Shown piece after piece: positions 1 through 64,000 of a stretch of DNA of 64,000 nt (position 1 is the first letter of the stretch; every line of letters starts with the position of its first letter). Location: positions 124,001 to 188,000 of the forward strand of contig JAFRBQ010000019.1 in assembly GCA_017404785.1 (NCBI GenBank), written 5' to 3'. The notes below the pieces were generated by a model. That model was given only the letters and a program-made list of their open reading frames with translations. It did not search any database and was not told the DNA's origin. A program made the position numbers and the translations under genes. The DNA comes from Erysipelotrichaceae bacterium (GTDB lineage Bacteria > Bacillota_I > Bacilli_A > Erysipelotrichales > Erysipelotrichaceae).

Positions 1-279
1 CAGGATTACAAGGATGGCAAAGTTGATGATCTTGATGAAGAAAGTTTCAACAGTTATCTGTATACAAAAGATCTTCCGGAAGTTGATCTACTGATCAGGA
101 CCGGAAGCGAGATGCGTCTTTCCAATTTCCTGCTTTATCAGCTGGCTTATTCGGAATTCGTGGTCATCGATACCTTGTGGCCTGATTTTGATAATGAGAC
201 ATTGGACAGATGCATAGCCGAATACCAGAGCCGCAAGCGCAATTTCGGAGGTAGAGATGAAACAAAGACTGCAGAGTAG
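1..279 (+). CDS. uppS: Isoprenyl transferase (undecaprenyl diphosphate synthase), C-terminal part
   Basis: Only the last 92 codons are in the window; the 5' end lies upstream. UppS condenses isopentenyl diphosphate units on farnesyl diphosphate to make the C55 lipid carrier for cell-wall synthesis. The visible part carries the family's C-terminal signature: RTGSEMRLSNFLLYQ, then the YSEF and W-P-D-F segments that line the substrate site and dimer interface. The coding region ends at TAG 277-279 and overlaps the start of cdsA by 23 bases, implying translational coupling. The uppS-cdsA-dxr-rseP order is the usual Firmicutes arrangement, which supports the call. Confidence 0.95.
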   Translation, partial: QDYKDGKVDDLDEESFNSYLYTKDLPEVDLLIRTGSEMRLSNFLLYQLAYSEFVVIDTLWPDFDNETLDRCIAEYQSRKRNFGGRDETKTAE

Positions 280-1024
280 CGTAATTATCGCTGCGATAAC
301 CATAGCATCGCTTTATTTTGGCGGTACCTTGCTTAAAGCTGTACTGATCTTTATTGGTGTCTATGGTTCCTATGAATTCATCAAGATCCATAAGGATAAA
401 TTCAACTATCTACTTTTTGCGCTGATGGCTGCAGCTGTTCTTTGCCTGCTGTTTCTGAATCAGTATCATGTGGTGATCATGCTGTTTGAGATCATCATTC
501 TGATGAGTATCGGTGTCTTTGATGACAGTGAATCATTCGCCGATGTTTCGGCAGTTTTTTTGCTGTCGATGATGATCGGATATGCTCTGTATTATATTTC
601 CTATATCCAGGAGCTTAATAAATGGATGATCGGCTATGTCGTCATCATTTCCTATATGTGCGACTCTTTTGCCTATCTGATCGGCATCAGATTCGGCAAG
701 CATAAACTAAATTCCAAAGTCTCGCCAAAGAAGACGATCGAAGGATCAGTTGGCGGATGGATCTTTGCGACGATCATTTCTTTCTTCTGGGCGATGATCT
801 TCAATTTCTTTGGTTACCCACCAGTTGTTTTTGTGGTAACTTCGCTCTTGCTTCCATTAGCCAGTGAGATAGGGGATCTTTCCTTCTCTCTGGTCAAGAG
901 ACATTATGGTGTAAAGGATTTCTCCAACCTGATCCCAGGTCATGGCGGGATCCTGGATAGACTCGACTCCAATATTTTCTGTATAATACTATTTGGAGCC
1001 TTATTGACTTTATTTATTAGATGA
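257..1024 (+). CDS. cdsA: Phosphatidate cytidylyltransferase
   Basis: This 255-residue integral membrane enzyme makes CDP-diacylglycerol from CTP and phosphatidate, the branch point of phospholipid synthesis. Several hydrophobic segments cover the protein. The CDS signature lies near the C-terminus (about residues 205-235), where SLVKRHYGVKDFSNLIPGHG is followed by GGILDRLDS. An upstream SPKKTIEGSVGG motif (about residues 153-164) is also typical. GGAGG at 247-251 sits just ahead of the ATG at 257, inside the end of uppS. The stop overlaps the dxr start as ATGA, so expression is coupled within the operon. Confidence 0.96.
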   Translation: MKQRLQSSVIIAAITIASLYFGGTLLKAVLIFIGVYGSYEFIKIHKDKFNYLLFALMAAAVLCLLFLNQYHVVIMLFEIIILMSIGVFDDSESFADVSAVFLLSMMIGYALYYISYIQELNKWMIGYVVIISYMCDSFAYLIGIRFGKHKLNSKVSPKKTIEGSVGGWIFATIISFFWAMIFNFFGYPPVVFVVTSLLLPLASEIGDLSFSLVKRHYGVKDFSNLIPGHGGILDRLDSNIFCIILFGALLTLFIR

Positions 1025-2166
1025 AAAGACTGATTTTAATGGGTGCTTCTGGTTCTATCGGCACTCAGACAATAGATGTAATAAAGGAACATAAAGACGA
1101 GCTGGAGCTCGTCGGTGTTTCTGTGGGCAAAAATACCGCTTATCTCAAGGAACTGCTTGACACCTTCAAGATAAAATATGCCTATTCGGTAGAACCGGAT
1201 GAATCTCTGGTCGACAGATATCCCAATACCAGATTCTATTCAGGCGATAATGGTCTGGTAACGATGGCCATGCTTCCTGATTATGACATGTTGGTGAATG
1301 CCCTGGTCGGCTTTGTCGGTTTCAAACCGACTTTAGAAGCGATCAAGAACCGCAAGGATATCGCTTTGGCCAATAAGGAAACACTGGTTGCCGGAGGCAA
1401 GATCATCAATGAAGCGCTCGCAGAATATGGCGTAAATCTTTATCCGATCGACTCTGAACATGTCGCCATCTGGCAATGTATGCAGGGCCACAACAAGGAT
1501 GATATCCATCGTCTGATCGTCACAGCTTCTGGCGGTGCTTTCAGAGGCTACAGCAGAGATGAACTGGTTGATGCGACGCTTGAACAGGCGCTCAATCATC
1601 CGGTCTGGAACATGGGAAGCAAGATCACGATCGATTCAGCGACCATGATGAACAAGGGCTTTGAGGTCATTGAAGCCCATTATCTGTTCGATATACCTTA
1701 CGAGAAGATCGATGTCATCCTGCACAAGGAAGCAGCTGTCCATTCGATGGTCGAATACAACGACGGTTCGATCATTGCCCAGCTTGGCTGCCCGGATATG
1801 CGTCTGATGATAAAGTATGCCTTGCTTTATCCTAATCACAAATGGGATAAGGTATCCCACTATCTTGATTTTGATGAGATCACTTCACTCAATTTCATGA
1901 AGATGGACTATTCTAGATATCCGCTAGTCAAACTGGCTAAACAGGTCGGTGCCTTTGAAGGCAATTTTGGTGCCGTATTGATCGGTGCCAATGATGAGGC
2001 TGTATCTTTATTCATGCAGGACAAGATCAAATTCGTCGATATCGAATCATATATCTTCAAGACTTTAAAGGCGGCCCGTTTCATCAAGGAACCTACGGCT
2101 GATCAGATCATCGAATCTCATCGCTGGGCCAAAGAATATGTCGATAAGATGTGGGAAAACTATTAA
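1021..2166 (+). CDS. dxr: 1-deoxy-D-xylulose 5-phosphate reductoisomerase
   Basis: Dxr converts DXP to methylerythritol phosphate using NADPH, the first committed step of the MEP isoprenoid pathway that feeds UppS. The 381-residue length is normal. The NADPH-binding loop GASGSIGTQT lies at about residues 8-17. LANKETLVAGG (about 115-125) and PIDSEHVAIWQ (about 142-152) supply metal and substrate ligands, and the flexible-loop region NHPVWNMGSKITIDSATMMN follows. The ATG overlaps the cdsA stop by four bases. Its position in a lipid-carrier operon links precursor supply to wall synthesis. Confidence 0.97.
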   Translation: MKRLILMGASGSIGTQTIDVIKEHKDELELVGVSVGKNTAYLKELLDTFKIKYAYSVEPDESLVDRYPNTRFYSGDNGLVTMAMLPDYDMLVNALVGFVGFKPTLEAIKNRKDIALANKETLVAGGKIINEALAEYGVNLYPIDSEHVAIWQCMQGHNKDDIHRLIVTASGGAFRGYSRDELVDATLEQALNHPVWNMGSKITIDSATMMNKGFEVIEAHYLFDIPYEKIDVILHKEAAVHSMVEYNDGSIIAQLGCPDMRLMIKYALLYPNHKWDKVSHYLDFDEITSLNFMKMDYSRYPLVKLAKQVGAFEGNFGAVLIGANDEAVSLFMQDKIKFVDIESYIFKTLKAARFIKEPTADQIIESHRWAKEYVDKMWENY

Positions 2167-2184
2167 TTAGAAGCTGGTGATATT

Positions 2185-3270
2185 TTGATTAAGACTTTAA
2201 TTCTATTCATATTATTATTAACAATCGTTATTTCTTTACATGAACTTGGCCACCTAATTGCGGCCAAGATTTTTGGTGTGTATTGTCAGGAGTATTCCAT
2301 CGGTATGGGCCCAAAGATCTGGTCATACAAGGGCAAAGAGACCGAATACAGTCTAAGAGCTATCCCGATCGGCGGTTTTGTGGCAATGGCAGGAGATGAC
2401 AGCAATTCTCTTGAAACAAGCGTTGATGACAGCAAGATTCCAGTTGAACGTACTTTAAAGGGCATCGCTGTCTGGAAGAGGATAATCATCATGCTGGCAG
2501 GCGTGACAATGAACATGCTTCTGGCTATCTTTATCTATTCCATGGTTATTCTTTCTACTGGAGCCTATGTCACAGGCACAAAGCCGATCGTAGCCAGCCT
2601 AATTGAAAACTCTCCGGCAGAAAAGGTTGGAATTAAGGAAGGCGATATCATCAATAAGATCGGTTTTGAAAATGGCATGGTCATCAGTCCGGAGACCTAT
2701 TCCGAACTGGTAAGCTTCATCTCCACATACGATGGAAATGGTCCATGGACCATAGAAGTTGAAAGAGACTCAGAAAAGATCACCTATCAGTTTGAACCGG
2801 AATACAGAGCAGATGAAGAACGCTATGTCATGGGTATCGTCTTTTCAGAAAAAGCCATTGAAGTTGTAGAAGTAAATATCTTCAACTGCTTCATCTATGG
2901 CTTTAAGTACACAATGTTCATTTTAAGAATGACTATTGCTTCTTTGGCTACGCTGTTGCAGGGCAAGAACCTTAATTCTTTAAGCGGCCCGATCGGCATC
3001 TACAGTACGGTTGCAGAAACGGCAGCGCTTGGTTTTGATTACTATGTCTCGCTGGTTGCCATGATCTCCGTAAACCTGGCTTTGATCAATGTACTTCCAC
3101 TGCCGGTTCTGGATGGAGGCAGAGTTTTGCTGCTTCTGATCGAAGTCATCATTGGCCACCCTCTAAGCAAAAAGAGCGAAGAAATGATCATGAATGCATC
3201 AGTGATCCTTTTACTGATCCTGGTATTCTTTGTTACATACAATGATATAAGCAGACTTATCGGAGGTTAA
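2185..3270 (+). CDS. rseP: RIP site-2 zinc metalloprotease (RseP/RasP family)
   Basis: This 361-residue intramembrane metalloprotease belongs to the S2P family, which cleaves anti-sigma factors, signal-peptide remnants or other membrane substrates. The zinc motif HELGH lies at about residues 20-24 in the first membrane helix. A PDZ domain covers about residues 120-200. The second metal-site motif, NVLPLPVLDGGR, is at about 300-311 with the last helices behind it. I take TTG at 2185 as the start because the protein is full length from there and no better in-frame start is upstream. Its particular substrate cannot be read from the sequence. Confidence 0.94.
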   Translation: MIKTLILFILLLTIVISLHELGHLIAAKIFGVYCQEYSIGMGPKIWSYKGKETEYSLRAIPIGGFVAMAGDDSNSLETSVDDSKIPVERTLKGIAVWKRIIIMLAGVTMNMLLAIFIYSMVILSTGAYVTGTKPIVASLIENSPAEKVGIKEGDIINKIGFENGMVISPETYSELVSFISTYDGNGPWTIEVERDSEKITYQFEPEYRADEERYVMGIVFSEKAIEVVEVNIFNCFIYGFKYTMFILRMTIASLATLLQGKNLNSLSGPIGIYSTVAETAALGFDYYVSLVAMISVNLALINVLPLPVLDGGRVLLLLIEVIIGHPLSKKSEEMIMNASVILLLILVFFVTYNDISRLIGG

Positions 3271-3272
3271 TC

Positions 3273-4277
3273 ATGAAAATCTTAGTTACCGGCGGAACCG
3301 GATATATAGGTTCTCACACCTGTGTTGAACTGATCAACAGCGGTCATGAAGTCATCATTGTCGATAATCTTTACAATTCTTCGATCGACGTACTGGACAA
3401 GATCGAAAAGATTACAGGCATCAGACCAAAATTCTATCAGATCGACATCCTTGATAAGGAAAACCTTGAAAAGGTTTTTGCGGAAAATGACTTCAATGCC
3501 GTGATCCATTTTGCAGGATACAAGGCCGTAGGTGAATCGGTAGCTATTCCTTTGACGTATTATGAAAACAACATCAGCGGTTCGATAAATCTATATCAGC
3601 TGATGAAAAGATACAAGGTCAGAAATCTCGTCTTCTCCTCAAGCGCTACAGTCTATGGCGATGATTTTGAAGTGCCTTTCAAAGAAGAATATGGTCTTGG
3701 TACAACGACCAATCCATATGGCACGACCAAGAAGATGAACGAAATGATCATTACCGATATGGACAATGCTGAACCGGAGAACTCTTCTGTATTGCTGAGA
3801 TATTTTAATCCGATCGGTGCCCATAAGTCCGGACTGATAGGGGAGATCCCAAATGGCGTTCCTAACAATCTGGTCCCTTATATTGCTCAGGTCGTCAGTG
3901 GTCAAAGAGATTTCTTAAGAGTCTGGGGCAACGATTACGATACAGTTGATGGGACCGGAGTAAGAGACTATATCCATGTCGTCGATCTGGCCAAAGCTCA
4001 TGTAAAGGCTATCGAATACGCCTGTGTACACAAGGGCACAGAAGTGATCAATATCGGAACAGGGAAGGGCTATTCAGTCATGCAGGTATTGAAGGCTTAT
4101 GAGAAAGCCTGCGGCAAACCTATTCCTTATCAGATCATGGAAAGAAGACCTGGCGATATCGCTACATGTTATGCCGATACTTCCAAAGCTGAAAAACTGC
4201 TTGGTTTCAAGGCTGAATACGATATCGATGACATGTGTGAAGACTCATATCGCTTTACTCAGAATCTGAAAAGATAG
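3273..4277 (+). CDS. galE: UDP-glucose 4-epimerase
   Basis: GalE interconverts UDP-glucose and UDP-galactose, for galactose use or to supply UDP-galactose for surface polysaccharide. This 334-residue protein is an extended SDR enzyme. The NAD-binding GGTGYIGSH is at residues 7-15, the catalytic serine region is SSSATVYGD, and the Tyr/Lys pair is in the YGTTKK segment near residue 149. The start follows a good ribosome site (GGAGG) only two bases after rseP, so it is probably co-transcribed with the lipid operon. No other galactose (Leloir) genes are adjacent, which favours an envelope role; that is inference. Confidence 0.95.
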   Translation: MKILVTGGTGYIGSHTCVELINSGHEVIIVDNLYNSSIDVLDKIEKITGIRPKFYQIDILDKENLEKVFAENDFNAVIHFAGYKAVGESVAIPLTYYENNISGSINLYQLMKRYKVRNLVFSSSATVYGDDFEVPFKEEYGLGTTTNPYGTTKKMNEMIITDMDNAEPENSSVLLRYFNPIGAHKSGLIGEIPNGVPNNLVPYIAQVVSGQRDFLRVWGNDYDTVDGTGVRDYIHVVDLAKAHVKAIEYACVHKGTEVINIGTGKGYSVMQVLKAYEKACGKPIPYQIMERRPGDIATCYADTSKAEKLLGFKAEYDIDDMCEDSYRFTQNLKR

Positions 4278-4290
4278 ATAAATTTATCTA
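4275..4290. other. 16-bp perfect AT-rich palindrome at the galE stop
   Basis: TAGATAAATTTATCTA is a perfect inverted repeat whose first three bases are the galE stop codon. It lacks the GC-rich stem and long T-run of a standard terminator. It may be a weak 3' hairpin or a protein-binding site ahead of the next promoter. The function is uncertain. Confidence 0.4.
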
Positions 4291-4322
4291 TAAATATAAA
4301 TTAAATAATATATATAAAGTTA

Positions 4323-4351
4323 TTGACAAATATATAACTTGTTTTTATAAT
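4323..4351 (+). promoter_or_regulatory. Consensus sigma-A promoter of the Phd-like gene
   Basis: TTGACA (4323-4328) and TATAAT (4346-4351) are perfect hexamers separated by 17 bases. Only six bases separate the -10 box from the ATG at 4358, so transcription should begin at or next to the start codon. The spacer contains an imperfect inverted repeat (ACAAAT...ACTTGT) that could be an operator for the product itself; that is inference. Confidence 0.85.
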
Positions 4352-4357
4352 TTAGTT

Positions 4358-4579
4358 ATGGCTAATAAGACTAGTTTTGGGGCAATGCTTTCATCGCTCG
4401 TTCCAATATCTCATCTCAATCAGGGCAAGGCTGCCAAGATCATTTCTTCATTGGGTCCTGACGATGTCAAGATCATCGTCAAGAACAATGAACCGATGGC
4501 GGCTATTATTCCTATTTCACGTTTTTCTGAACTTATTGAAGCAGAGGAAAGGTTAAGAGAAAATGGCAAAGAAGCGTAA
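4358..4579 (+). CDS. Phd/YefM-like small DNA-binding (antitoxin-type) protein, no toxin partner
   Basis: This 73-residue protein resembles the Phd/YefM antitoxin fold. It has a short N-terminal strand, a helix with QGKAAKIISSL, the strand pair VKIIVKNNEPMAAIIPIS, and a helical tail RFSELIEAEERLRE. Family members bind operator DNA through the N-terminal half and neutralise a toxin with the tail. No RelE/Doc/YoeB-like toxin lies beside it. Instead the next gene overlaps it by 17 bases and encodes a membrane-anchored protein. The ATG at 4358 has no Shine-Dalgarno site and sits at the predicted transcription start. It may be a stand-alone regulator of the surface cluster downstream; the function is not established. 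Confidence 0.7.
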   Translation: MANKTSFGAMLSSLVPISHLNQGKAAKIISSLGPDDVKIIVKNNEPMAAIIPISRFSELIEAEERLRENGKEA

Positions 4580-5519
4580 GGTAAGAGCCGACAGAATAAT
4601 CATCCTTGTTTTGAGTACAGTACTTTTGATCGGATTACTGGGTTTTGGCATTTATAAGCTCATGGATTTCGTCATGAACAGACCAAAGAATCCGGGAGGA
4701 GAGATCGTCAATCCGCAACCGATCGAAACAGGTGAGGACATTAAAGTCGAACTGGCCAGCCCTGACAGCTATCAGGTCTTTACCAGCGGTAATGATGAGA
4801 TAGACTTCAATTTCATCGTAGCTGAACTCAAATTCACGGGAAGTGAAGCCATTTCCTTTGATTTAGGCAATCTACGTACATCAGAAAAGATCTATCTGAA
4901 TGATGTTTCCAAATATCTGAATACATTAAATGAAAAAGGCTATAAGGTCTCTAAGCTCGAGATCGTCAATACTGTCGTTTCCCAGGACAAGGAATATACC
5001 TGCAAGATCTTTATTCCGTATAAGACCAACAGCTATTCTTTGAGACTTCTAAATTCTAAAGATGCTTCGATGATCGAATTTGATCTGAATAAGCATATTT
5101 CCGATATTTCAGCTATCAAATTCGACACTCAGCAGCAGATCGAAGTCGGCAACACCAATGTCACCGTTTCATCATGCTACGTATCAGAGATGATGCTACA
5201 CAATGGAGAGACCTATAATGCCTCCGCTCTGACTGTCTTTACATTCAAGATCAATGTCAATAAAGTGGAAGGAAATGTCATGATCACGGATGCTCAGTTC
5301 GTCAGAAGCAATACCGATGAAGTCATCAACTGCCTTGATCAGACTTATGAATCTGTCAGAGATGTCAACTGTCTGGGCAAGAAGCTTGTCACAGGCGACA
5401 ATGGGGCTTTATTCTTTGAAACTTCCGCCAAGGAAGAGAATCCGGATTTCTCCGGTTATCTGATGCTGATGTTTTCTAATTCACAGGATTGGGTCAAGAT
5501 CCCGACTGTTCTGGAGTAA
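4563..5519 (+). CDS. Unrecognised membrane-anchored extracytoplasmic protein
   Basis: I do not recognise this 318-residue protein. Its basic N-terminus (KKRKVRADR) is followed by a single hydrophobic helix at about residues 12-33. The rest is polar, with a short proline-rich linker and predicted beta-rich stretches, so it is probably an anchored domain outside the membrane. The start overlaps the Phd-like gene by 17 bases, and the next gene begins six bases after its stop. It therefore belongs to the transcription unit that makes the glucosaminidase and the PASTA protein. An assembly or substrate-binding role at the wall is plausible but unproven. Confidence 0.75.
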   Translation: MAKKRKVRADRIIILVLSTVLLIGLLGFGIYKLMDFVMNRPKNPGGEIVNPQPIETGEDIKVELASPDSYQVFTSGNDEIDFNFIVAELKFTGSEAISFDLGNLRTSEKIYLNDVSKYLNTLNEKGYKVSKLEIVNTVVSQDKEYTCKIFIPYKTNSYSLRLLNSKDASMIEFDLNKHISDISAIKFDTQQQIEVGNTNVTVSSCYVSEMMLHNGETYNASALTVFTFKINVNKVEGNVMITDAQFVRSNTDEVINCLDQTYESVRDVNCLGKKLVTGDNGALFFETSAKEENPDFSGYLMLMFSNSQDWVKIPTVLE

Positions 5520-5525
5520 TAATAA

Positions 5526-8141
5526 ATGTTTAGGAAACTTTTAAATATCACATTATCAGCTTTATTCATCATAAACATCCTGCCAGCTGTTTCTGGCAGT
5601 TTTAAGGCTGAAGCGGCAGGCAGTTATTCATTTGCCTGCGGAAATGGTGAATTTGAAGTTTCCTATATCGAAGATGATGGCTCTTTAAGCAAGGTTTCAT
5701 GCCATTCCACTTTCGATGCTGCAAAAGCTGCTATGAAAACAAACGACGACTATGTTGTAAGACTCAACAGTTCTTATTCCAAGACCAAGATCATCGCTAT
5801 GAATTCCGGTCTGGCATATTCATATCCTAATCGTAGGGGAACCAATACGATGTATCTGTATCAGGATCCTAAACAGACCGGTTCTTCATTGTACAAGCAG
5901 ACCTATATCTCCAAAGGCTATGAAATGACCTATGTAGATACATATTCTGTTAATTCCAGTGGTGCCGGCTATGCACAGGTGGTCATGAATGGCTTTGAAG
6001 GCTTTGCGGATCTTGAATATGTCGATCTTGTTCCGTTTAAATACATAAATAATGGGATTGCAATCTATCTGGGTGGTGATCATGGTTCAACAGTTTCCTA
6101 TGGCAATGAAGATCCTTATCTTGTCAAACTTGAACAGAATTACTACATGATCGAAACAAAAGGAAACTATACTGATCTTGTTTTCTATTATCATTACGCC
6201 TACGGTGTCAATGGAAATAAATGTGTAACTTATGTCAACAGTGTCGACAACGGCAAGCATTACCTGGAAGCAGGAATGCAGAAAGGCGTCAAATACTATT
6301 CAAATGACGGTATCAATTTCTATTCCGACCAGAAACTGAATAATCTTGTAGCGACCTGCTACAACTATTACCAGTTTCTGCCTTTCAGAACGGAAACAAA
6401 GATCTCTGCCGGAACATTTGACAGTTTTGTAAGCGGACATTCTGATTCCGTCTTAAGAGGTGAGGGACAGTCATTCCTTGACGCCCAGGACGCCTATGGT
6501 ATTAATGCATTGCTCGTATACGCCATGGCATGCCATGAATCAGCCTATGGCGAATCAGGATATGCGGTTCACCGTTACAATCTGTTTGGCTGGAGTGCTG
6601 TTGATTCAAATCCAAATGGTGCTTCTTACTTTAATTCTGTTCAGGATTGCATCAATGCACAGATGGGACGCTATATCAACTGGTTCATTGATTTCACCAA
6701 CTGGCGCTATTTTGGCTATTGCATCGGCAACAAGGGTGCAGGGCTCAATGTTCAGTATGCCTCTGATCCGTATTGGGGTGTTGGCATAGCTTCACTTGCC
6801 TACAGCATCGACAAGAAATCCAAAAACAATAACGGTGATTTGACCGATTATGACAGATACACCTTGGCTTATGTCAATGCGAACTACAATGATACTCTTT
6901 ATGGATCAAATGTTGTCTGGGATTCCAATTTCTACGCCTCTTCTACAGGTAATAAAGTTCTGTTTACCGGAAGATACGGATCGCACTATCAGAAGGATCT
7001 TATCGTTCCGATTGTTGGTGAAGAAAACGGAAGGTATAAAATTCAAACTCCTAATCCGATCGAAAATGGCGCACTTGTGACAAGAGACGGCATTCTTCCA
7101 TATGACTGGGAAGATTCAGTCGCCTATATAAACAAGTCTGATGTGAAAGTTCTCTATGGAAAGACACAGGAGACCCCAGAGCCAGAAAACCCTAAGGATG
7201 ATTCCACATATGAACCATTCACTTCGATCAGAAATCTTTCTTTGAACGGATCGATTCTGAGTATCGATGGTATTGGACTGATTCAAGGCATGGATTTCAC
7301 TGATCAGGCAAAGATCAGTCAGAAGATCAGTTTTGTGGATCTGAGCAATGAAGAAAACATCTACACATTTGATTGCAATGTCATCGATTCTGACGCTTAT
7401 TCAAGAAATGACGGCTGGGATTATACATATACAGGTTTCTCATTGGAGCTTGATCTGAAAGATTCATTACCTGTTGGCTCATATTTAGTAAAACTGAGCA
7501 CTGTCAATGAAGATAAGAGTGTTGAAACTTCACTGTTCTCATCACTTTCATCCTATAGACTGCTTACATCGCTTACCGATAGCAATTCATATCAGATCAG
7601 AATGAATGACTCCAACAGCTATCGTTTTGAGATCGATGTATTGCCTTTGATAGAAGAACTTGACTATACGGCTGTAAACAAGCCATCTAAGAGAACTTCC
7701 AATGTTTCTTTGGATGCGATAGAACTTGATGAGCAGGGAAATCTGACGATCAATGGCCATTCATATATGTACTATCTGAACTATGATGTTACGGACAACA
7801 TAGCTTATGATGTATACCTTGTAAGTGATGAAGGCGATTATCTGAAGCTTGAAACAGCTTTATATGATGATGGGATCGATTATAAGAAGGAACTGAATTC
7901 AAACTACAATATCAACAACATCAGCTTTAAGGCGATTGGAGAGATCGATACCTTGAAGCCGGGTACTTATACTATCTATCTGAAGATGAGCAATATCGTA
8001 GATGAAACGACTTATCTTGATATCAACGAGATCAAAAACTATGGTTTTGAAGTCGAGCCGATCACGATTGAAGGAATCACTTATGAAATAGGCACATCCA
8101 GGATAAGAAGAAGACTGATTTTAAATGTCACGGGAGAATAA
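5526..8141 (+). CDS. Secreted cell-wall glucosaminidase with C-terminal Ig-like region
   Basis: This 871-residue protein has a signal peptide (about residues 1-30, ending near AEAAG). The middle (about 310-430) matches the glucosaminidase fold of LytG/Atl-type enzymes, which cut the glycan strand of peptidoglycan. The ACHESAYGES segment supplies the expected catalytic glutamate at residue 338, and LFGWSAVDSNP and YASDPYWGVGIA follow as in the family. SH3-like segments appear to flank the domain, and the last 300 residues look like beta-sandwich modules. Seven bases separate its start from the preceding stop. The substrate bond is inferred from the family, not shown. Confidence 0.85.
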   Translation: MFRKLLNITLSALFIINILPAVSGSFKAEAAGSYSFACGNGEFEVSYIEDDGSLSKVSCHSTFDAAKAAMKTNDDYVVRLNSSYSKTKIIAMNSGLAYSYPNRRGTNTMYLYQDPKQTGSSLYKQTYISKGYEMTYVDTYSVNSSGAGYAQVVMNGFEGFADLEYVDLVPFKYINNGIAIYLGGDHGSTVSYGNEDPYLVKLEQNYYMIETKGNYTDLVFYYHYAYGVNGNKCVTYVNSVDNGKHYLEAGMQKGVKYYSNDGINFYSDQKLNNLVATCYNYYQFLPFRTETKISAGTFDSFVSGHSDSVLRGEGQSFLDAQDAYGINALLVYAMACHESAYGESGYAVHRYNLFGWSAVDSNPNGASYFNSVQDCINAQMGRYINWFIDFTNWRYFGYCIGNKGAGLNVQYASDPYWGVGIASLAYSIDKKSKNNNGDLTDYDRYTLAYVNANYNDTLYGSNVVWDSNFYASSTGNKVLFTGRYGSHYQKDLIVPIVGEENGRYKIQTPNPIENGALVTRDGILPYDWEDSVAYINKSDVKVLYGKTQETPEPENPKDDSTYEPFTSIRNLSLNGSILSIDGIGLIQGMDFTDQAKISQKISFVDLSNEENIYTFDCNVIDSDAYSRNDGWDYTYTGFSLELDLKDSLPVGSYLVKLSTVNEDKSVETSLFSSLSSYRLLTSLTDSNSYQIRMNDSNSYRFEIDVLPLIEELDYTAVNKPSKRTSNVSLDAIELDEQGNLTINGHSYMYYLNYDVTDNIAYDVYLVSDEGDYLKLETALYDDGIDYKKELNSNYNINNISFKAIGEIDTLKPGTYTIYLKMSNIVDETTYLDINEIKNYGFEVEPITIEGITYEIGTSRIRRRLILNVTGE

Positions 8142-8144
8142 AAA

Positions 8145-10256
8145 GTGAAAACATTTCTGATAGAAAAAATGAATATTCTGTTGTCGGTACTGCTTGTGGG
8201 CGTATTAGGTGCAAGTGGTGTCGTCGGCTATAACCTTCTTTTAAAGAACAATAATGTTACTGTGCCTGATTTTTTAGGCAAGGATAAGCAGGAAGCGATA
8301 GCCTGGTGCGGTCAGTTAAGCGATTCTGAAGCCTGTGAATTTGTCTATGAGGATACGAGCAATACCGAGAAAGACAAGGTTTTCCAGCAATCTGTTTCCG
8401 CTGGAAACAAGCTTGATGGAAAGATCACATTCCGAATCTCCAATGGTATCGTTACCAAAATCGATGCACCGCTTATCAATGAAAATACCACCAGACAGGA
8501 TATTGAAAACTGGAAAAACGAAAACCATATTGCAACTGTGAATTTTGTTGAAGAAAACAGCGAAACAGTCGAAACAGGCAAGATCATCAGGATCGAACCA
8601 AGTTCCGAAATAAAAAGCGATACGATCGTGACCGTATTTGTCTCCAAAGGCAAAAAGGAAGAAAGCAGCACATCTGAAGGCAAGATCGAAGTCAAGGCCA
8701 ATGCCTACATCAATCTGACTGTAGCGCAGTTTGAAGCCAAGGCTAAGGAACTGGGACTTAAACCTAATCATAGAACTTCGAATGATGGAAGCAGCAGTTC
8801 CGTTACTAAAGGAAATATCGTCTGGCATGGTTCAGGGACGTACGAAAAAGGTGAAACTATCAACTATGGCGTATGTACCGAGGAAAGCAAAAGCATAACC
8901 GTTAAAGAAGGCGCATATGTCGGTAAGAGTGAATCCGAGTTCAAGAGTATCGCTGAAGATCTCAAGCTCAAACCTGTCCATAACAGCGACTGGGATGAAA
9001 AGACAAGCGATTCAACAAAAGTGGGAACCGTATGTGCTCACGGTTATTCAAACAATTACTCTGAAGGTGAAGATTTCAGATATGGTCTTTACAAATCGGA
9101 TTCCTCAAGTTCTTCGAGTATAAAGGTCACTCAGGATCAGTACAAAGGAAAGACCGAGGATGAATTCAGGACTATTGCCAATGATCTGGGTCTTAAGCCA
9201 AATCATGACAGTGGAAGAGATTCTTACAGCTCCTCAATTGCCAAAGGCAGTATCGTTACACACGGTTATGGAACCTATGTAAAGGGCGAAACATTCAATT
9301 ATGGCTTGTCTTTGGGTTCTGAGAGCGGATCTTCCGATGACGAGATAATCGTTAAAGCAGGTCAATACATAGGAAAGAGCGAAGATGATTTCAAGAAGAT
9401 CGCTGCAGATCTTGGTCTTAAACCGAATCACAAGACTACCCTGGATAAATACAGCAGTACTGTAGCAAAAGGAAATATCGTCTGGCATGGTTCAGGAACA
9501 TATGAAAAAGATGAAGCTTTCAATTATGGACTCTCTTTAGGATCTGAAAACGGTGGAACTTCCAACCAGACTATCCAGATCTCTCAGGGACAGTATGTCG
9601 GCAAGAGCGAGACAGATTTCATCAATGCCGCAAAAGCTCTGGGTCTGACTCCTACCCATATCGAAGGCAGAGATGCGTATAGTTCATCTATAGCCAAAGG
9701 AAATATCGTAACTCATGGCTACGGAAGTTACGTCAAGAATGAGGCTTTCAATTACGGCCTGTCTCTAGGTCCTGAACCAGTCGCAGAGAAAGTCAACGTT
9801 GAAAACAGATCCGGCTCTACGGAAGCTGCTTTCAGATCATATATTGAAGGTTTAGGCATGAAACTTGGAACAAGAAGTGAAGCATATTCATCTTCAATAG
9901 CTGAAGGACTTATCATATCCAATGATTCAGGAAGCTATACTAAAGGTTCGGCGATAAACTATTCCGTTTCCTTAGGCAAAGAGCCTGAAACATTGTGCAC
10001 TCTTAATGCTTTCAGCGATCTGGCATCATTATTCCTGGCGACGGATAACTTTGAAGCTGCCAAGAATAATGCGATCTCATATCTTGATAAAGCCGGTTTC
10101 ACCAATTATTCGATCGTTGGTGAGACATCACTTAACGAGGGGGAAGGAGTGTTGGTTTCTGTGACGGTCAATGGTGTTAAGCATATAACCAGAGCCAGTT
10201 ATCCAGCCAGCGCGGCAATCATAGTTACAATCTCAACCGGATATCCTCAAGGATAG
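8145..10256 (+). CDS. Membrane-anchored PASTA-repeat protein without a kinase domain
   Basis: This 703-residue protein has one N-terminal membrane helix (about residues 9-30) and then an outside region made almost wholly of PASTA-like repeats. I count two ordinary PASTA units (about 36-100 and 104-172) and six longer variants of about 73 residues. The variants share a pattern of Y-x-GK-(S/T)-E-x-(D/E)-F, LGLKPNH, YSSS-(I/V)-AKG-x-IV-x-HG and FNYGLSLG. PASTA domains bind muropeptides or the wall and are usually attached to Ser/Thr kinases or PBPs; here no catalytic domain is present. A different cystatin-like tail covers about residues 630-703. It begins four bases after the glucosaminidase gene, suggesting joint action at the wall. 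Confidence 0.85.
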   Translation: MKTFLIEKMNILLSVLLVGVLGASGVVGYNLLLKNNNVTVPDFLGKDKQEAIAWCGQLSDSEACEFVYEDTSNTEKDKVFQQSVSAGNKLDGKITFRISNGIVTKIDAPLINENTTRQDIENWKNENHIATVNFVEENSETVETGKIIRIEPSSEIKSDTIVTVFVSKGKKEESSTSEGKIEVKANAYINLTVAQFEAKAKELGLKPNHRTSNDGSSSSVTKGNIVWHGSGTYEKGETINYGVCTEESKSITVKEGAYVGKSESEFKSIAEDLKLKPVHNSDWDEKTSDSTKVGTVCAHGYSNNYSEGEDFRYGLYKSDSSSSSSIKVTQDQYKGKTEDEFRTIANDLGLKPNHDSGRDSYSSSIAKGSIVTHGYGTYVKGETFNYGLSLGSESGSSDDEIIVKAGQYIGKSEDDFKKIAADLGLKPNHKTTLDKYSSTVAKGNIVWHGSGTYEKDEAFNYGLSLGSENGGTSNQTIQISQGQYVGKSETDFINAAKALGLTPTHIEGRDAYSSSIAKGNIVTHGYGSYVKNEAFNYGLSLGPEPVAEKVNVENRSGSTEAAFRSYIEGLGMKLGTRSEAYSSSIAEGLIISNDSGSYTKGSAINYSVSLGKEPETLCTLNAFSDLASLFLATDNFEAAKNNAISYLDKAGFTNYSIVGETSLNEGEGVLVSVTVNGVKHITRASYPASAAIIVTISTGYPQG
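8808..8836 (+). repeat. Direct repeat copy A inside the PASTA array
   Basis: These 29 bases are identical to 9468-9496, exactly 660 bases (three repeat units) downstream. They encode the KGNIVWHGSG segment of PASTA variants 1 and 4. Other units differ at many silent sites, so this identity points to recent duplication or gene conversion. Confidence 0.8.
9468..9496 (+). repeat. Direct repeat copy B inside the PASTA array
   Basis: This is the second copy of the 29-base identity described at 8808-8836. The flanking bases diverge gradually rather than sharply, as expected for in-frame recombination within a repetitive surface gene. Confidence 0.8.
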
Positions 10257-10300
10257 GTTCAAGTACAAAATTATATATACAAAAGTCTTCTTCGATGCGA

Positions 10301-10324
10301 TATAATTTACTTGCATAGGAGGAG
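10301..10324 (+). promoter_or_regulatory. nifJ -10 box and strong ribosome-binding site
   Basis: TATAAT lies at 10301-10306 and AGGAGGAG at 10317-10324. The latter is placed for translation from ATG 10335 and not from the TTG at 10311, which it overlaps. No convincing -35 box is visible. Confidence 0.65.
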
Positions 10325-10334
10325 ATTTTTAATT

Positions 10335-13300
10335 ATGGGAAAGACTTTCCAATCAATGGATGGTAATACCGCTGCCGCTCATTGCGCGTATGCTTTTACT
10401 GATGTAGCTGCCATTTATCCTATCACTCCGTCATCAACGATGGCTGAAGTTGTAGATGCATGGGCTACTGCAAAAAGACAGAATATCTTCGGTAATATCG
10501 TAAAAGTAGCTGAAATGCAATCTGAAGCTGGTGCTGCGGGTGCCGTTCACGGTACTTTACAGGGTGGTGCTTTAGCAACTACCTTCACTGCATCACAGGG
10601 TCTATTGCTTATGATTCCGAATATGTACAAATGGGCTGGTGAATTACTGCCAGGTGTTGTACATGTCGCTGCTAGAGCATTGGCTACAAGCTCACTTTCT
10701 ATCTTCGGCGATCATGAAGATATTTATGCAGCAAGACAGACAGGCTGTGCTATGCTTTGTTCAAATTCCGTTCAGGAAGCTATGGACCTGGCAGGTGTAG
10801 CTCACTTAGCTGCAATTAAAGCAAGTGTTCCATTCGTTCATTTCTTCGATGGTTTCAGAACTTCTCACGAAATTCAGAAAGTTGAAGTTATGGATTATGA
10901 CTATCTGAAATCATTACTTGATTTCGATGCAGTCAAGAGATTCAAAGACAATGCTTTGAACCCACATGGTCACGCTGTAACAAGAGGCGGAGCAGAAAAC
11001 GATGACGTTGTCTTCCAGACAAGAGAAGCACAGAATCAGCATTTTGCCAAGGTTCCTGATGTTGTAGCTGACTACATGGCTGAGATCTCTAAGCATACAG
11101 GCAGAGAATACAAGCCATTCACTTACTATGGCGCTCCAGATGCTGAAAGAATCATCATCGCCATGGGTTCAGTCGTAGAGACTATCAAAGAAGTCATCGA
11201 TGCTTTAACAGCTAAAGGAGAAAAGATCGGTGTCGTTTCTGTACATCTTTACAGACCATTCAGTGCTAAATACTTATGTGCTGTTTTACCAAAGACTGTC
11301 AAGAAGATTGCTGTCTTGGATAGAACCAAGGAAATCGGTACAAGAGAACCTCTGTATCTCGATGTCTTATCAGTACTTAAGGATTCTGGCATCAAGATCA
11401 TCGGTGGCAGATACGGTATCGCTTCAAAGGATACAGCTCCTAACCAGATCAAGGCTGTTTACGACGAACTGGCCAAGGATGCTCCAAAAGAAGAATTCAC
11501 TATCGGTATCAATGATGATGTAACTCATCTGTCATTGGATGTAGATCCTGATTTCAAGATCGACGGAACATACACTTCATGTCTGTTCTGGGGCCTGGGT
11601 TCAGATGGTACAGTTGGTGCCAACAAGAACTCTGTCAAGATCATTGGCGATAATACTGATCAGTATGCGCAGGCATATTTCCAGTATGACTCAAGAAAAG
11701 CCGGTGGTGTTACAAGATCTCACCTGAGATTCGGTCCGGATCCAATCAGAAGTACATACTATGTAAATAACGCTGACTTCGTATCTTGCTCACTTGATTC
11801 ATATGTCCTGAAGTATGACATGTTATCAGGTCTTAAGGATGGCGGTACATTCTTGCTGAATACCACTATCGATGCTGACAAGATCGAAGACTATCTGCCA
11901 AACAGAATGAAAGTTCAGTTGGCTAAGAAGAAAGCTAAATTCTATATCATCAACGCAACCAAGATCTGTACAGAGATCGGTATGGGCAGAAGAACAAATA
12001 CGACTTTACAGTCCGCATTCTTCGCTCTCAACGAACAGATCATGCCTTATGACAAAGCTCTGGAACTGATGAAGGCCGCTGCCAAGAAGTCTTATGGCAA
12101 GAAGGGTGATGATGTTGTTGAAATGAACTGGAAGGCTATCGACGCCGGAAAAGCCGGACTGGTCGAAGTTGAAGTAAAACCTGAATGGGCTAATTTACCT
12201 TCCAAGTTCGAAGTTGAAAAGACCGGCGATGCTTACTTTGATGAATTCGTACAGGGCTTCGATACCTTATCAGGTTACGATATGCCTGTATCTGCATTCA
12301 CCAAGTATGGTGTCTTAGACGGTACAATGAGAAACAATGTTTCCTATGCTGAACACAGAAACATCGCTTCTTATGTTCCTAAATGGAATCCTGAAAACTG
12401 TATCCAGTGTGGTTTCTGTTCATTCGTATGTCCACATGCAACGATCAGACAGTTCGCTCTGACTGAAGAAGAGATCAAGAACGCTCCAATGCAGTTTGAA
12501 ACGATCCAGGCTATGGGCAAGGGTGCTGAAAACTACAAGTTCAGAATCCAGGTATCTCCTGATAACTGTGTAGGCTGTGGTCTGTGTGCTGCTGAATGTC
12601 CGGGCAAGGGCGGAAACAAGGCTCTTACAATGGTCGACGTTCACTCTTTGATGAACGAAGCTCCATTAGCCGACTATCTGTTTAATGAAACTGAATACAA
12701 GTCAGATCTGGTCAACGATACACCTAAGGGAACTCAGTTCCTGAAGCCTTACTTCGAAGTTCCTGGTTCATGCCCAGGATGCGGTGAAGCTCCATACTAC
12801 AGACTAGTTTCACAGCTGTTTGGTCCTGATATGCTGGTAGCCAACGCTACAGGCTGTTCATCAATCTACTGTGGTTCTACTCCTTCTACACCATTCGTTA
12901 CCGACAAGAACGGCAACGGTGTTGCATGGGCTAACTCATTATTCGAAGACAATGCTGAATACGGCTATGGTATGGCATTGGCCAAGAACTACAAGAAGGC
13001 TGTCTTGCTGAAGGCTATGGAAGACAACCTGAATAATGTTGAACCTGAATTGAAGGCATTATTCGAAGAATATCTCAAGATCAACGGTAACAGAGTTGAA
13101 GAAAAGAAACTCGCTGGCAAGATCGCTGAATTAGCTGGCAAGTCTAAGTGTGACGCCGTCCATGTATTGGCAGAAGAATGCAGAGACCTGGTTTCCAACT
13201 CAGTATGGATCGTTGGTGGTGATGGTTGGGCATATGATATCGGTTATGGTGGATTAGACCATGTCATCGCAAACAACCTGAACGTCAATATCCTCGTATT

Positions 13301-13832
13301 GGATACAGAAGTTTACTCTAATACAGGTGGTCAGTCATCTAAATCTTCACAGGCTGCTTCTATCGCCCAGTTCGCTGCCGGCGGTAAGGCTGTCGCCAAG
13401 AAGGACTTAGGTCAGATCGCAATGAGCTATGGACATGTATATGTTGCCTCAGTATGTATGGGTGCCAACAGAATGCAGGCTATCAAGGCTTTGAAAGAAG
13501 CTGAGAGCTACAATGGTCCATCATTGATCGTTGCTTACTGCCCATGTGAATTACACGGAATCAAGGGTGGTCTGTCTAAACAGCAGCTCGTTCAGAAGCA
13601 GGCTGTTGAGTGCGGTTATGTAACACTTTACAGATATGATCCACGTAACGAATCTCCTCTAACAATCGATTACAAGACTCCTGATTTCGATAAGTTCCAG
13701 GACTTCCTGATGGATGAAGCTAGATACAACAACCTGGTCAAGGTCAACCCTGAACAGGCTCAGGAATTATATGAAAAGGCTAAGAAGGATGCGCAGAGAA
13801 GATTTGCGAATCTTGAAGCCAGAGCAAAATAG
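10335..13832 (+). CDS. nifJ: Pyruvate:ferredoxin (flavodoxin) oxidoreductase
   Basis: This 1165-residue single-chain enzyme oxidises pyruvate to acetyl-CoA and CO2 and passes electrons to ferredoxin or flavodoxin, the hallmark of anaerobic fermenters. The N-terminal domain contains YPITPSSTMAE. Two 4Fe-4S ferredoxin motifs occur at about residues 690-760 (CIQCGFCSFVCP and CVGCGLCAAECP). The TPP domain carries CPGCGEAPYY, ATGCSSIYCGSTP and GGDGWAYDIGYGGLDHV. A strong ribosome site fixes the ATG at 10335 and excludes eight upstream codons. The gene is monocistronic, with its own promoter and a terminator. Its codon use is strongly biased, as in a highly expressed gene. Confidence 0.98.
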   Translation: MGKTFQSMDGNTAAAHCAYAFTDVAAIYPITPSSTMAEVVDAWATAKRQNIFGNIVKVAEMQSEAGAAGAVHGTLQGGALATTFTASQGLLLMIPNMYKWAGELLPGVVHVAARALATSSLSIFGDHEDIYAARQTGCAMLCSNSVQEAMDLAGVAHLAAIKASVPFVHFFDGFRTSHEIQKVEVMDYDYLKSLLDFDAVKRFKDNALNPHGHAVTRGGAENDDVVFQTREAQNQHFAKVPDVVADYMAEISKHTGREYKPFTYYGAPDAERIIIAMGSVVETIKEVIDALTAKGEKIGVVSVHLYRPFSAKYLCAVLPKTVKKIAVLDRTKEIGTREPLYLDVLSVLKDSGIKIIGGRYGIASKDTAPNQIKAVYDELAKDAPKEEFTIGINDDVTHLSLDVDPDFKIDGTYTSCLFWGLGSDGTVGANKNSVKIIGDNTDQYAQAYFQYDSRKAGGVTRSHLRFGPDPIRSTYYVNNADFVSCSLDSYVLKYDMLSGLKDGGTFLLNTTIDADKIEDYLPNRMKVQLAKKKAKFYIINATKICTEIGMGRRTNTTLQSAFFALNEQIMPYDKALELMKAAAKKSYGKKGDDVVEMNWKAIDAGKAGLVEVEVKPEWANLPSKFEVEKTGDAYFDEFVQGFDTLSGYDMPVSAFTKYGVLDGTMRNNVSYAEHRNIASYVPKWNPENCIQCGFCSFVCPHATIRQFALTEEEIKNAPMQFETIQAMGKGAENYKFRIQVSPDNCVGCGLCAAECPGKGGNKALTMVDVHSLMNEAPLADYLFNETEYKSDLVNDTPKGTQFLKPYFEVPGSCPGCGEAPYYRLVSQLFGPDMLVANATGCSSIYCGSTPSTPFVTDKNGNGVAWANSLFEDNAEYGYGMALAKNYKKAVLLKAMEDNLNNVEPELKALFEEYLKINGNRVEEKKLAGKIAELAGKSKCDAVHVLAEECRDLVSNSVWIVGGDGWAYDIGYGGLDHVIANNLNVNILVLDTEVYSNTGGQSSKSSQAASIAQFAAGGKAVAKKDLGQIAMSYGHVYVASVCMGANRMQAIKALKEAESYNGPSLIVAYCPCELHGIKGGLSKQQLVQKQAVECGYVTLYRYDPRNESPLTIDYKTPDFDKFQDFLMDEARYNNLVKVNPEQAQELYEKAKKDAQRRFANLEARAK

Positions 13833-13857
13833 TTTCTGATATCCGATTTATTCGATC

Positions 13858-13887
13858 AAGCTGTCACTTTAGTGGCAGCTTTTTTCA
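13858..13887 (+). terminator. Rho-independent terminator of nifJ
   Basis: A 10-bp stem (AAGCTGTCAC / GTGGCAGCTT with one wobble pair) and a TTTA loop are followed by a T-run. It sits 25 bases after the nifJ stop. Confidence 0.92.
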
Positions 13888-14037
13888 TATAAGAATCACT
13901 TTTATATAATAAAAACGCCTTTAAGTTTCAAGATAATATTTTCTGAAAAATTGTGACGGCAGGACAAGTTCAATCGTACGGTATTATCAAAATACTTTGG
14001 ACATGATTTGCAAAAAAGAAAATTTTATTTAGGTAGA

Positions 14038-14103
14038 ATGAATTCTATCAGAATTGCAATAAAATCAGACATTGATTTACTTCTAGAACTTTTCGTAAAA
14101 TAA
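14038..14103 (+). pseudogene. Remnant of a GNAT acetyltransferase N-terminus
   Basis: An ATG opens a 21-codon reading frame, MNSIRIAIKSDIDLLLELF plus two residues, that closely resembles the start of many GNAT acetyltransferases (IRxAxxxDIxxLLELF). It then stops, and nothing GNAT-like follows. The surrounding 290 bases between nifJ and the next gene contain no other gene. I read it as what is left of a decayed or deleted acetyltransferase gene. A short unrelated peptide cannot be excluded. Confidence 0.45.
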
Positions 14104-14122
14104 AGAAAATGGAGGCCAGCAT

Positions 14123-14575
14123 ATGAAATTAAAAATTGGACCAGTAGAAATAGAACAGGATTCGATCAAGGATGAGATTCTGTTTAATGAATTTAAGGAA
14201 TCACCAAAAGAAGTTGAAAAGTATCTTCTGGAGAAGAGCAAGTATTTTGATCTTACTTTGAAAAATACGATCGCCGGAAAGACGATGAAGATGATCACGG
14301 ATTTTGCCATGGGTTTAGCCGGTGGTATTTTCTTTCTTGGATGGTCTTTCTATGTCTTCTATTCTTTAAGAGATGTGTTTGTCTGGCAGGAAATGAATCT
14401 TTCAACTGCTTTTTCCGTTCTTTTGGAATCTTTGATGATAATATTCATCTGTCTTTTGCCGGTTATTCTGATCATGGGTTTTATGAAGATCGTCAAATAT
14501 TACTCAAACAGAAAACTGATGAAGGAACTTGAACTGGAAGAACAGACAAAAAAAGAAAAGAGAACTTCAAAATAA
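14123..14575 (+). CDS. Unrecognised small membrane protein
   Basis: I do not recognise this 150-residue protein. Residues 1-50 are hydrophilic and helical, with many acidic and lysine residues. Two hydrophobic helices follow (about residues 58-82 and 92-118) with a short loop between them, and the C-terminus is a charged helix ending KKEKRTSK. Both ends are probably cytoplasmic. GGAGG sits 9 bases ahead of the ATG. The gene stands alone: its stop is part of a terminator, and the ZIP transporter downstream has its own control region. Confidence 0.75.
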   Translation: MKLKIGPVEIEQDSIKDEILFNEFKESPKEVEKYLLEKSKYFDLTLKNTIAGKTMKMITDFAMGLAGGIFFLGWSFYVFYSLRDVFVWQEMNLSTAFSVLLESLMIIFICLLPVILIMGFMKIVKYYSNRKLMKELELEEQTKKEKRTSK

Positions 14576-14595
14576 GAGGCAATGCCTCTTTTTTA
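14574..14595 (+). terminator. Rho-independent terminator overlapping a stop codon
   Basis: AAGAGGC / GCCTCTT forms a 7-bp stem with a three-base loop and a T-run. Its first bases belong to the TAA stop of the preceding gene. Confidence 0.9.
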
Positions 14596-14662
14596 ATACT
14601 CCTATGTAAAAAACCTGATTAATCATATAAAATGACATTATCTATCTGAAGGAGTAACATAT

Positions 14663-14680
14663 AGTTAGCAATTGCTAACT
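14663..14680. promoter_or_regulatory. 18-bp perfect palindrome, candidate metal-repressor operator
   Basis: AGTTAGCAATTGCTAACT is a perfect inverted repeat directly before the GAGGTG ribosome site of the ZIP transporter. Its TTAGC...GCTAA arms resemble operators of DtxR/MntR-type metalloregulators. The location, between likely promoter and start, fits metal-dependent repression; the regulator is not in this window. Confidence 0.6.
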
Positions 14681-14691
14681 GAGGTGAAGTT

Positions 14692-15468
14692 ATGAATATA
14701 TTTATTGGATTAATGATTCCGTTTATCGGTACAGCACTGGGATCAGGAATGGTCTATCTTCTGAAAAACAAAATGGATCCAAAACTTGAAAAAGTGCTTC
14801 TTGGTTTCGCATCTGGTGTAATGGTAGCTGCTTCGGTGTGGTCACTGCTGATACCGTCTATTGAAATGGCAAAGGAACAGGGAAAGATCGCCTTTATTCC
14901 GGCTTCGATCGGTCTATTGGCTGGTATCGTTTTTCTGCTGGTATTAGACAGTGTGATACCGCACCTTCATGTCAATGAAAATGAACCTGAAGGTATAAAG
15001 ACAGATAAACTTAAAAAGACGACGATGATGGTATTTGCGGTGACTTTACACAATATCCCTGAAGGCATGGCTGTTGGAGTCGCTTTGGCAGGTGCCATGG
15101 CCGGAAGCGGCATTTCTCTTGCCTCAGCTCTGGCATTATCAACAGGTATCGCGATCCAGAACTTCCCAGAAGGTGCGATCATTTCTATGCCTTTAAAGGA
15201 AGAAGGAATGTCCAAGCACAAGGCTTTTCTGTTGGGCACCTTATCCGGAGCAGTCGAACCTCTGTTTGGTTTCATAACGATCCTTCTGACATCTCTTGTC
15301 GTTCCAATACTGCCATATATTCTGGCGTTTGCCGCCGGAGCGATGTTGTATGTCGTAGTTGAGGAACTTATACCGGAATCACAGAACGGGACACATTCCA
15401 ATCTTGGAACCATCGGTTTTGCGATCGGCTTTGTGATTATGATGATATTGGATGTGGCCTTAGGTTAA
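14692..15468 (+). CDS. ZIP-family metal transporter
   Basis: This 258-residue protein has about eight membrane helices and resembles ZupT/GufA-type ZIP permeases, which import zinc and other divalent metals. The two signature helices are present: HNIPEGMAVGVAL (about residues 121-133) and NFPEGAIISMPL (about 156-167), with the metal-binding His/Asn/Pro/Glu residues. The cytoplasmic loop after helix 3 is short and has a single histidine pair region (HLHVNENEPEG). A perfect 18-bp palindrome in the leader suggests metal-responsive control. RecX starts 12 bases downstream. Metal specificity cannot be told from sequence. Confidence 0.9.
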   Translation: MNIFIGLMIPFIGTALGSGMVYLLKNKMDPKLEKVLLGFASGVMVAASVWSLLIPSIEMAKEQGKIAFIPASIGLLAGIVFLLVLDSVIPHLHVNENEPEGIKTDKLKKTTMMVFAVTLHNIPEGMAVGVALAGAMAGSGISLASALALSTGIAIQNFPEGAIISMPLKEEGMSKHKAFLLGTLSGAVEPLFGFITILLTSLVVPILPYILAFAAGAMLYVVVEELIPESQNGTHSNLGTIGFAIGFVIMMILDVALG

Positions 15469-15480
15469 AATAAATTAGGT

Positions 15481-16299
15481 ATGAAACTTGAGGATTTTCT
15501 TACTGAAAACAGGATCGAAACTGATAAAGATATAAAATATGAGATCAGGAGGATAAAAGCCACTGAGGACTATGTTTTACTGTTCCTAGAAGAGGAAAAG
15601 ATCATGATCTCCTTAGAGAATTACTTTAAATACAATGTAAAGAATCTAAAAGGCCTTGATGATGAGCTTTATGAACACTTCAAGAAAGATGAAAAGCTGC
15701 TCAAAGCCTACAGAGGCTGTCTGAGGAAGCTTTCAAGTAAGGATCATACAGTCAAGCAGATCAGAGATTATCTTTACAGATATGAATTGAAACGTTCTGA
15801 GATAGAGGATCTCATAAAGCGCTTAAAGGAGTATGGTCTACTTGATGATGAGAAATACTGTATCGGCAAGATAGGTTATTATCAGAATTCTCTTTATTCA
15901 GCCAGACAGATCAGAATGAAACTTCTAAAAGATGGCATAAATGAAGAGCTTATAAATAAACACCTTAGCAATGAAAATGAATATGAAAAGGTGCTTAAAC
16001 TTGCGGAAAAGTACGCAAGAGACAAAGGCAAGTCGGTCAAGGCATTAAAGCAGAGTATTTTGATAAAACTTACAGGAAATGGCTATTCCTATGATAATGC
16101 ATCAAAAGCTGTTGAGAGCCTGAATATAAACAATGAAAATGAGTTAGAATTATTAAGTAAAGAATATGCCAAAGCCTTGAGAAAATATGAAAAGAAGTAT
16201 GAAGACTATGAACTTAGAAATCATATCTATGCATATCTTCTCAACAAAGGCTTCAGAAGCGATGATATAAAGGAAGTAATGGAGGAACAAGATGGGTAA
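15481..16299 (+). CDS. recX: Recombination regulator RecX
   Basis: RecX binds RecA filaments and modulates recombination and the SOS response. This 272-residue protein is within the longer Gram-positive class. After an N-terminal beta region (about 1-50), three-helix repeats carry the family patterns SSKDHTVKQIRDYLYRY, LKEYGLLDDEKY and SARQIRMKLLKDGI. No strong ribosome site is visible before the ATG: the upstream bases are TTAGGT, and a TTGGAT-17-TAAATT promoter-like pair ends four bases before the start. RecX and the next gene overlap by eight bases. Confidence 0.9.
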   Translation: MKLEDFLTENRIETDKDIKYEIRRIKATEDYVLLFLEEEKIMISLENYFKYNVKNLKGLDDELYEHFKKDEKLLKAYRGCLRKLSSKDHTVKQIRDYLYRYELKRSEIEDLIKRLKEYGLLDDEKYCIGKIGYYQNSLYSARQIRMKLLKDGINEELINKHLSNENEYEKVLKLAEKYARDKGKSVKALKQSILIKLTGNGYSYDNASKAVESLNINNENELELLSKEYAKALRKYEKKYEDYELRNHIYAYLLNKGFRSDDIKEVMEEQDG

Positions 16300-17227
16300 G
16301 CAGGTTAAGGATTTTAATGAAGGCGAAAGAGTAGAGACGAATCTTCTGATAGCTTCACAGCAGCGTGGAACGACCAATTCCGGTTCTCCATATCTGACAC
16401 TTGTCTTGCAGGATTCTTCCAAAAGCATCGATGCGAAGCTGTGGGATCTCAAGCCGGAACTGGAAAAACAGCTTGAGGTAGGCAAGGTCTACAATTTCGA
16501 TCTTGAGATAATAAAATACAAGAACAATCTTCAGGCCAAGGTCCTGAGAGTTCTTCCTATTCCGCAGGCAGATATAAACATGGAAGAATTTGTCTTCAAA
16601 TCACCTGTAGCAAAGGATACTCTGAGGCAGAATATTCAGGAAGGCATCTCCCTGATCAATAATGAAAACATTGCCAGGATCGTATCGTCTGCCTTGAATT
16701 ATTATGCATCCGATGTCTATGAATATCCGGCTGCTGCCAGGATCCATCACAACTTCATCGGTGGTCTGGCTACACATACTTCCGGCATGATCAAGCTGGC
16801 AGTAGCTTTATGCAATATCTATCCATCGGTAAACAGAGACTATCTGCTGGCAGGAGTCATCCTTCATGACCTGGGCAAGATCGAAGAACTCACTTCGCCG
16901 GTCGTTACCGAGTATTCGACCAAAGGAAAACTGCTGGGTCATATTTCCATTATGGATGCCAGACTCCTTGAAATAGGAAAAGAGTTGGGACTGGAAGAGA
17001 GTGAAGAACTGATGATCCTGAGACATATGGTTCTTTCTCATCATGGCCAGTTTGAATTTGGTTCACCGGTCAGACCGGAAACTCTTGAAGCAGAAATGCT
17101 GAACCTGATCGATAATATCGATGCCAGGGTAAATACGATCGATAAAGCCTTATCAGAAGTGAAGGAAGGCGACTTTACGGGAAAGGTCTTTGCCCTGGAT
17201 AACAGAGTCTTCTATAAGCACAAATAA
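16292..17227 (+). CDS. yhaM: 3'-5' exoribonuclease YhaM family (OB-fold plus HD domain)
   Basis: This 311-residue protein has an N-terminal OB-fold (about residues 10-95, with NSGSPYLTLVLQDSS) and a C-terminal HD domain (about 155-285). The HD domain carries HHNFIGGLATHTSGM, ILHDLGKIEEL and HMVLSHHGQ as metal ligands. In the YhaM family this architecture gives a manganese-dependent 3'-5' exoribonuclease. GGAGGAAC lies before the ATG inside the end of recX, so the two genes are translated together. The pairing with recX suggests a nucleic-acid housekeeping operon. Confidence 0.93.
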   Translation: MGKQVKDFNEGERVETNLLIASQQRGTTNSGSPYLTLVLQDSSKSIDAKLWDLKPELEKQLEVGKVYNFDLEIIKYKNNLQAKVLRVLPIPQADINMEEFVFKSPVAKDTLRQNIQEGISLINNENIARIVSSALNYYASDVYEYPAAARIHHNFIGGLATHTSGMIKLAVALCNIYPSVNRDYLLAGVILHDLGKIEELTSPVVTEYSTKGKLLGHISIMDARLLEIGKELGLEESEELMILRHMVLSHHGQFEFGSPVRPETLEAEMLNLIDNIDARVNTIDKALSEVKEGDFTGKVFALDNRVFYKHK

Positions 17228-17286
17228 TACTGTTTATCCTTACCTTTATCAGGTTTATCAGCGTATAAATTCATAAAGGTGTTGAT

Positions 17287-17547
17287 ATGAATGAAAAAAG
17301 CAGAACGATAAAAGACGATGATCTATCAGAGATCAGCGGTGGTGTTGATTTCTTTGATCTGAATGACGATCTAAAAGAAAATCTGGCATCGATCGCCGGT
17401 TTGGAATGCCGTCATTGTTGCAGGCCTTTTGAGATCAGCGATATGTTGAGAGTATTTGAAATTTCTTATATTGAATGGATGTTCAGTGTCGATAAGATCG
17501 AATGTCCATATTGCCGTAAGCTGTCTTCTACTGACAGTCTTAAATAA
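17287..17547 (+). CDS. Small protein with double-glycine-leader-like N-terminus and zinc ribbon
   Basis: This 86-residue protein is not one I recognise. Residues 8-20 (IKDDDLSEISGG and the next residue) match the consensus of double-glycine leaders of bacteriocins and related exported peptides: an acidic helix with L-S-x-I followed by GG. After the GG comes an acidic segment and then two cysteine pairs, CRHCC at about 41-45 and CPYC at about 76-79, which would form a zinc ribbon. No peptidase-containing ABC exporter lies nearby. AAAGGTG provides a ribosome site. It could be a substrate for an exporter elsewhere, or an unrelated cytoplasmic zinc protein whose N-terminus matches by chance. Confidence 0.6.
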   Translation: MNEKSRTIKDDDLSEISGGVDFFDLNDDLKENLASIAGLECRHCCRPFEISDMLRVFEISYIEWMFSVDKIECPYCRKLSSTDSLK

Positions 17548-17563
17548 TTTATTGATTTTTCAG

Positions 17564-17597
17564 ATAAAGCCAGCTGTTAGTCGTGCTGGTTTTATTG
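17564..17597 (+). terminator. Probable terminator after the GG-leader-like gene
   Basis: ATAAAGCCAGC pairs with GCTGGTTTTAT across a 10-base loop, with a T-rich 3' arm. It separates the small zinc-ribbon gene from the signalling operon. Confidence 0.75.
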
Positions 17598-17698
17598 TAG
17601 AGACTGAATCTTTCTATCTATCATCTTTTAAATAAGACTTTTAAATTGTTAGGGTATGATTTTTCAGGAAAAAATGTAAAATAAATAATATAGAAAAA

Positions 17699-17715
17699 GG
17701 GAGGACCCGCTTATT
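17699..17715 (+). promoter_or_regulatory. Ribosome-binding site pointing to an AUU start codon
   Basis: GGGAGGA (17699-17705) is a strong Shine-Dalgarno site. Seven bases later an in-frame ATT (17713) begins an open frame that runs into the downstream gene. The first ATG in that frame (17752) is 47 bases from the site and has no ribosome site of its own. Confidence 0.65.
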
Positions 17716-18846
17716 TTTTATACGGTTAGAGGTTTACTTGAATCCCGTGGTATGAGGATTGAAGATACAATTTACAGGATCTGTAGAGATGACATGCTAG
17801 ATTTTAAGATAGCTTCCGGTGATTTTTATGAGATCCCGGATCTGGACAAAGGAACTCTCAGATTCAAGAATGCTGCCGATCTGCTCGGTTTTTATCATCT
17901 GCTGGAGATACTTCCGGATCTGAGGAACATCAATTTCCGACATAAGGAATTCTTTCCATACTATGGCGAAGATCTTGAAGTGATAGCTGAAGCGCTGAAA
18001 AACGACAAGGAAAATGTCGCTGTAGAAGGCGGACCTTGTCTGTTTGGCGAACATGAAGTGGATGTGATCGTTACTTTAGACGATGATTCAAAATATCTGT
18101 TTGATTATTCTACAGGCAAGAAATACAAAGCTCTGGAGAGTGTTGATTATGAATTGAGCAATCTTGATCTTGCACAGTTTGTTGAAGAGAATAAGGATGC
18201 GATCAGGGATATCGCTTTCAAGAATCACAAGAGTGGTCTTACCTATCAGGAGTATCTGCACGTCTTTTTCCCGTTTGCGATAGCTGATGCCCTGAAAACA
18301 GCTCTGGTAATGACTTTACCGGACATTTCCTATCGAAAATATCTGCAGTATATCTGCAAGAGTCTAAGTGAACAGATGGCTCTTAAGGTGATGAATGAAT
18401 TTGATGAGATCCTTTATTACATAACTGATATGTATATTGATCTGATCAATCAGCTGGAAGATAAATTCAAGATCGAAAGATTTGCGCTGGTTCATGGAAG
18501 AAATGAGGAACTGATGAAGGTTTATATTGAGAAAAGAGAACCTTTCATTGAAAGAAACAAAGTCCTCAAGTCATTGACCAGCAATGACGCCAAGCTCGAA
18601 TCGATCAAGGATTATATCTCGATGCCGGCTCTTCCATACTATATCTTCGGTTCTACGCATATTCTTGAAGTAAACAGTATGGATGAGACTGATTCATACC
18701 GCAAATGCCGCAAGGCTCACAAGAGCGTACTGACATTAAGCTGTATTCTGTTCCCTGAACTGCTCAGTTCAGATGGAGAAAATACGATCTATTGCACAAC
18801 GCTTGAACATAAAGACTACAATAATTACAAATCAGAACTGGAATAA
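17713..18846 (+). CDS. Unrecognised protein heading the sensor-MFS operon, likely AUU start
   Basis: I do not recognise this protein (377 residues from ATT 17713, 364 from ATG 17752). It has no signal peptide or clear membrane helix and looks like a mixed alpha/beta cytoplasmic protein rich in acidic and aromatic residues, with a helical second half (about 165-300). The upstream 13 codons read FYTVRGLLESRG after the initiator and are protein-like. They also connect to a well-placed GGGAGGA, which is why I extend the gene. The next gene starts three bases after its stop, so it very likely works with the sensor-MFS fusion. The ATG 17752 start remains the conservative alternative. Confidence 0.7.
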   Translation: MFYTVRGLLESRGMRIEDTIYRICRDDMLDFKIASGDFYEIPDLDKGTLRFKNAADLLGFYHLLEILPDLRNINFRHKEFFPYYGEDLEVIAEALKNDKENVAVEGGPCLFGEHEVDVIVTLDDDSKYLFDYSTGKKYKALESVDYELSNLDLAQFVEENKDAIRDIAFKNHKSGLTYQEYLHVFFPFAIADALKTALVMTLPDISYRKYLQYICKSLSEQMALKVMNEFDEILYYITDMYIDLINQLEDKFKIERFALVHGRNEELMKVYIEKREPFIERNKVLKSLTSNDAKLESIKDYISMPALPYYIFGSTHILEVNSMDETDSYRKCRKAHKSVLTLSCILFPELLSSDGENTIYCTTLEHKDYNNYKSELE

Positions 18847-18848
18847 TT

Positions 18849-21779
18849 ATGAAAGACTACCTTTTATCCGAAAAATTCAAGAAATTTGATATTATCGTCA
18901 TCATCATGACGATACTTTTAGGTTATCTGTCATTCCGTTACCGGGTACCTTATGAAAAGGCTACTTCAAGATATACCGAGATTTCCTTTGGTTATATCTC
19001 AAAGAAGTACAATGACCGTTATTACGTCATAGATGACGGACATACAAGATTGATCTGCTTTGATGAAAATGAAAAGGAGATCTTTGAGATCGTCGATCCG
19101 GTAGTCGTTGGTGAATACGGGCTTTATATCGATGATGTATTTGTGGATGATGAAAGCATCTATCTTTCAGGATCTCTATGGAACGGCATGCTGCTGGATG
19201 GAGAAGCTATCGCCAGATTTGATCTCGATGGCAATTTCATTGAAACGATCGCCTATAACGATTATTACAGCCAGTCTTTGAATGTCAACAAACATCGCCT
19301 TTATGGCATGAAGACTTTTGATGGTGTTCTGTATTATGCAGAATGTATTGATAATCATGTCGTAGTACATCGTTATGATGGCGAAAAAGACAGGACATAT
19401 ATGATCATGTATCCTGATGCCTTCAATGCGGTAAGTGATATCGTCTTCGAGAAGGGTGATATCATCATCATGAACAAGCGAGGCATCATCGAAAGATATG
19501 ATGAAGCAAGAAACAGCAAACTTATCTATGAAACGATCTGGGATGGCGAGAACGATCGCATTCCTTTCAGGATGGATATTTTTGAGGGAAGAGTTTTATT
19601 TACTGATTTGAGAAACAGCGAGGTCGTTGAAGCCGATACAGATAATAAGTCCAGTAAGGTCATCTACAGCGGCTGCGATACCCAAACGGTTACCGTTTCC
19701 GATACGGGGAAAGAACTGCTTCTGACCAATTCTGATGGTCTGCTGGTACTGGGCGATCAGGAAAAGAGTTTTCTGGTTCTGGAAAAGACCAGCAATGACC
19801 TGAGGACTCAATATATCTATCTTTTCTGCAGCGGATTATTTGCTATAACTACTCTTCTTCTGATCTTCAGATTGACACTGATGCTTAGAAAAGTCTCACT
19901 GTCCATGAGCAGCCGTTTTGTTCTGATAATCGTCATCATGGTCTCTGTTGTATGTATCACGATCAGCTACATTCTGATCAATTCCTTCAGGACCAACTAC
20001 TATGACAAGATCAGAGAACAGCTGGAATCAACTGCGATCATAGTGGCTTCCGCCATTGACGAAGATGATCTCAAGAGTATAAATGAAGCAACTGATTTCG
20101 GTTCTCAGCCATATAAGAATATTGTCACTTCAATGGAAAAGGTCTTCCCGCTCGACATTGAGTTCTACAGAATGGCCTATTGCAATATCCTGACCCTTGA
20201 CTCATCAAAAGAAAGCGGCTATGGCGTGGCTTATCTTGACCAGTCGATCGGCGTCTACTTCCCATTGGATGAAGTTGAACTTGATGAAGTTAATCAGGTT
20301 TATAATACCAAGGCTGCAGTCTGGAACGATGCAGTGCTCGATGTTTCCGGTACTTATCTTTCTGTCAAGGTTCCGATAATGAATGATACAAGAGGTGTGA
20401 TCGGTGCCGTAGCTGTCGGTGCTGATACGTTCGTTGTTGAAAACATGATTGCGGATATGCAAAGAAGAGTTCTCTTCTCGATCATCATCATCCTGTTGCT
20501 GATCTGGATCCTTGCGACTGAAGGTATAGCCTTATATACAAACTACGTAGCTTACAAGGAGCACGAGGAAGAATATACAAAGAAGGGCATCATGCCTGCA
20601 CATATGCTAAGACTTCTGGTCTTTGCGGTATTTACGGCATTCAACCTTGTTTCGTCATTCCTGCCGGTTTATATCCTGAAACGCTGTGATATCTTCCCGG
20701 AAGCCAGCAGAGAACTGATCGCGTCATTACCGATGACAGTCAATATCTTTGTTATGGGTATCATGTCTCTGTTCTGTGCAAACGCCGTCAGACGTTTTGG
20801 TATAAAGAAGATCTTCATGTCTGCTACAGCCTTCTCTCTGGCTGGAAATATCATGATGGCGCTCGTACCTGGATATTTCACGATGATCATTGGTCTGTTC
20901 CTGGATGGTATCGGTGTAGGCCTTATTTCCAATGCGATCTATGTAGCTCTTACCTATATTACCGATGAAGATGTCAAACAGAACAGCTTCACTACATATA
21001 ATGCCGGATCACTTTCAGGTATCAACCTCGGTATGATCCTTGGCGGTTTATTGGCTACCGGTATAGGACAGAATTATGTCTTCCTGGCTTCTGCAGCTAT
21101 CTGGCTGGCTCTTCTGGTCTTCGGTTCATACATGGCAAAGAATCTGAGTGATACGACTACTGAGGAAGTTGAAGAATTCACCAACGAAGACAGAGTTGGC
21201 GCAAACAAGTTCATCAGGAACAAGGTCACTTATTCATTCTTTGCCCTGATTCAGAACCCATATATCGTATTCAACAGTTTCGTCTTCTATCTGGTTCCGA
21301 TCTTCTGTGAGAATCTCGGATTCAATGAAACGATCGTATCCGTACTGTTGATGCTGTATTCGCAGATCGCCGTTATTGCCGGTGAAAAACTAACTGATAC
21401 GACCAATAAATTCTTTGGTGACTATACGATCTATATCGCCAATTTCCTGAATGTACTGGCGGTTGCCTATTTCGTGATCGACCAGGAACTTTCAGGTCTT
21501 ATCGGATCTCTGATACTGATCGGTATAAGCGCATCTTTCGGCAAGCCTTCACATCAGACTTACTTCCTTAAACAGCAGATAGTCAAGGACTATGGTGAAG
21601 ACAAAGCCATGGGTATATACAACTTCTCCGAGAATATCGGTGAATCTCTTGGTCCGATCGTCTTTGCCCGATTGATTGGTGCAAGTTTAGGTACATACGG
21701 AATATTCCTTGGTGTCATAACCGCCATGGGAGGTTTGCATTATATTCTCAATAGAAAGGAACTGAGTGTAAATGAATAA
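18849..21779 (+). CDS. Sensor-MFS fusion: extracytoplasmic propeller-like and Cache-type domains joined to an MFS permease
   Basis: This 976-residue protein is a rare fusion. One membrane helix (about residues 13-28) leads to an outside domain (about 30-305) with repeated strands and aspartates like a beta-propeller. Two helices (about 310-335 and 350-373) return through the membrane, followed by a second outside domain (about 375-535) with Cache features, including a late segment V-P-I-M-N-D and G-V-I-G-A-V-A-V-G. A further helix (about 540-562) precedes a 12-helix MFS unit (about 580-965) with FGIKKIFMSATAFSLAGNI as a probable loop motif. The topology is consistent with both sensory parts outside. 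The transported substrate is unknown. It overlaps the phosphatase gene by eight bases. Confidence 0.8.
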   Translation: MKDYLLSEKFKKFDIIVIIMTILLGYLSFRYRVPYEKATSRYTEISFGYISKKYNDRYYVIDDGHTRLICFDENEKEIFEIVDPVVVGEYGLYIDDVFVDDESIYLSGSLWNGMLLDGEAIARFDLDGNFIETIAYNDYYSQSLNVNKHRLYGMKTFDGVLYYAECIDNHVVVHRYDGEKDRTYMIMYPDAFNAVSDIVFEKGDIIIMNKRGIIERYDEARNSKLIYETIWDGENDRIPFRMDIFEGRVLFTDLRNSEVVEADTDNKSSKVIYSGCDTQTVTVSDTGKELLLTNSDGLLVLGDQEKSFLVLEKTSNDLRTQYIYLFCSGLFAITTLLLIFRLTLMLRKVSLSMSSRFVLIIVIMVSVVCITISYILINSFRTNYYDKIREQLESTAIIVASAIDEDDLKSINEATDFGSQPYKNIVTSMEKVFPLDIEFYRMAYCNILTLDSSKESGYGVAYLDQSIGVYFPLDEVELDEVNQVYNTKAAVWNDAVLDVSGTYLSVKVPIMNDTRGVIGAVAVGADTFVVENMIADMQRRVLFSIIIILLLIWILATEGIALYTNYVAYKEHEEEYTKKGIMPAHMLRLLVFAVFTAFNLVSSFLPVYILKRCDIFPEASRELIASLPMTVNIFVMGIMSLFCANAVRRFGIKKIFMSATAFSLAGNIMMALVPGYFTMIIGLFLDGIGVGLISNAIYVALTYITDEDVKQNSFTTYNAGSLSGINLGMILGGLLATGIGQNYVFLASAAIWLALLVFGSYMAKNLSDTTTEEVEEFTNEDRVGANKFIRNKVTYSFFALIQNPYIVFNSFVFYLVPIFCENLGFNETIVSVLLMLYSQIAVIAGEKLTDTTNKFFGDYTIYIANFLNVLAVAYFVIDQELSGLIGSLILIGISASFGKPSHQTYFLKQQIVKDYGEDKAMGIYNFSENIGESLGPIVFARLIGASLGTYGIFLGVITAMGGLHYILNRKELSVNE

Positions 21780-23427
21780 GAAGAAATCTATTGGAAAAGC
21801 GTTGCTTATCGGTGTAGCAGTATTCGCGCTGGAAATGACTCTGGTGCTGGGCGCTATCGGTTTTGCGACATATTACAGAGGCGTCATCAACAGATATCAG
21901 GTCTATCTTAATGACATTTTGAGCCTGACTCTGACAGAGATCGATGCCAACGATCTTGAGAAATGTATTGAAAGCAATAATAAATCTGAATCTTTTGAAA
22001 AGAGTCAGGATTTCCTGAACAGAGTAAAGGAAACCTACGATATTGAATACATCTATATCGTAAAGCCATTAAATACCGATGAAATTGACAACATGATGAA
22101 TGTCATGGCAGGTATAACAGCGAAAGAAGCCAAAGAAGACTTTGAATTCTATTCCGTCAAATTGGGCGAACTTACCGGTGATGGTTATACTAGCGAAGTT
22201 GCCGGAAAATACCTTGAATCAATGGATTCTCATGAGACGACATATTTTTCCAACAAGACGGAATTCGGTTATGACTATACGGGAATAATTCCGATTAGAA
22301 ATTCTACAGGCAAGGCAATTGCCGCTCTTGCTTGCGATGTCTCAATGAATGAGATGACCAAGGTGTTCAATAATTATCTGATCACTCTGCTTATTGCCGG
22401 AGCATTGCTGGCAGCTTTAACGATCGCTATAGCTTACAGGTGGCTGCATAACAGAGTCATTGATCCGATCAAGAGACTGGAAGTATCTTCCGCAAGCTTT
22501 GTCGCTTCAAACAGAAGTACTGATAATCCTGAAGATCTGAAATTTGATGATCCGAATATCCATACCGGCGATGAGATGGAATCACTGTCAAATTCGCTTA
22601 CGGATATGTTTAAAGATATGAAGAACTACATGACAGATCTTGTCTCTGTGACCAAGGAAAAGGAACGTATTGGTTCAGAATTATCTGTTGCGAACAAGAT
22701 CCAGGCCGATATGCTTCCTAAGATCTTCCCAGCCTTCCCGGGCATGACGGAATTTGATCTCTATGCTACGATGGATCCGGCCAAAGAAGTCGGTGGTGAC
22801 TTCTATGACTTCTTCATGCTTGATGATCACACGATCGGTTTAGTTATCGCTGACGTTGCTGGAAAAGGTGTTCCAGCTGCACTGTTCATGGTTATTTCCA
22901 AGACCTTGCTCAAGAACAGAGCTCTGATGGGAGGCAGCCCATCTGAAATAGTTGATTACGTCAACGAACAGCTCAACGAAGGCAACGATGCCGATATGTT
23001 TGTTACGATCTGGTTCGCCAAGTTTGATATCAGAACCGGTAAGGGTATTGCAGTCAACGCTGGTCATGAACACCCGGCTATCTACAGAGCTGAAACCGGT
23101 AAGTATGAACTTGATGTCTACAAACATTCTCCGATCTGCGGTACAATGCCTGGAATGCACTTCCGTGAGCATGAATTTGAACTTAAACCGGGCGATCGCA
23201 TGTTCGTCTATACCGACGGTCTTCCTGAAGCAACAAATGCCGAAAAGGAACTCTTTGGTGCAGACAGAGTGCTTGAAGTCCTCAACAACAATACTGATGT
23301 TTCCGTTCATGAACTGCTTTACAATGTGACCAAGAGTGTTGAAGAATTCGTCGGCGAAGCCGATCAGTTCGATGATCTGACGATGCTGGGATTCTACTAT
23401 AACGGACCAAAAGAAAAGAGCGAATAA
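21772..23427 (+). CDS. Cache-HAMP-PP2C (SpoIIE/RsbU-type) membrane serine phosphatase
   Basis: This 551-residue protein has a helix at about 11-33, an extracytoplasmic Cache-type sensor (about 35-195), a second helix (about 203-224), HAMP (about 225-290) and a PP2C phosphatase domain (about 305-545). Metal-ligand motifs are intact: EVGGDFYDFF, IADVAGKGVPAALFM, AGHEHPAIY and YTDGLPEATN, with D-x-F-D-D-L-T-M near the end. In RsbU/SpoIIE relatives such enzymes dephosphorylate an anti-sigma antagonist. No STAS or anti-sigma kinase gene is in the window, so the target is unknown. Its sensor resembles that of the preceding MFS fusion, suggesting one shared signal. Confidence 0.9.
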   Translation: MNKKKSIGKALLIGVAVFALEMTLVLGAIGFATYYRGVINRYQVYLNDILSLTLTEIDANDLEKCIESNNKSESFEKSQDFLNRVKETYDIEYIYIVKPLNTDEIDNMMNVMAGITAKEAKEDFEFYSVKLGELTGDGYTSEVAGKYLESMDSHETTYFSNKTEFGYDYTGIIPIRNSTGKAIAALACDVSMNEMTKVFNNYLITLLIAGALLAALTIAIAYRWLHNRVIDPIKRLEVSSASFVASNRSTDNPEDLKFDDPNIHTGDEMESLSNSLTDMFKDMKNYMTDLVSVTKEKERIGSELSVANKIQADMLPKIFPAFPGMTEFDLYATMDPAKEVGGDFYDFFMLDDHTIGLVIADVAGKGVPAALFMVISKTLLKNRALMGGSPSEIVDYVNEQLNEGNDADMFVTIWFAKFDIRTGKGIAVNAGHEHPAIYRAETGKYELDVYKHSPICGTMPGMHFREHEFELKPGDRMFVYTDGLPEATNAEKELFGADRVLEVLNNNTDVSVHELLYNVTKSVEEFVGEADQFDDLTMLGFYYNGPKEKSE

Positions 23428-23438
23428 AAAATATAAAT

Positions 23439-24296
23439 ATGAAGAAGAAGCTGACAGGTTATCTGATATCAAAATACAGTTATCCGGGAACGGTATATTC
23501 TTTTAAGCGTCTTCTTGAAGAAGCTGAGAAGCTTGATATCGATCTTCTTGAAATCGGCGTAGCTGACTGTACGATAATAAGCGGCAAGGTCTATTTCAAG
23601 GGCGAACTGCTTCCGGAAAGAGATTTTGCGATCGTAAGATATTATGTTCCGGCCTTTACTGAAGCTCTATGTAAACTGGTCAAAAGACAATATAACGATA
23701 CGGAGATCATTGCCAAATTCCGAAACAAGTATAATCAGGTCTCTTTGATCAAACCGAACTGTTTCAAACAACCTAAGTCAATTCTTGGTTCCGCTTCTAC
23801 TGATTTTGATTTCCTTCAGAAAAAGTTTGGTCTGCCGTTTATTGCCAAAGGTCTGGAGAGCTATGGCGGTCAGCAGATTTTTCTGATCAGAAACGTCTTT
23901 GATTACGATTCATTGAAATTTCATTTCAATGATGCCAAGGAATTCCTCTATCAGCAGTTTATCTCTGAAAGCAGGGGTGAGGATATCAGGATCTTTGCGG
24001 TAAAAGGGGAAACGGTAGCTGCCATGACGAGGATATCAGATGGCGATTTCCGTTCCAATCATTCTCTGGGTGGATCTTCAGCCAAGGTTGAGATCACTGA
24101 GGAATTAAGAAATATTGGAAAGGATATCTACGAACAGACTGGTATAGATTTTGTTGGAATAGAGCTTCTTAAAGGCAAGGATGGACTTTATTTCTGCGAG
24201 ATCAATACGGTTCCGGGATTTGAATCACTTGAGATCACAAACGAAATAAATATTGCCAAAATAATGATGGAAGTGATCAACAAGGATTTTGCCTGA
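23439..24296 (+). CDS. RimK-like ATP-grasp ligase
   Basis: This 285-residue protein belongs to the ATP-grasp group near RimK/LysX-type ligases, which join an amino acid or amine to a carboxylate. Residues 1-100 form the N-terminal alpha/beta domain. The ATP-grasp core (about 110-280) carries LPFIAKGLESYGGQQIF, the phosphate-handling DIRIFAVKGE with the conserved arginine, a NHSLGGSSAK segment, and GIELLKG...FCEINTVPGFES with the metal-binding Glu and Asn. It starts 11 bases after the phosphatase gene and ends with a terminator, so it closes that operon. The substrate is unknown; a peptide-like signal or protein tail is possible but speculative. Confidence 0.85.
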   Translation: MKKKLTGYLISKYSYPGTVYSFKRLLEEAEKLDIDLLEIGVADCTIISGKVYFKGELLPERDFAIVRYYVPAFTEALCKLVKRQYNDTEIIAKFRNKYNQVSLIKPNCFKQPKSILGSASTDFDFLQKKFGLPFIAKGLESYGGQQIFLIRNVFDYDSLKFHFNDAKEFLYQQFISESRGEDIRIFAVKGETVAAMTRISDGDFRSNHSLGGSSAKVEITEELRNIGKDIYEQTGIDFVGIELLKGKDGLYFCEINTVPGFESLEITNEINIAKIMMEVINKDFA

Positions 24297-24306
24297 AAAT
24301 AGCTTG

Positions 24307-24340
24307 AAAAAAGCTTATTTCTCTTGAAATAAGCTTTTTA
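24307..24340 (+). terminator. Terminator of the signalling operon
   Basis: A long AT-rich stem (AAAAAGCTTATTTC / GAAATAAGCTTTTT) with a four-base loop ends in T-rich sequence. Its 3' arm contains the -35 region of the rplK promoter. Confidence 0.85.
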
Positions 24341-24353
24341 TTTACAGTATAAT
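24324..24353 (+). promoter_or_regulatory. Promoter of rplK-rplA
   Basis: TTGAAA (24324-24329) and TATAAT (24348-24353) are 18 bases apart. The -35 box lies inside the loop and 3' arm of the upstream terminator, so the two elements share DNA. Confidence 0.8.
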
Positions 24354-24361
24354 ATTCATTG

Positions 24362-24398
24362 CTGTGGAAGGAGTGCAACTACTCCATTATACCCACGG
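24362..24398 (+). promoter_or_regulatory. Candidate ribosomal protein L1 binding site in the rplK leader
   Basis: An outer 6-bp helix (CTGTGG with CCACGG, one wobble) and an inner 5-bp helix (GGAGT with ACTCC) are separated by an asymmetric internal loop (AA opposite ATTATAC). L1 autoregulates rplK-rplA in many bacteria by binding two helices joined by such an asymmetric loop. The site lies 5-11 bases ahead of the ribosome site. Confidence 0.6.
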
Positions 24399-24415
24399 AG
24401 CCAAGGAGGAAAAAT

Positions 24416-24829
24416 ATGGCAAAGAAAGTTGCAAAAGTTTGTAAGTTAAACTTCATGGCTGGCCAGGCTAAACCAGGTCCAGCACTAGCTTCTGCAGGTA
24501 TCAACATGCCTCAGTTCTGCTCTCAGTTCAATGATCAGACAAAGGACAGAGCCGGTGACATCGTACCTGTAATCATCACTGCTTATGAAGACAAGTCATT
24601 CGATTTCGTCTTAAAGACGACTCCAGCCGCATTCATGCTCAAGAAGGCTGCTGGTGTAGCAAAAGCTTCAGGAAACCCTAACACTGTCAAGGCTGGTAAG
24701 ATTACCAAGGCTCAGTTAAAGGAAATCGCTGAATACAAGATGCCAGATCTCAACGCCAATGACGTTGAAGCCGCAATGAAGATCATCGAAGGCACTGCAA
24801 GAAATATGGGAATCGAGGTAGTAGACTAA
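24416..24829 (+). CDS. rplK: 50S ribosomal protein L11
   Basis: L11 is part of the GTPase-associated centre of the large subunit. The 137-residue length is close to the usual 141. The N-terminal [21 protein letters not shown] and the C-terminal [14 protein letters not shown] and [10 protein letters not shown] segments are typical. The start at ATG 24416 follows AAGGAGG with ideal spacing; an upstream in-frame TTG at 24359 would run through the leader hairpin and is rejected. The stop overlaps the rplA start by one base. Confidence 0.98.
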
Positions 24830-25509
24830 TGAAACGTTCAAAGAATTACAATAGCGCTAAAGCCTTGATTGAAGCTAAGAAGTATGCACCGCTCGAGGCT
24901 TGTGAATTAGCCAAGAAGACTACTACTGTAAAGTTTGATGCTTCTATAAGAGTATCATTCAAACTCAATGTTGACCCACGTCAGGCTGATCAGCAGATCC
25001 GTGGTGCTGTCGTATTACCAAACGGTACCGGCAAATCACAGAAGATCCTGGTCGTCACACAGGGTGCGAACACTGAAGTTGCCAAGAACGCTGGTGCTGA
25101 CATCGTCGGTGACAAAGAGATCCTTGACAAGATCAAGGGTGGCTGGTTTGATTTCGATATCATCGTCGCTACTCCTGATATGATGGGTGAACTTGGTAAA
25201 TTAGGTAAGATCTTAGGTCCTAAAGGTTTAATGCCTAACCCTAAGACTGGTACTGTTACACCAAATATCGCTCAGGCAGTTGAGGAAATCAAGAAAGGTA
25301 AAGTTGAATACCGTGTTGACAAGGAAGGCAATATCAACTGTATGATTGGTAAGTCTTCATTCACAGCTGAAAAGCTGGCTGAAAACTTCGATACATTATT
25401 AGGTATCATCAACAAAGCCAGACCTGCAGCAGTCAAGGGTACTTATATCCAGAACTGCACGATCTCAAGCACAATGGGTCCTGGTATCAAAGTAGATACA
25501 AACATGTAA
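24829..25509 (+). CDS. rplA: 50S ribosomal protein L1
   Basis: L1 forms the mobile stalk at the E-site and often represses its own operon. The 226-residue protein contains the signature around [20 protein letters not shown] (about residues 126-145) and [12 protein letters not shown]. It is coupled to rplK by a one-base overlap (TAATG) and followed at once by a strong terminator. A candidate L1-binding hairpin sits in the leader of the operon. Confidence 0.98.
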
Positions 25510-25513
25510 CTGT

Positions 25514-25537
25514 AAGAGGCTTATGCCTCTTTCTTTT
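25514..25537 (+). terminator. Terminator of rplK-rplA
   Basis: AAGAGGC / GCCTCTT with a TTAT loop is followed by a T-rich tail, five bases after the rplA stop. Confidence 0.92.
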
Positions 25538-25548
25538 TATTTATAGTG

Positions 25549-25557
25549 TGCTATAAT
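25549..25557 (+). promoter_or_regulatory. Extended -10 promoter of the pheST leader
   Basis: TGC-TATAAT is an extended -10 element (25549-25557). No good -35 hexamer is visible. It drives the T-box leader. Confidence 0.7.
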
Positions 25558-25560
25558 TTT

Positions 25561-25752
25561 AAAGTACGTAAAGAAGACCAGTAGCTTGCATAAGTCTATC
25601 CAAGAGAATGGATCATAATGCTGGAAGATCCTGATAGAAAGGCAAGGGAATTCACTTCTTGAGTTGGACCAATACTCCACGTCTTCCGCGTTAAGGAAAA
25701 GAGTTATAAGTTAAGGTGGTAACGCGCATTGCGCCCTTGGTCCACCTTTTTA
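25561..25752 (+). promoter_or_regulatory. T-box riboswitch for phenylalanine upstream of pheST
   Basis: The leader contains the T-box core AAGGTGGTAACGCG (25713-25726), whose TGGT would pair with the acceptor end of uncharged tRNA. The first seven core bases also pair with CCACCTT (25742-25748) to form a terminator followed by T's, with an inner GCGC/GCGC stem. In Stem I a GAA-TTC-AC segment (TTC at 25651-25653) is the likely phenylalanine specifier codon, matching the controlled genes. Uncharged tRNA-Phe would favour the antiterminator and raise pheST expression. Confidence 0.92.
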
Positions 25753-25772
25753 TTTTGTAAGGGAGAAGTCAT

Positions 25773-26798
25773 ATGTTAGATTTGGAAGCACTAAAAAATG
25801 AAGCTCTGAAAGCTATTGAAGAAGCTGACAGCAAGACTCTGGAAGATCTCAGGATCGAGTATCTTTCCAAGAAAGGCAAAGTACAGTCGCTGATGGCTCA
25901 GATGAGAGATCTTTCGGCTGAAGAAAAGCCTAAATTCGGTCAGATGGTCAATGATCTCAAGAATTCGATCCAGGAAGCAATGGATCTTAAGAAGGAAAAA
26001 CTTGAATCAGCGATGCTGAATGCCAGACTGATGGCTGAAAAGCTTGACATCACACTTGATGCCTATGCACCGAAGCAGGGTACTTTACATCCACTGACTC
26101 TGGTTCAGAATGAACTGGAAGATGTCTTCATCGGTATGGGTTACAATGTTGCGGAAGGTCCGGAAGTCGAATCTGACTTATATAACTTCACTAAAGCCAA
26201 TACACCGGAAGGACATCCAGCCAGAGATATGCAGGATACTTTCTATATCGATCCGACACATCTTTTAAGATCGCAGACTACGGCTATTCAGATGCGAGTT
26301 CTGGAAGCTGACGCCAATAATCTTCCGATCAAGGTCATCTGCCCGGGCAAGGTATACAGAAGAGACGATGATGATGCGACACATTCACATCAGTTCATGC
26401 AGTGCGAAGGCCTGGTTATCGGTGAAAATATCACCGTGGCTGATCTGAAAGGGACTCTGGAACTGATGATCCATGAACTTTTTGACAAGGATGCGAAGAT
26501 CAGATTCAGACCTTCATATTTCCCATTCACGGAGCCTTCATTTGAAGTTGATATGACCTGCCATATCTGTCATGGCAAAGGTTGTCCGACATGCAAGGGC
26601 ACAGGCTGGATCGAGATCCTGGGTTCAGGTATGGTCCATCCGAATGTTCTGGAGATGGCCGGCATTGATTCCAAGAAATACACCGGTTTTGCGTTTGGCG
26701 TCGGAATTGAAAGAGTTGCAATGCTCAAATATGGTATTACCGATATAAGAGATCTATATACAAATGACATCCGTTTCCTGGATGGTTTTAAGAGATAG
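25773..26798 (+). CDS. pheS: Phenylalanine--tRNA ligase alpha subunit
   Basis: PheS is the catalytic subunit of the tetrameric enzyme that charges tRNA-Phe. The 341-residue protein has an N-terminal coiled-coil arm (about 1-90) and the class II catalytic core. Visible motifs are [19 protein letters not shown] (motif 2 region), [22 protein letters not shown], and the motif 3 region [17 protein letters not shown]. The [16 protein letters not shown] stretch (about 255-272) is a cysteine-rich insert found in some Gram-positive PheS proteins. GGGAGA precedes the ATG. The gene lies 20 bases after the T-box terminator. Confidence 0.98.
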
Positions 26799-26810
26799 GA
26801 GGACGGGAAA

Positions 26811-29207
26811 ATGAAGTTAAGTTTAAAATGGTTAAGTGATTTTATCGATCTGTCTGGCCTGAGTGATGAACAGATCATTGACCAGATGGTAAAATGCGGA
26901 TTCGAAGTTGAATCTGTTGAAAAGCTTTCAGAAGGTACAAATCTTGTAGTCGGCAAGGTCATTGAATGCAAGGATCATCCTAATTCCGATCACCTGCATG
27001 TGACTAAGACGGATATCGGGACAGAAGTACTGGATATCGTCTGCGGCGCTCCTAACTGCAGGCAGGGTCTTAAAGTTATCGTCGCCAAAGTAGGGGCCAA
27101 ACTTCCGGGCGGTGAGATAAAGGCAGGTGTTATCAGAGGTGAAGCTTCCAATGGCATGCTTTGTTCTTTGAAAGAGCTTGGCATAAAGGAAGAGATCCTT
27201 CCAGCTGATTCACCAAGTATCAACGGTATTGAAGAACTTGATGATCGTTTTGAAGTTGGCGATACTGACATTCTGAATAAACTTGGCTATGAAGATACGA
27301 TCCTTGATGTTTCTATCTATGCCAACAGACCGGATTGTCTTTCAATGTATGCCATGGCCAAGGAAATGGGTGCAATATTAAATCGCAAAGTCACACTTCC
27401 TGATTTTAATGGAGTTGCCAATATCGGAGACAAGTCTGATTTTGTTCTGACTTCTGAATCTGAAAACTGTCCGCACTTCCTGGCTAAAGTTGTAAACAAA
27501 GTTACGATCAAGGAATCTCCGGACTGGATGAAGCAGCATCTTCGTGCCAATGGTGTCAAATGCATCAATAACCTGGTAGATATATCCAACTATGTAATGC
27601 TGGAAACAGGTCAGCCTTTGCATTTCTATGATCTGAGAAGCAATAAGGCCAAGGAGATCACCGTCAGAGATGATTATGAAGGTACTTATACTGCTTTAGA
27701 CGGTATCGAATACAGGATCGAAAAGGGCGATCTTATGATCACTTCGGAAAATAAACCTATCGGTATTGCCGGTATCATGGGTGGCGATAACACCAAGATC
27801 CTTGATGATACAAGTTCTTTGATTATTGAAGCTGCCTTGTTTGATCATGCTCAGATCAGAAGAACAGCCAACAGACTGGGTTTGCAGACTGAAGCTGCAG
27901 CTAGATTCTCCAAGGGTCTTGAGCCACTTGCCCAGAACAAAGCTGTGGATCGCGCTGTACAGCTTTTGATCGAACTTGCTGATGCTTCTGGTTTTGAAGA
28001 AACTGTTGAATATGGTAAGCCTGATTATGAGCCATACGAGATCAGAGAATCATTGACGCATCTGAATGCTTTGATCGGCAAGAAATATACGATGGATGAA
28101 GCTGTTTCGGTAATGAAGAGACTCTCTTTTGATGTTCGAGTTGAAAAAGATGATTTCATAACCAGCATTCCTTCATATCGTTCGACCGATCTAGTCATTC
28201 CTGAAGATATCGATGAAGAGATCGTAAGGCTCACTGATTTTGATGATCTTACAGCTACGCTTCCGCTTATGCCTCAGACGGTTGGTAAACTTACCAGCAT
28301 CCAGAAGATCAGAAGAGTCATAAGGGATATATTGACTAAACACGGTTTCTACGACACTGTGAACTATACTCTTGTAAATGACAAATATATCAGGGAAGCA
28401 ATACTTCCTGCTGGCAAGCCTGTTGAGCTTATTTCGCCATTATCAGATGCCAGAAGATATGTACGTACTTCTTTGATGAATTCGCTTTTAGAAGCACTTT
28501 CATACAATCTTGATCACAACAACGGGAATGTCAACATCTTCGAGATATCCAAGGTCTATTCAGAAAATGGAGAAGAGGAAAGACTCGGCATCATCATGGA
28601 AGGCAATACAATCGAAGAAAAGCTCAAACACCTTGTTCTGAAAGCTGATTTCTATGTCATCAAAGGAATCGTTATGGAGATCCTCAATTCTCTGGGATTT
28701 GAACTTGGACGCATTCAGCTCAAGGAAAATGATCTTGATGTAACTCACTTTCATCCATATCAGTCAGCTGTACTGATAATGAACAATAAACCGTTATGCA
28801 TCTTCGGAAAGCTTCATCCAATATATCTGAGATCATTGAAGCTTAATGATGTATACTATGCGGAAATGATCCTTGATGATCTTGCTTCAACTAATCCAGG
28901 CAAGGTTAAGGCTCCTGTCATCTCAAAATATCCGGCCGTTTCAAGAGATATCTCTTTGATGGTCAAGGAAGATGTCAAGGCTGCTGATCTGCTTGCCTGC
29001 ATCAAGAAAGCCGGTGGCAGACTGGTCAAGAGTTCGGATGTCTTTGATGTCTATATGGGTGAACATATTGAAGCTGGATACAAGTCTATTTCGCTGAATA
29101 TCGTTTACGAAGACAAGGAAAAGACCCTCAAGACCGAAGACGTCAATGATGTACATAACAAGGTCGTTGAAGAGTTGCTAAGCAGATTTGACGCAACACA
29201 AAGATAA
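26811..29207 (+). CDS. pheT: Phenylalanine--tRNA ligase beta subunit
   Basis: This 798-residue subunit carries the editing and tRNA-binding modules. An EMAP/OB-like tRNA-binding domain (about residues 40-150, with HPNSDHLHVTKTDIG and VCGAPNCRQG) comes first, followed by the B3/B4 editing domain (about 210-375), B5 (about 400-470), the catalytic-like core and a C-terminal anticodon-binding FDX domain (about 705-795, with KYPAVSRDISLMV). It starts 12 bases after pheS behind AGGAGG. Full length and intact motifs make the call secure. Confidence 0.98.
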   Translation: MKLSLKWLSDFIDLSGLSDEQIIDQMVKCGFEVESVEKLSEGTNLVVGKVIECKDHPNSDHLHVTKTDIGTEVLDIVCGAPNCRQGLKVIVAKVGAKLPGGEIKAGVIRGEASNGMLCSLKELGIKEEILPADSPSINGIEELDDRFEVGDTDILNKLGYEDTILDVSIYANRPDCLSMYAMAKEMGAILNRKVTLPDFNGVANIGDKSDFVLTSESENCPHFLAKVVNKVTIKESPDWMKQHLRANGVKCINNLVDISNYVMLETGQPLHFYDLRSNKAKEITVRDDYEGTYTALDGIEYRIEKGDLMITSENKPIGIAGIMGGDNTKILDDTSSLIIEAALFDHAQIRRTANRLGLQTEAAARFSKGLEPLAQNKAVDRAVQLLIELADASGFEETVEYGKPDYEPYEIRESLTHLNALIGKKYTMDEAVSVMKRLSFDVRVEKDDFITSIPSYRSTDLVIPEDIDEEIVRLTDFDDLTATLPLMPQTVGKLTSIQKIRRVIRDILTKHGFYDTVNYTLVNDKYIREAILPAGKPVELISPLSDARRYVRTSLMNSLLEALSYNLDHNNGNVNIFEISKVYSENGEEERLGIIMEGNTIEEKLKHLVLKADFYVIKGIVMEILNSLGFELGRIQLKENDLDVTHFHPYQSAVLIMNNKPLCIFGKLHPIYLRSLKLNDVYYAEMILDDLASTNPGKVKAPVISKYPAVSRDISLMVKEDVKAADLLACIKKAGGRLVKSSDVFDVYMGEHIEAGYKSISLNIVYEDKEKTLKTEDVNDVHNKVVEELLSRFDATQR

Positions 29208-29249
29208 TTTGTATATTTCTGTTAGTAATGAAAGGCTTAGGATAAAAAC

Positions 29250-30134
29250 ATGATCTATACCTGTACAACAAATCCTTCATTGGACTATTACATTACGATC
29301 CCTTCGATAGAACTGGGAAGCAATAACCGCAGCGATATGGAGATGTATGATGCCGGTGGTAAAGGCGTCAATGTTTCGATCGTGCTGAACAATTTCCGCA
29401 TCCCTAGCGTTGCCATGGGTTTTTTGGGCGGATTTACCAGGGATTTCTATCTGAGTTTTATTGCTGGCTATCCGAATATCCAGCCGTTATTTGTAACGAT
29501 CAAGGACAATACGCGTATCAATGTCAAGATCATGGATAACCATAATGAGACCAGTATAAATGCCGTTGGTCCAAAGATCACTGATGAAGAGTTCAGTAAA
29601 TTCCGTTCAAGGATAAACGATATATATCCCGGAGATTATTTTGTGCTTTCCGGAAACATTGAAGAAGAGATCAAGGAAAGAATGATCGAGATCGTCAAGG
29701 AGCTTTCTGAAGACGGAGTAAAGGTCGTGATCGATTCCGATGCCGATGTACTTAAAAGATGTGAAGGTCTTAAACTTTTTGCCGTAAAACTCAATGACAG
29801 CAATATCGACTGTGATGTAAAGGATATATATAAAGAATTCCTGGACAACGGTGTTGAAAATGTGCTTTATTCCGCTCCGCACAAACCATCATATCTTTTC
29901 ACCAAGGAAGAATCACTGGTCTGTGACAATCAGGATTATTCGCTCGTCAATGCGATCGGATCTGCCGATTCGATGGTGGCCGGTTTCATCTATGGTTCCA
30001 TCAGAGGAGCAACTACCCTTGAATCATTCAAGTATGCCAATGCCGCATCTTTGGCTACGTGTATGTCAAATGATCTGGGTTCAAAGGAAAAGATCGAAGA
30101 GCTCTTCAGCCAGATCGAGGTCAAGAATATTTAA
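29250..30134 (+). CDS. 1-phosphofructokinase-type (PfkB/LacC family) sugar-phosphate kinase
   Basis: This 294-residue PfkB-family kinase resembles FruK and LacC, which phosphorylate fructose 1-phosphate or tagatose 6-phosphate. The N-terminal TTNPSLDYYI, the Gly-rich DAGGKGVNVS (about 32-41) and the C-terminal anion-hole motif NAIGSADSMVAGF are present; the usual G-A-G-D is G-S-A-D here, with the catalytic aspartate kept. It overlaps the next lipoprotein gene by one base. A galactitol-type PTS with an aldolase starts 1.7 kb downstream, so a tagatose-phosphate role is possible; the substrate is not settled. Confidence 0.85.
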   Translation: MIYTCTTNPSLDYYITIPSIELGSNNRSDMEMYDAGGKGVNVSIVLNNFRIPSVAMGFLGGFTRDFYLSFIAGYPNIQPLFVTIKDNTRINVKIMDNHNETSINAVGPKITDEEFSKFRSRINDIYPGDYFVLSGNIEEEIKERMIEIVKELSEDGVKVVIDSDADVLKRCEGLKLFAVKLNDSNIDCDVKDIYKEFLDNGVENVLYSAPHKPSYLFTKEESLVCDNQDYSLVNAIGSADSMVAGFIYGSIRGATTLESFKYANAASLATCMSNDLGSKEKIEELFSQIEVKNI

Positions 30135-30709
30135 TGAAAAGATTCTTTGTCTTATTGTGCATCATTCTTCTGCTTTCTTCCTGTGGCAGTAAAAACGATC
30201 CGGAAGAAGTCAGATACCCATATGAGATCATCTCTAAAAATGTCGATATGTCGGGGTATGAAGGCGTTAATTCGGTTAAACACAATTTCCGTCTGATCAC
30301 CCCAAGTGAACTTTTCAACTGTATCGACAATAAGTCTTCTGGTGTCTTCTATCTGGGCAGGACAAACTGCGGTTGCTGCCAAAGAGTGTGCAGCTATCTC
30401 AACGAAGTCGCTCAGGAACTTGGTGTAACAGTCTATTATATCGATGTCTACAACGAAGATGAATCATTGATGGATGAGGAAGTTCAGGACCAGATGTATG
30501 AATACCTTGATCCGATCCTTAAAACAGATGAAAGCGGAGAAAAGGCCATTATGACTCCTCAGGTCTTCTCGGTTATCAATGGTGAATTAAAGGACTCACA
30601 GATCTGCTTTGATGATTATGTATTGGATCCTACACCAACTGAAAAGCAGATTGAAGATTTCAAGGAAGCATATCGAAGAATTCTTGGACCATTCGCCAAG
30701 GCTGAGTAA
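30134..30709 (+). CDS. Thioredoxin-like lipoprotein (bacteriocin-accessory-protein type)
   Basis: This 191-residue protein has a lipoprotein signal (LLLSSCGS, lipid-attached cysteine at residue 17) and a thioredoxin-like domain (about 55-185). Its redox motif is CGCC in the segment TNCGCCQRVC, and the later segment MTPQVFSVINGEL holds the cis-proline strand. It is closest in style to the PedC/BrcD accessory-protein group, extracytoplasmic thioredoxin-fold proteins sometimes found with bacteriocins. No bacteriocin operon is adjacent, so a general thiol-oxidation or reduction role outside the membrane is as likely. It is coupled to the upstream kinase by a one-base overlap. Confidence 0.8.
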   Translation: MKRFFVLLCIILLLSSCGSKNDPEEVRYPYEIISKNVDMSGYEGVNSVKHNFRLITPSELFNCIDNKSSGVFYLGRTNCGCCQRVCSYLNEVAQELGVTVYYIDVYNEDESLMDEEVQDQMYEYLDPILKTDESGEKAIMTPQVFSVINGELKDSQICFDDYVLDPTPTEKQIEDFKEAYRRILGPFAKAE

Positions 30710-30721
30710 CATAAAGATCAT

Positions 30722-30755
30722 AAACAAGTCAAGACTGGTAATGACTTGTTTTTTA
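30722..30755 (+). terminator. Terminator after the thioredoxin-like lipoprotein
   Basis: AAACAAGTCA pairs with TGACTTGTTT across an 11-base loop and is followed by a T-run. Confidence 0.88.
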
Positions 30756-30771
30756 TTAGATAATATAGTTA

Positions 30772-30918
30772 CCTACTGGGATAACAATGAAATTCCTACA
30801 CATTAATTACGGACTATTGGAAATTGCTTGCTGGTGTTGAAGACCTTAAGAAGGGATCCTGAAGGTAAGCATAGATGGCCCACCTTTTGAGAAAAGGGAA
30901 ATTTCTCAGCCCATTAGG
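30772..30918 (+). ncRNA. Candidate structured small RNA (6S-like long hairpin)
   Basis: The 271-base gap before yneF folds as one long hairpin. CCTACTGGG (30772-30780) pairs with CCCATTAGG (30910-30918) with one mismatch. Then GAAATTCC (30789-30796) pairs with GGAAATTTC (30897-30905) with one bulge. Deeper, TGCTT and ACCTT pair with AAGGT-AAGCA (30862-30871). A -10-like TAATATAGT precedes it, and an AT-rich hairpin with T's follows. The size and long interrupted stem resemble 6S RNA, which binds RNA polymerase. I cannot confirm the family, and an unusual yneF leader is the alternative. Confidence 0.5.
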
Positions 30919-30935
30919 CTGAATAGACAAAAGAG

Positions 30936-30958
30936 GATATTTTATATAAAATATCTTT
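30936..30958 (+). terminator. AT-rich hairpin after the candidate RNA
   Basis: GATATTTT / AAAATATC with an ATAT loop is followed by only three T's. It may be a weak terminator or 3' processing boundary. The same bases could also serve as a -10 region for yneF. Confidence 0.4.
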
Positions 30959-30979
30959 GGATAAAAAGGAAGGTGTTAT

Positions 30980-31192
30980 ATGGAAAACTTTTGGTTTAGT
31001 ATATTATACTTCGTCTTAGGTGGTGTTATCGGAGCTGCCATAGCCTATTTCATGACTAAGAAAGCCTTTGAGAAACAGCTTAAGGAGAACCCTCCTATTA
31101 ACGAAAAAATGATTCGCGCGATGTATGCGCAGATGGGCAGAAAGCCATCTGAAGCACAGATCCGCCAGATCATGAAGTCAATGGGACAGTAA
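30980..31192 (+). CDS. yneF: YneF family (UPF0154) small membrane protein
   Basis: This 70-residue protein has one N-terminal membrane helix (about residues 6-25) with a glycine-rich face (GGVIGAAIAYF). A conserved cytoplasmic tail contains NPPINEKMIRAMYAQMGRKPSEAQIRQIM. These are the marks of the UPF0154/YneF family of Firmicutes, whose function is unknown. GGAAGGTG precedes the ATG. It is followed at once by a terminator. Confidence 0.93.
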   Translation: MENFWFSILYFVLGGVIGAAIAYFMTKKAFEKQLKENPPINEKMIRAMYAQMGRKPSEAQIRQIMKSMGQ

Positions 31193-31213
31193 AGACCGCA
31201 AGGTCTTTTTTTT
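31191..31213 (+). terminator. Terminator of yneF
   Basis: AAAGACC / GGTCTTT with a GCAA loop and a run of T's. Its first bases are part of the yneF stop codon, and its tail meets the 3' end of the convergent gene. Confidence 0.92.
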
Positions 31214-31754
31214 ATAATTGATGCTTATTCTTATAGATCAAAGCGTATACGTGCAGCAGACCATACAGTACTGCTACAGCTGCGATGAAGACACTGAAAT
31301 AGAACATCGCACCGTTGAAATTGTTTATATAGCTGTTCAGCATGATCATAAAGGCCAGTAAAGGCGCACAGATGATGATCGTGATGATGTTTTTTCTTTC
31401 AAGGAATTTGGCCTGTCTGACGATAAAGGTATCTTTTTCCTTCTTGTTGTAGTTTTCTATCACCGCTGCTTTTCTGATAAATGAAAAATAGAATACAGCG
31501 ATCGTCGAGGCGATAAACAGCAAGCCAAGAGCTAAGGAAAGCAGGAAGTTCTTGGTTATGATGTAGGACAGTGAAAAAACCAGCAGGGCAATAAGATATC
31601 CCTGAATATAGACGATATAGTCATTGACGTTTTTTTCGGTGATTATATATGCCTTTTTAGTGAAAAACGGGGCATAAACCGTTCTTTTTTCATCGTGATA
31701 GATGGACATCCCATTCAGTTCCTTGGGATCGTATTCTCTTTTTTTCTTTGCCAT
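31212..31754 (-). CDS. Unrecognised four-helix membrane protein
   Basis: I do not recognise this 180-residue protein. A hydrophilic N-terminus (about residues 1-45, starting AKKKREYDPKELNG) is followed by two hydrophobic helices (about 48-95), a basic cytoplasmic loop with VRQAKFLERKN, and two more helices (about 122-172). It is transcribed against its neighbours. Its ATG has no ribosome site, and a TATAAT ends six bases upstream, so the mRNA should be leaderless. The protein ends within the tail of the yneF terminator. Confidence 0.75.
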   Translation of the reverse strand: MAKKKREYDPKELNGMSIYHDEKRTVYAPFFTKKAYIITEKNVNDYIVYIQGYLIALLVFSLSYIITKNFLLSLALGLLFIASTIAVFYFSFIRKAAVIENYNKKEKDTFIVRQAKFLERKNIITIIICAPLLAFMIMLNSYINNFNGAMFYFSVFIAAVAVLYGLLHVYALIYKNKHQL

Positions 31755-31760
31755 AAAAAT

Positions 31761-31766
31761 ATTATA
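31761..31766 (-). promoter_or_regulatory. -10 box giving a leaderless transcript on the minus strand
   Basis: TATAAT (minus strand) is separated from the ATG by six bases. The -35 region is not well conserved. Transcription would start at about the A of the start codon. Confidence 0.65.
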
Positions 31767-31877
31767 GTACAGAAATTTAACTGTTGTTTTGAAAGATAAT
31801 AATGATTTTTCAAAGAATTAAATGAGCTGAAGAAATTTCGAAGTATAATAAATTTGTAAATAAAGGGGAAATAAATC

Positions 31878-32348
31878 ATGAGTGATATGTTTGATGCTAA
31901 AATCGCTTTATTTCATCAGCATGCTGCAAGCAAGGAAGAAGCCTTGAAACTGCTGGCTGATGAAGTGATCAAAAGTGGTGTTGCCAAAGATACCTTTTAT
32001 GATGGCATCATCACCAGAGAGAAGAACTTTGCGACAGGGCTATCTTTGAACAATATGTGTGTAGCCATACCGCATACCGATCCTGAACACGTCAACAGGA
32101 CCCAGGTTGCTTTCATGTCGCTGGATGAACCGGTAGACTTCATTGAAATGGGAACTGACGACAAGGTAATTCCGGTCACAATGATGTTCATGCTGGCTCT
32201 GAAGGAGGCTCATCAGCAGCTGGATATGCTGATGAAACTGATGGATGTTTTCCAGAATGATGAACTGATGGAAAAATTCAAAGCTGTCGACAATTACGAA
32301 GATTACTATAAACTCATTGAAGAAGCACAGTTAAATATTGAGGGGTAA
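31878..32348 (+). CDS. PTS system EIIA component (fructose/galactitol type)
   Basis: This 156-residue cytoplasmic protein passes phosphate from HPr to EIIB. It has the fold of the fructose/mannitol-type IIA family. The N-terminal KEEALKLLADEVIKSGV and REKNFATGL lead to the phosphorylation site in CVAIPHTDPEHV (His at about residue 69). The gene begins a catabolic set with an aldolase and an isomerase. The IIB and IIC partners lie 3.2 kb downstream beyond a diguanylate cyclase gene. A -10 box (31844-31849) and AAGGGG precede the ATG. Confidence 0.92.
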   Translation: MSDMFDAKIALFHQHAASKEEALKLLADEVIKSGVAKDTFYDGIITREKNFATGLSLNNMCVAIPHTDPEHVNRTQVAFMSLDEPVDFIEMGTDDKVIPVTMMFMLALKEAHQQLDMLMKLMDVFQNDELMEKFKAVDNYEDYYKLIEEAQLNIEG

Positions 32349-32355
32349 ATAAAAG

Positions 32356-33207
32356 ATGCTTGTTACTACTAAAGAGATGTTTGCGCAATCAAGAGAAAAA
32401 GGTTACGCGATCGTTGCACCGGACTACTGGGATTCCAATTCCTGCAAAACTTATGTGGAGACTGCAGAAGAACTGGGCGTTCCGGTAATTCTGAGCTTTG
32501 CACAGGCTCATGATGACATGCTTTCACTTGAGGAAGCATATGAACTGGGTAGATTCTATGGCTCCAGAGCTAAAGTTCCTGTAGCTTTACATCTGGATCA
32601 TGGTCAGGATGTTGAAACTGTCAAGAAGGCTATCGATCTGGGCTTTACTTCCGTCATGATCGATGCATCAGCACAGCCTTATGAAGTGAATGTTCAAAGA
32701 ACCAAGGAAGTATGTGATTATGCACATGCCAAGTGTGTTGTTGTTGAAGCTGAACTTGGTCATGTAGGTTCAAGCGATGTCATAACTTCCGAAAACAAGG
32801 AAGCTCTGGCTGATGACCACAACATCTATACCGAAGTTCCAATGGCTGAACAGTTTGTAAAGGAAACAGGTGTAGATTCTTTGGCCGTTTCAATCGGCAC
32901 TTCCCATGGCCTGTATAAAGGAACACCGGTCATAGATTTTGACAGGCTTCATGAGCTGAGAAAAGCTTTACCTGTTCCACTGGTATTGCATGGCGGGTCA
33001 GGTTCAGGCGACGAGAATCTTGAAAGGTGTGCTACAGAAGGAATCTCCAAGATCAATGTCTTTACCGATTTCACTGTCGCTGCAATCAATGCGACCAATG
33101 ATGAAGACTATGTCAACTGGTATAAACTTATCAAGGATGCCAACGCAGGCATTAAAGAAAAACTGAAATTCTATTTCAGATTGTTCCACACAGGAAAGGC
33201 AGAATAA
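32356..33207 (+). CDS. Class II ketose-bisphosphate aldolase (GatY/KbaY/Fba-like)
   Basis: This 283-residue zinc aldolase splits fructose- or tagatose-1,6-bisphosphate into DHAP and glyceraldehyde 3-phosphate. Zinc ligands are visible in LHLDHGQD, GTSHGLYKG and LHGGSGSGDEN, and the catalytic aspartate is in the first of these. The phosphate-binding NVFTDF lies near the C-terminus. The genes on either side encode a PTS IIA and a triosephosphate isomerase-like enzyme, so the operon takes a phosphorylated hexose or hexitol to triose phosphates. Fructose versus tagatose specificity is not decided by the sequence. Confidence 0.92.
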   Translation: MLVTTKEMFAQSREKGYAIVAPDYWDSNSCKTYVETAEELGVPVILSFAQAHDDMLSLEEAYELGRFYGSRAKVPVALHLDHGQDVETVKKAIDLGFTSVMIDASAQPYEVNVQRTKEVCDYAHAKCVVVEAELGHVGSSDVITSENKEALADDHNIYTEVPMAEQFVKETGVDSLAVSIGTSHGLYKGTPVIDFDRLHELRKALPVPLVLHGGSGSGDENLERCATEGISKINVFTDFTVAAINATNDEDYVNWYKLIKDANAGIKEKLKFYFRLFHTGKAE

Positions 33208-33210
33208 TAA

Positions 33211-33909
33211 ATGGAAAAAGCACAATTAAGAAGACCGTTCTTTGTATGCAACCCTAAAGCATACCTCTATGGCGAAGATACACTGAAACTGGCAAGAAAA
33301 TGCGAAGAATTGGCTGTAAGATACGATTTTGATGTCATCTATACCGCTCAGCATGTCGACCTGGCGATGATCGCCAAAGAATGTCCGCATCTGATCGTCA
33401 CTGCTCAGCACATGGAATCATTAAAGCCTGGTAGAGGCATGGGTCACATCCTTCCTGAAGCTTTAAAAGCTGCAGGTGTAAAAGCCACATTCCTCAATCA
33501 TGCAGAAAATCCTATGACGATCAATGAACTGGCAAAGACGATCGAAAGAGCCAATGAACTTGGCTTGCTGACGATCGTATGCTCAAATGAAGAAGCTGAC
33601 ACCAGAGCTATCGCTGAACTTCATCCTGACTGCATGGTTTGTGAACTGACAAGCCTGATCGGAACAGGCACTACAGCCGACGAATCTTACATGGTCGCTA
33701 CCAACAACATCGTCAAATCCGTGTCTCCTGAAACAAAGACACTTCAGGCAGCAGGCATTTCGACTGGTGATGATGTCTATAAGGCCATCAAATCAGGTGC
33801 TGATGCTACAGGCGGCACAAGCGGTATCGTTGCTGCACCGGATCCGATCGCAAAACTTGAAGAGATGTTTGAAGCTCTGGACAGAGCCAGAAAAGATTTC
33901 TGTCAGTAG
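33211..33909 (+). CDS. Archaeal-type short triosephosphate isomerase homologue
   Basis: This 232-residue TIM barrel aligns best with the short triosephosphate isomerases of archaea, not with the 250-residue bacterial TpiA. The three catalytic residues are in place: Lys in CNPKAY, His in FLNHAENP, and Glu in VCELTSLIGTG, which corresponds to the E-P-P-E-L-I-G-T-G segment of archaeal forms. The phosphate loop is AAGISTGDD. It follows the aldolase by four bases, so it would equilibrate the two triose products of this pathway. A related barrel with another isomerase substrate is an alternative. Confidence 0.82.
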   Translation: MEKAQLRRPFFVCNPKAYLYGEDTLKLARKCEELAVRYDFDVIYTAQHVDLAMIAKECPHLIVTAQHMESLKPGRGMGHILPEALKAAGVKATFLNHAENPMTINELAKTIERANELGLLTIVCSNEEADTRAIAELHPDCMVCELTSLIGTGTTADESYMVATNNIVKSVSPETKTLQAAGISTGDDVYKAIKSGADATGGTSGIVAAPDPIAKLEEMFEALDRARKDFCQ

Positions 33910-33937
33910 ATAAGATCTCAACATTAAATTATTAAAG

Positions 33938-33970
33938 AATCCTGCAGTTTATTTCTGCAGGATTTCTTTT
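33938..33970 (+). terminator. Terminator of the IIA-aldolase-isomerase unit
   Basis: AATCCTGCAG / CTGCAGGATT forms a 10-bp stem with a seven-base loop and T-rich tail. Confidence 0.92.
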
Positions 33971-34042
33971 ATAGGATAAAACCATAAATAATATTGTTAT
34001 AATAATAAAAAGGGAAAAAAGTTATAATTCACTTTTTTAGTT

Positions 34043-35416
34043 ATGAATAGGAACAGGTCATTCAGTTTTATAAGGATATTCATCATGGCATTTGGCTTAA
34101 TGCTGTTTTTGACTAATGTTGTTCTTGGTGTTGTTATGATGAAACAGTCGACAAATATTATTCAGGAACTTGTCAGAAAGAATATGCTGAGCCTTTCAAA
34201 TACAGCAGCCGATATTCTGGATGGCGATGCCTTGGGAGCTTTAACTGAGGAAGATGTTGGGTTTGAGGTCTACAATGAGATCTATGATGATCTTACATCT
34301 TTCCAGAATAATATCGATATCGAATATATCTATGCTGTCCGCAAGATCGATGACAATCATTTTATCTTTACAGTCGATCCTGATCCGGAAGATCCTGCCG
34401 AATTTGGCGAGGAAGTTCTGGTCACTGAAGCTCTTATTTCGGCAGGAAACGGAGTCGCGATGGTCGACAATTCTCCTGCTCAGGATGAATGGGGCAATTT
34501 CTACAGTTCCTACAGTCCGGTATTTGATTCCAAGGGCAATATTGCCGGGATCGTAGGTATCGACTTCAATTCCGACTGGTATGATCTGCAGATAAGAGAA
34601 CATACTATCTCAATTGCCATATTGACAGCCGCTTCGATAGCCGTTGGTGGATTGATCATCTTTATTCTTATTTCCAATATCCGTAGACGTTTTGATTTTA
34701 TAAGCAACGAATTGTCTGTATTATCAAATGACGTAGATGCTCTTACAAAGGAGATCACATCTCGTAATGACTATAAGGAAAGCATTGAAAATAATACTTC
34801 TGACAAGGAAGAATCGATTGATGAAGCGGGAGATGAGATCGAATTGCTTGGTGAAAAACTTCATTCAATGCATAACGAACTGGATAATTATCTCAGTTTC
34901 GTAAGAGAAAAGGCCAATACTGATGCTCTGACACTTGTAGGGAATACCACTTCCTATACAGAAAGACTAAAGGGGATCGAAGAAAAGATCACCGATAAGA
35001 GTGCTGATTTCTCGATCACGATCTTCGATATCAATGATCTCAAGGGTATCAATGACTATTATGGCCATCAGTATGGTGACCTGATCATAAAGGCAGCTGC
35101 CGATTCACTGAGTTCGGTGTTTGGTATAGAAGATGTCTACAGGATCGGTGGTGATGAGTTCATTGTCATCAAAGAGAATATGGATCTCAAACAGATGAAA
35201 GAGAAGGTAAAAGAAGTTAACAGCAAAATCAAACTTTATGATGAAACGGAAATGGAACATAAAGGAACACTCTCTTTATCTGCCGGATCAACTGCCTATA
35301 ATCCTAAAAAAGACCGGAATTTCCGTGAAATATTCAAAAGAGCTGACGATCTGATGTACAGCAACAAGAAAAAACATTATGATCACTTTCATAAAATGAA
35401 AGAGACATATCACTAA
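34043..35416 (+). CDS. Membrane diguanylate cyclase with Cache-type sensor
   Basis: This 457-residue protein has a helix at about 10-30, an extracytoplasmic Cache-type domain (about 35-185, ending SKGNIAGIVGIDFNS), a second helix (about 190-213), a helical signalling linker and a GGDEF domain (about 290-450). The active-site signature YRIGGDEFIVI is intact and the substrate motif DINDLKGINDYYGH is present, so c-di-GMP synthesis is expected. It sits between PTS gene blocks and has its own promoter-like sequence (TATAAT at 34023-34028) with no clear ribosome site. Sensing of the sugar or a product is plausible. Confidence 0.9.
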   Translation: MNRNRSFSFIRIFIMAFGLMLFLTNVVLGVVMMKQSTNIIQELVRKNMLSLSNTAADILDGDALGALTEEDVGFEVYNEIYDDLTSFQNNIDIEYIYAVRKIDDNHFIFTVDPDPEDPAEFGEEVLVTEALISAGNGVAMVDNSPAQDEWGNFYSSYSPVFDSKGNIAGIVGIDFNSDWYDLQIREHTISIAILTAASIAVGGLIIFILISNIRRRFDFISNELSVLSNDVDALTKEITSRNDYKESIENNTSDKEESIDEAGDEIELLGEKLHSMHNELDNYLSFVREKANTDALTLVGNTTSYTERLKGIEEKITDKSADFSITIFDINDLKGINDYYGHQYGDLIIKAAADSLSSVFGIEDVYRIGGDEFIVIKENMDLKQMKEKVKEVNSKIKLYDETEMEHKGTLSLSAGSTAYNPKKDRNFREIFKRADDLMYSNKKKHYDHFHKMKETYH

Positions 35417-35468
35417 ATATACTTATTAGAAGAATATTCATACTTGTGATAAAAATAACTATTTCCTA

Positions 35469-35495
35469 TTGCAAGTCCGCTAATAGTGATATAAT
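35469..35495 (+). promoter_or_regulatory. Promoter of the PTS IIB-IIC genes
   Basis: An extended -10 (TGA-TATAAT, 35487-35495) is preceded by TTGCAA (35469-35474), with a short 15-base spacer. Confidence 0.7.
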
Positions 35496-35503
35496 AACAA
35501 TGT

Positions 35504-35519
35504 ATGTAAGCAGTTACAT
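35504..35519. promoter_or_regulatory. CcpA-box-like (cre) operator just downstream of the PTS promoter
   Basis: ATGTAAGCAGTTACAT is a near-palindrome with 6-base arms. It matches the cre pattern TGWNANCGNTNWCA at all but one position (CA in place of the central CG). Its place right after the transcription start fits carbon catabolite repression of the PTS. Confidence 0.6.
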
Positions 35520-35544
35520 ATAATAGAAGAAAGGATTTTTTGAA

Positions 35545-35838
35545 ATGGCAATTAAGAAAATTTTATTATGTTGCGGTACTGGTGTTGCAACTTCAACTGT
35601 TGCAAACAGAAAACTCTGCGAAGAATTAGATAGAAGAGGCTTTAAGGGACAGTATATGGTTTCACAGTGCAAAGCTGTTGAAGTTCCTAGCAAATCTCCT
35701 AACTTTGATATCTGTGTAAGCACGATTGCGAATTCCTACAAGTGTGAATGCCCGATGGTTATAGCTACAGGCCTGATCCTCAATAGAGGCACTCAGGAAA
35801 TTTTTGACAAGATCTGTGAGATTTTGGAGTTTAAGTAA
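35545..35838 (+). CDS. PTS galactitol-type EIIB component
   Basis: This 97-residue IIB protein has the phosphorylated cysteine in its P-loop-like motif ILLCCGTGVATSTV (about residues 6-19). The second cysteine of the pair is the likely phosphorylation site by analogy with GatB. The rest (about 40-95) follows the flavodoxin-like fold of the family. It receives phosphate from the IIA encoded at 31878 and passes it to the sugar bound by IIC. Two hairpins separate it from the IIC gene. Confidence 0.92.
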   Translation: MAIKKILLCCGTGVATSTVANRKLCEELDRRGFKGQYMVSQCKAVEVPSKSPNFDICVSTIANSYKCECPMVIATGLILNRGTQEIFDKICEILEFK

Positions 35839-35858
35839 ACTTTATTTTTTTGGTGATT

Positions 35859-35878
35859 AGCAGGTTTTATGACCTGCT
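35859..35878 (+). terminator. Intercistronic hairpin between IIB and IIC
   Basis: AGCAGGT / ACCTGCT with a six-base loop is followed by only three T's. It may act as an attenuator or mRNA-stabilising element. Confidence 0.6.
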
Positions 35879-35884
35879 TTCATA

Positions 35885-35910
35885 TGTTAAGAGAAGGGAC
35901 TATCTTAACA
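35885..35910 (+). other. Second intercistronic hairpin before the IIC gene
   Basis: TGTTAAGA / TCTTAACA is an 8-bp inverted repeat with a 10-base loop, ending 14 bases before the AAGGAGG of the IIC gene. It could be an operator or an RNA stem controlling IIC translation or stability. Confidence 0.5.
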
Positions 35911-35933
35911 AAGTAATTATTTAAGGAGGAAAT

Positions 35934-37277
35934 ATGGATTTTATTGTTAACATTTTCAGTGCCATTTCTGGTGCTGGATCAACAGTAGTCATGCCTATCA
36001 TTATTGCCTTGATCGGTATTTGCATGGGCGCTGGTGTTGGTAAATCAATCCGTGGCGGTTTGATGGTTGGCGTAGGTCTGTTAGGCTTATCATTAACTAC
36101 CGGTTTGATGGGAACAATGGCTGATGCTGTTGCTTCTATGTCTGCAAGATTCGGCTTATCATTATCTACAATTGATATTGGTTGGCCAGCTGCTGCTGCT
36201 ATTGGTAACGCTACTACAGTAGGTACATTGATCATTCCAGTCTGCTTGGCTGTAAACATTGTCTTACTGCTCATTGGTGCTACTCAGACAGCTGATATCG
36301 ATATCTGGAACTATTGGCACTTTGCATTCACTGGTTCTTTGATCTCTATCGTTACTGGATCACTTCCTCTTGGACTGGTTGGCGCTATCTGTAACGAAAT
36401 CATCATCTTAGTACTTGGTGATATCACTGCTCCTTTAGCTGAAGAAACATTAGGTATGCCTGGTGTATCTATTCCTCACGGCTTTACAGCTGCATTCGTC
36501 CCATTTGCACTTGTATTGAACTGGATAATCGAAAAGATCCCTGGATTAAGAGATGTTGACTTAACACTTGATGGCTTACAGGAAAAATTCGGTGTCTTTG
36601 GTGAACCAATCATCGTCGGTTTCATCCTTGGCTTGATCATTGCTATCTTAGGTGGCTACAATGTTTCTGCTGCACTCAACTGCGCTGTTACAATGGCTGC
36701 TACAATGGTTCTTATTCCACGTATGGCTGCTTTACTGATGGAAGGCTTAATGCCTATCTCTGATGCTGCTGGTGCATTCATTGACAAGCACTTCGCTGGC
36801 AGAGGTAAGATCTATATCGGTCTTGACTCAGCTGTTGGTGTTGGTCACCCAATGACAATTGCTTTAGGTCTGCTTTGCGTTCCTATCCTTGTCTTACTGG
36901 CTGCTGTATTACCTGGAAACACAGTTATCCCAGCTGTTGACCTTGCTGTTTTACCTTATATCTTCGTATTGGTTATCCCAATCTGTAAGGGTAATGGTTT
37001 CAGAAGCTTCATCGTTGGTCTGGTATGCTGCATCTTAGGTTTATACATTGCTACTGACTTAGCTGCTCCAATCACTGCTGTTGCTAAATCAATCAACTTT
37101 GACTTAGGCGGTGCTGAATCTATTTCTTCAATCTGTGATGGTGCTAACCCATTAACCTGGGCATTATTCAAACTCTCTGGTTTAGGCACAACTCCTGCTA
37201 TGATTGCCTTCGTAGTAATCGGTTGCGCATGCGCTGTCTACAACTTCTTAAGAATTAGAAAAGAAAACGCTAAATAA
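35934..37277 (+). CDS. PTS galactitol-type EIIC permease
   Basis: This 447-residue integral membrane protein carries the sugar across while it is phosphorylated. It has about ten hydrophobic segments, with GatC-family features such as SGAGSTVVMPIIIALIGICM at the start, GNATTVGTLIIPVCLAVN, and GLDSAVGVGHPMTIALG in the second half. AAGGAGG provides a strong ribosome site. Codon use is biased towards a small set, as in nifJ and ribosomal genes, so it is probably highly expressed. The substrate is likely a hexitol or related sugar, by family only. Confidence 0.92.
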   Translation: MDFIVNIFSAISGAGSTVVMPIIIALIGICMGAGVGKSIRGGLMVGVGLLGLSLTTGLMGTMADAVASMSARFGLSLSTIDIGWPAAAAIGNATTVGTLIIPVCLAVNIVLLLIGATQTADIDIWNYWHFAFTGSLISIVTGSLPLGLVGAICNEIIILVLGDITAPLAEETLGMPGVSIPHGFTAAFVPFALVLNWIIEKIPGLRDVDLTLDGLQEKFGVFGEPIIVGFILGLIIAILGGYNVSAALNCAVTMAATMVLIPRMAALLMEGLMPISDAAGAFIDKHFAGRGKIYIGLDSAVGVGHPMTIALGLLCVPILVLLAAVLPGNTVIPAVDLAVLPYIFVLVIPICKGNGFRSFIVGLVCCILGLYIATDLAAPITAVAKSINFDLGGAESISSICDGANPLTWALFKLSGLGTTPAMIAFVVIGCACAVYNFLRIRKENAK

Positions 37278-37291
37278 TCAGAACTATTAAA

Positions 37292-37325
37292 AAGGGACAT
37301 TGAAAAATGTCCCTTCTTCTTTTGA
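37292..37325 (+). terminator. Terminator of the PTS IIB-IIC unit
   Basis: AAGGGACAT / ATGTCCCTT with a TGAAAA loop is followed by a T/C-rich tail. Confidence 0.8.
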
Positions 37326-37330
37326 GTTTT

Positions 37331-37819
37331 ATGAACAAGACTTATTATTACGACAAAAACAGATATAGCGTCAGAATTACGGGTATTGGCTACTTCGCAA
37401 TTTTTTTATTTGCATATGGTCTATATCGGATCTTTACAACTTCATCGATAGCTTATCTGGCGATCTGTGTGATATCTGCTTATATAATCTTTGAAACTTT
37501 CATTACCTGTGCCAATCCAAATAAAGTCACGATTACCGATAAGATGATCGTCTTTGAAGATCCAAGGCATTGTGACAAATACTACTGGAGCGAGATAAAG
37601 GACTTTAAGGTCAAGGAACTGCCAAATCGCAAACAGGTCTATATCCGTATCAACAGCAATGACTTTGAGCTTCTTAAAGGAAGGTACTGGGTCTTCTGCC
37701 TGTATTTCAATGACGGAGATGAACTCTATAACTTCTTCTTGGACAAGGAAGCTGAATATAATCCTGATACGCTGAAGACCAGAAACAGACTTGCTGCAAA
37801 AGCTGAAAAGAAGAAATAG
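37331..37819 (+). CDS. Unrecognised membrane protein with PH-like C-terminal domain
   Basis: This 162-residue protein has a short cytoplasmic N-terminus, two close hydrophobic helices (about residues 17-60), and a polar domain with alternating strands (VTITDKMIVFEDP, DFKVKELPNRKQVYI, FELLKG). The architecture resembles small bacterial PH-domain membrane proteins; no precise family is recognised. I start at ATG 37331, because an in-frame ATG at 37307 lies inside the terminator hairpin of the preceding operon. The C-terminus is a basic tail. No strong ribosome site is visible, so expression may be low. Confidence 0.65.
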   Translation: MNKTYYYDKNRYSVRITGIGYFAIFLFAYGLYRIFTTSSIAYLAICVISAYIIFETFITCANPNKVTITDKMIVFEDPRHCDKYYWSEIKDFKVKELPNRKQVYIRINSNDFELLKGRYWVFCLYFNDGDELYNFFLDKEAEYNPDTLKTRNRLAAKAEKKK

Positions 37820-37842
37820 AAAACAGAAAAAGGGGGATAAAT

Positions 37843-38367
37843 ATGGCTGTTTATAAGGAAGAAATCAATAACATTCAATCCAAGGGGACTACTCCTACTT
37901 ACATCAACATAACCAGTGAAGTAAGAGAGATCATCAAGAAGAGCGGTATTAAAGACGGTGTTGTACATGTTATATCACCGCATACTACATGTTCTGTCTT
38001 CTTTGAAGAATACGTTCATGATACGATGCCTAACGGCAAGGAATTCATCCAGCAGGATCTCGACAACTGCCTGGCTAAGATCATTCCTGATCAGAATGCC
38101 TGGGGTCAGTATTTCTATCCTGGTCTCAAGCACCTTGAAGAAGTTGAAGCATGGCCTGATTATCTGAAGTATCTGCCAAGTGGTACAAGAGAAGAACTCT
38201 GGAACGCTGACGCCCATCTCAAGGCTACAATCTTAGGAAACAGCGCGACCTTTGAAGTAGACAATGGTGAACTTGGCGTAGGCAAGACCGGTTATGTTTA
38301 CTTTGTCGATTTCGACAGAACTCATCCGCGTACCAGAAGATGTAAAGTCGTTGTCATAGGTGAATAG
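37843..38367 (+). CDS. YjbQ family (UPF0047) protein
   Basis: This 174-residue protein has the YjbQ fold and conserved metal-site residues: VHVISPHTTCSVFFEEYVH, then HLKATILGNSATFEVDNGEL, and a GKTGYVYFVDFD segment. Family members have been linked to a side activity of thiamine-phosphate synthesis, but the main role is unclear. GGGGG precedes the ATG. The C-terminal end is joined directly to the next oxidoreductase gene, whose ATG follows the stop with no gap. Confidence 0.88.
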   Translation: MAVYKEEINNIQSKGTTPTYINITSEVREIIKKSGIKDGVVHVISPHTTCSVFFEEYVHDTMPNGKEFIQQDLDNCLAKIIPDQNAWGQYFYPGLKHLEEVEAWPDYLKYLPSGTREELWNADAHLKATILGNSATFEVDNGELGVGKTGYVYFVDFDRTHPRTRRCKVVVIGE

Positions 38368-39357
38368 ATGAAACTGGGAATTATTGGAGCCGGGCTTATT
38401 GTAAATACTCTGCTTCAGTTTATCCACGAAGTAGACATTGAACTGACGGCAATTTCTGCCACACCACAGGAAATCGATAAATTGAATCAACTTAAGGCTG
38501 AACACGGTTTTAAGTATGTATATACCGATATCGATGAACTTCTTAAGAATGATGAGGTAGATACAGTATATCTGGGCGTAAATAATCAGCTTCATTATCT
38601 TTTCGGCAAGAAAGTTCTTGAAGCAGGCAAGAATCTGATCATGGAGAAACCTTTCTCTTCAAACTATGATCAGGCAAAGAAACTCTGCGATCTGGCAAAA
38701 GAGAAACATCTGTTCATCTTTGAAGCCATCTCAACGATCCATAATCCCAACTTCAAGAAAATCGAAGAACTTCTTCCAACCTTGGGAGATATCAAGATCG
38801 TCACGGTTAACTATACGCAATACTCATCGCGATATGATGCCTTCAAGGCTGGGGATGTACTACCGGCTTTTGATGTGAATAAATCCGGCGGTGCCTTGAT
38901 GGATCTTAATATCTACAATATCCATTTTGTCTTGAAACTCTTCGGACCTCCAAATGATGTTCATTATATAGCCAATATCGAAAGAGGCATCGATACATCA
39001 GGTATCCTGACGATGGAATATGACAGATTCAAAGTTGTATCTATTGCTGCCAAAGATTGCGGTGCACCATTCACCAACTGTATTCAGGGAAATCTTGGCG
39101 CTATATATACTGGATCTCCTTTATTTACACTGACGGATTTTGACTATCAGCTGAATAAGAAAGAGCCTGTACACTACGATCTGACGGGTAATGCCCATCG
39201 TATGAAACATGAATTCCTGGATTTCCTTGAGATGTTCAACAGCAATGATTACGATGGAGCCTATAAGCTTCTGGATCATTCAATGGAAGTCATGAAAGTC
39301 ATCACCAAAGCCAGAAAAGACATCGATCTGGTTTTCCCGGATGACAGCAATCTATAG
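38368..39357 (+). CDS. Gfo/Idh/MocA-family oxidoreductase
   Basis: This 329-residue NAD(P)-dependent oxidoreductase has the N-terminal Rossmann motif GIIGAGLIVNTLL (about residues 3-15), the conserved EKPF (about 93-96), and the C-terminal alpha/beta domain with DLNIYNIHFVLKLFG. Such enzymes act on sugars, inositols or related alcohols and aldehydes. It follows YjbQ directly and precedes a VOC protein by 11 bases. The substrate is unknown. Confidence 0.88.
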   Translation: MKLGIIGAGLIVNTLLQFIHEVDIELTAISATPQEIDKLNQLKAEHGFKYVYTDIDELLKNDEVDTVYLGVNNQLHYLFGKKVLEAGKNLIMEKPFSSNYDQAKKLCDLAKEKHLFIFEAISTIHNPNFKKIEELLPTLGDIKIVTVNYTQYSSRYDAFKAGDVLPAFDVNKSGGALMDLNIYNIHFVLKLFGPPNDVHYIANIERGIDTSGILTMEYDRFKVVSIAAKDCGAPFTNCIQGNLGAIYTGSPLFTLTDFDYQLNKKEPVHYDLTGNAHRMKHEFLDFLEMFNSNDYDGAYKLLDHSMEVMKVITKARKDIDLVFPDDSNL

Positions 39358-39368
39358 AAAGGATCCCT

Positions 39369-39737
39369 ATGATAAACGGATTGAATCATGTGGCATTGAT
39401 CATATCAAAAGAAGAATGCCTGGAATTCTATAAGAAACTCGGTTTTAGAGAAACAAAAAGAACAGTAAGACCGGAAAAGAATGACATTCTGATCATGATG
39501 GAGAATAAAGGAGCGGTTCTGGAAGTCTTCATCAAACCGGATGCACCGTTAAGACTTAATAAACCTGAAGCCTACGGTTGCAGACATCTGGCTTTTGATG
39601 TTGACAATGTTGACGAAATTCTTGAACTTCTGAAAGATTATGAATGCGAAAAGATCAGAACGACAGAGGAAGGCAGAAGATTCGTCTTCATCTCGGATCT
39701 CGATCACCAGCCGGTAGAATTTCTGGAAAAGATTTAA
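39369..39737 (+). CDS. VOC/glyoxalase-family protein
   Basis: This 122-residue protein has two beta-alpha-beta-beta-beta modules as in glyoxalase I relatives. GLNHVALIISKEECLEFYKKLG starts the first module, with the usual His, and GCRHLAFDVDNVDE and the D-H-Q-P-V-E-F-L-E end give the second set, with His and Glu as likely metal ligands. GAAAGGATCC provides a ribosome site. It is the last gene of a small operon with the MocA-family enzyme, which may share its substrate. Confidence 0.88.
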   Translation: MINGLNHVALIISKEECLEFYKKLGFRETKRTVRPEKNDILIMMENKGAVLEVFIKPDAPLRLNKPEAYGCRHLAFDVDNVDEILELLKDYECEKIRTTEEGRRFVFISDLDHQPVEFLEKI

Positions 39738-39760
39738 AAAAGTGCAGTAATGCACTTTTC
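39738..39760. terminator. Bidirectional terminator between the VOC gene and plsY
   Basis: AAAAGTGCA / TGCACTTTT with a GTAA loop has A's on one side and T's on the other, so it can serve both convergent genes. Confidence 0.9.
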
Positions 39761-40372
39761 TTATGAAGATTTCTTTTTGGAACCGATCTTTGATTCAGTT
39801 CCATTTCTGATCCTTTCAATATTGGCTGAATGCCTGTAGATGACAAAACACGCAAGACATACAAGCAGGATACCCACTTTTAAGTCTACAAATAATGAGA
39901 CACCAATGGCTGCTGAACTTACGCCTACCATCGATGATAATGAGACCATTTTTGATAGCAGCAGTGTTGCAAAGAAGGCGACGACCGGAACTAAGAAGGT
40001 CCAGATATATTCAAGAGTCACATAGATGGCCAAGCCTAAAAAATAACCGTAGGAAGATGCGACTGCCTTGCCGCCTTTGAATCCGGCAAAGATCGGGAAG
40101 CAATGTCCGATACATACGGCCAATCCGGCATACTGTTCATATCCCGGGCTTATTTTATTGACTATGATCATGACGATCAGAGCCTTCAAAGCATCCAGTA
40201 AAATGACGATGATACCGATCGGTCTGCCCAGGACTCTGCCAGCGTTTGTACCACCGGAATTGCCAGAGCCGTATTCTCTTATATCTTTGTGATAGAATAT
40301 TTTTCCGATCACAACGCCCCAAGGAATAGATCCAATCAGATATCCAATTATCAAGCTGATTAATATTTTCAT
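39761..40372 (-). CDS. plsY: Glycerol-3-phosphate acyltransferase
   Basis: PlsY moves an acyl group from acyl-phosphate to glycerol 3-phosphate, the first step of phospholipid synthesis. This 203-residue protein has about five membrane helices. Its three family motifs are visible: SIPWGVVIGK with GSGNSGGTNAGRVLG, GHCFPIFAGFKGGKAVAS (about 92-109), and the later membrane motif. Its ribosome site AAAAAAGGA and an extended -10 lie on the minus strand. It faces parE divergently, a common Firmicutes arrangement. Confidence 0.95.
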   Translation of the reverse strand: MKILISLIIGYLIGSIPWGVVIGKIFYHKDIREYGSGNSGGTNAGRVLGRPIGIIVILLDALKALIVMIIVNKISPGYEQYAGLAVCIGHCFPIFAGFKGGKAVASSYGYFLGLAIYVTLEYIWTFLVPVVAFFATLLLSKMVSLSSMVGVSSAAIGVSLFVDLKVGILLVCLACFVIYRHSANIERIRNGTESKIGSKKKSS

Positions 40373-40397
40373 AACAGGTCCTTTTTTACATTTAGTG

Positions 40398-40406
40398 ATT
40401 ATATCA
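40398..40406 (-). promoter_or_regulatory. Extended -10 promoter of plsY
   Basis: TGA-TATAAT reads on the minus strand about 26 bases upstream of the plsY start. It sits only 16 bases from the divergent parE -10 element. Confidence 0.7.
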
Positions 40407-40421
40407 CAGGGTATGATCTTA

Positions 40422-40430
40422 TGATATAAT
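40422..40430 (+). promoter_or_regulatory. Extended -10 promoter of parE
   Basis: TGA-TATAAT ends 10 bases before the parE ATG. The transcript would have a leader of only about four bases, with no ribosome site. Confidence 0.75.
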
Positions 40431-40440
40431 TTTACATGTT

Positions 40441-42366
40441 ATGGCAGCAAAATATGATGATAGCAGTATAGAAATATTAGAGGGTCTTGAAGCCGTCAGA
40501 AAGCGTCCGGGCATGTATATCGGTTCGGTCGATTCAAGGGGCTTACATCACCTGGTATGGGAGATTGTCGATAATGCCATCGATGAAGCGATCAATGGCT
40601 ATGGCGATGAAATAATCATAGAAATAAACAAAGATGGGTCATGTACAGTAACGGACTTTGGCCGTGGCATGCCAGTAGGAACTCATAAATCCGGCAAGAA
40701 TACTCTGCAGGTCATTTTTACAGTGCTCCATGCTGGAGGCAAGTTCACCGATCAGGGTGGCTATAAAACAGCTGGTGGTCTTCATGGTGTTGGTGCCTCA
40801 GTAGTAAATGCACTTTCGGAATGGCTGGAAGTAGAAGTATGTCGTGATAAGAAGCGCTATCTGATGCGTTTTGAAAACGGCGGTAAAAAAGTCTCCAAGC
40901 TTCAGGAGATCGGTACGACCAATCGTACCGGTTCCAAGGTCACATTCATGCCTGACAAGAAGATCTTTCAGACGACGACCTTCAATTTTCAGACGATCGT
41001 TGATAGAGCTCAGGAAGAGGCCTTCCTTTTAAAGAATGTCAAACTTGTTGTCAAAGATAACCGCAACAATGAACAGGTTGAATTCCTTTACAATGAAGGT
41101 CTCAAATCATTCATGGAATACCTTCATGAAGACAAGGATGTCCTGCATGATACGGTTTGTTTTTCCGGTGAAAAAGACGGAATCAGCGTCGACATCGCTT
41201 TTCAGTATACCGATGGTTATCAGGAGAATACTTTCTCTTATGTAAACCTGGTCAGGACCGGCGATGGCGGCACTCATGAAGTCGGCTATAAAACGGCCTT
41301 TACCAAAGTAATAAACGAATACGCCCGTGAAGTCGGACTGTTAAAGGAAAAGGACAAGAATTTTGAAGGCAGTGATGTAAGAGAAGGCCTGACATCCATC
41401 CTTTCATGTGCTGTACCTGAATCACTTCTGCAGTTTGAAGGACAGACAAAGGGGAAGCTTGGTACACCTGAAGCCAAGAATGCTGTCGACAATATCGTTT
41501 CTGAACAGCTTTCATATTTCCTTCATGAAAATAAGGAAACAGCTATCCAGCTGATCAAAAAGATTCAGAGAGCTGCTCTGGCAAGAGAAGCAGCACGCAA
41601 GGCCAAGGATGAAGCCCGCAGTGGCAAGAAATCATCTTCCAAAGCCAAAGAGATCCTCAGTGGCAAACTGGCTCCGGCACAGTCAAAAGATGCCTCAAAA
41701 CTTGAACTGTTCCTGGTCGAGGGTGATTCGGCTGGTGGCTCTGCCAAGAAGTGTCGTGATTCATCTTTCCAGGCAATTCTACCTTTAAGAGGAAAGGTTC
41801 TGAATACCGAAAGAGCGGCAGTCAGTGAAATAGAAAAGAACGAAGAGCTCAACACCATCATTCATTGTATCGGTGCCGGTGTTGGACCGCATTTCAATAT
41901 CGAAGATATCCATTATGATAAAGTAGTGATCATGACAGATGCGGATACCGATGGTGCCCATATCCAGGTTTTGCTTCTGACATTCTTCTATCGTTTCATG
42001 AGAGAACTTATCGAAACAGGACATGTCTATATTGCCATGCCTCCTTTATATGGTGTTATGAAGAATAAGGAGAGGATTTATCTTTATTCCGATGATGAGC
42101 TTGCGGAATTGAAGAAAGAAATGGGCGAAAAGGTCGATATCCAGAGATATAAAGGTTTGGGTGAAATGGATGCCGATCAGCTTTGGGATACAACGATGGA
42201 TCCGGCCAGAAGAACGCTTATCCAGGTATCGATCGAGGATGCGGCCTTATGTGAAAGAAGGATCTCGGTTCTGATGGGCAACAATGCGGAAGTCAGAAGA
42301 AAATGGATCGACGACAATATTGATTTTACTTTGGAAGAAGACTATAGAGTAACAAGAAATGGCTAA
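40441..42366 (+). CDS. parE: DNA topoisomerase IV subunit B
   Basis: ParE is the ATPase subunit of topoisomerase IV, which separates linked daughter chromosomes. The 641-residue protein shows the GHKL ATPase parts (EIVDNAIDEA, TDFGRGMPVG, GGLHGVGASVVNAL), the transducer, and the TOPRIM domain (EGDSAGGSAKK near 425 and DADTDGAHI near 500). I prefer ParE over GyrB because of the 641-residue length and the pairing with an 834-residue ParC-like partner next to plsY. The mRNA looks nearly leaderless. The stop overlaps parC by eight bases. Confidence 0.93.
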   Translation: MAAKYDDSSIEILEGLEAVRKRPGMYIGSVDSRGLHHLVWEIVDNAIDEAINGYGDEIIIEINKDGSCTVTDFGRGMPVGTHKSGKNTLQVIFTVLHAGGKFTDQGGYKTAGGLHGVGASVVNALSEWLEVEVCRDKKRYLMRFENGGKKVSKLQEIGTTNRTGSKVTFMPDKKIFQTTTFNFQTIVDRAQEEAFLLKNVKLVVKDNRNNEQVEFLYNEGLKSFMEYLHEDKDVLHDTVCFSGEKDGISVDIAFQYTDGYQENTFSYVNLVRTGDGGTHEVGYKTAFTKVINEYAREVGLLKEKDKNFEGSDVREGLTSILSCAVPESLLQFEGQTKGKLGTPEAKNAVDNIVSEQLSYFLHENKETAIQLIKKIQRAALAREAARKAKDEARSGKKSSSKAKEILSGKLAPAQSKDASKLELFLVEGDSAGGSAKKCRDSSFQAILPLRGKVLNTERAAVSEIEKNEELNTIIHCIGAGVGPHFNIEDIHYDKVVIMTDADTDGAHIQVLLLTFFYRFMRELIETGHVYIAMPPLYGVMKNKERIYLYSDDELAELKKEMGEKVDIQRYKGLGEMDADQLWDTTMDPARRTLIQVSIEDAALCERRISVLMGNNAEVRRKWIDDNIDFTLEEDYRVTRNG

Positions 42367-44863
42367 GAAAAAGAAAGAAGAAATCATAGAGAATTTCCTG
42401 AACGAAACATTGGACGATATCATGTCCGATCGTTTTGGAAGTTATTCAAAATATATCATTCAGGAAAGAGCCTTGCCTGATGCCAGAGACGGTTTAAAGC
42501 CCGTTCAAAGAAGGATACTGTATTCGATGTATATCGATGGCAATACCTTTGAAAAGCCGCACAGAAAGTCTGCAAAGACCGTAGGTAGCGTTATGGGTAC
42601 TTTCCACCCTCATGGCGATTCATCGATCTATGAGGCGATGGTGAGAATGTCTCAGGACTGGAAGATCAATCTGCCGCTTGTGGACATGCACGGCAACAAC
42701 GGTTCGATCGATGATGACCCTCCGGCAGCCATGCGTTATACCGAAGCAAGGCTGGCAAAAAATGCCGGACTGCTTCTGGATGATATCGACTACGAATCTG
42801 TAGCCATGACCAATAACTATGATGATACAAATCTGGAACCGACGGTACTTCCGGCCAGATATCCTTTACTGCTGGTAAACGGTTCTACAGGTATCGCTTC
42901 TGGTTATGCGACAAATATCGCGCCGCACAACATCAATGAAGTCGTCGATGCGACGATCTATAGAGTGAACTATCCCGACTGTTCTCTTGATGAACTAATG
43001 CAGTTTATCAAAGGGCCGGATTTTCCAACGGGTGGGATCGTTCAGGGAAAGCAGCAGATAAAAGAAGTTTTTGCGACCGGCAAAGGCAAGGTCGTTGTCC
43101 GAAGCAAATGCGAGATAATCCCGGGCAGGACCGGCGATTCGATCATCATCAGCGAGATACCTTATGAAGTAATAAAATCTTCTCTGGTAAAGAAGATCTC
43201 GGATATCATGATCTCCAAGGATATCGATGGCATCAGTGACGTCAGAGATGAATCGGGAAGGGCGGGATTAAGGATCGTTGTTGAATGCAAGAAGGATGCC
43301 AACACGGAACAGATCCTCAACTACCTTTATAAGAACACCGACCTGCAGATAAACTATTCCTATAACAATGTAGCGATCGTCAATCACAAACCGGTATTGA
43401 TGTCTTTAATGGACGCTCTGGATGCCTTCATCGATCATCGAAGAGAAGTCGTTCTCAACAGATCCAAATATCTGCTTGAAAAAAAGAAAGCCAGATTGCA
43501 TATCATTGAAGGACTGATCAAAGCTATTTCGATCCTTGATGATGTCATAGCCCTGATCAGAAAATCAAAAGACAAGAAAGATGCCAAGGAAAAGCTCAAG
43601 GAAGCTTTCCTGTTCACTGAGGAACAGGCTGAAGCAATCGTTTCTTTGAGACTGTATCGTTTGTCTTCGACCGATATCACGATTCTGCAGGAAGAAAACA
43701 AGACTCTGCGCAAGGAGATCAGTGAACTCAATGCGATCATCAAATCAAAGGAAGTCCTCGATAACGTTCTGATAAAGGAACTTAATGAAGTCAATGAACT
43801 GGAAAATCATCCGCGCAAGACGATCATTGAAGATGAGATCTCCGAAGTCGTCTTCGACAAGATGGCGATGATTGCCAATGAAGCGTGCTATGTATCGCTA
43901 TCCAGAGACGGCTATCTGAAGCGTTTCTCTGAGCGTGCTTTCAACGCCAATGAAAACCAGATCCCTTCAACCAAGGAAGGTGATGCCCTGATCGGCATCA
44001 AGCCTTGTGATACTCTTGATACTCTGCTGATCTTTACCAGTAAAGGCAACTACGCCTATCTGCCGGTCTTCAAGATCGATGAATGCAAATTCAAGGATAT
44101 GGGCAAGCACATCTCCCATTATGTAAAGATGGAAGGCATGGAAAAGGTCGTTGGCGCTGTAGTCGTAAAGAATTTCGATACCTTTGCCTTTATCGTCACC
44201 GCAACAAAGAACGGTATGATCAAGAAGACTTCGATCCCAAGGATGAATGTTGAAAGATCATCCAAGGCGATGTCCTGCATGAAGCTCAAGGACAACGATG
44301 AAATGGTTTCGGTAACAGTTTGTTACGAAGATGACGATCTTATCCTTATCAGCAAGGAAGGTTATTGCAATAAGTATTCAGCTGAGATCATTGCCGATCT
44401 GGCACCTAAGGCTCAGGGTGTCATCGGTATCAACGTCAAAAACGATGAATTATGTGCAGTTGTTGTTGACAATCACGATTCGCAGGAACTGCTGCTTTGT
44501 TCAGACAAAGGCGGCTTCAAGAGGATCCATAAGGAATCATTGGATTTCACTTCACGCAATACAAAGGGTTATCGTCTGTTCAGACAGATCAAATCCAATC
44601 CGCATTCTCTGACCAGAGCAACGATGATCTCCAGCTATAATTCCTTATATGTGAGCACGGAAGGGGAACTTTATGAGCTCACAGCCAGTGAGATCCCGTT
44701 CATGGATGTTGAGCAGTCCTTCTCTTTGCCGATGGATCAGCTTGATTCCTATTTCTTTGTCAAGAAGGATATGTCCGATATTCAGGATGTTGAGATCATC
44801 GATATTCCTGAAGGATATTATGTAAGTGAACAGGAAGACGAACAGACTACACTATTTGATTGA
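42359..44863 (+). CDS. parC: DNA topoisomerase IV subunit A
   Basis: ParC is the DNA-cleaving subunit of topoisomerase IV. In this 834-residue protein the winged-helix region carries LPDARDGLKPVQRRILY and GTFHPHGDSSIYEAMVRM (the quinolone-resistance region), and the catalytic tyrosine is in AAMRYTEARL (about residue 122). The long coiled-coil arm lies at about 370-480, and the beta-pinwheel C-terminal domain covers about 500-810. It overlaps parE by eight bases, so the two subunits are made together. Ser/Asp identities at drug sites were not interpreted. Confidence 0.93.
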   Translation: MAKKKKEEIIENFLNETLDDIMSDRFGSYSKYIIQERALPDARDGLKPVQRRILYSMYIDGNTFEKPHRKSAKTVGSVMGTFHPHGDSSIYEAMVRMSQDWKINLPLVDMHGNNGSIDDDPPAAMRYTEARLAKNAGLLLDDIDYESVAMTNNYDDTNLEPTVLPARYPLLLVNGSTGIASGYATNIAPHNINEVVDATIYRVNYPDCSLDELMQFIKGPDFPTGGIVQGKQQIKEVFATGKGKVVVRSKCEIIPGRTGDSIIISEIPYEVIKSSLVKKISDIMISKDIDGISDVRDESGRAGLRIVVECKKDANTEQILNYLYKNTDLQINYSYNNVAIVNHKPVLMSLMDALDAFIDHRREVVLNRSKYLLEKKKARLHIIEGLIKAISILDDVIALIRKSKDKKDAKEKLKEAFLFTEEQAEAIVSLRLYRLSSTDITILQEENKTLRKEISELNAIIKSKEVLDNVLIKELNEVNELENHPRKTIIEDEISEVVFDKMAMIANEACYVSLSRDGYLKRFSERAFNANENQIPSTKEGDALIGIKPCDTLDTLLIFTSKGNYAYLPVFKIDECKFKDMGKHISHYVKMEGMEKVVGAVVVKNFDTFAFIVTATKNGMIKKTSIPRMNVERSSKAMSCMKLKDNDEMVSVTVCYEDDDLILISKEGYCNKYSAEIIADLAPKAQGVIGINVKNDELCAVVVDNHDSQELLLCSDKGGFKRIHKESLDFTSRNTKGYRLFRQIKSNPHSLTRATMISSYNSLYVSTEGELYELTASEIPFMDVEQSFSLPMDQLDSYFFVKKDMSDIQDVEIIDIPEGYYVSEQEDEQTTLFD

Positions 44864-44864
44864 T

Positions 44865-45362
44865 ATGGCATTATTCAGACCTAAAGATAAAATTAACATT
44901 TTTACCGACTTTGATATGAAGCGCTATCGCGATATGGGCTTTGATACGATCTTTCTTGATATCGATAATACGATCGCTGTTCCAAACACCGGCATATGTG
45001 ATGAAAGGGCAGAGAAGTTTATCAGAGATCTTGAAGAGACAGGATTCAAAGTCGTGATCTTTTCAAACAACACCAAGAAAAGAGTGGAACTGTTTAAAAG
45101 AGATATTCCGGTAGATTACAACTGCTGGTCCTTTAAACCGCTTCCTTTTTCCTATCTTAAGACCTGTAAGAGAATGAATACGGCTCCTGAAAAGACGATC
45201 GTCTTGGGTGATCAGCTGGTCACGGATATATTGGGCGCCAATCTCAGTGGCTGTTACGGTATTTATTGCAAGCAGCTGCAGGAAAAGGATTCAGCTATAA
45301 CTTCTCTTAATAGGAGAATAGAGAAATTCATTTGGAGACATATTTTGCATGAAAAAGTGTAG
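44865..45362 (+). CDS. yqeG: YqeG family HAD-IIIA phosphatase
   Basis: This 165-residue HAD-type phosphatase has motif I FLDIDNTIAV (about residues 30-39), motif II VIFSNNTKKR, and the later GDQLVTDILGAN. YqeG proteins head the ribosome-assembly cluster in Firmicutes; their substrate is unsettled. The start at ATG 44865 lies one base after the parC stop and has no ribosome site, so translation may depend on coupling to parC. An in-frame ATG at 44826 inside parC would add 13 unlikely residues. The stop overlaps yqeH by 14 bases. Confidence 0.9.
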   Translation: MALFRPKDKINIFTDFDMKRYRDMGFDTIFLDIDNTIAVPNTGICDERAEKFIRDLEETGFKVVIFSNNTKKRVELFKRDIPVDYNCWSFKPLPFSYLKTCKRMNTAPEKTIVLGDQLVTDILGANLSGCYGIYCKQLQEKDSAITSLNRRIEKFIWRHILHEKV

Positions 45363-46392
45363 AGGTTGTGGAATAATACTGCAGGACAAAGAAAAGAATC
45401 TTCCTGGCTATGTTGTAGATCTGGAGCAGGACTATTGTCAGAGGTGTTTCAGACTGTCTCACTATGGCGATACGACTCATTTCAAGACCAATCATGTCAG
45501 CAATGAGAAGATCTATGATATCTATTCCCGATACAGAGATTCTCTGTTTGTGGTCATTATCGATGTACTGGATGCTCTGGTTTTAAAGGATGATGATCTT
45601 CTTGAATCATTCAGAGATTTTAAGACGATACTCATCATCAATAAGACCGATCTGCTTCCGGAGAATGTCAATGACAAGAAGATAAACAGGATCTTTTCAA
45701 AGATCGTCTTTGATGTGAACAAAAAATACCGTAATATCAAGGCTGCCATCCTGACCAACAAATTTGAATCGAAGTTCAACGAACAGTTTTTTTCGATCCT
45801 TGAAGATCTTAAGGAAAACAGTATCGTCTTTGCGGGAAGAGCCAATGCGGGTAAGTCATCTTTGATAAACAAACTTCTGCATAATAACGATCTGACGACT
45901 TCCATCTATCCTGGAACAACGCTTGATGAAGTAAGCATCACATATAAGAACTATCGTTTTATCGATACACCGGGACTTGTGGATCTCAATTCCTATGCAA
46001 CTTATCTCAATTCCGAAAAATATAAATTATCTAAAATAGATAAGACGATAAGACCGCAGGTCTTTCAGCTTAATGAACCTCAATCGTATTTCTATGATGG
46101 TCTTTTAAGAGTCGATATCATTCCTAAGAAGGATGCTTCGATCACTTTCTATATCAACAACAATAACAAGATCCATCGTACCAGATATGACAATGGTGAC
46201 AACTACTATCAGAAGCATTATTGTGAATTTATCCTGCGGGTAAAACCTCTGGGAGTAAGTGATTTCAGTATAAGTGACAGCAGAACATTTGTGATCAAAG
46301 GCCTGGGTTTCTTCAAGATCAATGGTGAATGTTTTGTGAATGTACACTCTCTGGCTGATGTCAGACTGTATGAAAGCGAGGTAGATATCTGA
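45349..46392 (+). CDS. yqeH: Ribosome biogenesis GTPase YqeH
   Basis: YqeH is a circularly permuted GTPase needed for assembly of the 30S subunit. The 347-residue protein starts with a zinc finger (CRGCGIILQ and CQRCFRLSHYG, about residues 3-38). The permuted G-domain follows: INKTDLLP (G4) at about 99 comes before AGRANAGKSSLINKLL (G1) at about 161, then SIYPGTT and DTPGLVD. A C-terminal beta-rich RNA-interaction region follows. Its place before yhbY is usual for Firmicutes. Confidence 0.95.
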   Translation: MKKCRGCGIILQDKEKNLPGYVVDLEQDYCQRCFRLSHYGDTTHFKTNHVSNEKIYDIYSRYRDSLFVVIIDVLDALVLKDDDLLESFRDFKTILIINKTDLLPENVNDKKINRIFSKIVFDVNKKYRNIKAAILTNKFESKFNEQFFSILEDLKENSIVFAGRANAGKSSLINKLLHNNDLTTSIYPGTTLDEVSITYKNYRFIDTPGLVDLNSYATYLNSEKYKLSKIDKTIRPQVFQLNEPQSYFYDGLLRVDIIPKKDASITFYINNNNKIHRTRYDNGDNYYQKHYCEFILRVKPLGVSDFSISDSRTFVIKGLGFFKINGECFVNVHSLADVRLYESEVDI

Positions 46393-46679
46393 TGCTCAGT
46401 GGCAAACAGAAAAGATTTTTAAGAAGTATGGCTGTAAATGAAAGAGCCATCTGTCAGATAGGCAAGGAAGGAATCGATGAAAACCTCATCAAGGCCGTCA
46501 AGGAAAACCTCAAGGCCAGAGAACTCATAAAGATCTCGGTACTTAAATCGTGTGAACTTGAAAGTAACGAGATCGCTGTCGAACTCTGTGCCAGAACAGG
46601 TGCAGAGCTGGTCCAGAAGATCGGCCGCACACTTGTTTTATATAAACAGTCCAAAGAAAGACTGATCATTCTACCATGA
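46392..46679 (+). CDS. yhbY: CRM-domain RNA-binding protein YhbY
   Basis: This 95-residue protein is a single CRM domain that binds pre-50S ribosomal particles. The signature is visible as GKQKRFLRSMAVNE, QIGKEGIDENLI, LKARELIKISVL and a late R-T-G-A-E-L-V-Q-K-I-G-R-T-L-V-L-Y strand. Start and end overlap both neighbours (one and four bases). In related genomes nadD follows this gene; here the next is yqeK with no room for nadD. Confidence 0.93.
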   Translation: MLSGKQKRFLRSMAVNERAICQIGKEGIDENLIKAVKENLKARELIKISVLKSCELESNEIAVELCARTGAELVQKIGRTLVLYKQSKERLIILP

Positions 46680-47263
46680 ATTTTGAAAACATCTGTTTTG
46701 ACGATTTCATGAGCTATGATTCAAAGACGCGTAAAAAGATCATCAATGATCCGGAACTTCTCAAGATCATGGTGAGAAAAAATCTCAAGAAATCGCGTTA
46801 CGATCATTCATTGTCTGTTGCCTATCTATCTAGAGAACTGGCTGAACTTCATCATGTAGATCCCGATAAAGCCTATATTACCGGACTTCTTCATGATTGC
46901 ACAAAATATCTTACAAATGATCAGCATGATGAATATTTCCGTTTTTATGACAGGGATAAACTCAATGCTCCCGAGCCGATCAAACATTCTTTTTCGGCCA
47001 AGTATTATCTGAAAGAAAAACTCAACTTTCATGATAAGGATATATTGAATGCCATCTACAATCATACGATCTGTTCTTCGAAAGACAGACTGTCACTGAT
47101 CATCTATATCGCTGATAAAAGAGAACCATTGAGAAATATCGATGATGGCATAGTGGAGCTGGCCAGAAAAGATCTCTATAAAGCCTATGATGCGCTTTTA
47201 AGAGATGTTGAAAGATACATAAAGGAAGTAAAGAATGAAGGATTTATTGAAAATAGCTTATGA
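46676..47263 (+). CDS. yqeK: HD-domain hydrolase YqeK
   Basis: YqeK proteins hydrolyse diadenosine tetraphosphate symmetrically, which removes an alarmone-like nucleotide. The 195-residue protein has the HD metal ligands in SRYDHSLSVAYLS (about residues 40-52), GLLHDCTKYL (about 70-79), and NAIYNHTICS with IADKREP. It overlaps yhbY by four bases and rsfS by 29, so the cluster is tightly coupled. Confidence 0.93.
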   Translation: MNFENICFDDFMSYDSKTRKKIINDPELLKIMVRKNLKKSRYDHSLSVAYLSRELAELHHVDPDKAYITGLLHDCTKYLTNDQHDEYFRFYDRDKLNAPEPIKHSFSAKYYLKEKLNFHDKDILNAIYNHTICSSKDRLSLIIYIADKREPLRNIDDGIVELARKDLYKAYDALLRDVERYIKEVKNEGFIENSL

Positions 47264-47567
47264 TGCCATGGATGAGAAGCTGGCTGATGATCTGGTTGTG
47301 ATCGATTTCAGAGGAGAAAATCCCTATCTGGAGTATTTCATCATCGGTACAGCCCGCAATTACCGCATGGCAAGATCAATAGTCGATAACGTTGAAGACA
47401 AGGTCCTGGAAGCAGGATATGAAGTCAAAAAGGCCTATGTTGAAAATACGACCAAATGGCTTCTGATCGATCTGGGTGATGTGGTCTGCCATGTCTTCTA
47501 TGACGGGGAAAGAGAATTATACAATCTGGAAGGATTATGGAAGGATCTGCCAAGAGTAGAAATGTAA
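47235..47567 (+). CDS. rsfS: Ribosomal silencing factor
   Basis: RsfS binds L14 on the large subunit and blocks subunit joining when nutrients are short. The 110-residue protein has the compact alpha/beta fold of the family, with KLADDLVVIDFRGENPYLEYF, the FIIGTARNYRMARSIVD segment and the late strand WLLIDLGDVVCHVFYDGER. A GGAAG site precedes its ATG within yqeK. The end overlaps the methyltransferase gene by 31 bases. Confidence 0.94.
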   Translation: MKDLLKIAYDAMDEKLADDLVVIDFRGENPYLEYFIIGTARNYRMARSIVDNVEDKVLEAGYEVKKAYVENTTKWLLIDLGDVVCHVFYDGERELYNLEGLWKDLPRVEM

Positions 47568-48238
47568 GCAACTACGAAATGCTTGCCCGATATTATGATG
47601 AACTTCTTCAGGATGAAGAAGCTTTATCTTTATGGCTTGAATATATAGAAAAACAGGATTTTCATACAGTCCTTGAACTCGCATCAGGTTCAGGAGTAAT
47701 GGCTTCGATACTCAAGAATAAAGGTTACGACATTATTGCCTCCGATATCTCTAAAGCCATGAAGGATGTTGCCCGAAACAATTTTGATGGCGAATATCTG
47801 ATCCTTAACATGACGGATTATGAACTTAAGAAGAAATTCGATCTGATCCTGTGCATCTGTGATTCCATCAATTATCTCTATGAAGAAGAGCTTGACAGCT
47901 TCTTTGAGTGTGCTGCCAGACATCTGAATAAAAACGGCAGACTGATCTTTGATATGCATCATAGAAAAAGACTTGAAGAATTCAGAGAACAGTATATAGA
48001 AGAGGGTTTTGTTTCTGATGTACCATATCAGTGGACAATCCAGGCTGATGATTTTGATAACACTATCAACGAACATTTTACCTTTTATACAAAAGATGGT
48101 ATGATACAGGAACATCACACGCAGAACGTCTTTGATCCTGATAGAGTAAAACAGAAAATGGAAAAATATTTTAAAGTAGAAATGATCGAAGATTTCGTGG
48201 AAGATGAGAAGATTCTGATGGTGGGGTATCTGAAATGA
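47537..48238 (+). CDS. Class I SAM-dependent methyltransferase (YqeM-like)
   Basis: This 233-residue protein has the SAM-binding motif I LELASGSGVMASIL (about residues 38-51), the acidic IIASDIS loop, motif IV LILCICDSINYLY, and a GRLIFDMHH strand. Its place after rsfS corresponds to yqeM of Bacillus, whose substrate is unknown. The ATG at 47537 overlaps rsfS by 31 bases and has GGAAGG only three bases away; a downstream ATG at 47579 is possible. The next gene overlaps by four bases. Confidence 0.85.
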   Translation: MEGSAKSRNVSNYEMLARYYDELLQDEEALSLWLEYIEKQDFHTVLELASGSGVMASILKNKGYDIIASDISKAMKDVARNNFDGEYLILNMTDYELKKKFDLILCICDSINYLYEEELDSFFECAARHLNKNGRLIFDMHHRKRLEEFREQYIEEGFVSDVPYQWTIQADDFDNTINEHFTFYTKDGMIQEHHTQNVFDPDRVKQKMEKYFKVEMIEDFVEDEKILMVGYLK

Positions 48239-48936
48239 TCGTGGTATTATGTGCAATGAAGCAGGAAAGAGATGCTTTGTTGAAACTGATGAAGGATGTA
48301 AAAAAAGTCAGGAATAAAAAAGTAAGAGTTCTGGATACGGAACTCAATAACACTTTCTTTGTCGGAAAGATAGGTAACAGAGAAGTTGCCGTATCAAAGA
48401 CGGGCATAGGTCAGGTCTATGCTACCATTGCCACACTTCTGGCTATTCAGAAATTCAAACCGGAGCTGATCATCAATCTTGGCTGTGCCGGCTCGCTTGA
48501 TCAAAGTGTCATGGTCAATGATGTCGTTGTCGCTGACAGAGTAGCCGACTGGCGTTTCGATGCGATCGACTGGCCTAGAGGCTTTGATTCAAATTACACA
48601 TCTTTTCCCTGCGATGAAAGAGTGATCGAGATCATGAAGAAGATGAAGCTGGATACCAATATTCATTATGGCGGTATCGTATCAGCCAATGAATTCATCT
48701 ATAAGAAATCACAGAACAAAGAGATAAAGAAACACTTTCCTGAAGCACTATGCGGCGAGATGGAAGGTTCAGCGATCGCTACGACATGTTTTGCGATGGG
48801 AGTAAAATGCAGCGTCATCAGATCGATCTCCGATGATACACTGCTGGAAAAGAATTATCATACATATTATTTCAATCTCGATGATGCATGCAATACGGCA
48901 GCAAAGATCGCTGCACAGATAATAAGGAAGTATTAA
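48235..48936 (+). CDS. mtnN: 5'-methylthioadenosine/S-adenosylhomocysteine nucleosidase
   Basis: MtnN cleaves adenine from MTA and SAH, clearing methyltransferase by-products and feeding the methyl and autoinducer-2 cycles. The 233-residue protein shows AMKQERDAL at the start, SKTGIGQVYA, NLGCAGSL, the substrate segment GEMEGSAIA with the catalytic-site Glu (about 179-181), and SDDTLLEKN in place of the usual SDxA-D motif. It follows a SAM-dependent methyltransferase, fitting SAH disposal. Confidence 0.92.
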   Translation: MIVVLCAMKQERDALLKLMKDVKKVRNKKVRVLDTELNNTFFVGKIGNREVAVSKTGIGQVYATIATLLAIQKFKPELIINLGCAGSLDQSVMVNDVVVADRVADWRFDAIDWPRGFDSNYTSFPCDERVIEIMKKMKLDTNIHYGGIVSANEFIYKKSQNKEIKKHFPEALCGEMEGSAIATTCFAMGVKCSVIRSISDDTLLEKNYHTYYFNLDDACNTAAKIAAQIIRKY

Positions 48937-49434
48937 ATGAAAAAGTGGTATCAGGAATCATATTTTGATCGCAAGAACTGGCTCTTGGAGAATTTCGATA
49001 AACTGAATCTCAGTTCGGATGAGACGCTTTTGATCATGCTGGTGGAACTGTGCAGGACCAACAGAAAGTATGTCACCTATGATTATCTGATGAAGAAACT
49101 AGGCAGAAATGCCAAACAGATCGATTCACTGGTTGCTTCACTGGTGAATAAGCATTATCTCAAGATCTCCAGCAATTCCAAAGGCCTGATCTTTGATTTT
49201 GACGAGATCTTTGAATTTGATCCGGAAAAATACGAAATAAGTGACAACAAAGACCTTTTTGATACGGTCTCCGAAGTATTCGGCAAGCCTCTTTCACCGA
49301 CAGAACTGCAGAAGATAAGTGAATTATCCGAGATCTATGGGGAAAAGAGATTCATCGAGGCCTTAAGACTGGCGGAAGCAAAAAGGACCTATAAGATCGC
49401 CTATATCGAAGGCATACTGAGAAATGAAAAATAG
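48937..49434 (+). CDS. DnaD-like replication initiation domain protein
   Basis: This 165-residue protein has an N-terminal winged-helix part (about residues 10-80, with DEDLLIMLVEL-like LSSDETLLIMLVEL and NAKQIDSLVASLVNKHYL). A short DnaD C-terminal domain (about 100-160) carries LSPTELQKISELSEIYGEKRFIEALR and ends YIEGILRNE. DnaD helps load the helicase at the origin in Firmicutes. It starts directly after mtnN and overlaps nth by 11 bases, as dnaD-nth pairs do in Bacillus. Confidence 0.88.
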   Translation: MKKWYQESYFDRKNWLLENFDKLNLSSDETLLIMLVELCRTNRKYVTYDYLMKKLGRNAKQIDSLVASLVNKHYLKISSNSKGLIFDFDEIFEFDPEKYEISDNKDLFDTVSEVFGKPLSPTELQKISELSEIYGEKRFIEALRLAEAKRTYKIAYIEGILRNEK

Positions 49435-50038
49435 TACTTTCATAATGAAGAAACTTGATGAGCTCTATCCGGATGCTCATTGTGAACTGAATCATAAAAG
49501 TGATTTTGAACTTCTGATCGCCGTCGTACTTTCGGCTCAGACAACTGATGAAAGGGTAAATTCAGTTACACCTTTTCTTTTTGCGAAGTATCCTGATGCC
49601 TTTAAGCTTTCTAATGCCAAACAATCAGATGTGGAAGAAATCATTAAACCGATCGGTCTATACCGCAATAAAGCCATCAATATCATAAAGCTGTCAAAGA
49701 TCCTGGTGAATGAATTTGACGGAATCGTTCCATCTGACAGGAAAGATCTCGAGTCTTTGCCTGGTGTAGGTCGTAAAACAGCCAATGTCATACTGAGCAA
49801 CTGTTTTGATGTTCCGGCTTTTGCGGTCGATACCCATGTTTCCAGAGTATCTAAAAGACTGGGCATTGCAGATGACGAAGACGATGTAGAAAAAATCGAA
49901 GAAAAACTGATGAATTATTTTCCTAAAGACAAGTGGGGAAAACTTCATCATCAGTTCATATTCTTTGGTCGTTATAATTGCAAGGCAGCAAAACCAGATT
50001 GTGATGACTGCCCTTTGAAGAAGATCTGTACTATTTAG
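49424..50038 (+). CDS. nth: Endonuclease III
   Basis: Nth is a base-excision repair glycosylase/AP lyase for oxidised pyrimidines. The 204-residue protein has VVLSAQTTDERVN, the helix-hairpin-helix LPGVGRKTANVIL (about residues 109-121), the catalytic Asp in AFAVDTHVSRVSKRLG, and a C-terminal 4Fe-4S cluster set C-x6-C-x2-C-x5-C (about 186-202). It follows a DnaD-like gene as in other Firmicutes. It ends tail-to-tail with the minus-strand DUF1846 gene, overlapping by eight bases. Confidence 0.96.
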   Translation: MKNSTFIMKKLDELYPDAHCELNHKSDFELLIAVVLSAQTTDERVNSVTPFLFAKYPDAFKLSNAKQSDVEEIIKPIGLYRNKAINIIKLSKILVNEFDGIVPSDRKDLESLPGVGRKTANVILSNCFDVPAFAVDTHVSRVSKRLGIADDEDDVEKIEEKLMNYFPKDKWGKLHHQFIFFGRYNCKAAKPDCDDCPLKKICTI

Positions 50039-51509
50039 CGTGATAGAGCTTCTTGGTCTGATAGATAGGTTCCATGGTTAGGTTCATACCTAACTTTTTA
50101 AATATATTGACATCAACTTCGGAAAGGATGACGGAAGAATGGACTTCACTTCCTTTAAGAAGCTCCAGAGCATCCAGAGCCTGTCTGCACTGATCAGAAG
50201 TGATCGAGTCGACAGCCAGAGCTATAAGTACCTCGTCGGTATGAAGACGCGGATTGTTGCCTTTCAGAGATTTGGTTTTAAGTTCCTGGATAGGGGTAAG
50301 GACTGACTCGGAAAGGATCGGAACATCCGGAATATTGGCAGCCTTTTTCATGACGTTTAGCAAGGCGGCAGCTGAAGCACCCATAAGCTTGGATGTCTTG
50401 CCGGTAATGATCTCACCATCATATTCGATCGCTACGGCAGGTTCGCCGGTCTTCTTGGCCAGTTCCACGGCTCTGACCGCAACTTTACGGTCATCCTTGG
50501 TGACACCGGCTTTATTCATGATCATTTCCATCTTAACGATGGAATCTTCAGTCGTATTGTCTTTCCTCAATTCTATAAGCAGATCATAGTATCTTCTGAT
50601 GATCTCGTTTTTTGAGGCATTCTGGCATACTTCATCATCGCTGATGCAGTATCCGACCATGTTTACACCCATATCCGTAGGTGATTTATAGATCTGTTTG
50701 CCCATGATTTTTTTAAGCAGATCGTTGAGGATCGGGAATACTTCAACATCACGGTTATAGTTGATGGCGATCTCGTTATAGGCTTCAAGATGGAACGGGT
50801 CGATCATGTTGACATCACTAAGATCGATGGTAGCAGCTTCATATGCAAGATTGACAGGGTGATTCAAAGGCAGATTCCAGATCGGGAAAGTCTCAAACTT
50901 GGCATATCCGGCCTTTAATCCTCGGGAATTGTCATGATACATCTGGCTTAGACAGGTCGCCATCTTTCCTGAGCCTGGCCCAGGAGCCGTTACGACGATG
51001 ATCTCTCTATTGGTTTCCAGATATTCGTTTTTGCCGAAACCATTCTCAGAGAGAATAAAATCAACGTTATTTGGATAGTTGTCTATGGCATAGTGATAAG
51101 CGACTTTGATTTTTGATTTTTCCAGCTGTTTTCTAAGTTTTACAGCAGCTTCCTGTTTATTGAAATGTGTGATGACAACGCCGCCGATCTTAAGTTCAAC
51201 GGTATTGAACGAATCGATCAGACGGAGCAGATCCTGAGAATAGGTGATACCAAGATCGGAACGCATCTTGTTTTTTTCGATATGATTGGCATTTATGACC
51301 AGGACCATTTCGACCTTGTCCTTAAGATTCAGAAGCATTTTGATCTTGGTGTCAGGTTCAAAACCAGGCAGGACTCTTGATGCATGATTGTCGTCGAAAA
51401 GCTTGCCGCCGAATTCAAGATAGAGTTTATGGAACCTGGCAACTCTTTTGCGGATGTTCTGGGACTGCAGTTTGATATACTTCCTGTTGTCAAAACCCTG
51501 CTTAATCAT
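50031..51509 (-). CDS. DUF1846 (UPF0371) family protein
   Basis: This 492-residue protein matches the DUF1846 family. The N-terminal half has a P-loop-like region: IIVVTAPGPGSGKMATCLSQ at about residues 168-187, followed by a MYHDN segment. The second half is alpha/beta with EIITGKTSKLMGASAAALLN. Family structures are known but the biochemical role is not. It is the only minus-strand gene in a 10-kb region and overlaps the end of nth by eight bases, so the transcripts would be antisense at their 3' ends. No terminator is visible between them. Confidence 0.88.
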   Translation of the reverse strand: MIKQGFDNRKYIKLQSQNIRKRVARFHKLYLEFGGKLFDDNHASRVLPGFEPDTKIKMLLNLKDKVEMVLVINANHIEKNKMRSDLGITYSQDLLRLIDSFNTVELKIGGVVITHFNKQEAAVKLRKQLEKSKIKVAYHYAIDNYPNNVDFILSENGFGKNEYLETNREIIVVTAPGPGSGKMATCLSQMYHDNSRGLKAGYAKFETFPIWNLPLNHPVNLAYEAATIDLSDVNMIDPFHLEAYNEIAINYNRDVEVFPILNDLLKKIMGKQIYKSPTDMGVNMVGYCISDDEVCQNASKNEIIRRYYDLLIELRKDNTTEDSIVKMEMIMNKAGVTKDDRKVAVRAVELAKKTGEPAVAIEYDGEIITGKTSKLMGASAAALLNVMKKAANIPDVPILSESVLTPIQELKTKSLKGNNPRLHTDEVLIALAVDSITSDQCRQALDALELLKGSEVHSSVILSEVDVNIFKKLGMNLTMEPIYQTKKLYHAK

Positions 51510-51611
51510 ATCTTCTAGTATAATATAAAATGTCTTTTAAAAAAGGCATAAATTTGGATTTTTCAATGAATGAAAAAAATTTCAATTAACTGTTTATTTT
51601 TAGAATAATTC

Positions 51612-51620
51612 TGTTATAAT
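51612..51620 (+). promoter_or_regulatory. Extended -10 promoter of rpsF-ssb-rpsR
   Basis: TGT-TATAAT is an extended -10 element about 68 bases before the rpsF start. The -35 region (TGTTTA, 51591) is weak. Confidence 0.7.
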
Positions 51621-51638
51621 ATTTTAGCGAATAGAAAA

Positions 51639-51670
51639 ACTATTCCTTGTCTAGAAATAGACCGTTTAGT
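51639..51670 (+). promoter_or_regulatory. Candidate S6:S18 autoregulatory leader hairpin
   Basis: GTCTA (51649-51653) and TAGAC (51658-51662) form a GAAA-capped stem. ACTA (51639-51642) and TAGT (51667-51670) form an outer stem, and the 3' internal loop begins with CCG. A CCG in a bulge or loop of the rpsF leader is the known S6:S18 recognition feature in other bacteria. The hairpin ends a few bases before AGAAGGAGG. Confidence 0.6.
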
Positions 51671-51687
51671 CCAGAAGGAGGTAAAAT

Positions 51688-51990
51688 ATGAAACAATATG
51701 AGACTATGTATATCATCAAGTCTACACTTGACGATGCTGCTAGAGCTGCTTTAGTGGAAGAAATGCATGGCATTATCACTGCTCATGGCGGAACAATCGA
51801 CAATGTTGATGACTGGGGTATGAGAGAATTCGCTTATGAAATCGATCATATGTCTAAAGGTTACTATGTCGTAGTCACTTATACTGTTGATGTTGACGGT
51901 TTAAACGAATTCAAGCGTTTAATGGGTATCAACAATGACATCGTAAGACTCATGACAATCTCAGCTGATGAGAAAAAAGGAACCAAGTAA
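51688..51990 (+). CDS. rpsF: 30S ribosomal protein S6
   Basis: S6 binds the central domain of 16S rRNA together with S18. The 100-residue protein shows MKQYETMYIIKSTLDDAARA, the WGMREFAYEIDHMSKGYY segment and the C-terminal NNDIVRLMTI. AGAAGGAGG precedes the ATG. The last base of the stop is the first base of ssb. A hairpin in the leader may bind S6:S18 for feedback control. Confidence 0.97.
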   Translation: MKQYETMYIIKSTLDDAARAALVEEMHGIITAHGGTIDNVDDWGMREFAYEIDHMSKGYYVVVTYTVDVDGLNEFKRLMGINNDIVRLMTISADEKKGTK

Positions 51991-52472
51991 TGATTAATAT
52001 CAACAGTGTTACACTGGTTGGTCGACTTACGAAGGATATCGAGCTAAGAAAGACCAGCTCAAATACTTCAGTTTGCAATTTCACGGTTGCTGTAGATCGA
52101 AGATTCCAGTCACAGCAGCAGGGTGGCCAGAGCGCTGATTTCATCAGCTGCATAGCCTGGAGACAGTCCGCCGATTTTCTTGCCCAGTATGCCAACAAGG
52201 GTACGATCGTGGCAGTTGAAGGCAGGATCCAGACCAGAAGCTATGATGGCCAGAATGGCAAGGTCTATGTTACGGAAGTCGTAGCTGACAGCGTACAGAT
52301 CATTTCCAGCCGAAATGGTGCAGGCACTGCGGCAAACAACAGCTATTCAGCTCCAGCCGTAAACAATCAGACTTTTACGCCTAGTGTAGAACCTGGATTT
52401 GATTCCATGGATGATGATTTCTCCAATACACCATCATTAGACATTTCCAGCGATGATCTACCATTCTATTGA
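51990..52472 (+). CDS. ssb: Single-stranded DNA-binding protein
   Basis: SSB protects single-stranded DNA and recruits partner proteins through its tip. The 160-residue protein has an OB-fold (about residues 1-110, with NSVTLVGRLTKDIELR, SCIAWRQSADFLAQY, GTIVAVEGRIQTRSY). A flexible Asn/Gln-rich linker follows, with the acidic interaction tail DISSDDLPFY at the end. It lies in the standard rpsF-ssb-rpsR order. Confidence 0.97.
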   Translation: MININSVTLVGRLTKDIELRKTSSNTSVCNFTVAVDRRFQSQQQGGQSADFISCIAWRQSADFLAQYANKGTIVAVEGRIQTRSYDGQNGKVYVTEVVADSVQIISSRNGAGTAANNSYSAPAVNNQTFTPSVEPGFDSMDDDFSNTPSLDISSDDLPFY

Positions 52473-52491
52473 GATCAAGAAAGGATAAAAT

Positions 52492-52722
52492 ATGGCTTTT
52501 AGAAAACAGAGAGTCGGATATAAGAAAGTTTGTTACTTCACCAAGAACAAAATCGAATATATCGATTATAAAGATGTTGAATTATTAAAGAAGTTCATCT
52601 CTCCAAACGGAAAGATCACTCCTAGACGTGTTACAGGCACAAGCGCCAAGTATCAGAGAATGCTGGCAACTGCTATCAAGAGAGCACGTCAGATGGCTTT
52701 ATTACCATATATTGCCGATTAA
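52492..52722 (+). CDS. rpsR: 30S ribosomal protein S18
   Basis: S18 pairs with S6 on the platform of the small subunit. The 76-residue protein has [39 protein letters not shown] and [10 protein letters not shown]. Its N-terminus keeps one cysteine (VCYF) but not a CxxC zinc pair, so it is the zinc-free form. GAAAGGA lies before the ATG, and a terminator follows the stop. Confidence 0.97.
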
Positions 52723-52728
52723 TTATTG

Positions 52729-52757
52729 ACCTCCATTTATTGGAGGTTTTATTTTAT
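52729..52757 (+). terminator. Terminator of rpsF-ssb-rpsR
   Basis: ACCTCCA / TGGAGGT with a five-base loop is followed by TTTTATTTT. Its tail overlaps the -10 box of the next gene. Confidence 0.88.
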
Positions 52758-52760
52758 AAT
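52755..52760 (+). promoter_or_regulatory. -10 box of the yybS-gdpP unit
   Basis: TATAAT ends 10 bases before ATG 52771. No ribosome site fits between them, so the mRNA would be nearly leaderless. The nearest TTGACC lies 23 bases upstream, too far for a normal spacer. Confidence 0.55.
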
Positions 52761-52770
52761 AGATTACAGT

Positions 52771-53736
52771 ATGAATCAGACTAAAAAGATCACTCAAGGT
52801 GCCATGATGCTGGCCATCATGGGTGCCCTGATCATTATTGATAGAATGATGGGATACTTTTTTGATGTGTTCGTTGTACTTATCGTTCCGATCATCATCA
52901 TTCTGTATTCCAGCATGAATACCCTTAAAGATGGGGCTATTTTAAGTGTCGGAATTCTGATCATTGCCTTTCTTTTAGGCAATTTCCAGATAACCTATCT
53001 TATTTACGTACCTGTCGGCATCGTAACGGGATTATCATACGCATATGGCGTTTTCAGAAACTTTGACAAGAGAACGCTGATGATCATTGCAATTGCGACA
53101 TACGTGCTTGGCGAGATCGTCGCTACTTTTGTCGTTTATCCATTGCTTGGTTTCCCTGTATCACAGATGCTTGCAGAGTACATGGAGGCCATCAATCAGA
53201 GTTCAAGTATAACCGGATTCAATTACAGCGAAGTCTTTTCGATGGCCGGATTTGATCTGGCAAAGATGATCGGTGTCATTTATGTCATTTCGACGATCAT
53301 TACCGGCGCGATGGAAGGTTTCCTGATTCATGTCCTGAGTGTTGCCTTCCTGAAACGATTCAAGATCAAGGATCTTGGCAGGACCAATATCTATGAAGTC
53401 AAAGGCAACAAGACTTTATCTTATATAGCCTTACTGATGACAAGCATGATCTTCATACCTAGATATGTCGATAATGAAGTAGTTTATTATGTATGCACTA
53501 TTGCTTCGATACTTGGCGGTATCATCCTGTTCTATTACGGATATATTTTCCTGATCCTTTATGGTGTTCTTGTATTGCGAAGAAATGTCGGTGCTTTTGT
53601 CGTAATCCTGTCACTGTTTATTCCATCATTGATTGTCCTGATAATAATTCTGGGTTTCCTTTATGGAACGGGACCTCTTAGAACATATCTTGAAAAGAAG
53701 GTTGCAGAAACCAGAAATCTGAATAATAAAGAATGA
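52771..53736 (+). CDS. YybS-like DUF2232 membrane protein
   Basis: This 321-residue protein has about eight hydrophobic helices and the loop pattern of the DUF2232/YybS family, which sits before gdpP in many Firmicutes. QGAMMLAIMGALIIIDRMMG starts the first helix pair, and the YIPVGIVTGLSYAYG-like YVPVGIVTGLSYAYGVFRN region lies at about 80-100. It may belong to the ECF-like substrate-binding membrane proteins; the ligand is unknown. I place the start at ATG 52771, since the upstream frame runs through the terminator. The stop overlaps gdpP by four bases. Confidence 0.8.
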   Translation: MNQTKKITQGAMMLAIMGALIIIDRMMGYFFDVFVVLIVPIIIILYSSMNTLKDGAILSVGILIIAFLLGNFQITYLIYVPVGIVTGLSYAYGVFRNFDKRTLMIIAIATYVLGEIVATFVVYPLLGFPVSQMLAEYMEAINQSSSITGFNYSEVFSMAGFDLAKMIGVIYVISTIITGAMEGFLIHVLSVAFLKRFKIKDLGRTNIYEVKGNKTLSYIALLMTSMIFIPRYVDNEVVYYVCTIASILGGIILFYYGYIFLILYGVLVLRRNVGAFVVILSLFIPSLIVLIIILGFLYGTGPLRTYLEKKVAETRNLNNKE

Positions 53737-55697
53737 AAAGACGTACTTTCATCACATTCCTGGGTTTATTTACATCGATCGGAGTGATTCTTGCTCTGTT
53801 TGTTTTAGGTGTACTGTTCAATCAGGATGTGACCTTGAGTGCTGTCATTTCATGCATATTCATAGCGGTAATAGCTTTTATTCTTTATTCTATAGAACTG
53901 GTCAGAAATGATTCCAACAAGGAGATCGAGGACAGCCTTGAACTTTCATACAAGGAAGTACTTAATCATGGTGATATCGGGATCATTACCTACAACGAGA
54001 ATTTCGAGATCACTTTCATGTCCGATTTCTTTGAGAAAAGAAACATGGAACATATCGGTGAAAAGATCCTCAACTGGCTTCCGGAACTGCAGGATATGCT
54101 GGCAAATGAAGGCAATATTCAGACTGTCATAATAAATGATGAGAAATTCCTGATCAGAAAGATCGCCAACGCTTTTGTACTGATCTTCAAGAATATAACA
54201 GCTGAGTATGATCTTGATAAAAGACTAGATGATGAAGCGATCGTTCTGGGACTTCTCAACTACGATAATTATGATGAACTCAGCATGTCTGAGGATGAAC
54301 TTTCATATATCAACGCCAATATCAAAGTTCCGGTAATCGATTATTTCAAGAGTTTTGGTGTCTTATACAAGACACTTAAGAATAACAGGTTATTGCTGAT
54401 AATGCATGAAGAGACTTTCAGCAAGATCAGAAATGACAGATTCTCGATCCTCAATAAAGTAAGAAAAGTCGCCAAGGAGGGGAATGTTGATGTTACGATC
54501 TCCATGGCTTTTGCTAGCGGCAACAATGATCTTGATGAACTTGATGAGAACGTTGAATCACTGATCGAACTGGCTCAGACAAGAGGTGGCGACCAGGTAG
54601 TCGTCAAGGAAGCCGGAAATGATGCGACATTCTATGGCGGTACGACTGAAGCCAGAGAAAAGCAGAGCAAGACCAAAGTCAGAGTCACAGCCAACGCTCT
54701 GAAGGATCTGATCGAAAAATCTTCCAATGTCATAATCGTCGGTCATCGTGACATGGATGCAGACTGCATAGGAAGCGCCATGTGTGTGGCCAATATCTCA
54801 ATGTCGCTTGACAAGAAGACATACATCATAACCCGCTCTGGCGGTATCGATCCGATGATCAATGAAGTAATGATCAAATATTCCAAACAGCTGGAAGAAA
54901 AACATACCTTCATTTCGGAAACCGATGCCCTGGATCTATATAATGAAGATTCTCTGGTAGTTATGGTCGACCATCACTCTGCCGGTCAATCAAACGGTTC
55001 AAATCTGCTTAAGCTGGCAAAGCGTATCATCATCATCGATCATCATCGTCGTAAAGCTGATCTTGATGTCGTAGCTATGATGATGTATATCGAAGCTGCC
55101 GCTTCTTCAGCTACTGAGATAACAGTTGAATTCCTGCCTTATTTTTCAAAGAATATCGAGATCGTTCCGGAAGAAGCCAATATCATGTATCTGGGCATCC
55201 TGATCGATACCGATCATTTCCGGATGAGGACAGGCTCAAGAACATTTGATGTCGCAAAGCAGCTCAGAAGATATGGTGCCGATCCGATGGTCTGCGATGA
55301 TCTGGCTCAGGATTCCTATCCGGCACTTCTGCAAAGAAGCAAGATCATCAACAGCGGAAAGATCTACGGTTCTAAGATCATCGTTGCGCCTACCTATGAA
55401 GGACAGTTTTCAAGAACTACTGCATCACAGGCCTGTGATATTCTGGTCAAGTCAAAAGGAATCGAGGCAGCCTTTGTAATATGCAACAACGAAAAGGACG
55501 AAGTCATCGTTTCTGCCAGATCCAAAGGCAAGATCAATGTACAGGTTATCATGGAGAAGATGCATGGCGGCGGACATATGACAGCTGCAGGCATGCAGGT
55601 AGCTGACAGTTCCGTCGGCAAAATAGAGAATGAACTCTTAAAGGTTCTGGATGAATATTTTGAAGGAGAGAGAAATGAAAGTAATACTGTTAACTGA
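53733..55697 (+). CDS. gdpP: Cyclic-di-AMP phosphodiesterase
   Basis: GdpP breaks down c-di-AMP, the nucleotide that controls potassium, turgor and wall homeostasis. The 654-residue protein has two N-terminal helices (about 10-55), a PAS-like domain (about 70-155), a degenerate GGDEF domain (about 160-300) and the DHH/DHHA1 phosphodiesterase (about 325-650). Catalytic motifs are [34 protein letters not shown] and the DHHA1 segment [13 protein letters not shown]. It overlaps rplI by 23 bases, as in related genomes. Confidence 0.95.
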
Positions 55698-56121
55698 TGT
55701 TCCAAAAGTTGGTAAAAAAGGTGAAATAAAAGATGTCGCTGACGGCTATGCCCGCAATTTTCTACTGAAAAGAGGTCTGGCAGTTCAAGAATCAGATGGA
55801 GCCATGAAAGTTCTGGAAAAACAGAAGGAAGAAGCTGCCAAACTTGATGCCCAGAAACGCAAAGAAGCAGAAGAGCTCAAGAAGATAATTGAAAAGAAGA
55901 CTCTGGAGTTCAAGGTCAAAGCCAAGGAAGGAAAAGTTTCCGGCTCCGTTTCTACCAAGCAGATCGAAGATGAACTGAAAAAACAGGATATCATCATCGA
56001 TAAGAGAAAAATAAAAGATAATGCGCCACTTAATGAACTTGGAACTTATAATGTTAAAGTGGAACTTTATAAGGATGTTTTAGCCAACATCAAAGTCGTT
56101 CTGACTGAGGAAACAAAATGA
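55675..56121 (+). CDS. rplI: 50S ribosomal protein L9
   Basis: L9 is an elongated large-subunit protein near the L1 stalk. The 148-residue protein has the N-terminal motif [18 protein letters not shown], then [14 protein letters not shown], a long connecting helix rich in Lys/Glu, and the C-terminal domain. I start at ATG 55675 behind AAGGAGAG. An in-frame ATG at 55651 would add eight residues that do not fit the conserved start. It is placed between gdpP and dnaB, as usual. Confidence 0.97.
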
Positions 56122-57458
56122 GCAACAAATCAATGCCTTATTCCATAGAAGCAGAAGAATCATTGCTGGGCAATATCATGCTTTATCCTGATGCTTTAAG
56201 ACAGTGCATAGATGCAGGACTTGCTGCCGATGATTTTTATCTGGGCAAGCATCAGTCCATTTTCAACATCATGTCTGCCATGTATGAGAATAAGGAAAAG
56301 GTAGATACCGTATCGCTTTCTACCAAACTGAAGGATTTCGGTGTCTATGACAAAATCGGCGGCATCGATTATCTGATGCAGCTGGCCAACGCAACGATCT
56401 CTGCAACCAATACCAGAGAATACATTACAATCATCAGAAATAAATCTCTGGCTCGTAAAGTCATCAAGGTCGGTGAAGAGATCTCCAATGATGCGTATGA
56501 TGGTTCAGTTTCTGTCGATGAAATGCTGGAAAACGTTGAAAAGAAAGTCATCGATGTAACAAGATCCAATACATCTTCTGATTTCTATACCGGTGAACAG
56601 ATCTTCAATGAAGCGATCAAACATATCGAAGCCATTCAGGAAGCAGGTTCGGATATTACGGGTATCAGAACACTTTATAACGATCTGGATAAGATGACAG
56701 CTGGTTTTCAGAAAGGTGATCTGATCATTCTGGCTGCCAGACCTTCAATGGGCAAGACGGCTCTGGCTCTTAATGTGGCGATGAATTCGGCTTCTGTAAC
56801 TCCTGGTTCGATCGCGATCTTCTCACTGGAAATGCCAGCTGAACAGGTCGCAATTAGGATCATGGCGGCAAAATCCAAAGTTGAGATCCAGAAGCTCAGG
56901 ACCGGTAAACTCAACGACGAGGAATGGTCAAGACTCAACGAGGCTTCTCAACAGCTCAAAAAACAGAATTTCTATATCGATGATACTCCAGGTATAAAGG
57001 TATCAGAAATGTATGCCAAAGCCAGGAAACTGGCTCAGGATGGCGGTCTATACATGATCGTTGTCGATTATATCCAGCTCATTCAGGCAACCGGTAAATC
57101 CGATTCAAGACAGCAGGAAGTATCGGAGATCTCAAGAAGACTCAAAGCCATGGCGAGGGAACTCAATGTCCCGGTCATTGCGCTGTCACAGCTTTCCCGT
57201 GGCGTTGAAGCAAGACAGGATAAAAGGCCGATGCTTTCGGATCTTAGAGAATCGGGCGCTCTTGAGCAGGACGCGGATATCGTTCTGTTCCTGTATCGTG
57301 ATGCCTACTATAACCGCGAGGAAAACAGCGGTGATGAAAGAGAAGATGTCGAACTTCTGATCTCCAAACATCGTAATGGTCCGACCGGTAAAGTCGTTTT
57401 GGCTTTTGAAAAAGAGATCAATGCCTTCTATGGCATTAAAAACAATATCGAGGGTTGA
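56118..57458 (+). CDS. dnaB: Replicative DNA helicase
   Basis: DnaB (DnaC of Bacillus) is the hexameric helicase of the replication fork. The 446-residue protein has the N-terminal DnaG-interaction domain (about 1-105, starting [15 protein letters not shown]) and a RecA-like ATPase. The ATPase carries Walker [13 protein letters not shown] (about residues 207-218), FSLEMPAEQ, and Walker [11 protein letters not shown], followed by [11 protein letters not shown] and [14 protein letters not shown]. No intein is present. It overlaps rplI by four bases. Confidence 0.97.
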
Positions 57459-57461
57459 TAA

Positions 57462-58970
57462 TTGAAGAATACTATTTCGATCATCCTATCGCTTCTGTTG
57501 TCCTTAGGCATCGTTCTGGGACTGCCGTTTGTGCTTAATAGTGATGATCATATAGATGCAGGATTTATTAATGAAAAATCTCTTGTTTCTCAAGAGATCC
57601 TTTCTTATGAAAACGAACCTAAACTGTATCAGAAACTTTACTATAAAGGCGAACTTATCGGTGTGATAAATGACAATGAATATCTTAAGGATCTGATCTA
57701 TCAGAAGTATAAGGATTTTGAAAACGAATTCCCGGATACGGAACTGGGATACGGTTCCGATGTTTATGAAACGGAAGAGTATACATATGCCAGATTCGCC
57801 AATGTGGATGATCAGATCATGGATTATCTTGTTTCAAACGATCTGCTTGGCGTTAAAACTACCATGGTTGAATTCTCTACTGAAGAAGGTGTCTTTGAGA
57901 TCATCTATGTTAAAAATTATGAGGATTTCTCGATAGCTCTTGAAAGATTTCTTCTGAATTTCATTTCCGAAGAGACTCTGCAGAAACTGATGCGTCAGGA
58001 ACAGATCGAATCGCCTAAGGAACTCGGTTCAGTTGAAAAAAATCTGTTTTTAAGAGAAAGCATCAATTCCAAGACAGCCATTGTTTCTCCGACTGTGATA
58101 TTCAAGAATGTTGATGAGATATACAATTTCCTGTGCTATGGCAGAACAAGCGAGAGAGAATACTATACCGTTAAAGAAGGCGATACTTTACAGGGTGTCG
58201 GCTACTATTTCGGTGATATGTCTGCCAAGCAGCTCGTTACGATCAACCCGAATGTTCTGAGTTCAGAAAATCAGGTCGTAACTCCGGGTATGGAACTAAA
58301 TGTCACATACTTTAAATCCCCGGTCGAAGTCGTCGTCAAGAAGGAAAATCTTTCCCAGCAGTATTTTGCACCAGAAGTTCCAGAATATGTGGAAGATGAT
58401 TCTCTGGAAGTCGGTGTCTATGAAATAAGAGTCGAAGAAGAAATGGGCATCAAGAATGTATTATATGATGAGACCTGGGTAAACGGTATCCTGGTCGATG
58501 GTGATCTGATGAATGAGATCGTCATCAAACAGCCTAAACAGGGTGTCATAGCTGTTGGTACCAAGGTCACTTATATGATCGGTACAGGTCAGTTTATCTG
58601 GCCGGTCGACAATCCTGGTATTACCTGTCACTTTGGCTGTTATGCGGGTCATACCGGAACCGATATCGTCAACCGATATGAAACATATGCAGATGTCTAT
58701 GCGATGGACTCAGGTGTTGTTGACAGCGTCGGCTATCAGTATGATATGGGTAACTTCTGTATCATCAACCACAATAACGGTATCAGAACAATGTATATGC
58801 ACCTCAATCTGCCACCGTTTGTTGAAGTCGGACAGAATGTAACCAGAGGACAGCTCATCGGTCAGATGGGCAATACCGGTCAGTCTGAAGGTGTGCACCT
58901 GCATGTAACTTTTGAAGTCAATGGCTATCGTGTCAATGCATGTAATTATCTGCCTTGTTCATTAGTGTAA
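57462..58970 (+). CDS. Secreted M23 peptidase with LysM and G5 domains
   Basis: This 502-residue protein has an N-terminal membrane anchor or signal (about 5-25), a long stalk region, a LysM wall-binding domain (about 225-290, with YTVKEGDTLQGVGYYFG), a G5-like domain (about 295-375), and an M23 metallopeptidase domain (about 385-495). Zinc-site motifs are HTGTDIVNR (H and D) and HLHVTFEVNG. Such enzymes cut peptidoglycan cross-bridges or stems. The start is TTG 57462 behind GAGG at the end of dnaB. It lies with an HtrA-like protease, forming an envelope pair. Confidence 0.9.
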   Translation: MKNTISIILSLLLSLGIVLGLPFVLNSDDHIDAGFINEKSLVSQEILSYENEPKLYQKLYYKGELIGVINDNEYLKDLIYQKYKDFENEFPDTELGYGSDVYETEEYTYARFANVDDQIMDYLVSNDLLGVKTTMVEFSTEEGVFEIIYVKNYEDFSIALERFLLNFISEETLQKLMRQEQIESPKELGSVEKNLFLRESINSKTAIVSPTVIFKNVDEIYNFLCYGRTSEREYYTVKEGDTLQGVGYYFGDMSAKQLVTINPNVLSSENQVVTPGMELNVTYFKSPVEVVVKKENLSQQYFAPEVPEYVEDDSLEVGVYEIRVEEEMGIKNVLYDETWVNGILVDGDLMNEIVIKQPKQGVIAVGTKVTYMIGTGQFIWPVDNPGITCHFGCYAGHTGTDIVNRYETYADVYAMDSGVVDSVGYQYDMGNFCIINHNNGIRTMYMHLNLPPFVEVGQNVTRGQLIGQMGNTGQSEGVHLHVTFEVNGYRVNACNYLPCSLV

Positions 58971-58984
58971 TGGAATGTTGAAAT

Positions 58985-60031
58985 ATGAAAAATAATCGTT
59001 TAATCTATCTTCTTATCGTCATTCTGGTGATCTGGTTGGGCTTTGTTTCCCGCGAAGCCTTTTCCCGTAAAAACAGTAATTCCGAAAGCATTATCAATCA
59101 GTATAATGTGACGGGTTTTTCTACGGATTTTACCAGAGTCGTTGAAGAAGCAGATCCTTCCATTGTCGCTGTCAATGCCGATGGAACGATTTCAAGCGGC
59201 TTTGTCTATGCTCAGAATAATGATGAGGCGTATATCCTTACTTCCTATCACGGAGTTTCTGCAGCCAATAATATCAATATCAGCTTTGCGTCTTCATACA
59301 GTCAGAAAGGTGAACTTGTAGGTTATGATATCTATCTGGATCTGGCTGTATTAAAAGTAACTACGCCATATGAAATGAAGAAAATTCAGCCTGGAGATGC
59401 AACTTTATTGAACAAAGGTGAATTCGTTATCTGTATTGGCACACCTTCATCAATGGATTATGCGGGTTCAGTGGAACTTGGTATGATCTCCCTCAAGCAT
59501 CTTGTTGTAGAAAATACCGTGATGACCAATGATGATCGTCTTACATACTATCTGGATCTGATTGAACTGTCATCTTTCCTGCAGAACGGTTATTCCGGAA
59601 GCCCGATCATCAATATGAACGGTGAATTTGTCGGTATGGTCACAATGAACATTTCAAATAATTCTGTTTTCGCTGTGACCGCAAACGAACTTCATAAGGT
59701 TGCCGACAAGATAATCGCCCATGAGGAAGTTGTCAGAAATGATCTGGGCATAAAGGGCACTTATATTTCCGAGATGTACGGTTTTGAAAAAAACAATCTG
59801 AATATTCCGATCGATACTTTAAGCGGTATCTATGTCTCAAGGATAAGAGAGGGTTCACTTGCCTATGAAGCAGGAATCAGAAGCGGAGATATCATCGTTT
59901 CGATAAATGGAAAAGAGATCAATGGTCTGAATGACTATTTTGATGCACTTTATTTCAATGACAATGATGATATGACTTTTGAATTCATTCATAACTCAGA
60001 AAGAACTGTCGCCGGAGTAAGACGTGATTAA
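58985..60031 (+). CDS. Membrane-anchored HtrA-like serine protease with PDZ domain
   Basis: This 348-residue protein has an N-terminal helix (about 8-25), a trypsin-like protease domain (about 40-235) and a C-terminal PDZ domain (about 250-345). The catalytic residues can be placed as His in TSYHGVSAAN, Asp in YLDLAVLKV, and Ser in NGYSGSPIIN; GYSGSP replaces the more usual GNSGGP. HtrA proteases degrade or refold damaged exported proteins. The 3' end overlaps rlmH by eight bases, an order known from other Firmicutes. Confidence 0.9.
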   Translation: MKNNRLIYLLIVILVIWLGFVSREAFSRKNSNSESIINQYNVTGFSTDFTRVVEEADPSIVAVNADGTISSGFVYAQNNDEAYILTSYHGVSAANNINISFASSYSQKGELVGYDIYLDLAVLKVTTPYEMKKIQPGDATLLNKGEFVICIGTPSSMDYAGSVELGMISLKHLVVENTVMTNDDRLTYYLDLIELSSFLQNGYSGSPIINMNGEFVGMVTMNISNNSVFAVTANELHKVADKIIAHEEVVRNDLGIKGTYISEMYGFEKNNLNIPIDTLSGIYVSRIREGSLAYEAGIRSGDIIVSINGKEINGLNDYFDALYFNDNDDMTFEFIHNSERTVAGVRRD

Positions 60032-60482
60032 AATAGTCTGCGTCGGTAAAATAAAGGACCGCAATTTAAGCAGTCTGATCGAAGATTACATCAAAAAGAT
60101 CAGCCGCTATCATAAACTGGAAATAATCGAAGTTAAAGATGAGCCTATCCGTGATGATGAGAAGGCTGTTTTGGACACAGAAGCTAAAAGGGTATTGAAC
60201 AGCATCGGTAATGATGAATACGTCATTCTGCTTGATCTTCATGGCAAAAGTATAGATTCGCTCTCTCTGGCAGAAAAGATTGATAAACTTTTTATCAGAT
60301 ATCCTAAGATAACTTTTGTTATCGGGGGATCATTGGGATTAGGAGAGGAATTAAGAAAAAGGGCAGATGAGAAGCTGAAACTTTCCGATCTGACCTTCCT
60401 GCATCAGATGACCAGGCTGATTCTTCTGGAGCAGATCTACCGCTCTTTCAAGATTCTGAATAATGAAACATATCACAAATAA
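60024..60482 (+). CDS. rlmH: 23S rRNA (pseudouridine1915-N3)-methyltransferase
   Basis: RlmH methylates pseudouridine 1915 in helix 69 of 23S rRNA. The 152-residue length is slightly below the usual 159. SPOUT-knot motifs are visible: ILLDLHGKSIDSLSLAEK, FVIGGSLGLGEELR, and the C-terminal LTFLHQMTRLILLEQIYRSFKI. The GTG at 60024 has GGAGTAAG before it, inside the protease gene. A regulated promoter for ptsH follows. Confidence 0.95.
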   Translation: MIKIVCVGKIKDRNLSSLIEDYIKKISRYHKLEIIEVKDEPIRDDEKAVLDTEAKRVLNSIGNDEYVILLDLHGKSIDSLSLAEKIDKLFIRYPKITFVIGGSLGLGEELRKRADEKLKLSDLTFLHQMTRLILLEQIYRSFKILNNETYHK

Positions 60483-60506
60483 AATATTATATTTTGTGCA
60501 AAAATC

Positions 60507-60535
60507 TTGAATTAAAGCGCTTACAATTCTATAAT
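60507..60535 (+). promoter_or_regulatory. Promoter of ptsH
   Basis: TTGAAT (60507-60512) and TATAAT (60530-60535) are separated by 17 bases. Confidence 0.88.
60512..60525. promoter_or_regulatory. CcpA binding site (cre) within the ptsH promoter spacer
   Basis: TTAAAGCGCTTACA (reverse: TGTAAGCGCTTTAA) matches the cre consensus TGWNANCGNTNWCA except at the outer edge. Because it fills the space between -35 and -10, CcpA binding should block RNA polymerase. Confidence 0.82.
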
Positions 60536-60579
60536 ATTCTTAAAGTATTACTAATACTACTAAGAAAAGGAGGAAGAGA

Positions 60580-60846
60580 ATGAAAGAAATCAATGTTTTG
60601 GTAATTGATCCTGTAGGTTTACATGCTCGTCCTGCTACAGTTGCTGTAAACGCTGCTAGTAAATTCAAGAGTGACGTTAAGGTTTCATTTAAGGAGAGAT
60701 CCGTAAATATGAAATCTATTATGGGAGTCATGTCATTAGGCATTCCTACTCAGTCAGAAATCACGATTACTTGCGAAGGCGAAGATGAAGATACAGCTAT
60801 TGCAGCAATCGAAGATATCTTAAGAACCCAGAAGGTCATTGAGTAA
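60580..60846 (+). CDS. ptsH: Phosphocarrier protein HPr
   Basis: HPr passes phosphate from enzyme I to the PTS EIIA proteins and, when phosphorylated on serine, acts with CcpA in catabolite control. The 88-residue protein has the active-site GLHARPATVAV (His at about residue 14) and the regulatory serine in VNMKSIMGVMSLGI (about residue 46). AAGGAGGAAG precedes the ATG. No ptsI follows; the gene has its own terminator. A cre site overlies its promoter, so HPr may limit its own supply through CcpA. Confidence 0.97.
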   Translation: MKEINVLVIDPVGLHARPATVAVNAASKFKSDVKVSFKERSVNMKSIMGVMSLGIPTQSEITITCEGEDEDTAIAAIEDILRTQKVIE

Positions 60847-60854
60847 TCCAGTGA

Positions 60855-60884
60855 AGCTATCACTTAGGTGATAGCTCTTTTTTT
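60855..60884 (+). terminator. Terminator of ptsH
   Basis: AGCTATCAC / GTGATAGCT with a TTAG loop is followed by a run of T's. Confidence 0.93.
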
Positions 60885-60919
60885 TATGAATTCCTGAACT
60901 TAGGGACTGATTTTTCGTA

Positions 60920-60947
60920 TTGAGAAATGGTATCATATTAATATAAA
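60920..60947 (+). promoter_or_regulatory. Promoter of the phosphoglucomutase gene
   Basis: TTGAGA (60920-60925) and TATAAA (60942-60947) are 16 bases apart, upstream of GAAGGAGA and ATG 60985. Confidence 0.65.
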
Positions 60948-60984
60948 TTGAAAAGGCTTTCAATAATAGAAGGAGAAAATAATT

Positions 60985-62682
60985 ATGGGCTATCAAGAGA
61001 AGTATCAACAGTGGATTTCCAAACCGGATCTTGATCCGAGTCTGAAGGCTGAATTGCTGGCAATGTCGGAAGAAGAGAAGAAGGAAGCATTCTATATGGA
61101 TGCGGAATTTGGAACTGCGGGTATGAGAAATCTTTTGGGTGCTGGTACAAACAGGCTGAATATTTATGTGATTCAAAGAGCCAATGTTGGTTTTGCGAAA
61201 TATATCCTTTCTCAACCTGATGGAGCAAAAAGAGGAGTGGCGATCTCTTATGACAACAGGCATCAGTCTTATCGTTTTGCACTTGAATCAGCCAAAGTCC
61301 TGACTAATTACGGTATCAAATGCTATATCTTTGAAGCATTGAGACCGACCCCGGAACTTTCCTTTGCAGTAAGATATCTGAAGTGTGCCGGCGGTATTAT
61401 GATCACTGCTTCTCATAACCCAAGGGAATACAACGGTTATAAAGTATACGACGATTCAGGATGTCAGTTGCTTCCTGAAGATGTGAAGATCATTGTCGAT
61501 GAGATCAACAAAGTCGAGAACATTCTTTCGGTTCCGACAGCTGATGATGAAACTTTCTATAAACTTGTGACCTGGATCGGCGAAGAAGTAGACAGAGCCT
61601 ACTATGATGCAGTTAAGACGTGTGAAATAAATCATGATATTGACAAATCCAATTTCAAGATCGTCTTCTCACCGCAGCACGGTGCTGACAACATGCCGGT
61701 AAGAACAGTTCTGAAGGAACTGGGTTACAACTGTATTCCGGTATTGGCACAATGCTGTCCGGATCCGGACTACACCAATACAAAATCTCCTAACCCTGAA
61801 GTTCCAGCTTCTTATGATCTTGCAATTAAGATCGGTAAGGATTGCGATGCGGATGTCGTAGTTGTAACAGACCCTGATGGCGACAGGCTTGGTGTCGTTG
61901 CCCGTCATAATGGCGAATATGTGCTGATGTCAGGCAACCAGTCAGCTGCTGTATATCTTGAATATATCCTTTCACAATTAAAGTCCAAAGGGGAACTTCC
62001 TGTCAACGGTGTAATGTACAATACGATCGTTACTTCCGATCTTGGCGAACTTGTAGCCAGATCATACGGAGTTGATGTCGAAAAGACCCTTACCGGATTC
62101 AAGTTCATTGGTGATAAGATCAGGAAATACGAAAAGACCGGTGAAAAAGTTTTCCTGTTTGGCTATGAAGAATCTTACGGCTGCGTCATCAAGGATTTTG
62201 TAAGAGACAAGGATGGCGTTCAGGCTGTTCTGACTGCTGCTGAATGTGGTGCTTACTACAAAGTTCAGGGCAAGGATCTGATCGATGTCTTGAATGAACT
62301 CTATGAAAAGCATGGTACCTTCAAAGAGAGTCAGGTCGCTTTGTCTAAGTCAGGTGAAGCCGGATTAAAGAGGATCACGGAGATCATGTCTGATCTCAGA
62401 ACTGATTGCCCTAAACAGATCGGCGGTCTCAAGGTCGTATCTGTTGAAGACTATCAGACTTCGATCAAGACAAAAGACGGCGTAGAAACACCTATCGATC
62501 TTCCAAAATCAAATGTCCTTAAATACTATCTTGAAGAAGGATCTTGGATCGCTGCCAGACCTTCAGGAACAGAACCTAAGATCAAGTTCTATTTCTCTAT
62601 CAAAGGCAAGGATGCCAAAGATGCTTCTGACAAGACTGAAGTATTGCAGAAGGATATTCTGAACATCGTTCACGAGGCATAA
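60985..62682 (+). CDS. Phospho-sugar mutase (phosphoglucomutase, PgcA-type)
   Basis: This 565-residue enzyme interconverts glucose 6-phosphate and glucose 1-phosphate (and perhaps mannose phosphates), linking glycolysis to UDP-glucose for glycolipids and wall polymers. Key motifs are FGTAGMRNLLGAG (about 35-47), the phosphoserine loop ITASHNPREYNGYK (about residues 139-152), the metal loop VTDPDGDRLGV (about 295-305), the sugar loop GYEESYG, and the C-terminal phosphate-binding RPSGTEPKIKFY. With galE in the same region it could supply sugar nucleotides. It has its own promoter and terminator. Confidence 0.94.
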   Translation: MGYQEKYQQWISKPDLDPSLKAELLAMSEEEKKEAFYMDAEFGTAGMRNLLGAGTNRLNIYVIQRANVGFAKYILSQPDGAKRGVAISYDNRHQSYRFALESAKVLTNYGIKCYIFEALRPTPELSFAVRYLKCAGGIMITASHNPREYNGYKVYDDSGCQLLPEDVKIIVDEINKVENILSVPTADDETFYKLVTWIGEEVDRAYYDAVKTCEINHDIDKSNFKIVFSPQHGADNMPVRTVLKELGYNCIPVLAQCCPDPDYTNTKSPNPEVPASYDLAIKIGKDCDADVVVVTDPDGDRLGVVARHNGEYVLMSGNQSAAVYLEYILSQLKSKGELPVNGVMYNTIVTSDLGELVARSYGVDVEKTLTGFKFIGDKIRKYEKTGEKVFLFGYEESYGCVIKDFVRDKDGVQAVLTAAECGAYYKVQGKDLIDVLNELYEKHGTFKESQVALSKSGEAGLKRITEIMSDLRTDCPKQIGGLKVVSVEDYQTSIKTKDGVETPIDLPKSNVLKYYLEEGSWIAARPSGTEPKIKFYFSIKGKDAKDASDKTEVLQKDILNIVHEA

Positions 62683-62704
62683 TTTATATTTTGTATTTGT
62701 AATC

Positions 62705-62745
62705 AATAACTGCTGCATCTTTAACGCAGCAGTTATTATTTTATT
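62705..62745 (+). terminator. Terminator of the phosphoglucomutase gene
   Basis: AATAACTGCTGC / GCAGCAGTTATT with a nine-base loop is followed by a T-rich tail. Confidence 0.92.
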
Positions 62746-62770
62746 TAAGACTTGTATTAGAATAATATAC

Positions 62771-63370
62771 ATGGAAAACGCAGATATTCTATCTATCAAG
62801 CAGAAGGCACTTAATGAAGGTGTGCCGATCATCAAGGATGAAGGCCTTGAATTTCTTTTGAAGTTTATTAAAGAAAAACAGGCAAAGGATATTCTTGAAC
62901 TGGGAACAGCTGTAGGGTATTCCGCAATGAAGATGGCTTCCCTTGATAAAGATATCAGGATCGATACGATCGAAAAGAACGAAGAAATGTACTTACAGGC
63001 TGTTTCAAATATTGAAAACAGTCCTTACAGTAATCAGATCATAGTTCATTTTATGCCGATAGAGGAATATAAAACGGACAGGATGTATGATCTTATCTTT
63101 GTGGATGCAGCTAAAGCACAGTATGGAAAATACATGGAACAGTTTCTGGGAAATCTCAAGGAAGACGGATATATGTTTTTCGACAATATGATCTTCCATG
63201 GACTTGTTTATGATGTTGAAAATATTGAATCAAGAAATCTGAGAAATCTTGTAAAAAAGATTGTAAAATTTTCAGAAATGGTGTCAAACGATGATCGTTT
63301 TGATATAATGAAATTCGATAACATCGGTGATGGTATTCTTTTGTTGAGCAGGAGGAAAAGTGAAACCTAA
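62771..63370 (+). CDS. O-methyltransferase, TrmR/YrrM-like
   Basis: This 199-residue SAM-dependent O-methyltransferase of the caffeoyl-CoA type is most like TrmR (YrrM), which methylates 5-hydroxyuridine at the tRNA wobble position in Gram-positives. Motif I is ILELGTAVGYSAMKMA (about residues 39-54), followed by IDTIEKNEE, the metal-site VDAAKAQYGKYMEQF, and FFDNMIFHGLV. No ribosome site precedes the ATG; a TAGAAT ends seven bases upstream, so it may be leaderless. It overlaps the next gene by 11 bases. Confidence 0.85.
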   Translation: MENADILSIKQKALNEGVPIIKDEGLEFLLKFIKEKQAKDILELGTAVGYSAMKMASLDKDIRIDTIEKNEEMYLQAVSNIENSPYSNQIIVHFMPIEEYKTDRMYDLIFVDAAKAQYGKYMEQFLGNLKEDGYMFFDNMIFHGLVYDVENIESRNLRNLVKKIVKFSEMVSNDDRFDIMKFDNIGDGILLLSRRKSET

Positions 63371-64000
63371 AAATGTAATGCTTCTTGGTTTTATCAACAA
63401 GGCTGTAGATTATCTTGAAAAACACATGGATGACCAGTCTGATGCCAAGTTGGCTCAACTTAAAAATCTGAATCTTAATGCTCTCGAGTCTGAATTGAAA
63501 GGAAATCTAGACTCTTCTTTAGGTACCATGAATTCAACGATTCAGACATTACTTCAAGCCGGAGAAGATTCATTTGATAAATTCATTGATATTCCACAAA
63601 AGGAAAAGATATCCAATGAGATCGATAGAATGTTTGATGTTGATCTTGATAACGATGAACCACTGGATCAGAAGGCTTCGCTTGAAGACCTTTTGAGTTT
63701 CTATAATCTTGGTGATGATATGCTGCTCGATGAGGAGAATCTTGATCATCGCTTTTCATCCATAAAGGAACAGCCGGCCAGAAGAAAACCGGTAGTCATG
63801 GATGAGGAACAACTTGAGAGGAATTTTGAGGCTTTTGTAGGCCACACGCCAAAGAAGGGCAACGATCTTGATGTTCTGGAACTTCAGAACAATTTTGAAA
63901 GATTTGTTGCGACTGATCCTACCAGAAGAAGCAACAAAAAATTTGATGAATATGTCTATATAAAAGACGATGATCGAATTCCTGATTTTTCTTCTTCAAG
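63360..64000 (+). CDS. Unrecognised protein, N-terminal part
   Basis: Only the first 213 codons are inside the window. I do not recognise it. The GTG at 63360 follows AGGAGG with a four-base gap inside the end of the methyltransferase gene; an ATG at 63378 is a weaker alternative. The N-terminal 70 residues look helical, and the rest is acidic and probably disordered. Two short similar segments occur (L-E-R-N-F-E-A-F-V and L-Q-N-N-F-E-R-F-V), about 35 residues apart. There is no signal peptide or membrane helix. A cytoplasmic scaffold or adaptor would fit, but this is a guess. Confidence 0.7.
   Translation, partial: MKPKNVMLLGFINKAVDYLEKHMDDQSDAKLAQLKNLNLNALESELKGNLDSSLGTMNSTIQTLLQAGEDSFDKFIDIPQKEKISNEIDRMFDVDLDNDEPLDQKASLEDLLSFYNLGDDMLLDEENLDHRFSSIKEQPARRKPVVMDEEQLERNFEAFVGHTPKKGNDLDVLELQNNFERFVATDPTRRSNKKFDEYVYIKDDDRIPDFSSS

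Follow-up and report, generated by a model that had tools for sequence, protein, structure and literature searches.

The system encoded in the window, the whole 64-kb stretch of DNA analysed here, consists of three genes, which specify a putative orphan enzyme, a sensor-MFS fusion and a membrane PP2C phosphatase and together form a horizontally moving cassette of gut bacteria. Several genomes of the window's genus carry the three-gene unit, as do Lachnospiraceae, with differing flanking genes; [Clostridium] aminophilum DSM 10710 is a cultured carrier. In the window the unit is inserted beside a resident ATP-grasp ligase gene. The features are as follows.

~17228..23438, + strand: segment missing from the empty sites L104 and L105 (genes 1-3 and the 86-aa ORF), from comparison with these sites
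17287..17547, + strand: 86-aa ORF with double-glycine leader LSEISGG and CxxCC/CxxC, a passenger (bacteriocin_sig 12.7 bits, cut-off 15.7)
17713..18846, + strand: gene 1, orphan protein, 377 aa, ATT start; predicted class Ic aminoacyl-tRNA-synthetase/cyclodipeptide-synthase (CDPS)-like fold
18028..18048, + strand: GGPCLFG motif of gene 1 (residues 106-112, including Cys109), invariant in the alignment; predicted secondary structure
18849..21779, + strand: gene 2, sensor-MFS fusion, 976 aa, TM - beta-propeller - TM - Cache - TM - 12-TM MFS (MFS_1 profile, model, Foldseek)
18972..19784, + strand: beta-propeller of gene 2, predicted extracytoplasmic, residues 42-312 (model; DUF5128 match in a homologue)
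20055..20426, + strand: predicted Cache sensor region of gene 2, residues 403-526 (sub-threshold sCache_3 matches; model)
20598..21749, + strand: MFS transporter part of gene 2, residues 584-967 (MFS_1 profile; model; antiporter motif-C-like GINLGMILGG)
21772..23427, + strand: gene 3, membrane PP2C/SpoIIE phosphatase, 551 aa, outside domain and HAMP-like linker (SpoIIE 9e-45)
22822..23388, + strand: SpoIIE-type PP2C catalytic domain of gene 3, residues 351-539 (Pfam profile)
23439..24296, + strand: RimK-family ATP-grasp ligase, a resident neighbour outside the system (TIGR00768 score)

All four ORFs of the preliminary description are real and lie on the + strand, and the start of the PP2C gene overlaps the end of the MFS gene by 8 bp. 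The ligase (RimK, 115.2 bits, Pfam cut-off 21; TIGR00768, 151.7 bits, cut-off 143.4) had been counted as a fourth member of the system. In two sister genomes, the ligase gene sits directly between yhaM and rplK, and the genes for the unknown protein, the MFS and the phosphatase are all missing there; in G869 and G856 the ligase occupies the same site and the cassette is lacking, and three genomes of the window's genus (G149, G170 and G181) carry the cassette without the ligase. Because of the two empty sites and the ligase-free cassette genomes, we regard the ligase as a resident neighbour, and the empty sites rule out a four-gene operon. The 86-aa ORF with its GG leader at 17287 was considered as a RiPP precursor of the operon and rejected, as it is unconserved (its only full-length match among 36 genomes of the genus is in its own genome) and the sister locus L006 lacks it. 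A role in anti-phage defence was considered and dropped, PADLOC giving no match at E 0.01, and searches for a plasmid, phage or viral origin gave no match.

The pairing of the sensor-MFS with a membrane PP2C is conserved as previously claimed, the two genes lying near each other at 19 of 24 loci. At all 15 orphan-gene loci (15/15), the sensor-MFS gene is in the same gene cluster as the orphan gene. In an independent test, the MFS profile alone retrieved eight further sensor-MFS loci, and at six of these a SpoIIE PP2C gene lies no more than a few kb away. At L040, L041 and L043, which carry the orphan gene, the stretch examined shows no PP2C, a point against the explanation favoured below. The orphan gene is the exchangeable element: it is replaced by LPG_synthase_C (MprF-type) at six sensor-MFS loci and by a GNAT-like transferase at three. 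The LPG_synthase_C fold is itself GNAT-like.

Gene 1 begins with an ATT codon. The previously proposed start at 17713 is accepted despite this codon, because GGAGG lies 8 bases upstream and the first residue is shared by the homologues, whose start codons are ATG or TTG (M-FYTVRG); ATT and ATA are the start codons in two further relatives. The protein was described as belonging to no known family, and indeed no curated family in Pfam or NCBIfam matched it. Its AlphaFold model (a single model, built from nine sequences; pLDDT 80, pTM 0.83) resembles tryptophanyl/tyrosyl-tRNA synthetases, matching TrpRS 4jfa_A (Z 17.3, rmsd 3.2 over 240 residues), and AlbC 3oqv is among the Foldseek matches (E 0.028). 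On this basis, a class Ic aminoacyl-tRNA-synthetase/CDPS-like fold is predicted. A sequence proof of such kinship was sought and rejected: hhalign of the orphan protein against human TrpRS and four CDPSs gave a signal no better than decoys, a PDB sequence search returned nothing relevant, and the CDPS profile PF16715 did not match. That the synthetase-like fold comes from one AlphaFold model, with no hhalign signal above decoys, counts against the explanation favoured below.

The HIGH and KMSKS motifs are absent from the orphan sequence and from the conserved columns of the homologue alignment. GGPCLFG, invariant in 14 of 14 aligned homologues, closes a predicted strand and is followed by a beta-hairpin at the position of the HIGH helix of synthetases in a by-eye alignment on TyrRS/CDPS. 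A by-eye alignment on AlbC places Cys109 at Ser37 and retains Tyr178 as Tyr301, and the position of Glu182 is occupied by Pro or Leu.

The fusion of gene 2 (MFS_1, 85.3 bits, Pfam cut-off 33.4) is genuine and no sequencing artefact, because 24 loci have it as one uninterrupted frame, about 970-1050 aa long. In the structure model, residues 42-312 are all-beta, with about 24 strands; a homologue (L039) matches the six-bladed propeller DUF5128 at 24.6 bits (cut-off 22.9). We predict a beta-propeller plus Cache arrangement for the outside part. The MFS part is modelled as a 12-helix, DHA1-like exporter fold, with NorA, VMAT2 and SotB among the best Foldseek matches; the motif-C-like glycines are kept at 12 of 13 loci, but without the Pro.

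In gene 3, the SpoIIE domain scores 153.4 bits (Pfam cut-off 25), and the metal-binding motifs GGDFYD, ADVAGKG and QFDDLT are intact. Cache and HAMP matches in the window's proteins stay under the Pfam cut-offs. The outside domains of the transporter and the phosphatase had been described as related; their two Cache regions are only weakly alike (hhalign E 3.6e-4, probability 37%). The transporter and the phosphatase may, as proposed in the preliminary description, form a transceptor system that reads one extracellular ligand.

STAS antagonists are substrates of PPM phosphatases (PMC11418112). The operon contains no anti-sigma or STAS partner, as had been noted; for the genome, this does not hold, since STAS and RsbW-type proteins are encoded elsewhere (a 97-aa STAS protein, a SpoIIE-HATPase fusion and a STAS-APH fusion at C1). 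In relatives, cassette-linked RsbW genes are found at five loci (L023, L039, L085, L086 and L087) and cassette-linked STAS genes at four (L023, L048, L087 and L093). At L023, in a genome of the window's family (G115), genes for NHLP-ABC1, ABC2, STAS (55.6 bits), RsbW (67.8), LPG_synthase_C, sensor-MFS and PP2C stand in a row. The conclusion that the phosphatase must have another target fails, because the genome itself has unlinked STAS and RsbW-type proteins and relatives carry both linked. In the stretches examined, no STAS or RsbW gene lies near the window copy or its eight close relatives, and this speaks against a partner-switching reading; so does the genome's own SpoIIE-HATPase fusion, which could already serve the STAS protein. 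A further point against it is that the presence of the cassette among members of the genus does not follow the distinction between stand-alone and fused HATPase.

Distant copies of the module occur beside weapons: five lie inside contractile-injection (eCIS) clusters (L070, L090, L092, L096 and L098) and four adjoin NHLP bacteriocin exporters (L023, L041, L043 and L082). Near the window's cassette, tblastn across the 64 kb found no eCIS marker or NHLP exporter, which also tells against the explanation favoured below. A word search of the eCIS survey (PMC8213781) and the NHLP paper (PMC2887384) found no mention of sigma, phosphatase or MFS partners.

Starting from what is directly observed for the cassette (gene content, intact phosphatase motifs, empty site, co-localisation and third-gene exchange), we favour, at slightly less than even chances, a reading in which it combines an input branch of partner switching with an exchangeable aminoacyl-transfer-type enzyme whose product is moved or sensed by the MFS protein. 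The MFS protein, through its outside propeller/Cache part, and the PP2C, through its own outside domain, would read a cell-surface signal. The phosphatase would then dephosphorylate a STAS-type antagonist kept phosphorylated by an RsbW-type kinase, and the freed STAS protein would turn on an output; in the window's genome, these partners would act from unlinked genes. The orphan protein would be an aminoacyl-transfer-type enzyme producing or modifying a small compound for the DHA1-like MFS part to move or sense.

The cassette may thus be a switch that tells weapon-bearing cells when to act. A tentative extension, which we think possible but doubtful, is a new family of trigger modules in which a sensor-transporter and a partner-switching phosphatase control eCIS or NHLP systems, with an exchangeable enzyme that includes a new tRNA-synthetase-fold family; the window would hold a mobile, weapon-free version that uses the host's unlinked STAS/RsbW proteins. 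In the literature searched, little is described of how gut Gram-positives switch on their contractile injection systems and NHLP bacteriocins, and a recurrent sensor-transporter, PP2C and RsbW/STAS module beside weapons would offer a testable trigger. The orphan protein would extend the synthetase/CDPS fold group by a new branch that lacks both HIGH and KMSKS, and because MprF-type transferases take its place elsewhere, its chemistry can be put to the test.

Other explanations place the enzyme at the centre. The third enzyme could aminoacylate a lipid or wall component that the MFS protein flips or exports, shielding the cell from its own weapon while the PP2C merely regulates, on the model of MprF, which joins synthase and flippase. 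The replacement of the orphan gene by the MprF catalytic family at six loci and the nine sensor-MFS loci in eCIS or NHLP clusters agree with such envelope remodelling, but the window copy has no adjoining weapon, a plain flippase leaves the large sensor domains of the MFS protein unexplained, and LPG_synthase_C proteins are common and do not all produce lysyl-PG; we regard it as unlikely. Alternatively, the orphan protein could be a tRNA-dependent, CDPS-like enzyme with a Cys nucleophile, its product being exported by the MFS protein under PP2C feedback. Its predicted fold without HIGH/KMSKS, as in CDPSs, the AlbC match, the invariant GGPC at the position of the catalytic Ser (by eye) and the DHA1-like exporter fold would fit; the missing PF16715 and hhalign similarity, the Pro/Leu at the Glu182 position and the lack of tailoring enzymes in the cassette make such a factory quite improbable.

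The two remaining explanations concern the extent of the system. That close relatives move only these three genes, with STAS/RsbW unlinked, would suit a closed circuit in which the target of the PP2C is the orphan protein or the sensor-MFS and STAS proteins are left untouched; related copies, however, share a gene cluster with STAS/RsbW, and the orphan protein has no linked serine kinase, so there is little to recommend it. The four-gene system first proposed, with the ligase making a peptide-like compound handled by the sensor-MFS, can point to ligase starts 11 bp (window) and 5 bp (L006) downstream of the PP2C gene, but G869 and G856 have the ligase without the cassette and G149, G170 and G181 the reverse. 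It is refuted as an ancestral unit and very improbable overall; a recent recruitment of the ligase could be its sole surviving form.

Among known systems, the partner-switching reading is closest to RsbU-RsbV-RsbW and SpoIIE-SpoIIAA-SpoIIAB: the PP2C of the cassette likewise belongs to the SpoIIE family, keeps its metal motifs intact and has a sensor half, and an RsbW-type kinase and a STAS protein are linked in its relatives and present unlinked in the window's genome. The cassette differs from these systems in having no identified cognate sigma factor and, in the window, partners outside the operon, and its input adds a third enzyme and a transporter-like protein whose sensors are a propeller and a Cache domain. 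The eCIS and NHLP export clusters house or adjoin distant module copies, and the window's copy stands beside neither. LPG_synthase_C (PF09924) of MprF takes the orphan gene's place at six loci, adjoining the MFS protein rather than the MprF flippase; it has a different fold from the orphan protein and is not found in the window's cassette. In Bacillus, the pulcherriminic acid clusters join the gene of the CDPS YvmC to an MFS gene. The orphan gene also has an MFS neighbour, as in those clusters (cf. PMC7731078, PMC4992311), and its product, like CDPSs, lacks HIGH and KMSKS; the likeness to the fold of CDPSs (PF16715; AlbC, YvmC) and TrpRS/TyrRS is predicted only. It differs from CDPSs and synthetases in an insertion of ~60 residues after the first strand, and from CDPSs in a Cys in place of the Ser (by eye), in undetectable sequence similarity and in the lack of a PF16715 match.

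CbrA joins an SLC5-like transporter to a histidine kinase, and UhpC-type proteins are MFS proteins acting as sensors. As in these transporter-sensor systems (for CbrA, cf. the review PMC8871633), a transporter fold would serve signalling in gene 2. In contrast to them, the cassette's sensor domains lie outside, and its output partner is a separate PP2C instead of a histidine kinase.

The window locus consists of four consecutive genes:

17713–18846, + strand, unknown (orphan) gene
18849–21779, + strand, sensor-MFS fusion, 976 aa
21772–23427, + strand, membrane PP2C phosphatase, SpoIIE type, 551 aa
23439–24296, + strand, RimK-family ATP-grasp ligase

The start of the orphan gene at 17713, as implied by the preliminary description, is borne out by an ATT codon preceded by GGAGG and by homologues aligned at the same place, where two close relatives have ATT and ATA and others ATG or TTG. 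By analogy with infC, such rare start codons suggest possible translational control. The two relatives are the sister locus L006, with an apparent ATT start at 2808, and L013, with an apparent ATA start at 8427, each behind a good Shine-Dalgarno sequence. In the sensor-MFS, a beta-propeller and a Cache region are predicted outside the membrane, followed by the transporter part, with NorA, VMAT2 and SotB among its best Foldseek matches. The PP2C motifs GGDFYD, ADVAGKG and QFDDLT are all intact. The PP2C reading frame is interrupted in L006 and perhaps also in one MAG.

Within the genus of the window, the orphan gene, sensor-MFS and PP2C occur together in a fixed order in L006 and in genomes G149, G170 and G181; G181 has a second, nearly identical copy on another contig, and the two are scored as one. 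The same unit is found in [Clostridium] aminophilum, a Pseudobutyrivibrio, a Butyrivibrio MAG and a goat-jejunum MAG, and its flanking genes vary; genomes with G handles carry the taxonomy of the group searched. The ligase, present in 4 of 36 genus genomes including the window's own, had been counted as a fourth member, which does not hold: two of these four, genomes G869 and G856, have recX–yhaM–ligase–rplK with yhaM and ligase contiguous, an empty site for the cassette, and the cassette is present but the ligase missing in G149, G170 and G181. Judged from gene order, the cassette is inserted at the yhaM–ligase site, in the window together with an 86-aa ORF, and the system consists of three genes rather than four. 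Junction comparison revealed no long repeats (7 bases at most), and no integrase gene lies between the junctions.

In the 86-aa ORF (17287–17547) the leader is of the double-glycine type (DDDLSEISGG) and precedes a zinc-ribbon-like part, CxxCC...CxxC; the ORF is not conserved within the genus, and a hairpin with a T-rich tail was seen by eye 3' of it. Further small double-glycine-leader ORFs occur in G170 (L016:13331–13618, LENVSGG; L068:1849–2178, LEKVSGG). In the sister genome, a membrane protein absent from the window, Cache-GGDEF by eye, lies 3' of the ligase (L006:9407–10774).

The orphan-protein profile retrieved longer homologues (31–41% identity) from Lachnospiraceae, plus a single one from the Clostridia sample. 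In the sampled genomes from which neighbour counts were drawn, the sensor-MFS is in the same cluster at 15/15 orphan-gene loci and PP2C at 12; an MFS-only profile added eight loci, six with a SpoIIE PP2C nearby, and PP2C is found at 19 of the 24 sensor-MFS loci overall. The pair is genuine and extends beyond the window. At one of the eight (L083/L090, genome G749), a Cache-HAMP protein, a nucleotide cyclase by eye, replaces PP2C. Class III nucleotide cyclase-like proteins, again by eye and one of them with HAMP, lie beside the module in contractile-injection clusters at L090:16391–18106, in the expected PP2C position, and at L070:5932–6894. The open-licence papers searched contained no earlier description of this gene combination.

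Contractile-injection clusters contain or adjoin five distant copies: L070 (Pvc16_N 98 bits, DUF4280 129), L087/L096 (sheath, baseplate J), L084/L092 (sheath, tube), and L083/L090 and L039/L098 (spike, baseplate), paired handles denoting one locus. Four others (L023, L041, L043, L082) adjoin NHLP bacteriocin exporters. No contractile-injection or NHLP markers are present in the 64-kb window. What by eye resembles a conjugation-type secretion cluster adjoins L085/L093. Very large predicted surface proteins (L040, L041, L043) and subtilisin-like proteases (L040, L043) immediately flank the orphan gene on one side or the other.

The earlier view that the phosphatase must have another target, there being no STAS or anti-sigma partner, is not supported: elsewhere the window's genome encodes a STAS protein of 97 aa along with fusions of SpoIIE to HATPase and of STAS to APH, and in relatives the partners are linked. 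At L023, from the window's own family, the order is NHLP-ABC1 (923.7 bits, cut-off 853.3), NHLP-ABC2 (702.4, cut-off 709.4), STAS (55.6), RsbW-type ATPase (67.8), LPG_synthase_C, sensor-MFS, PP2C. L039, L085, L086 and L087 likewise have a linked RsbW-type ATPase, and a linked STAS gene occurs at L048, L087 and L093. STAS antagonists are substrates of PPM phosphatases like this one (PMC11418112); a partner switch brings together a phosphatase, a kinase and a STAS antagonist and has a sigma factor as its target (PMC11619594). Because partners are present or linked and such phosphatases act on STAS antagonists, the PP2C is most economically read as part of a putative partner switch.

In the window's genome, contig C1 carries in a row (L064:4161–8085) STAS, a membrane SpoIIE-HATPase fusion, an HD protein and the STAS-APH fusion, whose APH part is aminoglycoside-phosphotransferase-like. 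The HATPase of G170 and G149 is a separate protein that lacks the SpoIIE part. A MATE transporter–RsbW-type HATPase fusion lies directly upstream of the cassette at L010:4979–6724; HATPase_c_2 matches within 580–640-aa frames are common in the genus.

Most likely, the outside domains of MFS and PP2C would read a surface signal and PP2C would then dephosphorylate a STAS protein; the MFS would move or sense a compound made or modified by the third enzyme. One alternative, the least probable of the three considered here, is a closed circuit in which STAS proteins play no part; it would suit a genome that keeps its STAS genes away from the cassette, and their linkage in relatives speaks against it. 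Six loci lacking the orphan gene carry a member of the MprF catalytic family, LPG_synthase_C, adjoining the sensor-MFS at most of them, and three carry a GNAT-like protein; both would point to acyl or aminoacyl transfer. Self-protection via lipid aminoacylation, with which the LPG_synthase_C proteins would accord, seems unlikely.

Searches of Pfam and NCBIfam placed the orphan protein in no family. Its AlphaFold model (pLDDT 80, pTM 0.83) best matches tryptophanyl-tRNA synthetases (Foldseek E 1e-4; VIA Z 17.3, 240 residues, 3.2 Å), followed by tyrosyl-tRNA synthetases (Z 12–13). A cyclodipeptide synthase is also among the Foldseek matches (E 0.028), as a cyclodipeptide-like factory would predict, a reading we hold somewhat more doubtful than lipid aminoacylation. 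No sequence method supports kinship with the synthetase/cyclodipeptide-synthase fold, so the synthetase-like fold stays a prediction. Because many polar residues are invariant across 14 diverse homologues (GGPCLFG, KxGxTxQEY, PDxSYxKY, DYxxMxALPxY, DExDSxRKC), the protein probably has a working site and is not a dead copy. Although it lacks HIGH and KMSKS, the orphan protein is predicted to resemble the tryptophanyl- and tyrosyl-tRNA synthetases in fold.
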